A stretch of 37,518 nucleotides of DNA from a virus. The notes under the pieces were generated by a model. The model was not told the origin of the DNA. It saw nothing but the letters and a program-made list of their open reading frames with translations, and made no database searches. The stretch is taken from positions 1 to 37,518 of IMG/VR virus record IMGVR_UViG_3300034980_000169. One strand, written 5' to 3'. Each line of letters begins with the position of its first letter. Positions within the stretch are counted from its first letter, which is position 1. A program made the translations under genes and the position numbers. Below, one piece after another: positions 1 to 37,518 of the stretch.

Positions 1-384
1 AATTTAATTCATCATATGATGAGTCATCTTAGTAATAAAAAAAACTTAGTTTACTTTTTAAATACGATAAGCTTTTATACTTTTGGTGTTTCTATCGGAA
101 CACCATGTCCATATAAATTATTAGTAGGTAGACCAAATGCTGCATCAACTATAAAAGAAATTACAAAGAATGAAGAATTTCGTGAGCTATTAGAAAATAA
201 AGATGCAAACCTTTTAAAAAAAATTAAAACAAATCATGCAGAAGGTACACAAAATTTTGAAATTACATTTGAGTTTTTCCATTATAAAGTAAGTATACCT
301 ATTACAGTTAGAACAAGAGCTGCCGGTGGTTGGTCTGGTAAAGCATTATACATAACCAGCTCTGGTATAATAATGACAAAATAA
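1..384 (+). CDS. Unidentified small protein, 5' end possibly outside window
   Basis: I do not recognise this protein. The frame is open from base 1 with no stop before the first ATG (16; a second ATG follows at 19), and no ribosome binding site is visible in the 15 bases upstream. The true start may therefore lie outside the window; from the ATG at 16 it is 122 residues. It is basic and rich in Lys/Asn in the middle, with a glycine-containing C-terminal stretch (RAAGGWSGK). There is no clear membrane segment, signal peptide or catalytic motif. It ends 18 bases before gp25 in the same direction, so a baseplate or tail role is a guess from position only. Confidence 0.6.
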   Translation, partial: NLIHHMMSHLSNKKNLVYFLNTISFYTFGVSIGTPCPYKLLVGRPNAASTIKEITKNEEFRELLENKDANLLKKIKTNHAEGTQNFEITFEFFHYKVSIPITVRTRAAGGWSGKALYITSSGIIMTK

Positions 385-402
385 AGGACAAGGAAGAAAA
401 GC

Positions 403-819
403 ATGCCAACCATTCATACAAAACCATTATCGACAAATACTAGAAGATGGGCTGACCTTGATTTAGATTTTACTGCTCATCCTGTTACCAAAGATATAGT
501 ATTAAAGAAAGATGTAGAAGCAGTCAAGAGGTCAATAAGAAATCTTATATTAACTAATCAGTATGAGAGACCTTTCCAACCAGATATTGATGGTGGTGTT
601 ACTCGACATTTGTTTGAACTTGCAACACCACATACAATCCATAACATTGAAAGTGCAATAAGAAACTGTATATATAATTACGAACCTAGAGCAGAAGTAA
701 TAGATGTGTTTGTTACTGGTGATTTAGATAATAATGGTTTTCAAGTATCACTTAGTTTTAGAGTTATTAATGTACCCGATCCTGTAACAGTTGAATTATT
801 TTTAGAGAGGTTAAGATAG
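403..819 (+). CDS. 25: Baseplate wedge subunit gp25 (GPW/gp25 family)
   Basis: A 138-residue protein matching the gp25/GPW lysozyme-like baseplate family in length and pattern. Near residues 45-70 it has the family core: an NLILTNQYERPFQP stretch, then DIDGGVTRHLFEL. This is followed by an amphipathic helix and a C-terminal beta segment (FQVSLSFRVIN). In T4, gp25 belongs to the wedge at the sheath-baseplate junction and helps start sheath assembly. The start has a purine-rich leader (AAGGACAAGGAAG). The gene is followed after one base by gp6, the usual partner in T4-like phages, which supports the call. Confidence 0.9.
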   Translation: MPTIHTKPLSTNTRRWADLDLDFTAHPVTKDIVLKKDVEAVKRSIRNLILTNQYERPFQPDIDGGVTRHLFELATPHTIHNIESAIRNCIYNYEPRAEVIDVFVTGDLDNNGFQVSLSFRVINVPDPVTVELFLERLR

Positions 820-820
820 C

Positions 821-2647
821 ATGGCATCAAATAAATTACAAATCACAGATTTAGAATTTGATACAATCAAGTCTAATTTAAAAAGTTATCTATCAGCACA
901 AACACAATTTCAAGATTATGACTTTGACGGTTCTGGTATGAGTGTACTACTTGATATGTTAGCATACAATACTCACTATACTGGTTACTATGCAAACATG
1001 CTTGGTAACGAAATGTTTATGGATAGTTCCTCATTGAGAGAATCAGTTGTATCTCATGCAAAACATTTAAACGTAATTCCAACTTCTGTTAAATCACCAA
1101 CAGCTAAACTTAATTTTACTTTCACACCAACAGGCACACCAACATCTTTAACCATCGCAAAAAATACTAAGTTCACTTCAAGCATCAATGGTGTAAGTCA
1201 TACGTTTGTAACTAATACAACAACAAGTGTTCCGAGGTCAACTACGGGAACATATACTACAACGGCAGTTGAAGTTAAAGAAGGTAAAATACTTTCCAAA
1301 TCATATACGGTAAATTCTGCTGATGATACTCAACGATTTATTATTCCAAATCCAAATGTAGATACTGCAACTCTTGCTGTAACAGTTCAGAATTCTTCTA
1401 GTGATTCCACAGTCTTTACATATACAGATGGTAATGCAGTTGAGGTTACAACTATTAAAGGAACCGACAAAGTTTATTTCTTACAAGAAGTAGAAAGTCA
1501 AAAGTATGAAATTACATTTGGTGATGGTGCTGTTGGTAAACAGTTATCAGATGGTAATATAGTTTTCATTGAGTATATTGTTACTAGTGGAACAACAGCT
1601 AACAAGGCAAGTGCATTTGTTGCTAGTGGTTCAGTTGCTGGTTTAACTTCTTCAAACTATACTTTGACTACACATACTAACGCTACTGGTGGTGCAGATA
1701 TTCAAACAACAACATCAGTAAAACATCAAGCACCAAAATTATATCAAGCACAAAAGAGAGCTACGACAGCAGGGGATTATAAAGCAATGCTCTTGGAACA
1801 ACGACCTGACATTGAATCTATTGTAGTATATGGTGGTGAAGATGCAGACCCTGTTCAATATGGAAAGGTTTTTATTGCATTGAAACCAGCGGGTAGTGCA
1901 TCTTATAGTACAGCAGTAAAGACATCTATAAAAAATGATATACTTAAAAAGAGTAATGTTGTTACTGTAATACCAGAATTGATTGACCCTATACTGTATT
2001 ATCTTTTAATTGATACTACTGTTAATTATGATCCTGTGACAAACTTGACAAATGAAAATACTTTGAAAACTAATATCAATACTTCTATTCAAAATTATTT
2101 ACAGACGAACTTGGAAAAGTTTGATCAGAAATTTAGATATTCAAAACTTGTACAAGATATAGATAATACAAACAGTAGTGTTAGAAATAATAAAACAACT
2201 ATAAAATATCAATTAAGAATTACACCAGCAACATTAGGGTTGACATCAACGTATACATTAAATTTTAATAACGTATTAACAAAAAGTTCTGTTGTAAGTA
2301 CATCCTTTACAGCTAGTGATGGTAATACATATTCTTTGGTTGATGATGGTTTAGGTATTATGAAAGTTGCAAGAACTACAAGTGGTGTTGTCGATAGTCC
2401 AGCAGTATATTTTACATTACCTGATGGAACACAGAATCAGGGAACCATTGATTACACTACTGGAAAAGTTGTACTGAATAATTTTAATCCTTCTACGATT
2501 ACAGACGGAACTACATACATTAAATTTACTGTAACACCATCTGTTAACAATAGTGACATAACACCTTTGAGAGAACAGATATTAACTTATGATGTTACCG
2601 ATACAGAATCAATTGTTATCAACATGGTAGCAGAAACTATTATATAG
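821..2647 (+). CDS. 6: Baseplate wedge subunit gp6
   Basis: A 608-residue protein of the gp6 baseplate wedge family (T4 gp6 is about 660 residues). The N-terminus has the typical sequence around YDFDGSGMSVLLDMLAYNTH, followed by NEMFMDSSSLRESV, which is strongly conserved in cyanophage and pelagiphage gp6. A beta-rich middle domain follows, then a GDGAVGKQLSDGN segment and a C-terminal domain with DYKAMLLEQRPDIESIVVYGGED. gp6 dimers join neighbouring wedges into the baseplate ring. The gene begins one base after gp25, so the two are probably translationally coupled. It ends nine bases before a fibre gene rather than another wedge gene. Confidence 0.9.
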   Translation: MASNKLQITDLEFDTIKSNLKSYLSAQTQFQDYDFDGSGMSVLLDMLAYNTHYTGYYANMLGNEMFMDSSSLRESVVSHAKHLNVIPTSVKSPTAKLNFTFTPTGTPTSLTIAKNTKFTSSINGVSHTFVTNTTTSVPRSTTGTYTTTAVEVKEGKILSKSYTVNSADDTQRFIIPNPNVDTATLAVTVQNSSSDSTVFTYTDGNAVEVTTIKGTDKVYFLQEVESQKYEITFGDGAVGKQLSDGNIVFIEYIVTSGTTANKASAFVASGSVAGLTSSNYTLTTHTNATGGADIQTTTSVKHQAPKLYQAQKRATTAGDYKAMLLEQRPDIESIVVYGGEDADPVQYGKVFIALKPAGSASYSTAVKTSIKNDILKKSNVVTVIPELIDPILYYLLIDTTVNYDPVTNLTNENTLKTNINTSIQNYLQTNLEKFDQKFRYSKLVQDIDNTNSSVRNNKTTIKYQLRITPATLGLTSTYTLNFNNVLTKSSVVSTSFTASDGNTYSLVDDGLGIMKVARTTSGVVDSPAVYFTLPDGTQNQGTIDYTTGKVVLNNFNPSTITDGTTYIKFTVTPSVNNSDITPLREQILTYDVTDTESIVINMVAETII

Positions 2648-2656
2648 GAATAGTAA

Positions 2657-3922
2657 ATGGCATTAACTAAAGTTACATCAGGTACTATAACAGATAGTGC
2701 AGTAACAGCTGCTAAGATAGCAGACGGTACAGTAGTTGCGGCAGAGATAGCTGATGATGCAATCGTAGCTGCCAAGATAGCAGATGATGCAGTAACAACT
2801 GCCAAGATAGCAGACGCAAATATAACGACAGCACTAGTAGCTGATGATGCAATAACAACAGCTAAGATACCAAACTCTGCTATTACTGATGCGAAAATAG
2901 CAGCGGTGGCTGCATCAAAATTATCGGGCGCCTTACCGGCAATATCAGGTGCATCACTTACAAACTTACCAGCACAAATTACAAAGTCATCTTCCGACCC
3001 TGCAATTAATACAAATCCATCTGGAGGAGTTGGAACATTATTTTTGAATACAACATCAGGTCAAATGTATTGTTGTACTACTGCTACTGCTGGTTCTAAT
3101 GTATGGACTAATATTGGTGGTGGTAGTGGAAATATTCCTATCGTATTACCTACTGGTGGGACAATTACAACTGATGGCGATTACAAAGTCCATTCTTTTA
3201 CTTCAAGTGGAACTTTTGCTATTACAGATTTGACATCAGTTGTTGGAAATGTTGTGCAATATCTTGTAATAGCTGGTGGTGGTGGAGCTAGAACACATGC
3301 TGGTGGTGGTGGAGCTGGTGGTTACTTGACAGGTTCTAGTTTTGCAGTTACAGCACAAAGCTACACTATAACAGTAGGTGGTGGTGGAGTAGGTGGTGAT
3401 AATACTGCTACTATAACAAATGGGTCAAATTCTGTTTTCAGTACAAATACATCTATAGGTGGTGGTAGATCCTATGATTCAGCACCAGGTTTTTCTGGTG
3501 GTTCAGGTGGTGGTGCTGGTTCAAGTGATCCTGCTTTAGCTGGTGGTGAAGGAACAGCTGGTCAAGGTAATGACGGTGGTTCTGGTAACGCAGCAGGACC
3601 GGGCTATGCTTCTGGTGGTGGTGGTGGTTCAGGAGCTGTGGGTGGAAACGCATCATCACAACAAGGTGGAGTAGGTGGAGCTGGTACAGCAAATTCAATT
3701 ACAGGATCGTCTGTCACAAGAGCAGGTGGTGGAGGTGGTGGATCAAGAAGTGGTACAGCAGGAGCTGGAGGTTCAGGTGGTGGTGGTGATGGTTCGGTTG
3801 GTAATGCTGCCGCAGAATCGGGAACAACTAATACAGGCTCGGGTGGAGGTGGTGCTGGTGCTAGTGGAACTGGTGGTTCTGGTGGTTCAGGAATAATAAT
3901 AATCCGTTACCAATTTCAATAG
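2657..3922 (+). CDS. Tail fibre/adhesin with TTAKIADD repeats and glycine-rich tip
   Basis: A 421-residue modular fibre. Residues 1-90 are ten-residue repeats of the [10 protein letters not shown] type. Next comes an NPSGGVGTLFLNTTSGQMYCC module with a Cys-Cys pair near residue 138, then a YKVHSFTSSGTF lead-in near 175. From about 200 to the end is a glycine-rich domain closing with SGIIIIRYQFQ. The same lead-in and ending occur in three other genes of the window (13960, 30695, 33648). Glycine-rich tips of this kind suggest polyglycine-sandwich adhesins such as T-even gp38, though homology is not shown. Its position between gp6 and a wedge-type gene is unusual; a GGAATA leader and flanking gaps of 9 bases tie it to that operon. 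Confidence 0.75.
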   Translation: MALTKVTSGTITDSAVTAAKIADGTVVAAEIADDAIVAAKIADDAVTTAKIADANITTALVADDAITTAKIPNSAITDAKIAAVAASKLSGALPAISGASLTNLPAQITKSSSDPAINTNPSGGVGTLFLNTTSGQMYCCTTATAGSNVWTNIGGGSGNIPIVLPTGGTITTDGDYKVHSFTSSGTFAITDLTSVVGNVVQYLVIAGGGGARTHAGGGGAGGYLTGSSFAVTAQSYTITVGGGGVGGDNTATITNGSNSVFSTNTSIGGGRSYDSAPGFSGGSGGGAGSSDPALAGGEGTAGQGNDGGSGNAAGPGYASGGGGGSGAVGGNASSQQGGVGGAGTANSITGSSVTRAGGGGGGSRSGTAGAGGSGGGGDGSVGNAAAESGTTNTGSGGGGAGASGTGGSGGSGIIIIRYQFQ

Positions 3923-3931
3923 GAATAATAA

Positions 3932-5854
3932 ATGGCAGTAGTAAATCCAAATCAACCAATACATCCAGCACTTGACGAAAGAATATCTGTCAAGGTAGAG
4001 GGACAGCTTCCTGCATTTGTAAAACAGGATCATGCAACCTTCGTTGCTTTCTTAGAAGCTTACTATGAGTACATGGAGCAAGAGGGAAAACCCTATGAGA
4101 TAGTTGGTAATCTTAATAACTATGCAAACCTTGATAAGACAACAGATGGTTTCTTAAAACATTTCAAAAAACAATTTGGTGAAGATGTTCCAGAGGCTGT
4201 CTTTGCTAATGCTAACAAACCATTTGTACTAAAACATCTCCGAGACTTTTATCGTTCTAAGGGTAGTCAGAAATCTTTTGAATTTCTTTTTCGATTATTA
4301 TACAAAGAAGAAATAGAATTATATTTACCTTCAGTAGATATGCTTCGTGCATCAGATGGTAAATATACAAAAGAAGAAATATTAAGAACAGTTGATCTAA
4401 GTGGAACTGATGCAATTTTTGATTTAACTGGTAATACAATTACGGGTGGAACATCGGGCGCTACAGCAATAGTTGAATCAGTATTAAAAGAACATATTGG
4501 TTCTATTATTGTTTCAACAATTTATGTTTCTAATGTTCTAGGAACATTTGCAATCAACGAAACTATAACAGACGGAACTGTTACAACAACACTTAATGGA
4601 ATGGTTACTGATTATACTATAACCAATGCTGGTAATGGTTATAGTGTTGGTTCATCAGTTCCTATTTCAGGAGTAGGTGGTGCTACTATTACTATTGATA
4701 GTTTAACAACTGGTAGTATTACGACTATGACTATTGCAGCTGCAGGAACAGGTTATGCTGTTGGTGATAAGTTAACAATTAACAATAGTGGTAAACAAGA
4801 TATAAATGGTAGAACTGCAAGTGTACTTGTTAAGACAGTTGGAGGTTCTGGACAAATAACAGGATTAACTCTTGAGAATGGTGGAAGTGGATATACAGCT
4901 GTTCCAACAGTTAGTGGAGGTACTGGTAGTGGTGCAAACATTACTTTAGCAGGTGCAGGTATAGGTGGTATTAAAACATTAAAGATTGAGAATAATGGTT
5001 TTGGATATACGTCTGCACCTACTTTAACTTTGAGTGGATTGGGTGATAACACAGCAACAGCAACAACTACCATTGGTGCTTATGAAGGTGATTTTAATAT
5101 AGGCTTTACTAATGATGATGGATTTATTTCTTCAGCAAAATATCTTCAAGATAGTTTATACTATCAAGCATTTTCATATGTACTAACTACTGGTAATCCA
5201 GTTGATAAATGGAGAGATATTGTAAAGAGAGTTAATCATCCAGCTGGTCTTGCATTGTTTGGTAAACTAAGAATTGTTTCATCAGCTTCTTTAAATTTAA
5301 AAGTATTAGGAACACCAACCAGACGTTATTATACTTTCGTATTCCATGATGGAACAGTAGCCCCTGTTACGGCAAATGTTAAAGTTGATTCGTGTGTTGG
5401 TGAGTCTGCACCCACCAGTTGTCAAATATATGAATTGGATTTGGGAATACAAGATTTAGTTGATGGTGGATTTGAAGATTATAGATTTGTTATTGAGTCA
5501 GCAACAGAACTTGACGATTGGGGTTTAATAACTGCTAATCATTCATCAGCAGAAGATTATGCGGAAATAGGTACTGCAGCTGATTTGGTAACTACATTAT
5601 CACAGCTACGTTTAGGACCTATGAGAAGAAATGTAGATAGATTTAAATTTGGTAGGCAGGGTGGATATAGTCAAGATACAGGAGTTAATACGGGAACGGG
5701 TAGACAATCTGGTTCAGATATATCATATTTTGCAACTCGACAAATAGCAGAATTTGTTTATTTTGGTGGACTATCAACAAGACGAGTAACACATTCAACA
5801 ATTACACAATATACAACAGGTGGAGAAAGTTCTAATTTGCCACCTGCGTGGTAG
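3932..5854 (+). CDS. Baseplate wedge-type virion structural protein (gp7 position)
   Basis: A 640-residue protein resembling a conserved marine T4-like virion protein encoded near gp6 and gp8. The N-terminal 140 residues carry the recognisable part: FVKQDHATFVAFLEAYYEYMEQ, then FLKHFKKQFGEDVP and FYRSKGSQKSFEFLFRLLY. The middle (about 165-385) is built of glycine-rich beta repeats of the type GxGYTxxPTVxxSGG, also found in the 1780-residue protein downstream, plus a TITGGTSGATA motif shared with it. The C-terminal part is globular and lacks repeats. Position between gp6 and gp8 suggests the gp7 role, but I cannot show homology to T4 gp7, so no symbol is given. Confidence 0.75.
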   Translation: MAVVNPNQPIHPALDERISVKVEGQLPAFVKQDHATFVAFLEAYYEYMEQEGKPYEIVGNLNNYANLDKTTDGFLKHFKKQFGEDVPEAVFANANKPFVLKHLRDFYRSKGSQKSFEFLFRLLYKEEIELYLPSVDMLRASDGKYTKEEILRTVDLSGTDAIFDLTGNTITGGTSGATAIVESVLKEHIGSIIVSTIYVSNVLGTFAINETITDGTVTTTLNGMVTDYTITNAGNGYSVGSSVPISGVGGATITIDSLTTGSITTMTIAAAGTGYAVGDKLTINNSGKQDINGRTASVLVKTVGGSGQITGLTLENGGSGYTAVPTVSGGTGSGANITLAGAGIGGIKTLKIENNGFGYTSAPTLTLSGLGDNTATATTTIGAYEGDFNIGFTNDDGFISSAKYLQDSLYYQAFSYVLTTGNPVDKWRDIVKRVNHPAGLALFGKLRIVSSASLNLKVLGTPTRRYYTFVFHDGTVAPVTANVKVDSCVGESAPTSCQIYELDLGIQDLVDGGFEDYRFVIESATELDDWGLITANHSSAEDYAEIGTAADLVTTLSQLRLGPMRRNVDRFKFGRQGGYSQDTGVNTGTGRQSGSDISYFATRQIAEFVYFGGLSTRRVTHSTITQYTTGGESSNLPPAW

Positions 5855-5873
5855 ATTTTTTTTAAAAAAGTAT

Positions 5874-5881
5874 TATAAATA
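5874..5881 (+). promoter_or_regulatory. T4-type late promoter box TATAAATA
   Basis: An exact TATAAATA, the T4 late promoter consensus recognised by the gp55 sigma factor with the sliding clamp. It sits in the largest intergenic gap of the window, 31 bases before the gp8 start. Transcription would begin a few bases downstream and leave a short leader containing AAAAAGGGAAAC as ribosome binding site. Being intergenic and correctly placed supports function. An A/T-only octamer will also occur by chance in DNA this AT-rich. Confidence 0.6.
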
Positions 5882-5911
5882 TAAGTAAATTAACATAAAA
5901 AGGGAAACATT

Positions 5912-7237
5912 ATGACAGCAATAGTCGGTAACGCATTTAGAAAATATAACGCAGATTCATTCATCGGTTCCTTTGCAACAAATAAGGTATATTTGATGAT
6001 TGGAAAAAATGATGCATGGGCAAGCACAGGAGCTGGGCAATATGCCGGATCTGGTTTTTCTGATACGACTATTCCCACGCCAATAGATACTACACAAGCA
6101 CCCTATATTCATCATAACGATATGATAGCAGCTAAGTTGATTAGTTCGGGAGATGTATCGCATGTTGTAAAAAGAACTAATTGGACTACTGGAACAGTTT
6201 ATGCAGAATACGATCACTTAACGGATGATATTATTGATACAACATTTTTTGTATTTACAACAGCTTATCGAGTTTATAAGTGTATCAGTAATTATGGTGG
6301 TGCAAACTCAACAGTAGAGCCTACTGGAACATCTACAGCTATTATTGAAACGGCAGATCATTATAGATGGAAATATATGTTTGAAGTACCCCAAGCAGAT
6401 ATTTTAAAATTTGTTACATCGGATTGGGTTCCTATGAAATACTTATCATCCGATGATGGTTCGACACAATGGGATGTTCAAGCAGCTGCAGTAGATGGTG
6501 CATTGGAACACATTGACGTAACTGCTGGTGGTACTAGTTACATTGAAAATACTGGAACAGCACAAGCTGGTGCGGCAACTACAATTACATTGGCATCAGG
6601 TGCTTCAGCAACAAACGATACATATAATACTATGTCAGTTTATATTGTATCAGGAACAGGTGCAGGACAACTAAGAACTATCACAGATTATGTTGGAAGT
6701 ACAAAAGTTGCAACAGTAGCTACATGGACAACAAATCCAGATAATACAAGTGTGTATCATGTGGCACCATCGGTAACTATTACAACTACTGAAGGTACAG
6801 GTGCAACTGCAAGAGTTTCACTTATAGCATCTGGTGTTATTAAAAAAGTTGCGATGGTAACAGTCGGAACAGTATATCGTTCTGGTACAGCAGCGATTGC
6901 AGGTGGTGTTGGTAGTGGTTGTACACTTGCACCTAGATTCGGTCCTCCCGGTGGACATGGAGACAACCCAGTATCAGAATTAGGTGGAGCATTTGTTATG
7001 ATGAATGCTCGATTAGTTGGTGCAGATGGTTCTGGTGACTTTGTAGTTGGAGATGATTTTAGAAAAGTTATTCTGATTGCTAATCCAAAGGCAAGTGGTT
7101 CAGCTGCAACTGCAGCTACATATTCAGGTGCAGAGTTAGATGATGATGCAGGAGAGATTATATATGTGGAATACAGAGCACCTATTAACAGAGCATCAGA
7201 CCAAACCGAAGATATTAAAATTGTTGCAGAATTCTAA
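5912..7237 (+). CDS. 8: Baseplate wedge subunit gp8
   Basis: A 441-residue gp8-family protein, longer than T4 gp8 (334 residues), as is usual in marine relatives. The N-terminal half has the family pattern: FRKYNADSFIGSF, YLMIGKNDAWAS, a PPIDT-like TPIDTTQAPY stretch, then YRVYKCISNYGGANSTVEPTG and HYRWKYMFEVPQADILKF. The C-terminal half contains an inserted beta region (about 210-330). It ends with PRFGPPGGHGDNPVSELGGAFVMMNARL and IIYVEYRAPINRA, also family hallmarks. gp8 forms part of the wedge that clamps the short and long fibre network in T4. The start is preceded by AAAAAGGGAAAC and by a late promoter box. Confidence 0.88.
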   Translation: MTAIVGNAFRKYNADSFIGSFATNKVYLMIGKNDAWASTGAGQYAGSGFSDTTIPTPIDTTQAPYIHHNDMIAAKLISSGDVSHVVKRTNWTTGTVYAEYDHLTDDIIDTTFFVFTTAYRVYKCISNYGGANSTVEPTGTSTAIIETADHYRWKYMFEVPQADILKFVTSDWVPMKYLSSDDGSTQWDVQAAAVDGALEHIDVTAGGTSYIENTGTAQAGAATTITLASGASATNDTYNTMSVYIVSGTGAGQLRTITDYVGSTKVATVATWTTNPDNTSVYHVAPSVTITTTEGTGATARVSLIASGVIKKVAMVTVGTVYRSGTAAIAGGVGSGCTLAPRFGPPGGHGDNPVSELGGAFVMMNARLVGADGSGDFVVGDDFRKVILIANPKASGSAATAATYSGAELDDDAGEIIYVEYRAPINRASDQTEDIKIVAEF

Positions 7238-7252
7238 AAAAAGGTTAAATAA

Positions 7253-10200
7253 ATGACAGCAAATATAAATGTAAACACAAATCAATCTCCTTACTTTGAT
7301 GACTTTGATGATAGTAAGAATTTTCATCAAGTCCTCTACAAGGCTGCATTACCTGTTCAAGCTAGAGAACTAACTCAAGAACAAAGTATCCTTCGTAACC
7401 AAATTAAAAAGTTTGGTGATCATGTTTTTCAAAATGGTAGTAAGGTTACGGGTGGTGAGTTAACTCTTAATCTTGATTATGAATATGTAAAATTAGCAGC
7501 ACAATATAATGGTGTAAATATTACTGTAGCAACTTTTGCTGGAAAAACAATAGTTGGTTCTTCATCAGGTACTAAAGCACTTATATTAAATCAGACTGCT
7601 GTTGATTCTGTTACTGGTGATCCTAATACTGTTTTTGTAAAATATATTACAGGTGGTTCTGTTACTACTAGTGTTCAAGGAATTAATGTAACAGCTGCAG
7701 GATCTGGTTATACTACAACACCGACTGTAGCAATAACGGGTGGTTCTGGTTCTGGTGCAACAGCAGTAGCTGTTCTTGGTAGTAGTAATACTGTTATAGG
7801 AATTAATGTAACCGCTGCAGGAACTGGATATACCTCAGTACCGACTGTAACTATTTCGGGTGGTGGTGGGTCTGGTGGTACTGCAACTGCAACACTATCA
7901 ACGGCTGCAGCGTTTACTGCTGGTGAAAGAATTAGTGCAACTGATTTGTCTATATCAGCATTGGCTGCAAGTTCTTCTCCGACAGGAAAGGGTAGTGCAG
8001 TATCTATTGATACCGGAGTATTTTATATTCAAGGAAATTTTATTAATGTAGCAGCAGAGACTTTAATACTTGACAAGTACACTAACACACCTTCTTATAG
8101 AGTAGGATTAACTGTTTCCGAAACAGTAATTGATTCTGGTACAGATTCAACACTATTGGATAATGCACAGGGCTCATACAATTATGCGGCACCTGGTGCA
8201 GATAGATTAAAATATGCTCTTACTCTTGCAAAGAAAACTTTAACTTCAACAGACGATACAGATTACTATGAATTTCTAAGAGTCGCTGCTGGTGTCAAAC
8301 AAAAAGATGTTAAGATACCCGTCTATTCTGTATTAGAAGAAACCTTTGCACGAAGAACATTTGATGAATCAGGAAGTTATACTGTAAGAGCTTTTACTGG
8401 ACAAGTAAAAGACCACGCATCTAATGCAGCAAAATTTAATTTTAGATTAGACCCGGGTAAGGCATTTGTTGAAGGACACGAACACGAAACAATAACAACA
8501 ACTGATATTGCAGTAGACAGAGCAAGAACTTTTGTTAATGTAAATAATTTTGATAGATTAATGCAATATGGAAATTATGCAGTAGTAAAAAACTATCAAG
8601 GTTATTTTGATATTACTGAACACGCAACAGTTGATTTACATAATGTGGCCCATGCAAGTTTAACATTAACAAATCCCACTACATATGCATCAACAAAAAT
8701 TGGAACAGCAAGAGTAAGAAATATTGATTATGTTTCTGGAACAGGTGTAGCTCAAATTCTTAATATGTACTTATATGATGTTGTAATGACTAGTTCAGCA
8801 TTTAGTGCTGTTGAGTCGATTATAGTTCCAGAGTCACCTTTATCTGGTACAGTTACAGTTAATGCAAAATGTAATATTGATGATACTGGTAAAGTCGGTG
8901 GAACATCAGGTGGTGATGCAAAACTATTTGAAACATCTGATAATAGTTTAGTATTTAAATTACCACAGGATACTATTAAAACAATTCGTGATGCATCAAG
9001 TGCTATTGATACTAGTTATACAGCTAAAAGAACTTTTGAAAATGTTTCATTTACAAATGGTGTAGCAACTCTATCGTCTGCTGGTTCTACTGAAACATTC
9101 TTAGGAACAGCTTCAACGAGTGATACTAATAAAAGAGAGTATTATACGACAACAGTTAAAACAGCTGGTACATCCAGTTATTCTGTTGGTGATCTAATTG
9201 CATTTGATGGTTCAGGACAGACCATAGTTGTTAATGCTCCTGCTAATACAACCGTAACACTTACTGCAAATACTAACACAAACTTTACAGCAGATATTAT
9301 TGCTACACTTAATATTGATACTAAGCAAGAAAGAATTAAAACACTTTCAAAAAGTACCGTCTTAAATATAACCAGTCCTAATACTACTGCATTGTCATCT
9401 GATTCAATAGCTAAATCAGATGTATATAAACTTCATGCAGTATATGATTCTGGTGCTGGTGGGTCTAACGCAACTTTACCGACTCTTACTGTTACAAGTG
9501 CAGCTGGTGCTTTAACAGCAGGTGAAACGATTACGGGTGGAACATCAGGTGCAACAGGAATTGTTATAGTTGGTGCAGCCAATACCACTAGTGTTACATA
9601 TGTTGCTGTGTCAGGTACATTTGTTGCAGAAACAATTACAGGTGGAACGAGTAGTGTTACAAAGGCTGTTTCATCCGTTGCTGCTGGTAGCACTAATATT
9701 ACTTCACGATATGAATTAGATACAGGACAACGAGATAATTTTTACGATCATGGAAGTATAAAACTTAAAGCAGCTCAAACAGCACCTACTGGAAGAATAG
9801 CAATCGTATATGATTTCTTTACTCACTCTGGTGTTGGTTATCTTTCAGCAGATTCTTATACAGCAGCAGTTGGATTTGATAATGTTCCAACTTATACAAG
9901 TCCCGTTACTGGAACAAAAGTTGAACTAAGAGATTGTGTAGATTTTAGACCTCGAAGAACTGATGGTGCAACTACTATGGCCAATATCGAATTGCCAAAA
10001 CCAAATACAAATTGGCAAGCAGATTATAGTTATTATCTTCCAAGAGTTGATAGAGTATTTTTAAGTAACGAAAGAAAGTTTGGTGTAAATAAAGGCGCAC
10101 CATCATTGGATGCTATTCCACCTAGTCGGCTTGATGGAACAATGGATTTATATACTGTTAGGATTCCAGCTTATACATTTAATTCAAGTGATGTAACTAT

Positions 10201-12595
10201 TGAGTACATTGAAAATAAACGATACACTATGAGAGATATTGGTAGACTTGAAAAACGAATTAATAATTTAGAATATTATACTAATCTTTCATTACTTGAA
10301 AAAGAAGCAGAAGAATTGGTTATTAAAGATGCAGCTGGATTAGATAGATTTAAAAATGGTATGCTTGTAGACGGATTCAATGGACATAGTGTTGGTAATG
10401 TTTTATCTGCTGATTACAAAGCTGCTATTGATTTTGATGAAAAAACATTAAGACCACAATTCATATCTAATCTAACAGATGTAGTATATGATTCAAGTGC
10501 TTCGACAGGTGTTCAATTAACTGGTGAATGTATTACATTACCATATAGTTCCACATCTTTTGTTTCTCAAACAGTAGCTAGTAAAGTAATTAATGTTAAT
10601 CCATTTGCAGTATTGGCATGGGTAGGTCAAGTTGATTTAACACCACCTAATGATAACTGGATTGATGAAACAACACGACCTGATGTTCTTGTTAATCTCA
10701 ATGGTGAAAATGATGGATGGGAACAATTAGTTGGTATGGGTTTTGGTTCACAATGGAATGATTGGCAGACAACAGGAACTGGTAGAGAACGTCAACTCTC
10801 AAGGGGAACGGGAAGAGGAACAGTAACAGACACTTTTCAACGAGATATAACTCAAACAAGAACAGGGATTCGTACAGAAATTACTGGTGTAGATACAGTA
10901 CGAAATAGTATTGGTGATAGAGTTGTTGATGTTTCAATAGTTCCGTTTATCAGAGCAAGAACTATTACCATAGCAGTATCGAATATGAAACCAAATACAA
11001 GAGTGTACCCATTCTTTGATGGTACTGATGTAGCTGCTTATTGTACACCAAGTGGAGGTTCAGCAGGTGGTGCAATTTATACAAATGCATCTGGTGCTAT
11101 TAGTGGATTATCATTCGCTATTCCTAATAGTGATACATTAAGATTTAGAACTGGTGAACGACAATTCTTATTGGTTGATAATACAACAGCTGATTTAGAA
11201 AGTGCTGGAACATATGGTGAAGTTGTATATCAAGCACAGGGATTATTACAAACAAAAGAGAATGTAGTTGTATCAACTAGAGTTCCAAGAATTGGCACTT
11301 CTCAAGCAACAGATACAAGAACTAATACAAATATTTTTTCTCGAACAAGATTTGTGGGTTGGGGTGATCCACTAGCACAAACCTTCTTGGTTGATGAAGT
11401 TGTTTATCCTGATGGAATTTTCTTGAAAGATTTAGATTTATATTTTAAAACTAAAGACACAGATGGACTTCCAGTAAGTGTACAAATTAGAACTACATTA
11501 AATGGTTATCCAGATAAAACAATTATACCATTTTCTGAGGTAAGTAAGTTACCAAGTGCTGTTAATATAAGTGATACAGCAGCAACGGCTACTACATTTA
11601 CTTTTCCATCATTGGTTTATCTACCACCCGGAGAATATGCCATTGTAATAATGAGTAATAGTTTAAAGTATGAAGCATGGATTTCAGAGATGGGTGATAA
11701 TATTATTGGTACAACAAGAAAAGTATCTGAGCAACCCTATGCAGGTGTATTCTTTAAATCACAAAATGCAAGTACATGGAGTGCTGACCAGAATCAAGAT
11801 TTAACATTTGAATTGAATAGAGCAGTATTTACAATCGGTGCAACAGCTAATGCAATCTTTAAAGATGCAACAGCAGCTGCACAAGTTAAAGCAGATGTAA
11901 TTCAACTTGTTCCTGAAGAAGTTAGAATAAATAAAACTTCTATTGTATGGGGTGTTAAAATGTCTGATGAAGGAACGGGTGCATTAGATAGTGCATTTAC
12001 TGAAGTTGTTCAGAATACTAATCATAAACTTTCTGCACAAAAGAAAATTACAACAAGTGCTGGAAGTTATGTATCACAAGCTGCATTGACTTCAACTAAT
12101 ACACATATTTCTCCTGTAATTGATACTAAAAGGAATAGTGTTATTACAGTAGAAAATACTATTAATAATACTATTGTTAATGAAACTAATGCTGCGGGTG
12201 GTAATGCAACAGCAAGATATATTACAAGACGGGTTACATTGAAAGATGGTTTTGATGCAGCTGATTTAAATATACATTTGACTGCAAATAGACAGGCAGG
12301 AACAAATATATATTGTTATTATAAAGTGTTATCACAATTTGATGCAGATACTTTTGATAATCGTCCTTGGGTATTAATGGGTGAAACAACAAATACTAAT
12401 ACTGTTTCAGCATCTGATGATGTAGATAATTATTTAGAATTAGAATTTACTCCTACTACGGCTACTACTAGTTATACATCAAGTAGTGTTACCTATGGTA
12501 CTTTTAAAACCTTTGCAATTAAGATTGTTATGACATCTGCTGATACTACTAAAGTACCTTTGATAAAAGACTTTCGTGCAATTGCTTTGGCATAA
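7253..12595 (+). CDS. Giant DUF4815-type virion structural protein
   Basis: A 1780-residue protein. Its first 60 residues (SPYFDDFDDSKNFHQVLYKA, then QARELTQEQSILRNQIKKFGDHVF) match the DUF4815 family of marine T4-like structural proteins. Residues about 140-220 hold two 40-residue tandem beta repeats. A further GETITGGTSGATG segment lies near 760. Near residue 1370 is the conserved DPLAQTFLVDE, leading into a lectin-like or jelly-roll segment (PDGIFLKDLDLYF, PPGEYAIVIMSN). Gene order after gp8 suggests a peripheral baseplate or fibre-connector protein (T4 gp9/gp10 zone), but a direct equivalence cannot be claimed. It follows gp8 by 15 bases, with an AAAAAAAGG leader. Confidence 0.85.
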   Translation: MTANINVNTNQSPYFDDFDDSKNFHQVLYKAALPVQARELTQEQSILRNQIKKFGDHVFQNGSKVTGGELTLNLDYEYVKLAAQYNGVNITVATFAGKTIVGSSSGTKALILNQTAVDSVTGDPNTVFVKYITGGSVTTSVQGINVTAAGSGYTTTPTVAITGGSGSGATAVAVLGSSNTVIGINVTAAGTGYTSVPTVTISGGGGSGGTATATLSTAAAFTAGERISATDLSISALAASSSPTGKGSAVSIDTGVFYIQGNFINVAAETLILDKYTNTPSYRVGLTVSETVIDSGTDSTLLDNAQGSYNYAAPGADRLKYALTLAKKTLTSTDDTDYYEFLRVAAGVKQKDVKIPVYSVLEETFARRTFDESGSYTVRAFTGQVKDHASNAAKFNFRLDPGKAFVEGHEHETITTTDIAVDRARTFVNVNNFDRLMQYGNYAVVKNYQGYFDITEHATVDLHNVAHASLTLTNPTTYASTKIGTARVRNIDYVSGTGVAQILNMYLYDVVMTSSAFSAVESIIVPESPLSGTVTVNAKCNIDDTGKVGGTSGGDAKLFETSDNSLVFKLPQDTIKTIRDASSAIDTSYTAKRTFENVSFTNGVATLSSAGSTETFLGTASTSDTNKREYYTTTVKTAGTSSYSVGDLIAFDGSGQTIVVNAPANTTVTLTANTNTNFTADIIATLNIDTKQERIKTLSKSTVLNITSPNTTALSSDSIAKSDVYKLHAVYDSGAGGSNATLPTLTVTSAAGALTAGETITGGTSGATGIVIVGAANTTSVTYVAVSGTFVAETITGGTSSVTKAVSSVAAGSTNITSRYELDTGQRDNFYDHGSIKLKAAQTAPTGRIAIVYDFFTHSGVGYLSADSYTAAVGFDNVPTYTSPVTGTKVELRDCVDFRPRRTDGATTMANIELPKPNTNWQADYSYYLPRVDRVFLSNERKFGVNKGAPSLDAIPPSRLDGTMDLYTVRIPAYTFNSSDVTIEYIENKRYTMRDIGRLEKRINNLEYYTNLSLLEKEAEELVIKDAAGLDRFKNGMLVDGFNGHSVGNVLSADYKAAIDFDEKTLRPQFISNLTDVVYDSSASTGVQLTGECITLPYSSTSFVSQTVASKVINVNPFAVLAWVGQVDLTPPNDNWIDETTRPDVLVNLNGENDGWEQLVGMGFGSQWNDWQTTGTGRERQLSRGTGRGTVTDTFQRDITQTRTGIRTEITGVDTVRNSIGDRVVDVSIVPFIRARTITIAVSNMKPNTRVYPFFDGTDVAAYCTPSGGSAGGAIYTNASGAISGLSFAIPNSDTLRFRTGERQFLLVDNTTADLESAGTYGEVVYQAQGLLQTKENVVVSTRVPRIGTSQATDTRTNTNIFSRTRFVGWGDPLAQTFLVDEVVYPDGIFLKDLDLYFKTKDTDGLPVSVQIRTTLNGYPDKTIIPFSEVSKLPSAVNISDTAATATTFTFPSLVYLPPGEYAIVIMSNSLKYEAWISEMGDNIIGTTRKVSEQPYAGVFFKSQNASTWSADQNQDLTFELNRAVFTIGATANAIFKDATAAAQVKADVIQLVPEEVRINKTSIVWGVKMSDEGTGALDSAFTEVVQNTNHKLSAQKKITTSAGSYVSQAALTSTNTHISPVIDTKRNSVITVENTINNTIVNETNAAGGNATARYITRRVTLKDGFDAADLNIHLTANRQAGTNIYCYYKVLSQFDADTFDNRPWVLMGETTNTNTVSASDDVDNYLELEFTPTTATTSYTSSSVTYGTFKTFAIKIVMTSADTTKVPLIKDFRAIALA
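7679..7918 (+). repeat. Two-copy 120-base tandem repeat inside the giant structural gene
   Basis: GGAATTAATGTAAC begins at 7679 and again at 7799, exactly 120 bases apart. The copies encode related 40-residue units of the form GINVTAAGxGYT followed by PTVxIxGG. The second copy diverges towards its end. The period is a multiple of three, so unit gain or loss would keep the frame. Confidence 0.75.
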
Positions 12596-12596
12596 T

Positions 12597-12788
12597 ATGA
12601 AAATAGAAAATACAAAGTATGAAAGAGATTTAAATTCAAAGGCTGTATTGAATACCAATAGAAATGCATTGGAAACTTATAAAGCATTAAAGAAACAAAG
12701 AGAAGAAGAAGCAAACACTATAAATAGTATGAAGGAAGATATTGAAGAATTAAAACAACTTGTTAAACAACTTTTATTAGAGAAATAA
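12597..12788 (+). CDS. Small coiled-coil protein
   Basis: A 63-residue charged protein. The frame is open from an ATG at 12576 inside the preceding gene, but the ATG at 12597, two bases after that gene's stop, is the more natural start. The second half (KALKKQREEEANTINSMK, then EDIEELKQLVKQLLLEK) has heptad spacing of Leu/Ile and is very probably a coiled coil. Small coiled-coil proteins between large baseplate and fibre genes could act as fibre trimerisation or attachment pieces, but this is inference and I do not recognise the family with certainty. The fibre gene at 12790 starts one base after it. Confidence 0.65.
   Translation: MKIENTKYERDLNSKAVLNTNRNALETYKALKKQREEEANTINSMKEDIEELKQLVKQLLLEK
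12719..12726 (+). promoter_or_regulatory. Possible internal late promoter box
   Basis: An exact TATAAATA lying inside the small coiled-coil gene, 63 bases upstream of the fibre start at 12790. It could drive the fibre block as a late promoter. Because it is intragenic and made only of A/T, chance occurrence is quite possible. Confidence 0.3.
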
Positions 12789-12789
12789 T

Positions 12790-13956
12790 ATGGCAAAGAG
12801 AGTCCAAAGACGTAGAGGTTCAACATCTGAACATGGTTCCTTCACCGGAGCGGTTGGAGAAATATCGGTTGATACTGATAAAGATACTGTTGCGGTACAT
12901 GATGGTTCTCAAGCTGGTGGATTTCCATTAGCAAGAGAGGACATGAATAATGTTACCAATCGAGTTGGTATAACACAACTGAATTGTGCTGATGGTAGCA
13001 ATGGTCAGGTACTTTCTACCAATGGAAGTGGAACATTAAGTTTTAGTACAGTTGATGCTACTACTGCTAATGTTGGTGGAGACTTGTCCGGTACAGTAGG
13101 TAATGCACAGATAGTTGCAAATGCTGTTGGAACAACTGAGTTGGCTGCAAACGCAGTAACAACTGCAAAGGTTACTGATGCAAATATAACAGCAGCGAAG
13201 ATGGCAACAAACTCAGTAACAACAATAAAAATTACTGATGCCAATGTAACAACTGCCAAGATAGCAGATTCAGCAATTACAAGTGTTAAGATATTAGATG
13301 GAACTATTGTAGCAGGTGATATAGCATCTAATGCTATTACAGAAGCAAAGATATTAAATGCAAATGTTACAACTGCCAAGATAGCAGACAATGCTATAAC
13401 AACAGCACTGATAGCAGGTGGTAATGTAACAACTAACAAGATAGCAGATGCAGCAGTAACAGGTCCTAAGATTAGTTTATCATCACAAGCACAAGGTGAT
13501 ATTATGTATCATAATGGAACTACTTGGGTTAGATTACCGTCTGGTGCTACTGGACAAGTATTAATGGATGCTGGAACTAGTCCTGCATGGGATAATGCAC
13601 CTTATGATATTGCGTTTATTGCTGGGTATGATAAAAACATGACAGCAGAAGATGTAGCTGTTGCAACATATGGTGAATTGGTTATGTGCCGAGGAGGAAC
13701 ATTTCTTGGTGAGTCTGGTCATATAACAGTTGGACCTACTGGTGCTGCTCTTATTTTGGATATAGAAAAAAATGGAACAAGTATATATTCTACAAGACCA
13801 CAATGGGCAGCTGGTGGTGGTGCTGGTATAACTAATACTGGTACTCTTTCTACCACAACATTTTCTGCTGGTGATAGAATCACTTTTAAAATAGACCAAA
13901 TTGGTTCATCAGAACCCGGAGAAGGAGTTCGTTTCACTTTAAAATGTAAGGTATAA
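12790..13956 (+). CDS. Tail fibre with Mtd-like N-terminal domain and TTAKI repeats
   Basis: A 388-residue fibre. The first 45 residues (RRGSTSEHGSFTGAVGEIS, then VDTDKDTVAVHDGSQAGGFPLA) match the N-terminal domain of major-tropism-determinant-like tail proteins. A DGSNGQVLSTNGSGTLSF linker follows. Then come about ten decapeptide repeats (VTTAKITDAN, TTAKIADNAI types; residues 110-230) and a GDIMYHNGTTWVRLPSGATG linker. The distinct C-terminal domain (about 275-388) ends FTLKCKV and is probably a beta-sandwich tip. No variable-region cassette or reverse transcriptase is visible, so Mtd-like applies only to the N-terminal fold. It begins one base after the coiled-coil gene. Confidence 0.8.
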   Translation: MAKRVQRRRGSTSEHGSFTGAVGEISVDTDKDTVAVHDGSQAGGFPLAREDMNNVTNRVGITQLNCADGSNGQVLSTNGSGTLSFSTVDATTANVGGDLSGTVGNAQIVANAVGTTELAANAVTTAKVTDANITAAKMATNSVTTIKITDANVTTAKIADSAITSVKILDGTIVAGDIASNAITEAKILNANVTTAKIADNAITTALIAGGNVTTNKIADAAVTGPKISLSSQAQGDIMYHNGTTWVRLPSGATGQVLMDAGTSPAWDNAPYDIAFIAGYDKNMTAEDVAVATYGELVMCRGGTFLGESGHITVGPTGAALILDIEKNGTSIYSTRPQWAAGGGAGITNTGTLSTTTFSAGDRITFKIDQIGSSEPGEGVRFTLKCKV

Positions 13957-13959
13957 TAT

Positions 13960-14835
13960 ATGTCAATGTTAATAGCACCACAGTTAATTAGTGGAAGAGC
14001 AGATAGGTTTGCAGCCTCTGGTGGTTCAGAATCAACTTATAGCTCTGGTGGTAAAAATTATAGATCACATACTTTTACCAGTTCAGGAACATTTGCTGTT
14101 ACAGGTTCCGATGGTGTTGTGGATGCTATGATTGTTGCAGGTGGTGGAGGTGGTGCTTCAAACGGTGGAGGCGGTGCTGGTGGTATGTTAGTATCAACTT
14201 CAATGGCAGTATCAACAGGAAATAACACAGTAACAGTTGGTGGTGGTGGTGCTGGACAGAGTTCTGGTTCACATGGAACTGATGGAAGTAACTCAGTCTT
14301 TGTAAGTACAGCTACTGGTGGTGGTGGAGCAGGTTGGGCATCAGGAACTTTACCATGTTCTGCTTCCATAGCAAATGGTGTAGGACGAACTGGTGGTTCA
14401 GGTGGTGGAGCTGGTAGTCCACAAATTAGTTGTACTGCTGGTGCTGAAGGTGGTTCTGGAACATCTGGACAAGGAAATGCTGGTGGTCATTCACCACGAT
14501 CACCGAATGAAGGTGGACAAGGTGCAGGTGGAGGAGGAAAAGGTGCTGTTGGGAGTGATGCTGCAGATTATACTGGAGGAAACGGTGGTGCAGGTTTAGC
14601 TAATGCTTATAGAGCTGGTTCAAATGTAAATTATGCAGGTGGTGGAGGTGGAGGTGCAGGTCATCAATTCAAAGGTTCAACGGCAGGAGGTGGTGGTACT
14701 GGCGGTGGTGGAAGTGGTGGAAGTGAAGCAAATGGTTCAGCTGGTACAGTAAATTTGGGTGGTGGTGGCGGAGGTGGAAATTCTGGTGCGGCCGGTGGTT
14801 CTGGTATTGTAGTTATTAGGTATGAGGTAGACTAG
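13960..14835 (+). CDS. Glycine-rich adhesin-type protein
   Basis: A 291-residue protein almost entirely composed of the glycine-rich tip domain. After a short head it has YRSHTFTSSGTFAVTG, then VDAMIVAGGGGG, many GGGGAGG blocks, and the closing SGIVVIRYEVD. Unlike the related tips at 2657 and 33648 it has no TTAKI repeats, so it may be a stand-alone adhesin added to a fibre, as gp38 is in T-even phages; this is inference. It starts three bases after the preceding fibre gene, with AAGGTATAATAT upstream. The glycine-rich DNA leaves long alternate open frames on both strands, which I regard as artefacts. Confidence 0.75.
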   Translation: MSMLIAPQLISGRADRFAASGGSESTYSSGGKNYRSHTFTSSGTFAVTGSDGVVDAMIVAGGGGGASNGGGGAGGMLVSTSMAVSTGNNTVTVGGGGAGQSSGSHGTDGSNSVFVSTATGGGGAGWASGTLPCSASIANGVGRTGGSGGGAGSPQISCTAGAEGGSGTSGQGNAGGHSPRSPNEGGQGAGGGGKGAVGSDAADYTGGNGGAGLANAYRAGSNVNYAGGGGGGAGHQFKGSTAGGGGTGGGGSGGSEANGSAGTVNLGGGGGGGNSGAAGGSGIVVIRYEVD

Positions 14836-14863
14836 TAAAATAATTTTTTTATGAGGTACTTGA

Positions 14864-15484
14864 ATGAAATTTACAATATGTGATGAAGATAAAGTTTTTC
14901 CATTTTTAATAGTTGATGATCTTTATTCTAAGAATGAACAAGAATTAATTTGGGAAGAACTTAGATTTCATAAAAATAATTTTAAAGTAGATCATAAAGC
15001 TGGTGGTGAAGGTGTTGCAAGAGATGAAAATGGTAAACCATTAGCTAATGCAACAAGACTTTATTTAGATGAGATTTACAATGATAATCGACAAGATTCA
15101 AATATATTAAACGTATATACAAAAATAATTTCACCAAAAGTCAAAGAAGCATATAGACAAACAACACCATCATGGAGATTATTTGAAATAACTAATCAAG
15201 ATAATTCACAGGTTAGTTATTATGAAAACGAAGGAGATTATAAAGAGCATTTTGATAAGTATATGCATACGGCATTAATTTGGTTTTATAAAGAGCCAAA
15301 GAGATTTACGGGTGGTGATTTAACATTTACCCAATCACAACAAACAGTCGAATGTAAACATAATAGAATGATATTATTTCCAAGTTATTACTTACACGCG
15401 GTGGATGAAGTAACTATGGAATATAAATATAGGGGTAAAGGGTTAGGTAGATATTGTTTAACACATTTTTATAATAAGGGGTAA
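14864..15484 (+). CDS. 2-oxoglutarate/Fe(II)-dependent oxygenase
   Basis: A 206-residue protein with the prolyl-4-hydroxylase-like 2OG-Fe(II) oxygenase pattern. The metal triad is readable as H129-x-D131 (in KEHFDKYMHTALIW) and distal H178 (in FPSYYLHAVDEV). GGDLTF lies between them, and R196 (or R190) is placed to bind the 2-oxoglutarate carboxylate. Length fits a minimal single-domain enzyme. Such enzymes hydroxylate proteins, nucleic acids or small molecules, and the substrate cannot be read from sequence. Its place among adhesin genes, upstream of a small accessory gene, suggests modification of a virion or host surface component. The gene starts after an ATGAGGTACTTGA leader. Confidence 0.87.
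   Translation: MKFTICDEDKVFPFLIVDDLYSKNEQELIWEELRFHKNNFKVDHKAGGEGVARDENGKPLANATRLYLDEIYNDNRQDSNILNVYTKIISPKVKEAYRQTTPSWRLFEITNQDNSQVSYYENEGDYKEHFDKYMHTALIWFYKEPKRFTGGDLTFTQSQQTVECKHNRMILFPSYYLHAVDEVTMEYKYRGKGLGRYCLTHFYNKG
15422..15429 (+). promoter_or_regulatory. Possible internal late promoter box
   Basis: An exact TATAAATA within the 3' end of the oxygenase gene, 58 bases before the start at 15488. It could supply the following genes with late transcription. It also simply encodes part of MEYKYRG, and chance occurrence is likely enough to keep confidence low. Confidence 0.25.
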
Positions 15485-15487
15485 CAA

Positions 15488-15880
15488 ATGTCACATTTTG
15501 CAAAAGTAGTTGATAATATAGTAGAACAGGTAATTGTAGCTGAACAAGATTTCATTGATACATTACCAGACAGTAGTGCATGGGTTCAAACATCCTATAA
15601 TACAAGAGGTGGAAAACACTATGCACCAAATACAAGTGATGAAGATGGTGGAGTAGCTTTGAGAAAAAACTATGCTGGTGTTGGTTATACCTATGATACA
15701 ACAAGAGATGCTTTTTATGCACCTCAACCTTATCCATCATGGTTATTAGATGAAGATACTTGTTTATGGGATTCACCTGTACCCCATCCAAATAAAGATG
15801 CAACAGAAGAAAATCCCGGAGATGGTAAAATGTATGCATGGGATGAAGATATTGTAAACTGGAAAGAAATAGTAGAATAA
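15488..15880 (+). CDS. Conserved small phage protein (SHFAKV type)
   Basis: A 130-residue acidic, aromatic-rich protein. It begins MSHFAKVVDNIVEQVIVAEQ and contains SAWVQTSYNTRGGKHYAP, NYAGVGYTYD and FYAPQPYPSWLL, ending in a WDED-x-VNW motif. This pattern is familiar from small proteins encoded beside fibre genes and 2OG oxygenases in marine myoviruses, where the function is not established. It has no signal peptide or membrane segment. It starts three bases after the oxygenase with AAGGGGTAACAA as ribosome binding site, so the two are probably cotranslated. A virion accessory role is inference. Confidence 0.75.
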   Translation: MSHFAKVVDNIVEQVIVAEQDFIDTLPDSSAWVQTSYNTRGGKHYAPNTSDEDGGVALRKNYAGVGYTYDTTRDAFYAPQPYPSWLLDEDTCLWDSPVPHPNKDATEENPGDGKMYAWDEDIVNWKEIVE

Positions 15881-15896
15881 TAATAAAGGATAAACT

Positions 15897-17348
15897 ATGG
15901 CAGTTATATCAGTAAATTTAACCGACACATTTGAACAATGGCGTACTAAAACAAATTCACTTGGTACTAAGCAAGGTGATTTAACAACTTTAACCACTAC
16001 TGCAAAAGGTACGGTTGTTGCAGCTATCAATGAAGTTGATGCTGCCGGTGGTATGGCAAATCTAGTAGAAGATACTACACCGCAACTGGGTGGTTCACTT
16101 GATATGAATGGTAATTCAATAATAAGTGTTTCCAACGCCAACATTACAATTACTCCAAACGGAAGCGGTAAAGTTATACTTGATGGTATATCACATCCAG
16201 CAGCTGACGGTACTAATGGACAAGTGTTACAAACAAATGGTTCTGGTGTTTTAAGTTTTGCAACCATTTCTTCCGACCCCACTATGGGTGGTGATTTATC
16301 CGGAACTGCCAGTAACGCACAGATAGTTGCAAATTCAGTAACAGCTACTGAGTTGGCAGGTGATGCAGTTACAGGAGCTCAGTTAGCAGACAACGCTTGC
16401 GATAGTGAGCATTACACCGATGGAAGTATCGACACAGCTCATATCGCTAATGACCAAATTACGGCTGCTTTGATTGCAGATAATGCTATTGATTCTGATA
16501 TGTATGTGGATGGTTCAATAGACACAGCTCATTTGGCTGCAGATGCCGTTGATGGCACTAAGATAGCAGATGATGCAATCAATAGTGAACACTACGCTGC
16601 AGATTCAATAGACACAGAACACTACGCTGCAGGTTCCGTTGATAATACGGCTTTAGGAGCCGATTGTGTTACTCATCAAAAAGTTGCTGATAATACAATA
16701 TATGCAGTACATATTGTAGATGGTTCCTGCTCAAATGCCAAGATAGCAACCGATGCAATAACAAATGTAAAAGTGGCTGATGACGCAATCGGTGTAGCAG
16801 AACTAAGTGCGAGTGGTACAGCAAATAGTTCAAGTTTTTTAAGAGGTGATAATACTTGGGCTGCTGCTGGTGGTGGTAAAGTTCTACAAATGGTTCAGCA
16901 TGCAGAAAGGAATACACCTCTTTCAATCACACCCGGTACTGCCACTTGGACAGATATTTCAGGTTTATCAGTAAGTATTACACCGTCAGCCACATCATCT
17001 AAAGTTTTAGTTGGTGGTCATGTTAGTACAGTAAACCCGGGAGATCATAATGGTAGGGGAATTGGTCATAGAATTTTGCGAGGAAGTACAGTAATTGGTC
17101 ATGCCGCAGCAAATGGAAGTAGACTTAGGGCTAACTCTTTTAACGCACAAACATATAATCATGGTAATCCTGCTCATCCATTAAATTATTTAGATAGCCC
17201 GAATACGACATCTGCCGTAACTTATAAATTTCAAGTTGCACCACTTCAACATAATCAAGTTTTAATTAATTATGGTCCGGCATCTAGTAATGCAAATAGT
17301 TCCTGTGACTCGATATGTTATATTTATGTAATTGAAATCGGAGCATAA
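15897..17348 (+). CDS. Tail fibre, NLTDTFEQW-type head and beta-rich tip
   Basis: A 483-residue fibre. The head (VNLTDTFEQWRTKTNSLGTK, then DAAGGMANLVEDTTPQLGG and ITPNGSGKVILDGI) is the widespread marine-phage fibre head, probably the baseplate docking part. Residues about 135-305 are ten-residue repeats, many of the DSEHYTDGSID / DTAHIAN type. An SSSFLRGDNTWAAAGGG linker precedes a tip domain (about 325-483, starting GKVLQMVQHAE) that is beta-rich and ends IYVIEIGA. A slippery T-TTT-TTA lies in the linker. AAAGGATAAACT precedes the start. The gene is followed by the first small PKE-ending protein. Confidence 0.8.
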   Translation: MAVISVNLTDTFEQWRTKTNSLGTKQGDLTTLTTTAKGTVVAAINEVDAAGGMANLVEDTTPQLGGSLDMNGNSIISVSNANITITPNGSGKVILDGISHPAADGTNGQVLQTNGSGVLSFATISSDPTMGGDLSGTASNAQIVANSVTATELAGDAVTGAQLADNACDSEHYTDGSIDTAHIANDQITAALIADNAIDSDMYVDGSIDTAHLAADAVDGTKIADDAINSEHYAADSIDTEHYAAGSVDNTALGADCVTHQKVADNTIYAVHIVDGSCSNAKIATDAITNVKVADDAIGVAELSASGTANSSSFLRGDNTWAAAGGGKVLQMVQHAERNTPLSITPGTATWTDISGLSVSITPSATSSKVLVGGHVSTVNPGDHNGRGIGHRILRGSTVIGHAAANGSRLRANSFNAQTYNHGNPAHPLNYLDSPNTTSAVTYKFQVAPLQHNQVLINYGPASSNANSSCDSICYIYVIEIGA

Positions 17349-17364
17349 AATAAAGGAGTAAAGT

Positions 17365-17739
17365 ATGAGGATATATAATATGTCAGAAGCTATTTCAGCA
17401 ATTAATTCTGATCTTAGATTTTCGGTTGATGAAGGTATAGAAAATGAAGAAGAAAGATTTAATAATATTATTTGGTATAACGGAGTTGACGAAAATAATT
17501 CTGTTATTGAAGGTGAACCTGATAACAAACCAACGTGGGCAGAGGTTGAAGTTGAATTTGCTAAAGTGAAAGCAGAAGGTATTGCTAACCAGTATTATAA
17601 AGATCGCATGTTTGAATATCCTAAGTTAGAAGATCAGTTTGATATGTTATGGCATGCGATAGATGACGGAACTTTAGATAAGACAAGTGATTTCTATACT
17701 GCTTTAAAAGTAGTAAAAGATAAATATCCTAAAGAATAA
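17365..17739 (+). CDS. Small PKE-ending protein, probable fibre assembly factor
   Basis: A 124-residue acidic protein ending in KYPKE. Its C-terminal half reads YYKDRMFEYPKLEDQFDMLW, followed by a helix and VVKDKYPKE. This resembles small tail-assembly chaperone-like proteins of many phages, whose C-terminal region has an EYPxxxDQ helix. Three other genes in the window (19332, 23748, 35932) share the EY(P) helix and PKE ending. The start has a good AAGGAG six bases upstream. It always sits just after a fibre gene, which supports an assembly or attachment role, but no function is proven. Confidence 0.7.
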   Translation: MRIYNMSEAISAINSDLRFSVDEGIENEEERFNNIIWYNGVDENNSVIEGEPDNKPTWAEVEVEFAKVKAEGIANQYYKDRMFEYPKLEDQFDMLWHAIDDGTLDKTSDFYTALKVVKDKYPKE

Positions 17740-17752
17740 AGAGAAAAAATAA

Positions 17753-18079
17753 ATGGGAACAAATACATTTAAAAATGCACAAGGAACTAATATAACAAGT
17801 GTCACTTCAATATATACTGCACCGTCATTAAAGACATCAATTTTATTAGAATTAGATATTGCAAATACTACAACGGCAGTAGTCGAAACTTCCGTACAGG
17901 TTACAGATACCTCTGCAAGTTCTACATCCTACCTCGTTAAAAATGCACCTATACCTTCGGGTAGTGCATTACAAGTCATATCAGGTCAAAAAGTTATACT
18001 AGAAGCAGGAGATATAATTAAAGTTACATCAAGCGGTGCAGTTGATTGTGTAGCTTCAATTTTAGAGGATGTAAACTAA
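17753..18079 (+). CDS. Small all-beta virion protein, paralogue of 22038
   Basis: A 108-residue protein predicted all-beta from its alternating pattern. It starts MGTNTFKNAQGTNITSVTS and contains LLELDIANTTTAVVETSVQV, NAPIPSGSALQVISGQKVIL and EAGDIIKV. A clear paralogue lies at 22038, sharing PIPSGSALxxxxGxKVxxExGDIxxV. Similar roughly 100-residue beta proteins are common in marine myoviruses. The function is unknown; a capping or decoration domain is possible. The next gene, an ISENIT-capped fibre, starts at the very next base, and the same arrangement recurs at 22370. Confidence 0.72.
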   Translation: MGTNTFKNAQGTNITSVTSIYTAPSLKTSILLELDIANTTTAVVETSVQVTDTSASSTSYLVKNAPIPSGSALQVISGQKVILEAGDIIKVTSSGAVDCVASILEDVN

Positions 18080-18634
18080 ATGTCATACATAGGTAAAACT
18101 CCTGACAGTTTAGTAACTGGACAAAATACGAGTGAAGATATTTTTACTGCTACTTCTAATCAAACTGCTTTTACTTTGACTGCCGATGTTGTTATTGAAA
18201 CAGATATTATTGTTTCTATCAATGGTGTAGTCCAATCTGGTACAGCATACGGAATGAGTGGTACTGGAAATCGAACTCTTACTTTTACAACTGGTCTAAC
18301 AGTTGGTGATAAAGTAAGAGTTTTGCATATTGGATTCAAACCAACTACAACTGTATTCGCAGACAATTCTGTAATAACTCAAAAGTTAGCTGCTAATGCT
18401 GTAACAGTTGCAAAGATTGCTGATGATGCAGTAACAGCGGCAAAAATACATGGTGATGTTGTATTGGGAGGTCCTTCGTTGGGAACTAATTCTGTTATAA
18501 GAACAAATGCAAATACCATTAGTGAGAATATAACATTTCTTACAAATACAAATGGTTCGAGTGTAGGAACAATTACAATAGCCTCTGGGTCTACGGTAAC
18601 AATAACTTCTGGAGCTCTTTGGAAAATTTTATGA
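18080..18634 (+). CDS. Short fibre: SYIG head, brief repeat, ISENIT cap
   Basis: A 184-residue fibre. The head (MSYIGKTPDSLVTGQ, then FTATSNQTAFTLTADV and SINGVVQSGTAY) is a beta domain seen in related form at 19689, 31656 and 33648. Only about two TTAKI-type repeats follow (residues 100-128). The last 55 residues from GGPSLGT (residue 130) are the cap module found in four genes here: GGPSLGTNSVIRTNANTISE, NIT, and a closing LWKIL. The gene starts directly after the small beta protein with no spacer. Its TGA overlaps an ATG (ATGA) that opens an 11-codon remnant. Confidence 0.78.
   Translation: MSYIGKTPDSLVTGQNTSEDIFTATSNQTAFTLTADVVIETDIIVSINGVVQSGTAYGMSGTGNRTLTFTTGLTVGDKVRVLHIGFKPTTTVFADNSVITQKLAANAVTVAKIADDAVTAAKIHGDVVLGGPSLGTNSVIRTNANTISENITFLTNTNGSSVGTITIASGSTVTITSGALWKIL
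18467..18631 (+). repeat. ISENIT cap module, copy 1 of 4
   Basis: Codes for the 55-residue C-terminal module beginning GGPSLGT and containing ISENIT. Other copies are at 22541-22705, 32199-32363 and 36685-36843. All four are 53-55 residues, start at the same residue and are strictly C-terminal. This marks an exchangeable fibre-end domain. Confidence 0.8.
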
Positions 18635-18666
18635 GTACATTAAAGAAACAAGAGGAGAATAAATAG
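18631..18666 (+). pseudogene. 11-codon remnant of a STIKV-type fibre start
   Basis: A mini-frame MSTLKKQEENK followed by TAG. Its ATG overlaps the TGA of the preceding ISENIT-capped gene. Its first five residues equal the head of the fibre at 29226 (MSTLKV) and nearly match those at 22705 and 25366. At 22705 the same ATGA junction leads into a full STIKV fibre, so here the rest of that fibre seems to have been replaced by the unrelated head at 18667, which begins at the next base. It may still couple translation, since GAGGAG within it serves as the next ribosome binding site. Confidence 0.5.
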
Positions 18667-19335
18667 ATGGCAGTAACTATTAACAGCAATGGCACCATAA
18701 CTGGCATAGCAGTAGGTGGCTTGCCGGACGGAGTAGTTGATGCAGGAACGCTTGCGACAAACTCGGTGGACTCAGCCGAATTAATAGATGGTGCAGTTGA
18801 TAATTCTCACTTGGCGACAGGTATTACTTCTTCAAAATTAAGTGGAAATTTACCTGCACTTAATGGTTCTGCTCTTACTGCTTTATCAGCTGCAAATTTA
18901 ACAGGGAATCTACCTGCGATAAGTGGTTCAAGTCTTACGGGAGTATATAATGTAGATAGTCTTGGTGCTAATTCACACAGTAAAATGATTGCTAGCACTT
19001 ACGATTTAAGCACCGCTTCTGGTAATAAAGACATTACTGGTTTTGGATTTGATCCTAAAATTGTTTTTATGTTTTGGGGGCAATCAGTATCAGTAAATTG
19101 GGGAATTGGATTTATGCAAGTAAATCAAAACGTGGGATATGGTATTCGCAACACAGGTGGTAGTACCACAGGGTTGGTAGATCAGGAGGGGAGTTTACTT
19201 GCTCATAAACAAACAGGTAATACTCACGCTCAAAATGGAATATTGAGTTCAATTACTGATGGTATTAGGATTGCTTTTACTAAGGTTGGAAGTCCTACGG
19301 GTAGCCTTCACATAAAAGTTCTAGGATTTAAATGA
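18667..19335 (+). CDS. Short tail fibre with beta-sandwich-type tip
   Basis: A 222-residue fibre. The head is short (MAVTINSNGTITGIAVGGLP). A few repeats follow (NSVDSAELIDGAVDNSHL, KLSGNLPALNGSALTAL). The tip (about 95-222, from NVDSLGANSHSKMI) has KDITGFGFDPKIVFMFWGQS and ends GSLHIKVLGFK. That ending resembles the HIQVYGLKPS ending of the fibre at 32378, suggesting related tip folds. GAGGAGAATAAATAG precedes the ATG. Its stop overlaps the next start (ATGATGA), so the small PKE protein downstream is probably translationally coupled. Confidence 0.75.
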   Translation: MAVTINSNGTITGIAVGGLPDGVVDAGTLATNSVDSAELIDGAVDNSHLATGITSSKLSGNLPALNGSALTALSAANLTGNLPAISGSSLTGVYNVDSLGANSHSKMIASTYDLSTASGNKDITGFGFDPKIVFMFWGQSVSVNWGIGFMQVNQNVGYGIRNTGGSTTGLVDQEGSLLAHKQTGNTHAQNGILSSITDGIRIAFTKVGSPTGSLHIKVLGFK

Positions 19336-19685
19336 TGACAACTTCTTACGTTAAAGAGAAAACAACAGGAAAAATATTAACTTCCACAACGGGTCAAGAT
19401 CAAAACAATCCTATTCATACTGAAGCTATGAATAGTTTTGTTACCAGTAGGGGATGGAGTTTAGATGACTATGAAATAGGTTTTGAAGATGATAATGTTG
19501 TTGAAGAATGGATTAATATACAAGATGAAGCTTCTAAAACTTACGCAGACAAACGCAAAGCAGAATATCCTTCTATTGAAGATGTTACAGTTGCACTTGC
19601 AGAAAAAGCAGAAGGTGATTCAACAATGTGGGACGAAATAACTGTAAAACGACAAGCAATTAAAGCTAAATACCCAAAGGAATAA
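19332..19685 (+). CDS. Small PKE-ending protein, probable fibre assembly factor
   Basis: A 117-residue acidic protein ending AIKAKYPKE. The N-terminal half (YVKEKTTGKILTST) resembles that of the protein at 35932 (FIKQKSTGKIVHRE), a shared family head. The C-terminal half has AEYPSIEDVTVALAEKAEG before the final helix. The ATG at 19332 overlaps the previous stop; a second ATG at 19335 is possible. The last codons (CCA AAG GAA TAA) contain the AAGGA that serves as ribosome binding site for the 780-residue fibre seven bases on. Confidence 0.72.
   Translation: MMTTSYVKEKTTGKILTSTTGQDQNNPIHTEAMNSFVTSRGWSLDDYEIGFEDDNVVEEWINIQDEASKTYADKRKAEYPSIEDVTVALAEKAEGDSTMWDEITVKRQAIKAKYPKE
19677..19681 (+). 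promoter_or_regulatory. Ribosome binding site embedded in PKE codons
   Basis: AAGGA formed by the Lys and Glu codons of the terminal PKE, seven bases from the ATG at 19689. The same arrangement with the same seven-base spacer occurs at 24087, 33636 and 36232, and with eight bases at 29213. Confidence 0.65.
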
Positions 19686-19688
19686 GCT

Positions 19689-22031
19689 ATGGCATATATT
19701 GGAAGAGGAGTAGAATTTGGTGAGTTTATAAAACAAACTCTAACACCGAATAGTTCAACAACAGCATTTGCTATGACCCATGCCGCATCTGCAAATAGTG
19801 TCTTAGTAGTTTATGGAAACATAGTTCAGGAACCGGGTGTTGGTTATACTTGTGCTGGTAGCACTATTACATTTACAGGTACACCCCAGACAGGGACATC
19901 ATTATACATTATATATATGGGTAGAGAATTAACAAGTCTTAATGCACCGGATGATTCTATAACAACTGCTAAGATAGCAGATGATGCAGTAACAACTGCT
20001 AAGATAGCTGATAATTCTATTACATCAGCTAAAATTGGTGTGGATGTTATCGTTGCAGAGGATATTGCCGCTAATGCAATTACTGTTTCAGAACTTCAAA
20101 ACAATGCAGTAACAACTGTAAAAATAATTGATGATGCAGTAACAACAGCAAAGATATTAGATTCAAATGTAACAGCTGCTAAGTTAGCTTCAGATGCAGT
20201 AACAACTGCTAAGATATTAAATTCTAATGTAACAACTGCAAAAATAGCAGATTTAAATGTAACAACTGGTAAGATAGCAGCCGATGCAATAACGGGTGCA
20301 AAAATAGCTGATGATACATTAGACTCGGAACATTACGCCGATGGAAGTATTGATACAGCTCACATCGCTGACTTACAAGTAACAACTGCTAAGTTAGCAG
20401 CCGATGCAATAACAGCAGCCAAGATAGCAGATGACGTTATCAATAGTGAACACTACGCCGCGGCAAGTATTGACAATGAACATTTAGCTGATGATGCAGT
20501 AACAACTGCAAAGATATTAAATGCAAATGTAACAACTGCTAAAATAGCAGATTTAAATGTAACAACTGCTAAGATAGCAGCTGATGCAATTACAGGAGCC
20601 AAGATAGCTGATGATACATTGGACTCAGAGCATTACGCCGATGGAAGTATTGACACAGCTCATCTCGCTGACGGTGCGATAACAGCAGCAAAGATAGCAG
20701 ACGGTACAGTAGTAGCAGCAGAGATAGCTTCTGATGCAGTAACAACAGTAAAGATTATAGATGATGCAGTAACAACTGCAAAGATATTAAATGCAAATGT
20801 AACAACTGCGAAGATAGCGGATGACGCAGTAACAACAGCAAAAATATTAGATGCAAATGTAACAACTGCTAAAATAGCAGCTGATGCTATTGATGGAACT
20901 AAACTAGCAGATAACGCATTGAACTCGGAGCATTATACTGATGGTTCAGTAGATGATATCCATATTAGTGGAATGGCTGCAAGCAAATTGACAGGAACTA
21001 TAACTCCTTCTGATAATACCGTTACTGGTGCTAAGATAGCACTTGGTTCTGACGCAGCAGGTGATGTCATGTATTATAATGGAACTGATTATGCTAGACT
21101 TGCAAAAGGAACTGCCGGACAAGTATTGACTATAAATTCTGGTGCGACTGCTCCTGAGTGGGCTGCTGATTCTACTAATGTTGGTGCTACGTCTGTTGGT
21201 GGTGATGTTACTGGTACAGTTGCAAATATTCAGATTGCTTCTGGTGCAGTAGGCACTACGGAACTTGCTGCTGACGCAGTTGATGGAACTAAACTCGCTG
21301 ATAATGCATTGGACTCGGAGCATTATACCGATGGAAGTATTGACGCTGCTCACTTGGCTTCTGATGCAGTAACAACAGCAAAGATATTAGATTCAAATGT
21401 AACAGCTGCTAAGTTAGCTTCAGATGCAGTAACAACTGCAAAGATATTAAATGCAAATGTAACAACTGCTAAAATAGCAGATGACGGAGTAACAACAGCA
21501 AAGATATTAGATTCAAATGTAACAACTGCTAAGATTGCTGATGACGCAATAACAACTGCGAAAATATTAAATGCAAATGTAACAACTGCTAAAATAGCAG
21601 CTGATGCTATTGATGGAACTAAACTCGCTGATAATGCATTGGACTCAGAGCATTACACCGATGGAAGTATTGATACAGCTCACCTTGGTGATTTACAAGT
21701 AACAACTGCTAAGATAGCAGCTGATGCAATTACAGGAGCCAAGATAGCTGATGATACATTGGACTCAGAGCATTACGCGGCAGGGTCTGTCGATCTTGAA
21801 CATATGAGTTCGCAAAGTGTTGATGAAGATAATCTACACATTAGTAATGCTGGAACTAACGGACAATTTTTATCAAAACAAAGTGGTAATACAGGTGGAT
21901 TAACTTGGGCTGATGCAACAACAACAGCTCAAGTGAATACTTTAATAGCAGCTGCAGGTCATCAGTCAGCTGCACAAGTTACAACTATTGCACAGGATGA
22001 AGCTGCTGCATTGGCAATAGCATTAGGATAA
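19689..22031 (+). CDS. Longest repeat fibre (780 residues)
   Basis: A 780-residue fibre. The head (MAYIGRGVEFGEFIKQTLTP, then TAFAMTHAASANSVLVVYGN) belongs to the SYIG/AYIG type. Residues about 88-430 and 520-700 hold some forty ten-residue repeats: [20 protein letters not shown] and DSEHYTDGSID forms in varied order. In between is a GDVMYYNGTDYARLAKGTAG, GATAPEW linker. The end (LTWADATTTAQVNTLIAAAG, then AAQVTTIAQDEAAALAIALG) is a short helical stretch, not a large tip, so this may be a shaft or a fibre whose tip is another gene product. Repeat length is probably variable between relatives. Confidence 0.78.
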   Translation: MAYIGRGVEFGEFIKQTLTPNSSTTAFAMTHAASANSVLVVYGNIVQEPGVGYTCAGSTITFTGTPQTGTSLYIIYMGRELTSLNAPDDSITTAKIADDAVTTAKIADNSITSAKIGVDVIVAEDIAANAITVSELQNNAVTTVKIIDDAVTTAKILDSNVTAAKLASDAVTTAKILNSNVTTAKIADLNVTTGKIAADAITGAKIADDTLDSEHYADGSIDTAHIADLQVTTAKLAADAITAAKIADDVINSEHYAAASIDNEHLADDAVTTAKILNANVTTAKIADLNVTTAKIAADAITGAKIADDTLDSEHYADGSIDTAHLADGAITAAKIADGTVVAAEIASDAVTTVKIIDDAVTTAKILNANVTTAKIADDAVTTAKILDANVTTAKIAADAIDGTKLADNALNSEHYTDGSVDDIHISGMAASKLTGTITPSDNTVTGAKIALGSDAAGDVMYYNGTDYARLAKGTAGQVLTINSGATAPEWAADSTNVGATSVGGDVTGTVANIQIASGAVGTTELAADAVDGTKLADNALDSEHYTDGSIDAAHLASDAVTTAKILDSNVTAAKLASDAVTTAKILNANVTTAKIADDGVTTAKILDSNVTTAKIADDAITTAKILNANVTTAKIAADAIDGTKLADNALDSEHYTDGSIDTAHLGDLQVTTAKIAADAITGAKIADDTLDSEHYAAGSVDLEHMSSQSVDEDNLHISNAGTNGQFLSKQSGNTGGLTWADATTTAQVNTLIAAAGHQSAAQVTTIAQDEAAALAIALG
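19951..21790 (+). repeat. Decapeptide repeat array (30-base units)
   Basis: Coding repeats with a 30-base period, such as GATGCAGTAACAACTGCTAA and variants, including DSEHY-type blocks. Units are in frame throughout and interrupted by a unique linker at about 20985-21220. Similar arrays occur in nearly all fibre genes of the window, so homologous recombination between genes is possible. Confidence 0.8.
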
Positions 22032-22037
22032 TAAAAA

Positions 22038-22370
22038 ATGGCTAATACATTTAAATCAGAAACATTTACAGGTGGTTCGACTGCGGCAAATACTGATATG
22101 ACAGTTTATACTGTACCTTCATCAACGACAACTATTATTATCGGTTTAACAATTAGTAATCTTACAAATAATAGTATTACTGTTGATGTAAAATTAGTAT
22201 CTTCTGCTGATGATAATATCCATATCGGTAAAAATCTTCCAATACCATCGGGTAGTGCTTTGAACGCATTAACAGGAAAGGTGGTAATGGAAACTGGTGA
22301 TATTCTAAGAGTGCAAAGTGATACAGCCAATAGTGCAGATATTGCTATGAGTATCATGGAGGTCACCTAA
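22038..22370 (+). CDS. Small all-beta virion protein, paralogue of 17753
   Basis: A 110-residue protein starting MANTFKSETFTGGSTAANTD. It contains IIIGLTISNLTNNSITVDVK, KNLPIPSGSALNALTGKVVM and ETGDILRV, the same beta pattern and key residues as the protein at 17753. Both lie directly before an ISENIT-capped short fibre; here the TAA overlaps the next ATG (TAATG). The pairing suggests the two products work together. The function is unknown. A weak GGATAATAAAA leader precedes the start. Confidence 0.72.
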   Translation: MANTFKSETFTGGSTAANTDMTVYTVPSSTTTIIIGLTISNLTNNSITVDVKLVSSADDNIHIGKNLPIPSGSALNALTGKVVMETGDILRVQSDTANSADIAMSIMEVT

Positions 22371-22708
22371 TGGCATTAGATAAACTTACTTCCGATATGA
22401 TAACAGCTGGTGCTGTTAATGCAGCTGCAATAGCAGACGGTACAGTAGTAGCTGCAGAGATAGCTGATGATGCAATAGTAACTGCTAAGATTGCGGATGA
22501 CGCAGTAACGGCTGCTAAGATACATGATGCTGTTGAACTCGGAGGACCTTCATTAGGAACATCAAGTGTTATCAGAACAAATGCAAATACCATTAGTGAG
22601 AATATAACATTTGCTTCAAACACAAATGGTGTAAGTGCAGGACCTATATCAATCGCTGACGGAAATTTCGTTGCAGTATCATCTGGAACTACTTGGTCTA
22701 TCATATGA
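22370..22708 (+). CDS. Minimal ISENIT-capped fibre
   Basis: A 112-residue protein, the shortest fibre here. It opens MALDKLTSDMITAGAVNAAA, has about five TTAKI-type repeats (to residue 55) and then the 55-residue cap ([22 protein letters not shown], closing TWSII). It lacks the SYIG head of 18080 and instead has an ALDKLTS/ALSRIET-like opening, as in 36244 and 2657. The start overlaps the previous stop and its own TGA overlaps the next ATG. AGGTCACC-type bases upstream give a GGAGG ribosome binding site (ATGGAGGTCACCTAATG). Confidence 0.78.
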   Translation: MALDKLTSDMITAGAVNAAAIADGTVVAAEIADDAIVTAKIADDAVTAAKIHDAVELGGPSLGTSSVIRTNANTISENITFASNTNGVSAGPISIADGNFVAVSSGTTWSII

Positions 22709-23739
22709 GTACAATAAAAGTAGATACAGTAACGACATTAGACGGAACAGGAAACATTACTTTAAGTAGGCCTTTAACTGGTTTGTCTGGTAGTGGTGCA
22801 TCTTTGACTGCATTGAATGCTACTGAACTTACAAGTGGTACTTTACCAATGGCTAGATTGTCAGGAACTCTACCTGCACTTAATGGTTCTGCTCTTACTG
22901 CTCTTAATGCAACTAATCTTGCAAGTGGTACTGTTCCAACTGCTAGACTAGGATCGGGTACTGCTAACAATGGAGTTTTTTTAAGAGGTGATGGTACATG
23001 GAACGCAGCTGGTGGTGGAGTAGATGGTATATCTTCATCTGCTGATGCGACTGCTATAACTATTACCTCGGCAGAAAAAGTTGGGATAGGTATTACAAAT
23101 CCAAACTCAACATTTGTAGTATCTGATGGTGGAGCGTATGGAATGGAATTTTATCCTAACGATAATAATGTATCTAAAATTCTTGCTTATGATAGAAGTG
23201 GTAGTGCGTATCGAGATTTTAAAATTTCTGGTAATCAGGTAATATTTGGATATGGTACATCAGGCAATAATGAAGGTATGCGTATTAATAATGTTGGTGC
23301 GATAACAATGCCTAAACAACCGTGTTTTCAGGCTCAAATTACTGGACCGGGTGAGAATAATGTTACTGGTAATAGTGCTACATATACTGTAGGATTTGCT
23401 ACTGAAAATTTTGATCTAGCTGGGAACTTTGCGTCAGGTACATTTACTGCTCCAGTAACAGGTAAATATCTTTTATCCGTACACATAACGGTAGCAGGAG
23501 TAACAGGGGCTTCTGATGGTTATGATATACAAATATTAACTTCTAATCGTCAGTATCAGACTTCTGAACATCTATGGGGTGATGGACATTATTCACAAAG
23601 ATATAATTCTCTTGTTGTTATTGCTGACATGGATGCGTCTGATACAGCCTATGTAAGAATTATTGGTACTGGTGAGTCGGGTAATGTGTGGGACATTGGT
23701 GGTGTTACACCTAAATTTTATGGATGTTTATTAGCCTAA
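22705..23739 (+). CDS. Tail fibre: STIKV head, C1q-like tip
   Basis: A 344-residue fibre. The frame is open from an ATG at 22693, but the ATG at 22705, overlapping the previous stop as ATGA, gives the MSTIKVDTVTTL head shared with 25366 and 29226 and is preferred. The middle has SGTLPALNGSALTALNATNL, VPTARLGSGTANNGVFLRGD linkers and a GISSSADATAITI, VGIGITNP stretch. From about residue 207 a C1q/TNF-like jelly roll is visible: FQAQITGPGENNVTGN, FDLAGNFASGTFTAP, VTGKYLLSVHITVAG, ending FYGCLLA. Such tips are trimeric receptor-binding folds. The small PKE-ending gene follows nine bases later. Confidence 0.8.
   Translation: MSTIKVDTVTTLDGTGNITLSRPLTGLSGSGASLTALNATELTSGTLPMARLSGTLPALNGSALTALNATNLASGTVPTARLGSGTANNGVFLRGDGTWNAAGGGVDGISSSADATAITITSAEKVGIGITNPNSTFVVSDGGAYGMEFYPNDNNVSKILAYDRSGSAYRDFKISGNQVIFGYGTSGNNEGMRINNVGAITMPKQPCFQAQITGPGENNVTGNSATYTVGFATENFDLAGNFASGTFTAPVTGKYLLSVHITVAGVTGASDGYDIQILTSNRQYQTSEHLWGDGHYSQRYNSLVVIADMDASDTAYVRIIGTGESGNVWDIGGVTPKFYGCLLA
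22957..22997 (+). repeat. 41-base exact repeat shared with 24342-24382
   Basis: Identical 41 bases occur at 22957-22997 and 24342-24382, in the FLRGDGT linker of two neighbouring fibres, with further near-identity around them. A close variant lies at about 29825 in a third fibre. Identity over synonymous positions points to recent exchange or duplication. Confidence 0.8.
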
Positions 23740-23747
23740 AGGGAATT

Positions 23748-24095
23748 ATGATATTAACTAAAAGACAATTAGATGTTCTCAATCATGTTGTAGTCAACGG
23801 ACAAGAGTGGGCTGATAATGCAAAACAAGAATCTCATATTCTTGATAAAATTGCTAATCACGAATCATCTTATGATGAAGCTGTTGCAAAAGGGAATTAT
23901 AAAAATCGTAAACAGCGTGATGAAGAAATAACAAGATTAGAACAAGAAAAATACGATAATGCATCTTGGGATGTTAAGAGACAGCGAGAGTACCCGAGAA
24001 TTTCAGAGTTAGTAGTGGCTTTATATGATGAAGATGATAAAGCAGAAATCATTAAACGCAGAGCCGAAGTTAAATTAAAGTACCCAAAGGAATAA
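23748..24095 (+). CDS. Small PKE-ending protein, probable fibre assembly factor
   Basis: A 115-residue charged protein. The frame extends up to an ATG at 23724 inside the previous gene, but AAAGGGAA just before the ATG at 23748 decides the start. It contains KRQLDVLNHVVVNGQEWADN, SWDVKRQREYPRISELVVAL and ends AEVKLKYPKE. SWDVKRQREY is very close to SYDVKRKREY in the protein at 35932, a direct sign of common ancestry. Largely helical. The terminal AAG GAA codons form the ribosome binding site of the S74 fibre downstream. Confidence 0.72.
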   Translation: MILTKRQLDVLNHVVVNGQEWADNAKQESHILDKIANHESSYDEAVAKGNYKNRKQRDEEITRLEQEKYDNASWDVKRQREYPRISELVVALYDEDDKAEIIKRRAEVKLKYPKE

Positions 24096-24098
24096 GAT

Positions 24099-25361
24099 AT
24101 GCCCCAATTAGATTTTGATGGAGCGAACTCAAGACTCTCCGCCGACAACATAAGAGGACAGAGTGGAAGCACGATAACCATTGTAAGTGGACATAATTTG
24201 GTTGGAAGCGGTTCTGGATTAACTGCTTTACCAGCAGCTAACTTAACAGGAACTATATCTGCTATTAGTGGCGCTAATCTTACAAATCTTAATGCTACTA
24301 ATTTAGCAAGTGGTACAGTACCAACAGCTAGACTTGGAAGTGGTACTGCTAACAATGGAGTTTTTTTAAGAGGTGATGGTACTTGGGCAGCTGCTGGTGG
24401 TGGAGTAGATGGTATTGTGTCATCTGCTAATGCAACTGCTATTACGATAGATAGTGATGAAAATATTCTTATAGGAACAACAAATTCTTATGTAAGAGGG
24501 ATGATAGATATTGAAATGCCTAATTCCACATCTACATCAGATTACTTGCATAGAGTAGGATTACGACTTGATAGTCGGTGTGGTGCAAATGAAATTGGCC
24601 CTAGTATAGAATTTAGTACATCAGGTAATGCTGAAGCACTTATTGGTTTGAAGAACCACAGTCAGGTTGGTACACAACAGGCTCATATGTTTTTCAGAAT
24701 AAAATCTGATACTAGCACTACTACCATGACAGAATTTATGCGTGTTACACCACCTTATTATACTAGTTTTCCAAAACCTGTATTATTCGGATTATCTGGT
24801 AGTACAGCACCAAAATCTGTAGGTTCGTTGGAAGTTGAGTCAACAGTAGGACAAGATAATGGTTTAATTGTTTGGACTTCAACTAACAATTCAGGTGCGA
24901 TGAATATGGTGAGTTTTCGTGCTAATTCAACAACCGAAGTTGGTTCAATAAGATCAACTTCATCTTCTACTTCTTTTAATACTTCATCTGATTATCGTTT
25001 AAAAGAAAATGTAGTACCAATGACGGGAGCAATAGACAGAATTAAACTATTCAAACCATTACGATTCAATTTCATTACTAACCCAAGTAAAGTTGTAGAT
25101 GGTTTCTTGGCACACGAAGCACAAGAAATAGTTCCAGAGGCTGTTGATGGTACGAAAGATGAGATGGAGGAGTATGAAGCAACTCCTGCTGAAATCGGTG
25201 AAGATGGTAATATTAGTAAAGAAGCAGTAATGGGCTCAAGAGCAAAGATGCAAGGAATAGATCAGGCTAAGATTGTTCCTCTGCTTGTTGGAGCATTACA
25301 AGAATCTATTACACGAATTGAAAGTTTAGAACAAGAAGTTGCAACATTAAAAGGAGAATAA
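24099..25361 (+). CDS. Tail fibre with C-terminal S74 self-cleaving chaperone
   Basis: A 420-residue fibre. The head is short (MPQLDFDGANSRLSADNIRG). Linkers LPAANLTGTISAISGANLTN and VFLRGDGTWAAAGG follow. The middle domain (about 140-295) includes IGTTNSYVRGMIDIEMPN and EVESTVGQDNGLIVW. The last 124 residues are a peptidase S74 / endosialidase-type intramolecular chaperone: S297-D-Y-R-L-K302 (the expected Ser/Lys autocleavage site), then FKPLRFNF, DGFLAHEAQEIVPEAVDG, and a final coiled coil (ITRIESLEQEVATLKGE). In this family the chaperone trimerises the fibre and cuts itself off. AAGGA from the previous gene is its ribosome binding site. Confidence 0.88.
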   Translation: MPQLDFDGANSRLSADNIRGQSGSTITIVSGHNLVGSGSGLTALPAANLTGTISAISGANLTNLNATNLASGTVPTARLGSGTANNGVFLRGDGTWAAAGGGVDGIVSSANATAITIDSDENILIGTTNSYVRGMIDIEMPNSTSTSDYLHRVGLRLDSRCGANEIGPSIEFSTSGNAEALIGLKNHSQVGTQQAHMFFRIKSDTSTTTMTEFMRVTPPYYTSFPKPVLFGLSGSTAPKSVGSLEVESTVGQDNGLIVWTSTNNSGAMNMVSFRANSTTEVGSIRSTSSSTSFNTSSDYRLKENVVPMTGAIDRIKLFKPLRFNFITNPSKVVDGFLAHEAQEIVPEAVDGTKDEMEEYEATPAEIGEDGNISKEAVMGSRAKMQGIDQAKIVPLLVGALQESITRIESLEQEVATLKGE

Positions 25362-25365
25362 CTAA

Positions 25366-26007
25366 ATGAGTACAATAAAAGTTAATACATTAACTACATT
25401 AAACGGTTCAGGAAACATAACCGTAAGTAGACCTTTTACTGGTCTGTCTGGTAGTGGTGCTTCTTTGACTGCTCTTAATGCTACTGAACTTACAAGCGGA
25501 ACAATACCAATTGCTCGTATAGCTGACAATGCGATTACTGGAGCAAAGATAGCAATGACATCAGATGCACGAGGTGACATCTTGTATTACAATGGTACAG
25601 ATTATGCTCGACTTGCAAAAGGTGCTAGTGGAACGGTGTTGAAGATGGGTGCAAACGATCCTGCATGGGGTACTGATTCAGTTGATTTAACAGCAGATCA
25701 ATCATGGACAGGTTCACAACGTGCAACAATGGTAACAGACAATGATGGTTCATTTGATATGAACGCAGGACAAAATTTTAATTGTACTCCGTCTGGAAAT
25801 TTTACTTTAACTTTTACTAATATTGCAAATGGTCAATCAGGATTTATTATTTTAATTAATTCTGGTGGACATACAGTTTCACTTCATGCAAATTCAAAAG
25901 CCGATGCAAACTTAACAGGAGTGGTATCGACAGCAGGAACATATATTTTAAGTTATATTAGTAATGGTACTAATGTTTATTTAACAAACTCAGCAGTTAT
26001 AGCATAG
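25366..26007 (+). CDS. Short tail fibre, STIKV head, compact beta tip
   Basis: A 213-residue fibre. The head MSTIKVNTLTTLNGSGNITV and SGSGASLTALNATELTSGT are near copies of the head at 22705. Two or three repeats follow, then GDILYYNGTDYARLAKGASG. The tip (about 105-213) has SWTGSQRATMVTDNDGSFDM and FNCTPSGNFTLTFTNIANGQ, with a closing YISNGTNVYLTNSAVIA, a beta domain common at the end of marine-phage fibres. The AAAGGAGAA of the previous gene's last codons acts as ribosome binding site. There is no PKE gene directly after it; the lectin-like protein follows. Confidence 0.77.
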   Translation: MSTIKVNTLTTLNGSGNITVSRPFTGLSGSGASLTALNATELTSGTIPIARIADNAITGAKIAMTSDARGDILYYNGTDYARLAKGASGTVLKMGANDPAWGTDSVDLTADQSWTGSQRATMVTDNDGSFDMNAGQNFNCTPSGNFTLTFTNIANGQSGFIILINSGGHTVSLHANSKADANLTGVVSTAGTYILSYISNGTNVYLTNSAVIA

Positions 26008-26015
26008 GAAAAAGA

Positions 26016-28586
26016 ATGCCACTATTTCATGGAAACGCAATTCCAAGTGCGACGGGTTATGATATAGAGAACTCTTGTCGTTTAAATCGAGGTGACCCTG
26101 CTTATATGTCAAGAACTTTTTCTAGTGCTGGTAATCGTAGAACTTGGACTTTTAGTGCTTGGATTAAAATAGGAAACCTTTTACTGGCATCTGGTAATTC
26201 ACTTGGAATATTTGGTGCTTATGGTAGTGGTCATACTGCTAATATTCAAATAGATGGTAATGGTGAATTTCATTGGGAACATCACGACGGTTCTTCATAC
26301 GCTGGTGGTTTACGAGTAACAACCGCTAAACACAGGGATCCGACTAATTGGTATCATGTTATGATTGCTTATGATACTACTCAAGGAACAGCTTCAAACA
26401 GAATTAAGTTATATGTAAATGGTACACACCAAACGGATCTAGTATCTGGCACTCATCATGGTTGGCCAGCACAAAATTATGAAGGTAGAATTAATACCGC
26501 GAGTGAACATATAGTTGGGAAGGTTAATAATGCATATCATTGGGATGGCTATATGGCAGAAATAAATTTTATTGATGGAACAGCTTTAACACCAAGTTCG
26601 TTTGGTGAAGTAGATGAGGATTACGGACATTGGAAACCTAAAAAACTTACTGGTTTAACTTATGGTACTAATGGATTTTATTTAGATTTTAAAGCTGCTG
26701 GTAGTGGTACAGGTGGTGCAGGTAATGATGCTAATGGTAGTAACAACTTCTCAACAGCTGGTATAGGTACTGCCAATCAAACATTAGATACTCCTACAAA
26801 TAATTTTTCTGTTATTAATCCTATAGACAATTATTATCCGCCTTCAGCGGATTCCGCTACGTTTATAAAACAAGGAAATCTTCAATATGGAAATACTGCT
26901 AATACAACTGCTTCATTCCGTCGAGCAACATTTGGTATGGATTCTGGAAAATGGTATTGGGAAGTATTAAGAAATAATATTAGTGGTTCTGAATCAGGTA
27001 ATACATTAGGGATTATGCCTGCTTCTGCAGGTTTCGGTCAAGTTAATAACTATATTGGAGCAGATCATCCAAATTTGAAAGGTGGAATTGGATTCTATGG
27101 TTTCGGTTCAAATACTAATTTAGATAATGGTGGTACGATTAATCAAGGTGTTGGTAGTCATACAGGAGCAAATACTGTAATAGGAATAGCATATGATTGT
27201 GCTACTGGTAAATTCTGGGTATCTATTAATGGAACTTGGACTGGTAGTGCTAATCCATCAACAGGAAATACTCCCAATTTCACTTTTACTGATACTGTTA
27301 TAACAAAATCACCAGCTTTTCAAGCACATAATAATGTTGAGTTTATTGCTAATTTTGGACAAGAGGGTACATTCATAGGTAGGAAAACTGCAGGTGGGAA
27401 TTCGGATGATAATGGTTATGGAAATTTTCTTTATGATGTCCCTGCTGGTTTTCTAGCATTATGTTCAAAAAATATACCAGAGCCAGCAGTTAAACCCAGA
27501 GAAAATTTTCATACAAAATTATATTCTGGTAATGGTTCAACTAATGCTATTACAGGAGTTGGATTTACACCGGGGTTAACGTGGATAAGAACTAGAAATA
27601 ATGTTAATTATAATCCAGAATCGTATGATATTGCAAGAGGAGCTACTCATTCTCTCGCTCAGGCCTCAAATGGTATTGAATATTCAAACAATAACACTCT
27701 AGCATCTTTTGATTCAGATGGATTTACTCTTGGAGCCCATGATGGAATAAATAATGGTTCAAGCACTTTTGCTTCTTGGAATTGGAAAATGGGGGGAAGT
27801 CCCTCGTCAAATACCAATGGTACAATTACAAGTAATGTTTCAGCAAATGTAAGTGCAGGACAATCAGTTTTAACTTATACTGGTACTGGTAGTAATGCTA
27901 CAGTTGGACATGGCCTTAGTCAAGCACCAGACCTTGTAATTATTAAAAGAAGAAATGCTGGTAGTAGTAATTGGGTGGTTGGTACAGACAGTCAAGAGGC
28001 AAAAATATTACATTCAGGAACATTTAACATGAATGGTTCAATGCCTCTTAATGATACTACTGTCTGGACAGATGAGACAATATTCAATGATACATCTCCA
28101 ACTTCAACCGTGTTTTCACTCGGTGGTAGTGATACAAGAAATAATGCTTCTGGTGGAACTTATGTTGCGTATTGTTTTCATAATGTCGAGGGTTATTCAA
28201 AAATAGGAGCATATGATTCTGGTGCTGCTGGTGCAGAAAGTGGAGTAGCGGGTGATATATCTGGAACTATGGTTTATACAGGATTTAAACCTGCATTTCT
28301 TATTATAAAACCTTTTGACCAAGGTGGAAATGGCTGGAGGTTAATAGATGGTGAAAGAGATAGCTATATAAATCCTATAAACAGTCATCTGAGCCTTCAT
28401 ACGGCAGGTGCAATAACAGGTAGTATAGTAGAGGGTAATACTGCCAATGGTGAAGGATTAAAACTAGATTTTCTTGCTAATGGATTTAAAAATAGAGAAA
28501 GAGATAGTTGGTTTAATGATTATAGATATTGTTATTTTTATTATGCAGTTGCATCATTCCCATTCAAATATTCAAACGCAGGATAG
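26016..28586 (+). CDS. Large LamG/SPRY-type lectin-like adhesin
   Basis: An 856-residue protein with several recognisable parts. Residues about 30-195 look like a LamG/concanavalin A-like jelly roll (WTFSAWIKIGNLL, NWYHVMIAYDTTQ, IKLYVNGTHQTDL, YHWDGYMAEINFIDG). Residues about 300-455 look like a SPRY domain (FGMDSGKWYWEVLRNN, IGIAYDCATGKFWVSINGTW). From about 495 to the end there are three repeats of a beta unit (GFTPGLTWIRTRN; LSQAPDLVIIKRRNAGSSNW; FKPAFLIIKPFDQGGNGW), as in DUF7483-type phage proteins. It has no TTAKI repeats. This is probably a carbohydrate- or surface-binding adhesin; the ligand is unknown. Confidence 0.82.
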   Translation: MPLFHGNAIPSATGYDIENSCRLNRGDPAYMSRTFSSAGNRRTWTFSAWIKIGNLLLASGNSLGIFGAYGSGHTANIQIDGNGEFHWEHHDGSSYAGGLRVTTAKHRDPTNWYHVMIAYDTTQGTASNRIKLYVNGTHQTDLVSGTHHGWPAQNYEGRINTASEHIVGKVNNAYHWDGYMAEINFIDGTALTPSSFGEVDEDYGHWKPKKLTGLTYGTNGFYLDFKAAGSGTGGAGNDANGSNNFSTAGIGTANQTLDTPTNNFSVINPIDNYYPPSADSATFIKQGNLQYGNTANTTASFRRATFGMDSGKWYWEVLRNNISGSESGNTLGIMPASAGFGQVNNYIGADHPNLKGGIGFYGFGSNTNLDNGGTINQGVGSHTGANTVIGIAYDCATGKFWVSINGTWTGSANPSTGNTPNFTFTDTVITKSPAFQAHNNVEFIANFGQEGTFIGRKTAGGNSDDNGYGNFLYDVPAGFLALCSKNIPEPAVKPRENFHTKLYSGNGSTNAITGVGFTPGLTWIRTRNNVNYNPESYDIARGATHSLAQASNGIEYSNNNTLASFDSDGFTLGAHDGINNGSSTFASWNWKMGGSPSSNTNGTITSNVSANVSAGQSVLTYTGTGSNATVGHGLSQAPDLVIIKRRNAGSSNWVVGTDSQEAKILHSGTFNMNGSMPLNDTTVWTDETIFNDTSPTSTVFSLGGSDTRNNASGGTYVAYCFHNVEGYSKIGAYDSGAAGAESGVAGDISGTMVYTGFKPAFLIIKPFDQGGNGWRLIDGERDSYINPINSHLSLHTAGAITGSIVEGNTANGEGLKLDFLANGFKNRERDSWFNDYRYCYFYYAVASFPFKYSNAG

Positions 28587-28590
28587 GAGG
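28585..28590 (+). promoter_or_regulatory. Strong ribosome binding site deciding the 28598 start
   Basis: AGGAGG seven bases before the ATG at 28598 and overlapping the stop codon of the lectin-like gene. It fixes the start of the next gene at 28598 rather than the upstream in-frame ATG at 28529. Confidence 0.75.
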
Positions 28591-28597
28591 AAAAATT

Positions 28598-29221
28598 ATG
28601 TGGTGTCAAGTATCAGGAAATGAAGTGATAAGAGTCATTCCATCTCCTATTGCATTAACAGTCGATTCAATTCAGTACCCAAGAAATATTTTTACGGTTT
28701 GGAGTGCATCAGAATTAAAAAATATTGGTATCTATCCATATTCTGAAACAGTTCCTAATACAACATATCATACGATTGGTTCTGTATCTTATAATGTTGG
28801 TGCTGACGCAGTAACAGGTACTTATGCTACGACTGATCAAGATTATGCAGAATTAAAAAAAGGTATGTTAAAACAAACAAAAATAACAGCTGGAAATATA
28901 TTACTACGAGATGATTGGATGTCTATTAGAGAAGCAGAAGGTGGAACAGCAATGCCCGATAACATTAAAACATATCGAGCAGCCATAAGAACAGAAAGTG
29001 GAAAGAAAGAAGATGAGATAAATGCATTGTCTGATTTAGATGCAGTTAAACTGTATGAAGCAACACCATATACTTACGTTTATAAAGTTAAAAATGTAGA
29101 TGGAACACACGGACCTACTACTGAATCTATAACATGGCATATCAATTTAGTTGAACATTATGAAGCATCAGATCCGTTGGCAGAAGTTGATCCAGCCTTT
29201 GTTAGTTTAGAAAAGGAATAA
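28598..29221 (+). CDS. Fibre-associated small protein, probable assembly chaperone
   Basis: A 207-residue protein starting MWCQVSGNEVIRVIPSPIAL at the ATG with AGGAGG upstream. The frame is open 69 bases further up, inside the lectin gene, but that extension is implausible. The middle (LLRDDWMSIREAEGGTAMPD, then NIKTYRAAIRTESGKK and EDEINALSDLDAVKLYEATP) resembles phage tail-fibre assembly proteins. The IKTYxxAxxTxS and INALSxxDxVxxY parts also match the small protein at 33282. It ends SLEKE, whose codons again provide the AAGGA for the next fibre. A chaperone role for the lectin-like adhesin upstream is inference. Confidence 0.72.
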   Translation: MWCQVSGNEVIRVIPSPIALTVDSIQYPRNIFTVWSASELKNIGIYPYSETVPNTTYHTIGSVSYNVGADAVTGTYATTDQDYAELKKGMLKQTKITAGNILLRDDWMSIREAEGGTAMPDNIKTYRAAIRTESGKKEDEINALSDLDAVKLYEATPYTYVYKVKNVDGTHGPTTESITWHINLVEHYEASDPLAEVDPAFVSLEKE

Positions 29222-29225
29222 ATAA

Positions 29226-30695
29226 ATGAGTACACTAAAAGTAGACACTATTGATACATCTGATAGTTCAGGAAACATAACAGTAAGTAGACCTTTGGCT
29301 GGTAGTGGTGCTTCTTTAACTGCTCTTAATGCTACTGAACTTACAAGTGGAACAATACCAATTGCTCGTATTGCTGATGGTGCAATAACAGCAGCCAAGA
29401 TAGCAGACGGTACAGTAGTGGCAGCAGAGATAGCTAGTAATGCAGTAACAACAATAAAGATAATTGATGATGCCGTAACAACAGCAAAAATATTAGATGC
29501 AAATGTAACAACTGCTAAAATAGCAGCTGATGCTATTGATGGAACTAAACTGGCAGACAACGCCTGCGATAGTGAGCATTACACCGATGGAAGCATTGAC
29601 TTAGCTCATATGAGTGCAAATAGTATTGACTCGGATCAATATGTTGATGGAAGCGTTGACAATGTTCATTTGGCTACAGGAATTGATGCCGCAAAATTAA
29701 CTACAGGTACTTTACCAATGGCCAGACTATCTGGTACATTACCTGCACTTAATGGTTCAGCACTTACAGCACTTAATGCTACTAATCTTGGGAGTGGTAC
29801 AGTACCAACGGCTAGACTAGGAACTGGTACTGCTAATAGTGGAGTTTTTTTAAGAGGTGATGGTACTTGGGATACTGCTGGGTCAACAAGTGCTAGTGAT
29901 TTAACTTCTGGTACTTTACCAATGGCCAGACTATCTGGTACATTACCTGCACTTAATGGTTCAGCACTTACAGCACTTAATGCTACTGAACTTACAAGTG
30001 GAACAATACCAATTGCTCGTATTGCTGATGATGCAGTAACAAATGCTAAGATGGCTGATGACGCAATTGATTCAGCACAGATAGCGAATGGAGCAGTTGA
30101 CCTTGTCCATATGAGTGTGAATAGTATTGACTCGGATCAATATGTTGATGGAAGTATTGATTTAGCTCATTTATCGGCAGACTGCGTGGATGGCACAAAA
30201 ATAGCAGATGATGCCATCAATAGTGAACACTACGCTGCAGCAAGTATTGACGCTGAACATTTAGCTGGTGGAAAAGATGGTGCTTTTAAAATGGATGCAA
30301 ACCCTGATGTAGACCATTTTGGTGTCGGGCCACAGACTAGTACATTATCTGCTGGTGCAACCATAACCATTATGGATTTGGTTTATGTTGGGGGTAGTGG
30401 CAAGTGGTTAAAAACTGATGCCGATGCGACAGGTACTTCTATTAACTTATTAGGTATATCATTGGAATCAAAAACTGATACACAAGCCATGAATGTGGCT
30501 TTACCCGGTAGTTTTGTTCGTGATGATACTTGGAACTGGTCATCTGGCCAGCCTCTTTATATCAGCACTACTGCTGGTGCTATAACAAGTTCGAAACCTA
30601 CTGGTAGTGGAGATGTTGTAAGAACAATTGGATATGCAGTTAACGCTGACACTATCTTTTTTAACCCTTCAAGTGATTATGTCACACTAGCCTAA
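29226..30695 (+). CDS. Tail fibre: STLKV head, long repeats, decoration-type tip
   Basis: A 489-residue fibre. The head MSTLKVDTIDTSDSSGNITV is of the STIKV type. Repeats run to about residue 345 and include two copies of a SGTLPMARLSGTLPALNGSA block (near residues 160 and 238) and the linker VFLRGDGTWDTAG. The tip (about 348-489) reads ITIMDLVYVGGSGKWLKTDA, then INLLGISLESKTDTQAMNVA and GDVVRTIGYAVNADTIFFNP. This looks like the small beta fold of DUF2190-type decoration proteins, an uncertain resemblance. The stop overlaps the next ATG (TAATG), coupling it to the glycine-rich adhesin. Confidence 0.78.
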   Translation: MSTLKVDTIDTSDSSGNITVSRPLAGSGASLTALNATELTSGTIPIARIADGAITAAKIADGTVVAAEIASNAVTTIKIIDDAVTTAKILDANVTTAKIAADAIDGTKLADNACDSEHYTDGSIDLAHMSANSIDSDQYVDGSVDNVHLATGIDAAKLTTGTLPMARLSGTLPALNGSALTALNATNLGSGTVPTARLGTGTANSGVFLRGDGTWDTAGSTSASDLTSGTLPMARLSGTLPALNGSALTALNATELTSGTIPIARIADDAVTNAKMADDAIDSAQIANGAVDLVHMSVNSIDSDQYVDGSIDLAHLSADCVDGTKIADDAINSEHYAAASIDAEHLAGGKDGAFKMDANPDVDHFGVGPQTSTLSAGATITIMDLVYVGGSGKWLKTDADATGTSINLLGISLESKTDTQAMNVALPGSFVRDDTWNWSSGQPLYISTTAGAITSSKPTGSGDVVRTIGYAVNADTIFFNPSSDYVTLA

Positions 30696-31636
30696 TGCCA
30701 ACTATATCTACATTTAACGGAATATCGGAAGATAATATAGCAACTTTTAACGGTGGCACAGCGTCAACCTATAACGCAGTGAACGGTGACACTTGGGCGC
30801 ACTGGCAAGGAACAACTGCAACTGGTGGTTCAATAGCAACCTCTGGTAATTACAAAGTTCACACATTTACTTCTTCTGGCACTTTCCAAATTACCACTTT
30901 AGGAACTGATGCAGAAGTCGAATATCTTGTTATTGGTGCAGGGGGTGGAGGTGGTGGTGGACCGGGAGGTGGAACATACGGAGCCGGAGGCGGAGGTGCA
31001 GGAGCATATCGCACAGCAACAGGTCTTACTGTTGCACAACAGGGATATACCGTAACTATTGGTGCTGGTGGTTCTGGTGGGCCGGGTAGTAATCAGTTAG
31101 CGACTAATGGGGCAAATACCGTTTTTAGTTCCATCACTTCAAATGGTGGGGCAAGAGGAGGAACTACTGACTACCCTTCAGCTACATACGAGGCTGGTGG
31201 TTCTAATGGTAACGCATCGGGTGGTGGTGGAGGCAGTTATCAAGGAGCAGGGGGGTCTGGCGGAACATATGGAAATAATGGAGGACAAGCTGGAAATGCA
31301 GACGCACAAGACACTGCTGGTGGAGGAGGAGGAGCTTCTGCCGTAGGTGGTAATGGAAATAATTCGCCGTTTGGTAATGGTGGTAATGGAACAGCAAGTT
31401 CAATCACAGGATCATCTGTAACAAGAGCCGGAGGCGGTGGGGGTGGTCGAGCATTGTCTAGCAGTCCCACAACTACTGGTGGATCAGGTGGTGGTGGTGC
31501 TGGCAATAATGGTACCGGAGTTTCGGGAACAGCCAATACAGGTGGAGGAGCCGGAGGTGGTGGTGGAAACTCATCTCAAACTGGTGGCGCTGGTGGATCA
31601 GGTGTCGTAATTATAAAATATCAATTCCAACAATAG
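30695..31636 (+). CDS. Glycine-rich adhesin with short head
   Basis: A 313-residue protein. The head (MPTISTFNGISEDNIATFNG, then VNGDTWAHW) is short, followed by YKVHTFTSSGTFQITTLG, AEVEYLVIGAGGGGGG and a long glycine-rich domain with SITGSSVTRAGGGGGG, closing SGVVIIKYQFQQ. Together with 2657, 13960 and 33648 it forms the glycine-rich tip family. Its head resembles phage proteins that attach to another structural protein. Translation is coupled to the fibre at 29226 by TAATG overlap, so it may be added to that fibre; this is inference. Confidence 0.77.
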   Translation: MPTISTFNGISEDNIATFNGGTASTYNAVNGDTWAHWQGTTATGGSIATSGNYKVHTFTSSGTFQITTLGTDAEVEYLVIGAGGGGGGGPGGGTYGAGGGGAGAYRTATGLTVAQQGYTVTIGAGGSGGPGSNQLATNGANTVFSSITSNGGARGGTTDYPSATYEAGGSNGNASGGGGGSYQGAGGSGGTYGNNGGQAGNADAQDTAGGGGGASAVGGNGNNSPFGNGGNGTASSITGSSVTRAGGGGGGRALSSSPTTTGGSGGGGAGNNGTGVSGTANTGGGAGGGGGNSSQTGGAGGSGVVIIKYQFQQ

Positions 31637-31655
31637 ATAAAGAGAAAAAAATAAA

Positions 31656-32366
31656 ATGTCATACATAGGTTTTAAACCAGTACAGGGTAGCGCACACCTC
31701 GTAGATGAATTTACTTCATCTGGTGGAAGTACATATACTCTAAGTAGTCAACCAACAAATAAGGATGTAGTAGAAGTTGTAGTTGGTGGATTAACACAGT
31801 CATCCTCTGCATATTCTTTTAGTGGAACTACTTTAACACTTGCTGGTGTTGCCTCTGGTACAAAAATAATTGTAAGACAGCATGGTGAAAAATTATTAAC
31901 ACCAATACCCGGTGATGATAGTGTAACGGGAGCAAAAATTGCTGATAACGCATTGGACTCGGAGCATTATGTTGATGGAAGTATTGACACAGCTCACATC
32001 GCTGATGGTGCAATTACAGCCGCGAAGATAGCAGACGGCACAGTAGTAGCAGCAGAGATAGCCAGTAATGCAGTAACAACTGTAAAAATAATTGATGACG
32101 CAGTAACAACAGCTAAGATAGCAGATGCAAATATAACGACAGCACTAATTGCTGATGATGCAGTAACGGCAGCCAAGATAGCAGATGCAGTTGCATTGGG
32201 AGGACCGTCATTGGGAACAAGTTCAATAATTCGTACCAATGCAAAAACGATTTCTGAAAATATTACATTCGCAGGAAATGAAAACGGAATGACTGTCGGA
32301 CCTATTACGGTTGCAAATAATTATTCTGTAATAGTAACAAATGGTTCAACTTGGACAATAGTATAA
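31656..32366 (+). CDS. ISENIT-capped fibre with SYIG head
   Basis: A 236-residue fibre. The head MSYIGFKPVQGSAHLVDEFT, SSGGSTYTLSSQPTNKDVVE and LTLAGVASGTKIIVRQHGE is closely related to that at 33648. Some eight repeats follow (residues 90-180), including [20 protein letters not shown]. The last 55 residues from residue 182 form the cap ([28 protein letters not shown]). It plays the same part in the gene order as 18080, 22370 and 36244, being followed at once by a STIKV-type fibre. An AAAGAGAAAAAAATAAA leader precedes the ATG. Confidence 0.78.
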   Translation: MSYIGFKPVQGSAHLVDEFTSSGGSTYTLSSQPTNKDVVEVVVGGLTQSSSAYSFSGTTLTLAGVASGTKIIVRQHGEKLLTPIPGDDSVTGAKIADNALDSEHYVDGSIDTAHIADGAITAAKIADGTVVAAEIASNAVTTVKIIDDAVTTAKIADANITTALIADDAVTAAKIADAVALGGPSLGTSSIIRTNAKTISENITFAGNENGMTVGPITVANNYSVIVTNGSTWTIV

Positions 32367-32370
32367 GGAG
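32365..32370 (+). promoter_or_regulatory. Ribosome binding site supporting a TTG start
   Basis: AAGGAG seven bases before a TTG at 32378, overlapping the previous stop codon. The protein beginning at that TTG reads (M)ASTIKV, matching the ATG-started STIKV heads of neighbouring fibres, and no ATG lies nearby in frame. Confidence 0.7.
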
Positions 32371-32377
32371 AAATTAG

Positions 32378-33271
32378 TTGGCCTCAACTATTAAAGTAAC
32401 AAATATAGATACGCCTGATAGTACAGGAAACATAACTGTTGATAGGCCTTTGTCTGGTAGTGGTGCTTCTTTGACTGCTTTGAATGCTACTCAACTTACA
32501 AGTGGAACAATACCAATCGCTCGTATAGCTGATGATGCAGTAACAAATGCTAAGATGGCTAATGACGCAATTGATTCAGCACAGATAGCTGATAATGCAG
32601 TAACACTTGCTAAGATGGCTGGAGGAACAGACGGTCAAGTAATTACTTATGATGCGTCTGGTGATCCTGTAGCAGTTGGACCGGGAACTGATGGTCAGGT
32701 ATTAACATCCACAGGAGCGGGAAGTCCTCCTGCATTTGAAGATGTTGGTTCATCTTATTCCCTTATTCACAATTCAACTACAGCAGCAGCAGCACGAGCA
32801 TTTACTGGAATGTCACGGACAACATATACAATGGGTTGGTGGATTTACTTTAATACTGTATATCCTTCGACTGCTGGCGATATTGAACTATTGGTGTCAG
32901 GTAATGATGGTTCTAGTTATCATGGTGCTTATACTTTTGCGATGGGTGGGCATGACTGGGATGGGACTGCTATAAATCGTAATATAACATCAGCCGGTTC
33001 CGAAATAAAATTAAATATTGGAACAGTTTGGAATATCGCTCCCGCAGGAATGTCAGGTTGGATTTTTATTCCACAATCTCTTGGTAGTGCCAATGTTGGG
33101 ATAGTTTGGAGTATGGGCAGTATGGAAAATTCTTCAGCAGATAAAGAAAGATATATTGGGTTTGGTGCTTGTGATAATGCTGTAGTCGATATTAATGCCT
33201 TTAAAATTGAAACGAGTAATGGTTCAAATGTAAATGGCCATATTCAAGTATATGGTTTGAAACCCTCTTAA
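32378..33271 (+). CDS. Tail fibre with STIKV head, TTG start
   Basis: A 297-residue fibre starting at TTG, supported by AAGGAG and by the conserved head (ASTIKVTNIDTPDSTGNITV). SGSGASLTALNATQLTSGT and a handful of repeats follow, then DGQVITYDASGDPVAVGPG and DGQVLTSTGAGSPPAFEDVG linkers. The tip (about 125-297) starts YSLIHNSTTAAAARAFTGMS and includes YTMGWWIYFNTVYPS and MSGWIFIPQSLGSANVG, ending NGHIQVYGLKPS. It has the look of a beta-sandwich and its ending is akin to that of the fibre at 18667. A PKE-ending small gene follows, as after other second-position fibres. Confidence 0.78.
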   Translation: MASTIKVTNIDTPDSTGNITVDRPLSGSGASLTALNATQLTSGTIPIARIADDAVTNAKMANDAIDSAQIADNAVTLAKMAGGTDGQVITYDASGDPVAVGPGTDGQVLTSTGAGSPPAFEDVGSSYSLIHNSTTAAAARAFTGMSRTTYTMGWWIYFNTVYPSTAGDIELLVSGNDGSSYHGAYTFAMGGHDWDGTAINRNITSAGSEIKLNIGTVWNIAPAGMSGWIFIPQSLGSANVGIVWSMGSMENSSADKERYIGFGACDNAVVDINAFKIETSNGSNVNGHIQVYGLKPS

Positions 33272-33281
33272 GGATAATAAG

Positions 33282-33644
33282 ATGCCGAGATTTTTGAATA
33301 TTAATGATGTATTAGTTCAATGTACCGCAGAGGAAGAAGCTGAATTTGATGCTAAAGCATCAGCAAATCCTCCTCCAGCTCTTGAGCAATTCAAAGAAAA
33401 AAAGATTGCAAAAATGAAAGCTAAAATTGCTTTACGTTACAGTAATAATGTGGATCGTTATTATTTAAAAAAAGCAAGATTAGAGGCTGAAGAGGAAAGT
33501 TATGAAGTGCCAGAAAAAATTAAAACTTATGCTACGGCTTTAAAAACTGTATCAGACAAAATGGAAATAGATATAAACGCATTGTCTTTAATTGATGATG
33601 TTCGAGATTATAAAATTTCTTGGCCTGATAACCCAAAGGAATGA
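33282..33644 (+). CDS. Small PKE-ending protein, IKTY/INALS family
   Basis: A 120-residue helical, charged protein. It has no clear match to the EYP-helix members but contains VPEKIKTYATALKTVSDKME and IDINALSLIDDVRDYKISWP, closely paralleling IKTYRAAIRTESGKK and EINALSDLDAVKLY in the 207-residue protein at 28598. It ends DNPKE. Tail-assembly chaperone-like proteins of other phages have a comparable pattern near the C-terminus. The last codons AAG GAA again form a ribosome binding site, seven bases before the fibre at 33648; the stop here is TGA. AGGATAATAAG precedes its ATG. Confidence 0.72.
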   Translation: MPRFLNINDVLVQCTAEEEAEFDAKASANPPPALEQFKEKKIAKMKAKIALRYSNNVDRYYLKKARLEAEEESYEVPEKIKTYATALKTVSDKMEIDINALSLIDDVRDYKISWPDNPKE

Positions 33645-33647
33645 TGA

Positions 33648-35438
33648 ATGAATAGTTATGTAGGAAATACTCCAACGACAGGACACTTCCCAACTGATAC
33701 TTTTACAAGTTCAGGTGGAAGTACATATACATTAAGTCAAACACCTGCAACAACAGGTTCTATTGAAGTTAGTGTTCAAGGTGTACTACAAGCTGTTTCT
33801 GCATATTCATTAAGTGGTACAACACTTACACTTGCTGGTGTAACATCAGGAGATGTTATATTTGTTAGACATCTCGGAGAAACTTTACTAGTACCAGCAC
33901 CAGCTGACGCTACTGTAACAACGGCAAAGATAGTAGATGCAAATGTAACAACAGCAAAAATAGCTGACAATGCAATAACAGCAGCAAAGATAGCAGACGG
34001 TACAGTAGTTGCCGCAGAGATAGCTAGTAATGCAGTAACAACAGCAAAAATAATTGATGACGCAGTAACAACTGCTAAGATATTAAATGCAAATGTAACA
34101 ACAGCCAAGATAGCTGATGATGCAATTACAACAGCAAAAATATTAAATGCAAATGTAACAACTGCGAAAATAGCAGCTGATGCCGTTGATGGAACTAAAC
34201 TAGCAGACAACGCTTGCGATAGTGAACATTACACCGATGGAAGTATTGATTTAGCTCATCTAGCGGCAGACTGCGTGGATGGTACAAAAATTGCTGATGA
34301 TGCAATCAATAGCGAACATTACGCGGCAGCAAGTATTGACAATGAACATTTAGCTGATGATGCTGTTGGTATACCAGAATTAAGTGCAACAGGTACTGCT
34401 TCCTCATCTACTTTTTTAAGAGGTGATAATGCATGGGCCGCAGCTGGTGAAATTACAAAGTCTGCGAGTTATCCTCACTTAACAACAAATCCTTCTGGAG
34501 GTGTTGGTACTCTTTGGTTACGAACTACATCAGGTGAAATGTTTTGTTGTACAGACGCAACTAGTAATGCAAATGTTTGGACTAATTTAAGTGGTAGTGG
34601 TGATATAAGACCTTCAATGGTAGTGGCAGCTACTGGTGGAACTATAACAACAGATGGGAATTATAAAGTTCATACCTTTAATTCTTCAGCTACATTTACA
34701 GTTACTTCAACGGGTGGTGGTGATGCAGGTGGTGGTTTAGTTGAATATTTGGTTGTTGCCGGTGGAGGAGGAGGTGCTGGTGGTTCTGCCGGTGGAGGAG
34801 GAGGAGGTGCTGGTGGTTATAGTGCAGGAATAAATTTTCCTGTCGTAGCACAAGCTTATACAGTAACTATTGGTGCTGGTGGTGCTGGTAATACAAGTCC
34901 TGACAATAATCATGGTACAAAGGGAGCTGATACTCTTTTTGGTTCAATTATTTCATCGGGTGGTGGTTATGGTGCCGGTGGAGGTGTCGCACCATCTTAT
35001 ATAGGTCATGGTGGAAATGGAGGTTCAGGTGGTGGAGGACGATATGCTGGAACAGGTGGTTCTGGAACACTTGAACAAGGAAATGCTGGTGGTGGTAGTA
35101 CAACTGCTGGTTCACGAGGTGGCGGTGGCGGTGGAGGAGCTTCTGCTGCTGGTGCAGATGGAGATAGTGGAGAAGGTGGTGCAGGTGGTGCTGGACAATC
35201 AAGTTCAATAACTGGTTCTGCTGTAGTAAAATGTGGAGGTGGTGGTGGCGGAGCATTCACAGGTGGAACAGGTGGTTCAGGTGGAACAGGTGGCGGTGGT
35301 AATGGCCATGGTGAAAGTGGCGGCACACAAACTGCTGGTACAGCACATACGGGTGGAGGTGGAGGTGCTAATGGTGGTTCTTCTAATGGTGCAGCTGGTG
35401 GTTCAGGTTGTGTAGTTATTCGATATCTATTTCAATAA
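33648..35438 (+). CDS. Tail fibre: SYVG head, repeats, glycine-rich tip
   Basis: A 596-residue fibre. The head (NSYVGNTPTTGHFPTDTFTS, SGGSTYTLSQTPATTGSIEV) is paralogous to that at 31656. About fifteen repeats fill residues 90-250, with DNACDSEHYTDGSID blocks, then a SSTFLRGDNAWAAAGE linker. The module TTNPSGGVGTLWLRTTSGEM-FCC near residue 299 and YKVHTFNSSATFTV match the fibre at 2657 almost unit for unit. The C-terminal glycine-rich domain (about 365-596) ends SGCVVIRYLFQ. It therefore combines a SYIG head with the tip of the fibre embedded in the baseplate cluster, a clear sign of module exchange. Confidence 0.8.
   Translation: MNSYVGNTPTTGHFPTDTFTSSGGSTYTLSQTPATTGSIEVSVQGVLQAVSAYSLSGTTLTLAGVTSGDVIFVRHLGETLLVPAPADATVTTAKIVDANVTTAKIADNAITAAKIADGTVVAAEIASNAVTTAKIIDDAVTTAKILNANVTTAKIADDAITTAKILNANVTTAKIAADAVDGTKLADNACDSEHYTDGSIDLAHLAADCVDGTKIADDAINSEHYAAASIDNEHLADDAVGIPELSATGTASSSTFLRGDNAWAAAGEITKSASYPHLTTNPSGGVGTLWLRTTSGEMFCCTDATSNANVWTNLSGSGDIRPSMVVAATGGTITTDGNYKVHTFNSSATFTVTSTGGGDAGGGLVEYLVVAGGGGGAGGSAGGGGGGAGGYSAGINFPVVAQAYTVTIGAGGAGNTSPDNNHGTKGADTLFGSIISSGGGYGAGGGVAPSYIGHGGNGGSGGGGRYAGTGGSGTLEQGNAGGGSTTAGSRGGGGGGGASAAGADGDSGEGGAGGAGQSSSITGSAVVKCGGGGGGAFTGGTGGSGGTGGGGNGHGESGGTQTAGTAHTGGGGGANGGSSNGAAGGSGCVVIRYLFQ
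34176..34225 (+). repeat. 50-base exact repeat shared with 37295-37344
   Basis: Fifty identical bases occur here and at 37295-37344, coding for ADAVDGTKLADNACDS plus a partial codon. The inner part GCAGACAACGCTTGCGATAG also occurs at 16386 and 37202, and with one change at 29553. Identity at synonymous positions across unlinked genes suggests recombination or gene conversion. Confidence 0.8.
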
Positions 35439-35448
35439 GGAATAACAA

Positions 35449-35922
35449 ATGGCATATATAGGTAAAATTAAACATCAACCAGTAAAAGGTATTTATGAAG
35501 TAGGAGGAATGGCAGATGATGGTACTAATCAATCTATGGCAACTCATACATTGACAAAAGTTGTTTTTAATAATGTATATTATAATGATGGTGGAAATTT
35601 AGATACTACAAATGAAAGATATGTTGCACCAGCAACAGGTATGTACTTGATTCATGCTTCAGTTGGTATGTCTACTGCTTTTTCTTCTGGAAACAGAGGT
35701 ATTATGAAATTATACAAAAATGGTGCGGTGGCATGGCAACCATTGAATGATGTTAGTGGTGAGTGTAATACAAGTACAACCTCGGAGGTAAATGTAACTA
35801 TTAGTAGAGTGATGAAGTTAAATGCACACGACTATGTAGAAATGTATTTTATTCATTTTGCAGGCAGTACAAAACAACTGGGCGCACCTAAAATTTGGTT
35901 AGAAGTTAATAGATTATCATAA
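35449..35922 (+). CDS. Stand-alone C1q-like jelly-roll protein
   Basis: A 157-residue protein with a short AYIG head (MAYIGKIKHQPVKGIYEVGG) and then a C1q/TNF-like domain: TKVVFNNVYYNDGGNLDTTN, ERYVAPATGMYLIHASVGMS, GIMKLYKNGAVAW, and a closing KIWLEVNRLS. It resembles the tip of the fibre at 22705 without any repeat shaft. This makes it a short adhesin or a capping trimer. AAGGAATAACAA upstream is the ribosome binding site. The PKE-ending gene nine bases on completes the usual fibre-plus-helper pair. Confidence 0.78.
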   Translation: MAYIGKIKHQPVKGIYEVGGMADDGTNQSMATHTLTKVVFNNVYYNDGGNLDTTNERYVAPATGMYLIHASVGMSTAFSSGNRGIMKLYKNGAVAWQPLNDVSGECNTSTTSEVNVTISRVMKLNAHDYVEMYFIHFAGSTKQLGAPKIWLEVNRLS

Positions 35923-35931
35923 GGAAAATAT

Positions 35932-36240
35932 ATGCAATTTATAAAACAAAAATCAACAGGCAAAATAGTTCATAGAGAATTGCCCCATACTAATAAAACA
36001 TTAGACAATGCTGCATATATTTATAAGATAGATAAAACTGATTTAGAAGTTGTGAAAGAAAACTGGAATGATGATGAATGGGCAGTAGCTATTAATAATC
36101 AGTTATCTTATGATGTTAAACGGAAAAGAGAATATGATGAATTGAATCAGTATGAAATGCAATTTGATGATCAACGCGATGGTACTACAACATGGGTTGA
36201 TAAAATTAATGAAATAAAAAGCCGACACCCAAAGGAATAA
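35932..36240 (+). CDS. Small PKE-ending protein, probable fibre assembly factor
   Basis: A 102-residue charged protein. It starts MQFIKQKSTGKIVHRELPHT (compare YVKEKTTGKILTS at 19332), contains LSYDVKRKREYDELNQYEMQ (compare SWDVKRQREYPRISEL at 23748) and ends EIKSRHPKE. It thus links the other two members and supports a single family. AAGGAAAATAT precedes its ATG. Its terminal AAG GAA codons form the ribosome binding site for the fibre at 36244. Confidence 0.73.
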   Translation: MQFIKQKSTGKIVHRELPHTNKTLDNAAYIYKIDKTDLEVVKENWNDDEWAVAINNQLSYDVKRKREYDELNQYEMQFDDQRDGTTTWVDKINEIKSRHPKE

Positions 36241-36243
36241 CAA

Positions 36244-36846
36244 ATGGCATTATCAAGAATAGAAACAGATGGAATTTCGGACAGTGCTATCACAGCAGCA
36301 AAGATAGCTGACGGTACAGTAGTAGCTGCAGAGATTGCTGACGGTGCAATTACAACTGCTAAGTTAGCCAGTTCCGCAGTAACAGCAGCGAAGATAGCAG
36401 ACGGTACAGTAGTAGCTGCTGAGATAGCTGATGGTGCAGTAACAACAGCAAAAATAGCTGCTGACGCAGTAACGGCCGCCAAAGTGGCTGATGATATTAT
36501 TAACTCGGAGCATTATGCTGCGGGAAGTATTGATACTGCTCACATCGCTGCTTCACAAATTACTACAGCACTAGTAGCTGATGATGCAGTAACAACAGCT
36601 AAGATATTAAATGCAAATGTAACGACTGCAAAGATTGCTGATGATGCAATTACAACTGCGAAGATACATGATGATGTTGCATTGGGAGGACCTTCTTTAG
36701 GAACATCAAGTGTTATGAGAACAAATGCAAATTCAATTAGTGAGAATATAACAGTACCGAGTGGCACCAATGCGATGAGTGTAGGTCCTATGACTTTGTC
36801 AGTAGGAAACACCATTACTTGTAATGGTGTTTATAGAGTTATTTAA
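36244..36846 (+). CDS. ISENIT-capped fibre, repeat-rich
   Basis: A 200-residue fibre. The opening [20 protein letters not shown] is like that of 22370 and 2657, with no separate head. About thirteen repeats follow ([38 protein letters not shown]). From residue 148 comes the cap ([20 protein letters not shown], then [15 protein letters not shown], ending YRVI), 53 residues. It starts the next round of the cassette order and is followed 13 bases later by another fibre. A GGAGAATAAAAA leader then serves that gene. Confidence 0.78.
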
Positions 36847-36859
36847 AGGAGAATAAAAA

Positions 36860-37518
36860 ATGTCAGAATTTAAAGTAAATAAAATTTCACCCGCGAGTGG
36901 AACTGCTATAACACTTGGAGATAGTGGTGATACATTTACAGTTCCTAGTGGAGCAACTATTGCAAATAGTGGTACTGCTACTGGGTTCTTAGCTGATGAT
37001 GCAGTAACAACAGCAAAAATAGCTGATGGTGCAATTACAGCCGCAAAGATTGCTGACGGTACAGTAGTAGCAGCAGAAATAGCTTCTAATGCAGTAACAA
37101 CAGTAAAAATAATTGATGATGCCGTAACAACTGCCAAGATATTAAATGCAAATGTAACGACTGCCAAGTTGGCAGCTGATGCAGTTACAGGAGCTCAGTT
37201 AGCAGACAACGCTTGCGATAGTGAACATTATACCGATGGAAGCATTGATACAGCTCATATCGCTAATTTACAAATTACAACAGCACTAATAGCTGCTGAT
37301 GCCGTTGATGGAACTAAACTAGCAGACAACGCTTGCGATAGTGAGCATTATACCGATGGAAGTGTTGACAATGTTCATTTGGCTACAGGTATTGATGCTG
37401 CAAAATTAACTACAGGTACAATACCGATTGCTCGTATTGCTGATGATGCAATTACAAATGCTAAAATGGCTGATGATGCAATCGGTGTAGCACAATTAAG
37501 TGCTACTGGTACTGCTAG
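36860..37518 (+). CDS. Tail fibre, 3' end outside window
   Basis: An open frame from the ATG at 36860 to the window end (219 complete codons, no stop). The head is MSEFKVNKISPASGTAITLG, then DTFTVPSGATIANSGTATG, a head type not seen elsewhere in this window. The remainder is TTAKIADD and DSEHYTDGSID repeats, with two DNACDSEHYTDGS blocks 40 residues apart, then TTGTIPIARIADDAITNAKM and GVAQLSATGTA, which usually leads into a FLRGD linker. AAAGGAGAATAAAAA is a good ribosome binding site. It occupies the second-fibre slot after an ISENIT-capped gene. The tip lies beyond the window. Confidence 0.78.
   Translation, partial: MSEFKVNKISPASGTAITLGDSGDTFTVPSGATIANSGTATGFLADDAVTTAKIADGAITAAKIADGTVVAAEIASNAVTTVKIIDDAVTTAKILNANVTTAKLAADAVTGAQLADNACDSEHYTDGSIDTAHIANLQITTALIAADAVDGTKLADNACDSEHYTDGSVDNVHLATGIDAAKLTTGTIPIARIADDAITNAKMADDAIGVAQLSATGTA

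Follow-up and report, generated by a model that had tools for sequence, protein, structure and literature searches.

What is a reading frame of only 11 codons doing between two tail-fibre genes, and where did it come from? The frame lies in a window, by which we mean the whole 37,518-base virus record analysed here, in which a long array of fibre-like genes lies behind the gp6-like and baseplate wedge genes. A total of 174 phage records contain relatives of the ISENIT-type protein of this array; most are from Synechococcus and Prochlorococcus phages, and two are from Pelagibacter phages. Baseplate neighbours, fibre-like proteins and cyanophage and pelagiphage relatives are the features of a fibre array in a T4-like marine myovirus, and we infer that the virus is of this type. 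In isolate phages, no match was found for the DNA of 17700-19700 or for the protein of the fibre gene at 18667, and none of 110 candidate stretches in genome_contigs was confirmed as a relative of the 18080 protein. The junction that contains the short frame is composed as follows.

18080..18634, + strand: ISENIT-type fibre gene, a chimera with its front like L002-L004 and its back like the paralogue at 22370 (blastn)
18631..18666, + strand: mini-frame MSTLKKQEENK, 11 codons (the sequence itself)
18631..18645, + strand: left half, very likely a cut-off STxK fibre start, MSTLK, overlapping the ISENIT stop (ATGA census of relatives; alignment of heads)
18646..18651, + strand: bases between the two recognisable halves, which align neither to STxK heads nor, without a 6-nt gap, to the L064 leader
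18652..18666, + strand: right half, a GAGGAG ribosome-binding leader that in L064 has its match in the last bases of a KYPKE-type accessory gene (alignment; best of 2,536 leaders)
18667..19335, + strand: MAVTINSNG-headed fibre gene with a head like L063/L064 and a stalk like L062 (blastn)
19332..19685, + strand: KYPKE-type accessory gene that forms a pair with the fibre at 18667 (phrog_9114, E 5.4e-06)

The mini-frame reads ATG AGT ACA TTA AAG AAA CAA GAG GAG AAT AAA TAG. Its ATG and the TGA of the ISENIT gene (18632-18634) share bases, giving ATGA, and its TAG directly abuts the ATG at 18667. The initial annotation had described a frame that opens by an ATGA overlap after the ISENIT fibre and then stops, as is seen here, and had explained it as the scar of a STIKV fibre replaced by the unrelated fibre at 18667. 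With up to 3 mismatches allowed, the window was found to contain the 36-nt word only once, with 0 further copies expected by chance.

With a probability of roughly 0.78, we read the mini-frame as a recombination joint in the tail-fibre array, with the start of a STxK fibre gene on its left and the leader of a MAVTINSNG fibre on its right. The left five or so codons would be the beginning of a STLK/STIKV-type fibre gene whose start overlaps the upstream ISENIT stop. The right part would be the leader of the MAVTINSNG fibre, a stretch with which, in the nearest relatives, a KYPKE accessory gene ends, while the STxK fibre body and most of the accessory gene would have been lost, or never imported.

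For the left half, a census was made of the genes that follow ISENIT-type ends, and it draws on 4 ends of the window and 60 of related viral contigs once 19 duplicates, recognised by an identical 90-base key, and 2 ends lying too close to a contig border had been dropped. The next gene after the 60 distinct ends begins with MST[LIV] in 32 cases, is MGxLNVG-type in 8, belongs to other types in 7 and is a different mini-frame in 3; a MA[IV]xIN head follows in the remaining 10, a share that is inflated because loci L066-L096 were picked for carrying MAxxIN heads. An exact ATGA overlap is present in 27 of the 32 MST[LIV] cases and in no gene of the other classes, so that every such overlap in the relatives (27/27) opens a MST[LIV] gene. 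All 32 of these genes have full length or are cut by the contig end, and a stop after 11 codons is found in the window only. Tight spacing is also seen in cyanophage isolates, where the next gene follows the ISENIT-like gene with a 0-1 base overlap in the five records examined of the 174 matching; in three of these five the ISENIT-like gene is labelled T4-GC 347.

Short ATG frames of 5-59 codons begin with MST[LIV] in 24 and with MST[LIV]K in 5 of 13,379 cases in the window and 95 loci, a total that counts overlapping loci and includes the mini-frame itself; a random short frame therefore seldom resembles the mini-frame. Because of this rarity and of the 27 of 27 overlaps, the left half is very likely the start of a fibre gene, homologous to the beginning of genes that stand intact at the same boundary elsewhere, among them the one at 22705. 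The start of the mini-frame is not random.

The same counts bear on the idea that the frame was a leader from the outset, a short coupling frame of chance or selective origin that never had anything to do with a STIKV fibre. Short leaders do occur at such junctions, as a different frame of 14 codons (MYIIN...) separates the end of an ISENIT-like fibre from a MAVxIN head in L077 (reverse strand), L083:4755-4808 and L084 (reverse strand). However, this frame is unrelated in sequence to the mini-frame, and the three differences among its copies all change an amino acid, as would be expected of leader DNA and not of a selected peptide, although three changes are few. With only 5 of 13,379 short frames beginning MST[LIV]K, and with all ATGA overlaps at this boundary in relatives opening a MST[LIV] gene, an original leader frame is an unlikely explanation. 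In ten relatives, 2-7 bases and no mini-frame lie between the ISENIT-type end and a MA[IV]xIN head; hence the frame is dispensable for this pair of neighbours.

For comparison with the mini-frame junction, the window itself holds further ISENIT genes:

22370..22708, + strand: second ISENIT gene, the comparison junction
22705..23739, + strand: intact STIKV fibre, MSTIKVDTV, 344 aa, opened by ATGA, with a KYPKE accessory gene behind it that ends at 24095
31656..32366, + strand: third ISENIT gene
32378..33271, + strand: STIKV fibre behind the third ISENIT gene, followed by a NPKE accessory gene at 33282..33644
36244..36846: fourth ISENIT gene, absent from the initial annotation, with MSEFKVNKI following after 16 nt

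At 22705 the identical ATGA overlap opens a full STIKV fibre, just as the initial annotation had it. A STIKV fibre likewise follows the ISENIT gene at 32378; it lies 14 nt past the stop, with a TTG start and no ATGA overlap. This gene apparently begins at TTG as MASTIKV, and its counterpart in L085 has ATG. The fibre at 29226, to which the initial annotation assigned the MSTLK head, indeed begins with MSTLKV, and it does not follow an ISENIT gene.

The order ISENIT, STIKV fibre, xPKE accessory gene and next fibre thus occurs twice in the window (22370-24099 and 31656-33648). In L085 the genes follow one another as ISENIT, MASTIKV fibre, PKENK accessory gene, MPQ fibre, KYPKGGN accessory gene and MAIAIN fibre, with surrounding genes that differ from those of the window. 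The search for a full STIKV fibre in relatives, which had been proposed as a check, hence found the whole order in L085 and favours a STxK fibre as the usual occupant. These arrangements also speak for a full STIKV fibre having stood at this very site in the lineage before it was replaced or deleted, its start being left behind as a scar, and we regard such a history as a serious possibility with somewhat less than even odds. Against it stands L002, whose YIGK fibre front shares 86% DNA identity with the window and which has the same upstream genes (MGTNTF, YIGK fibre), followed by an accessory gene ending KFPKGAN and a MAIAIN fibre, without a STIKV fibre at this place. L003 has the same upstream genes as well, then an accessory gene ending DIPK, and again no STIKV fibre there.

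A second point against a resident STIKV fibre comes from the upstream gene, to which the ISENIT 3' module is foreign together with the overlapping start that it carries. Bases 1-317 of the 18080 gene share 86% identity with L002, L003 and L004, whereas bases 269-503 share 75.7% identity with window positions 22422-22656, inside the ISENIT gene at 22370 (blastn). Since the 18080 gene is chimeric and L002 and L003 lack the STIKV fibre, the ISENIT 3' module may have been imported together with its overlapping start; if so, a full STIKV fibre need never have stood here in this lineage. Two routes to the recombination joint are conceivable. A resident pair of STxK fibre and accessory gene could have been deleted by a cut that removed everything between the STIKV start and the accessory tail, or the ISENIT 3' module could have been imported with the overlapping ATGAGTAC at its end as a hitch-hiker and joined to the old leader. 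As judged from these alignments, the STLK start may have come in as a passenger of the ISENIT 3' module. Intermediates between an intact cassette and the mini-frame were not found in the relatives.

The right half was compared with the leaders of related fibre genes. Bases 1-79 of the 18667 gene share 95% identity with L063 and 91% with L064, and bases 34-213 share 76% with L062 (blastn). In L063 and L064, which carry the closest MAVTINSNG heads and lie on the same contigs as L090 and L092, the preceding accessory genes end in KYPKE and KYPKENN, respectively. In viral_contigs, such heads were found only in L090 and L092, and in genome_contigs there were none. Aligned to L064, the window shows a likeness that begins at GGAG, takes in the start codon and continues far into the head. 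When the 24 leader bases of the mini-frame plus ATGGC were compared without gaps with 2,536 gene leaders from the fetched sequences, the L064 leader ranked first with 23 of 29 positions (mean 10.4, sd 2.5). In an unrestricted gapped search with the 41-nt joint, the L064 score of 20.0 was reached by 8 of 60 dinucleotide shuffles and is not significant, so that the match convinces only by its position. It is this homologous position, directly before a related head, that makes the right half probably homologous to the L064 MAVTINSNG leader, and thus to a different segment than the left half. The string GGAGAATAA in it is a common ribosome-binding string, which also precedes other heads in the window at 25353 and 36848. 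The 3' part of the mini-frame with ATGGC had 0 exact matches in viral_contigs, and 0 further STxK mini-frames ending in GGAGAATAA were found in the search.

The GAGGAG that the mini-frame supplies for the start at 18667 is a real leader, in agreement with the initial annotation. The scar proposed there is borne out as a truncated STxK start by the 27 of 27 overlaps, while its replacement by the 18667 fibre is disfavoured as stated, because L002 has at this place an accessory gene with a MAxxIN fibre after it, and because MAVTINSNG-type heads of relatives already have the 3' half of the frame as their leader.

Both halves might instead derive from one and the same fibre gene, as its head and its coiled-coil tail, brought together by an internal in-frame deletion. 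An end of this kind is the ATLKGE end at 25361, where the fibre of 24099-25361 reads ACATTAAAAGGAGAATAACTAAATG, near to the mini-frame with an 8-nt gap; moreover, fibre ends that we take to be S74-like precede MAxxIN heads in L076 and L095. On the other hand, the KKQEENK tail has 0 DNA matches in viral_contigs, and the ungapped leader match of this fibre end reaches 19 of 29 positions compared to 23 of 29 for L064, which makes a deletion within a single gene improbable. A further coiled-coil likeness was set aside. The small coiled-coil gene at 12597-12788 reads ALKKQREEE at 12685, against TLKKQEEN in the mini-frame, with 14 bases common in frame, and shuffled sequences equalled or exceeded this score within the window in 4 of 60 cases.

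Short sequence identity between STxK heads and xPKE tails was considered as a driver of the joining. In-frame shared words of at least 9 occur in 1.7% of 1,776 pairs of STxK heads and xPKE tails, compared to 0.56% with codon-shuffled tails and 0.26% with other gene ends. As the pairs are not independent, the approximately 2-3-fold excess over the codon-shuffled controls is treated as a weak signal, and microhomology was not retained as an explanation. A search for STxK heads joined to an xPK tail by 18 nt or less gave 19 matches, all of which proved unrelated to fibre junctions on inspection.

With regard to function, the initial annotation had suggested that the frame may be retained as a coupling leader, and the layout permits translational coupling through the mini-frame. 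Ribosomes ending at the TGA could restart at the overlapping ATG and then terminate at the TAG, and a new start at 18667 could use the GAGGAG 9 nt upstream of it. The RNA fold of 18600-18720 is no stronger than that of shuffled sequences (z -0.02), and recurrence of the frame in relatives with a constrained peptide or structure was not seen. Most likely the mini-frame is functionally neutral, while still allowing such coupling. That remnants with a kept overlapping start and stop are retained as short translational relays, which would keep any downstream fibre cassette coupled, is a speculative idea to which we give little credence; if it were true, the STLK frame would be one instance and the MYIIN frame, unrelated to it and found at a similar junction, a second and independent one.

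As a remnant of a gene start at a recombination joint, the mini-frame is probably a known kind of trace. Mosaic phage genomes have novel joints where one segment passes into an unrelated one at the edge of a gene or close to it, and a short remnant without function stays behind; the remnant described here differs in that it keeps a reading frame and its start and stop contacts on both sides, and so reads as a mini-gene. Translationally coupled genes share with the locus the ATGA overlap upstream and the abutment of stop and start downstream, but coupling here would run through a frame of 11 codons. For T4-like pelagimyophages and cyanomyophages, a host recognition cluster has been described with a variable tail-fibre array in the structural region (PMC7029224). 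The variation reported in the part of that work considered here concerns whole genes and does not include gene-start remnants such as the one proposed for this window.

The mini-frame would hence be a legible footprint of the shuffling of tail fibres, which are host-recognition genes, and a fairly ordinary trace that requires no new kind of system. A start codon that overlaps the stop before it can move together with the module upstream; therefore, truncated gene starts mark the joins between cassettes, and such footprints could serve to map past fibre exchanges.

Small accessory genes ending in KYPKE, NPKE or HPKE stand behind many of the fibre genes, in the window at 17365, 19332, 23748, 33282 and 35932. 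None of these five was above the cut-off in Pfam, and ten accessory-type proteins gave sub-threshold matches only. Two of the three accessory genes tested matched phrog_9114, a family of unknown function, and the accessory genes may be fibre-specific assembly helpers.
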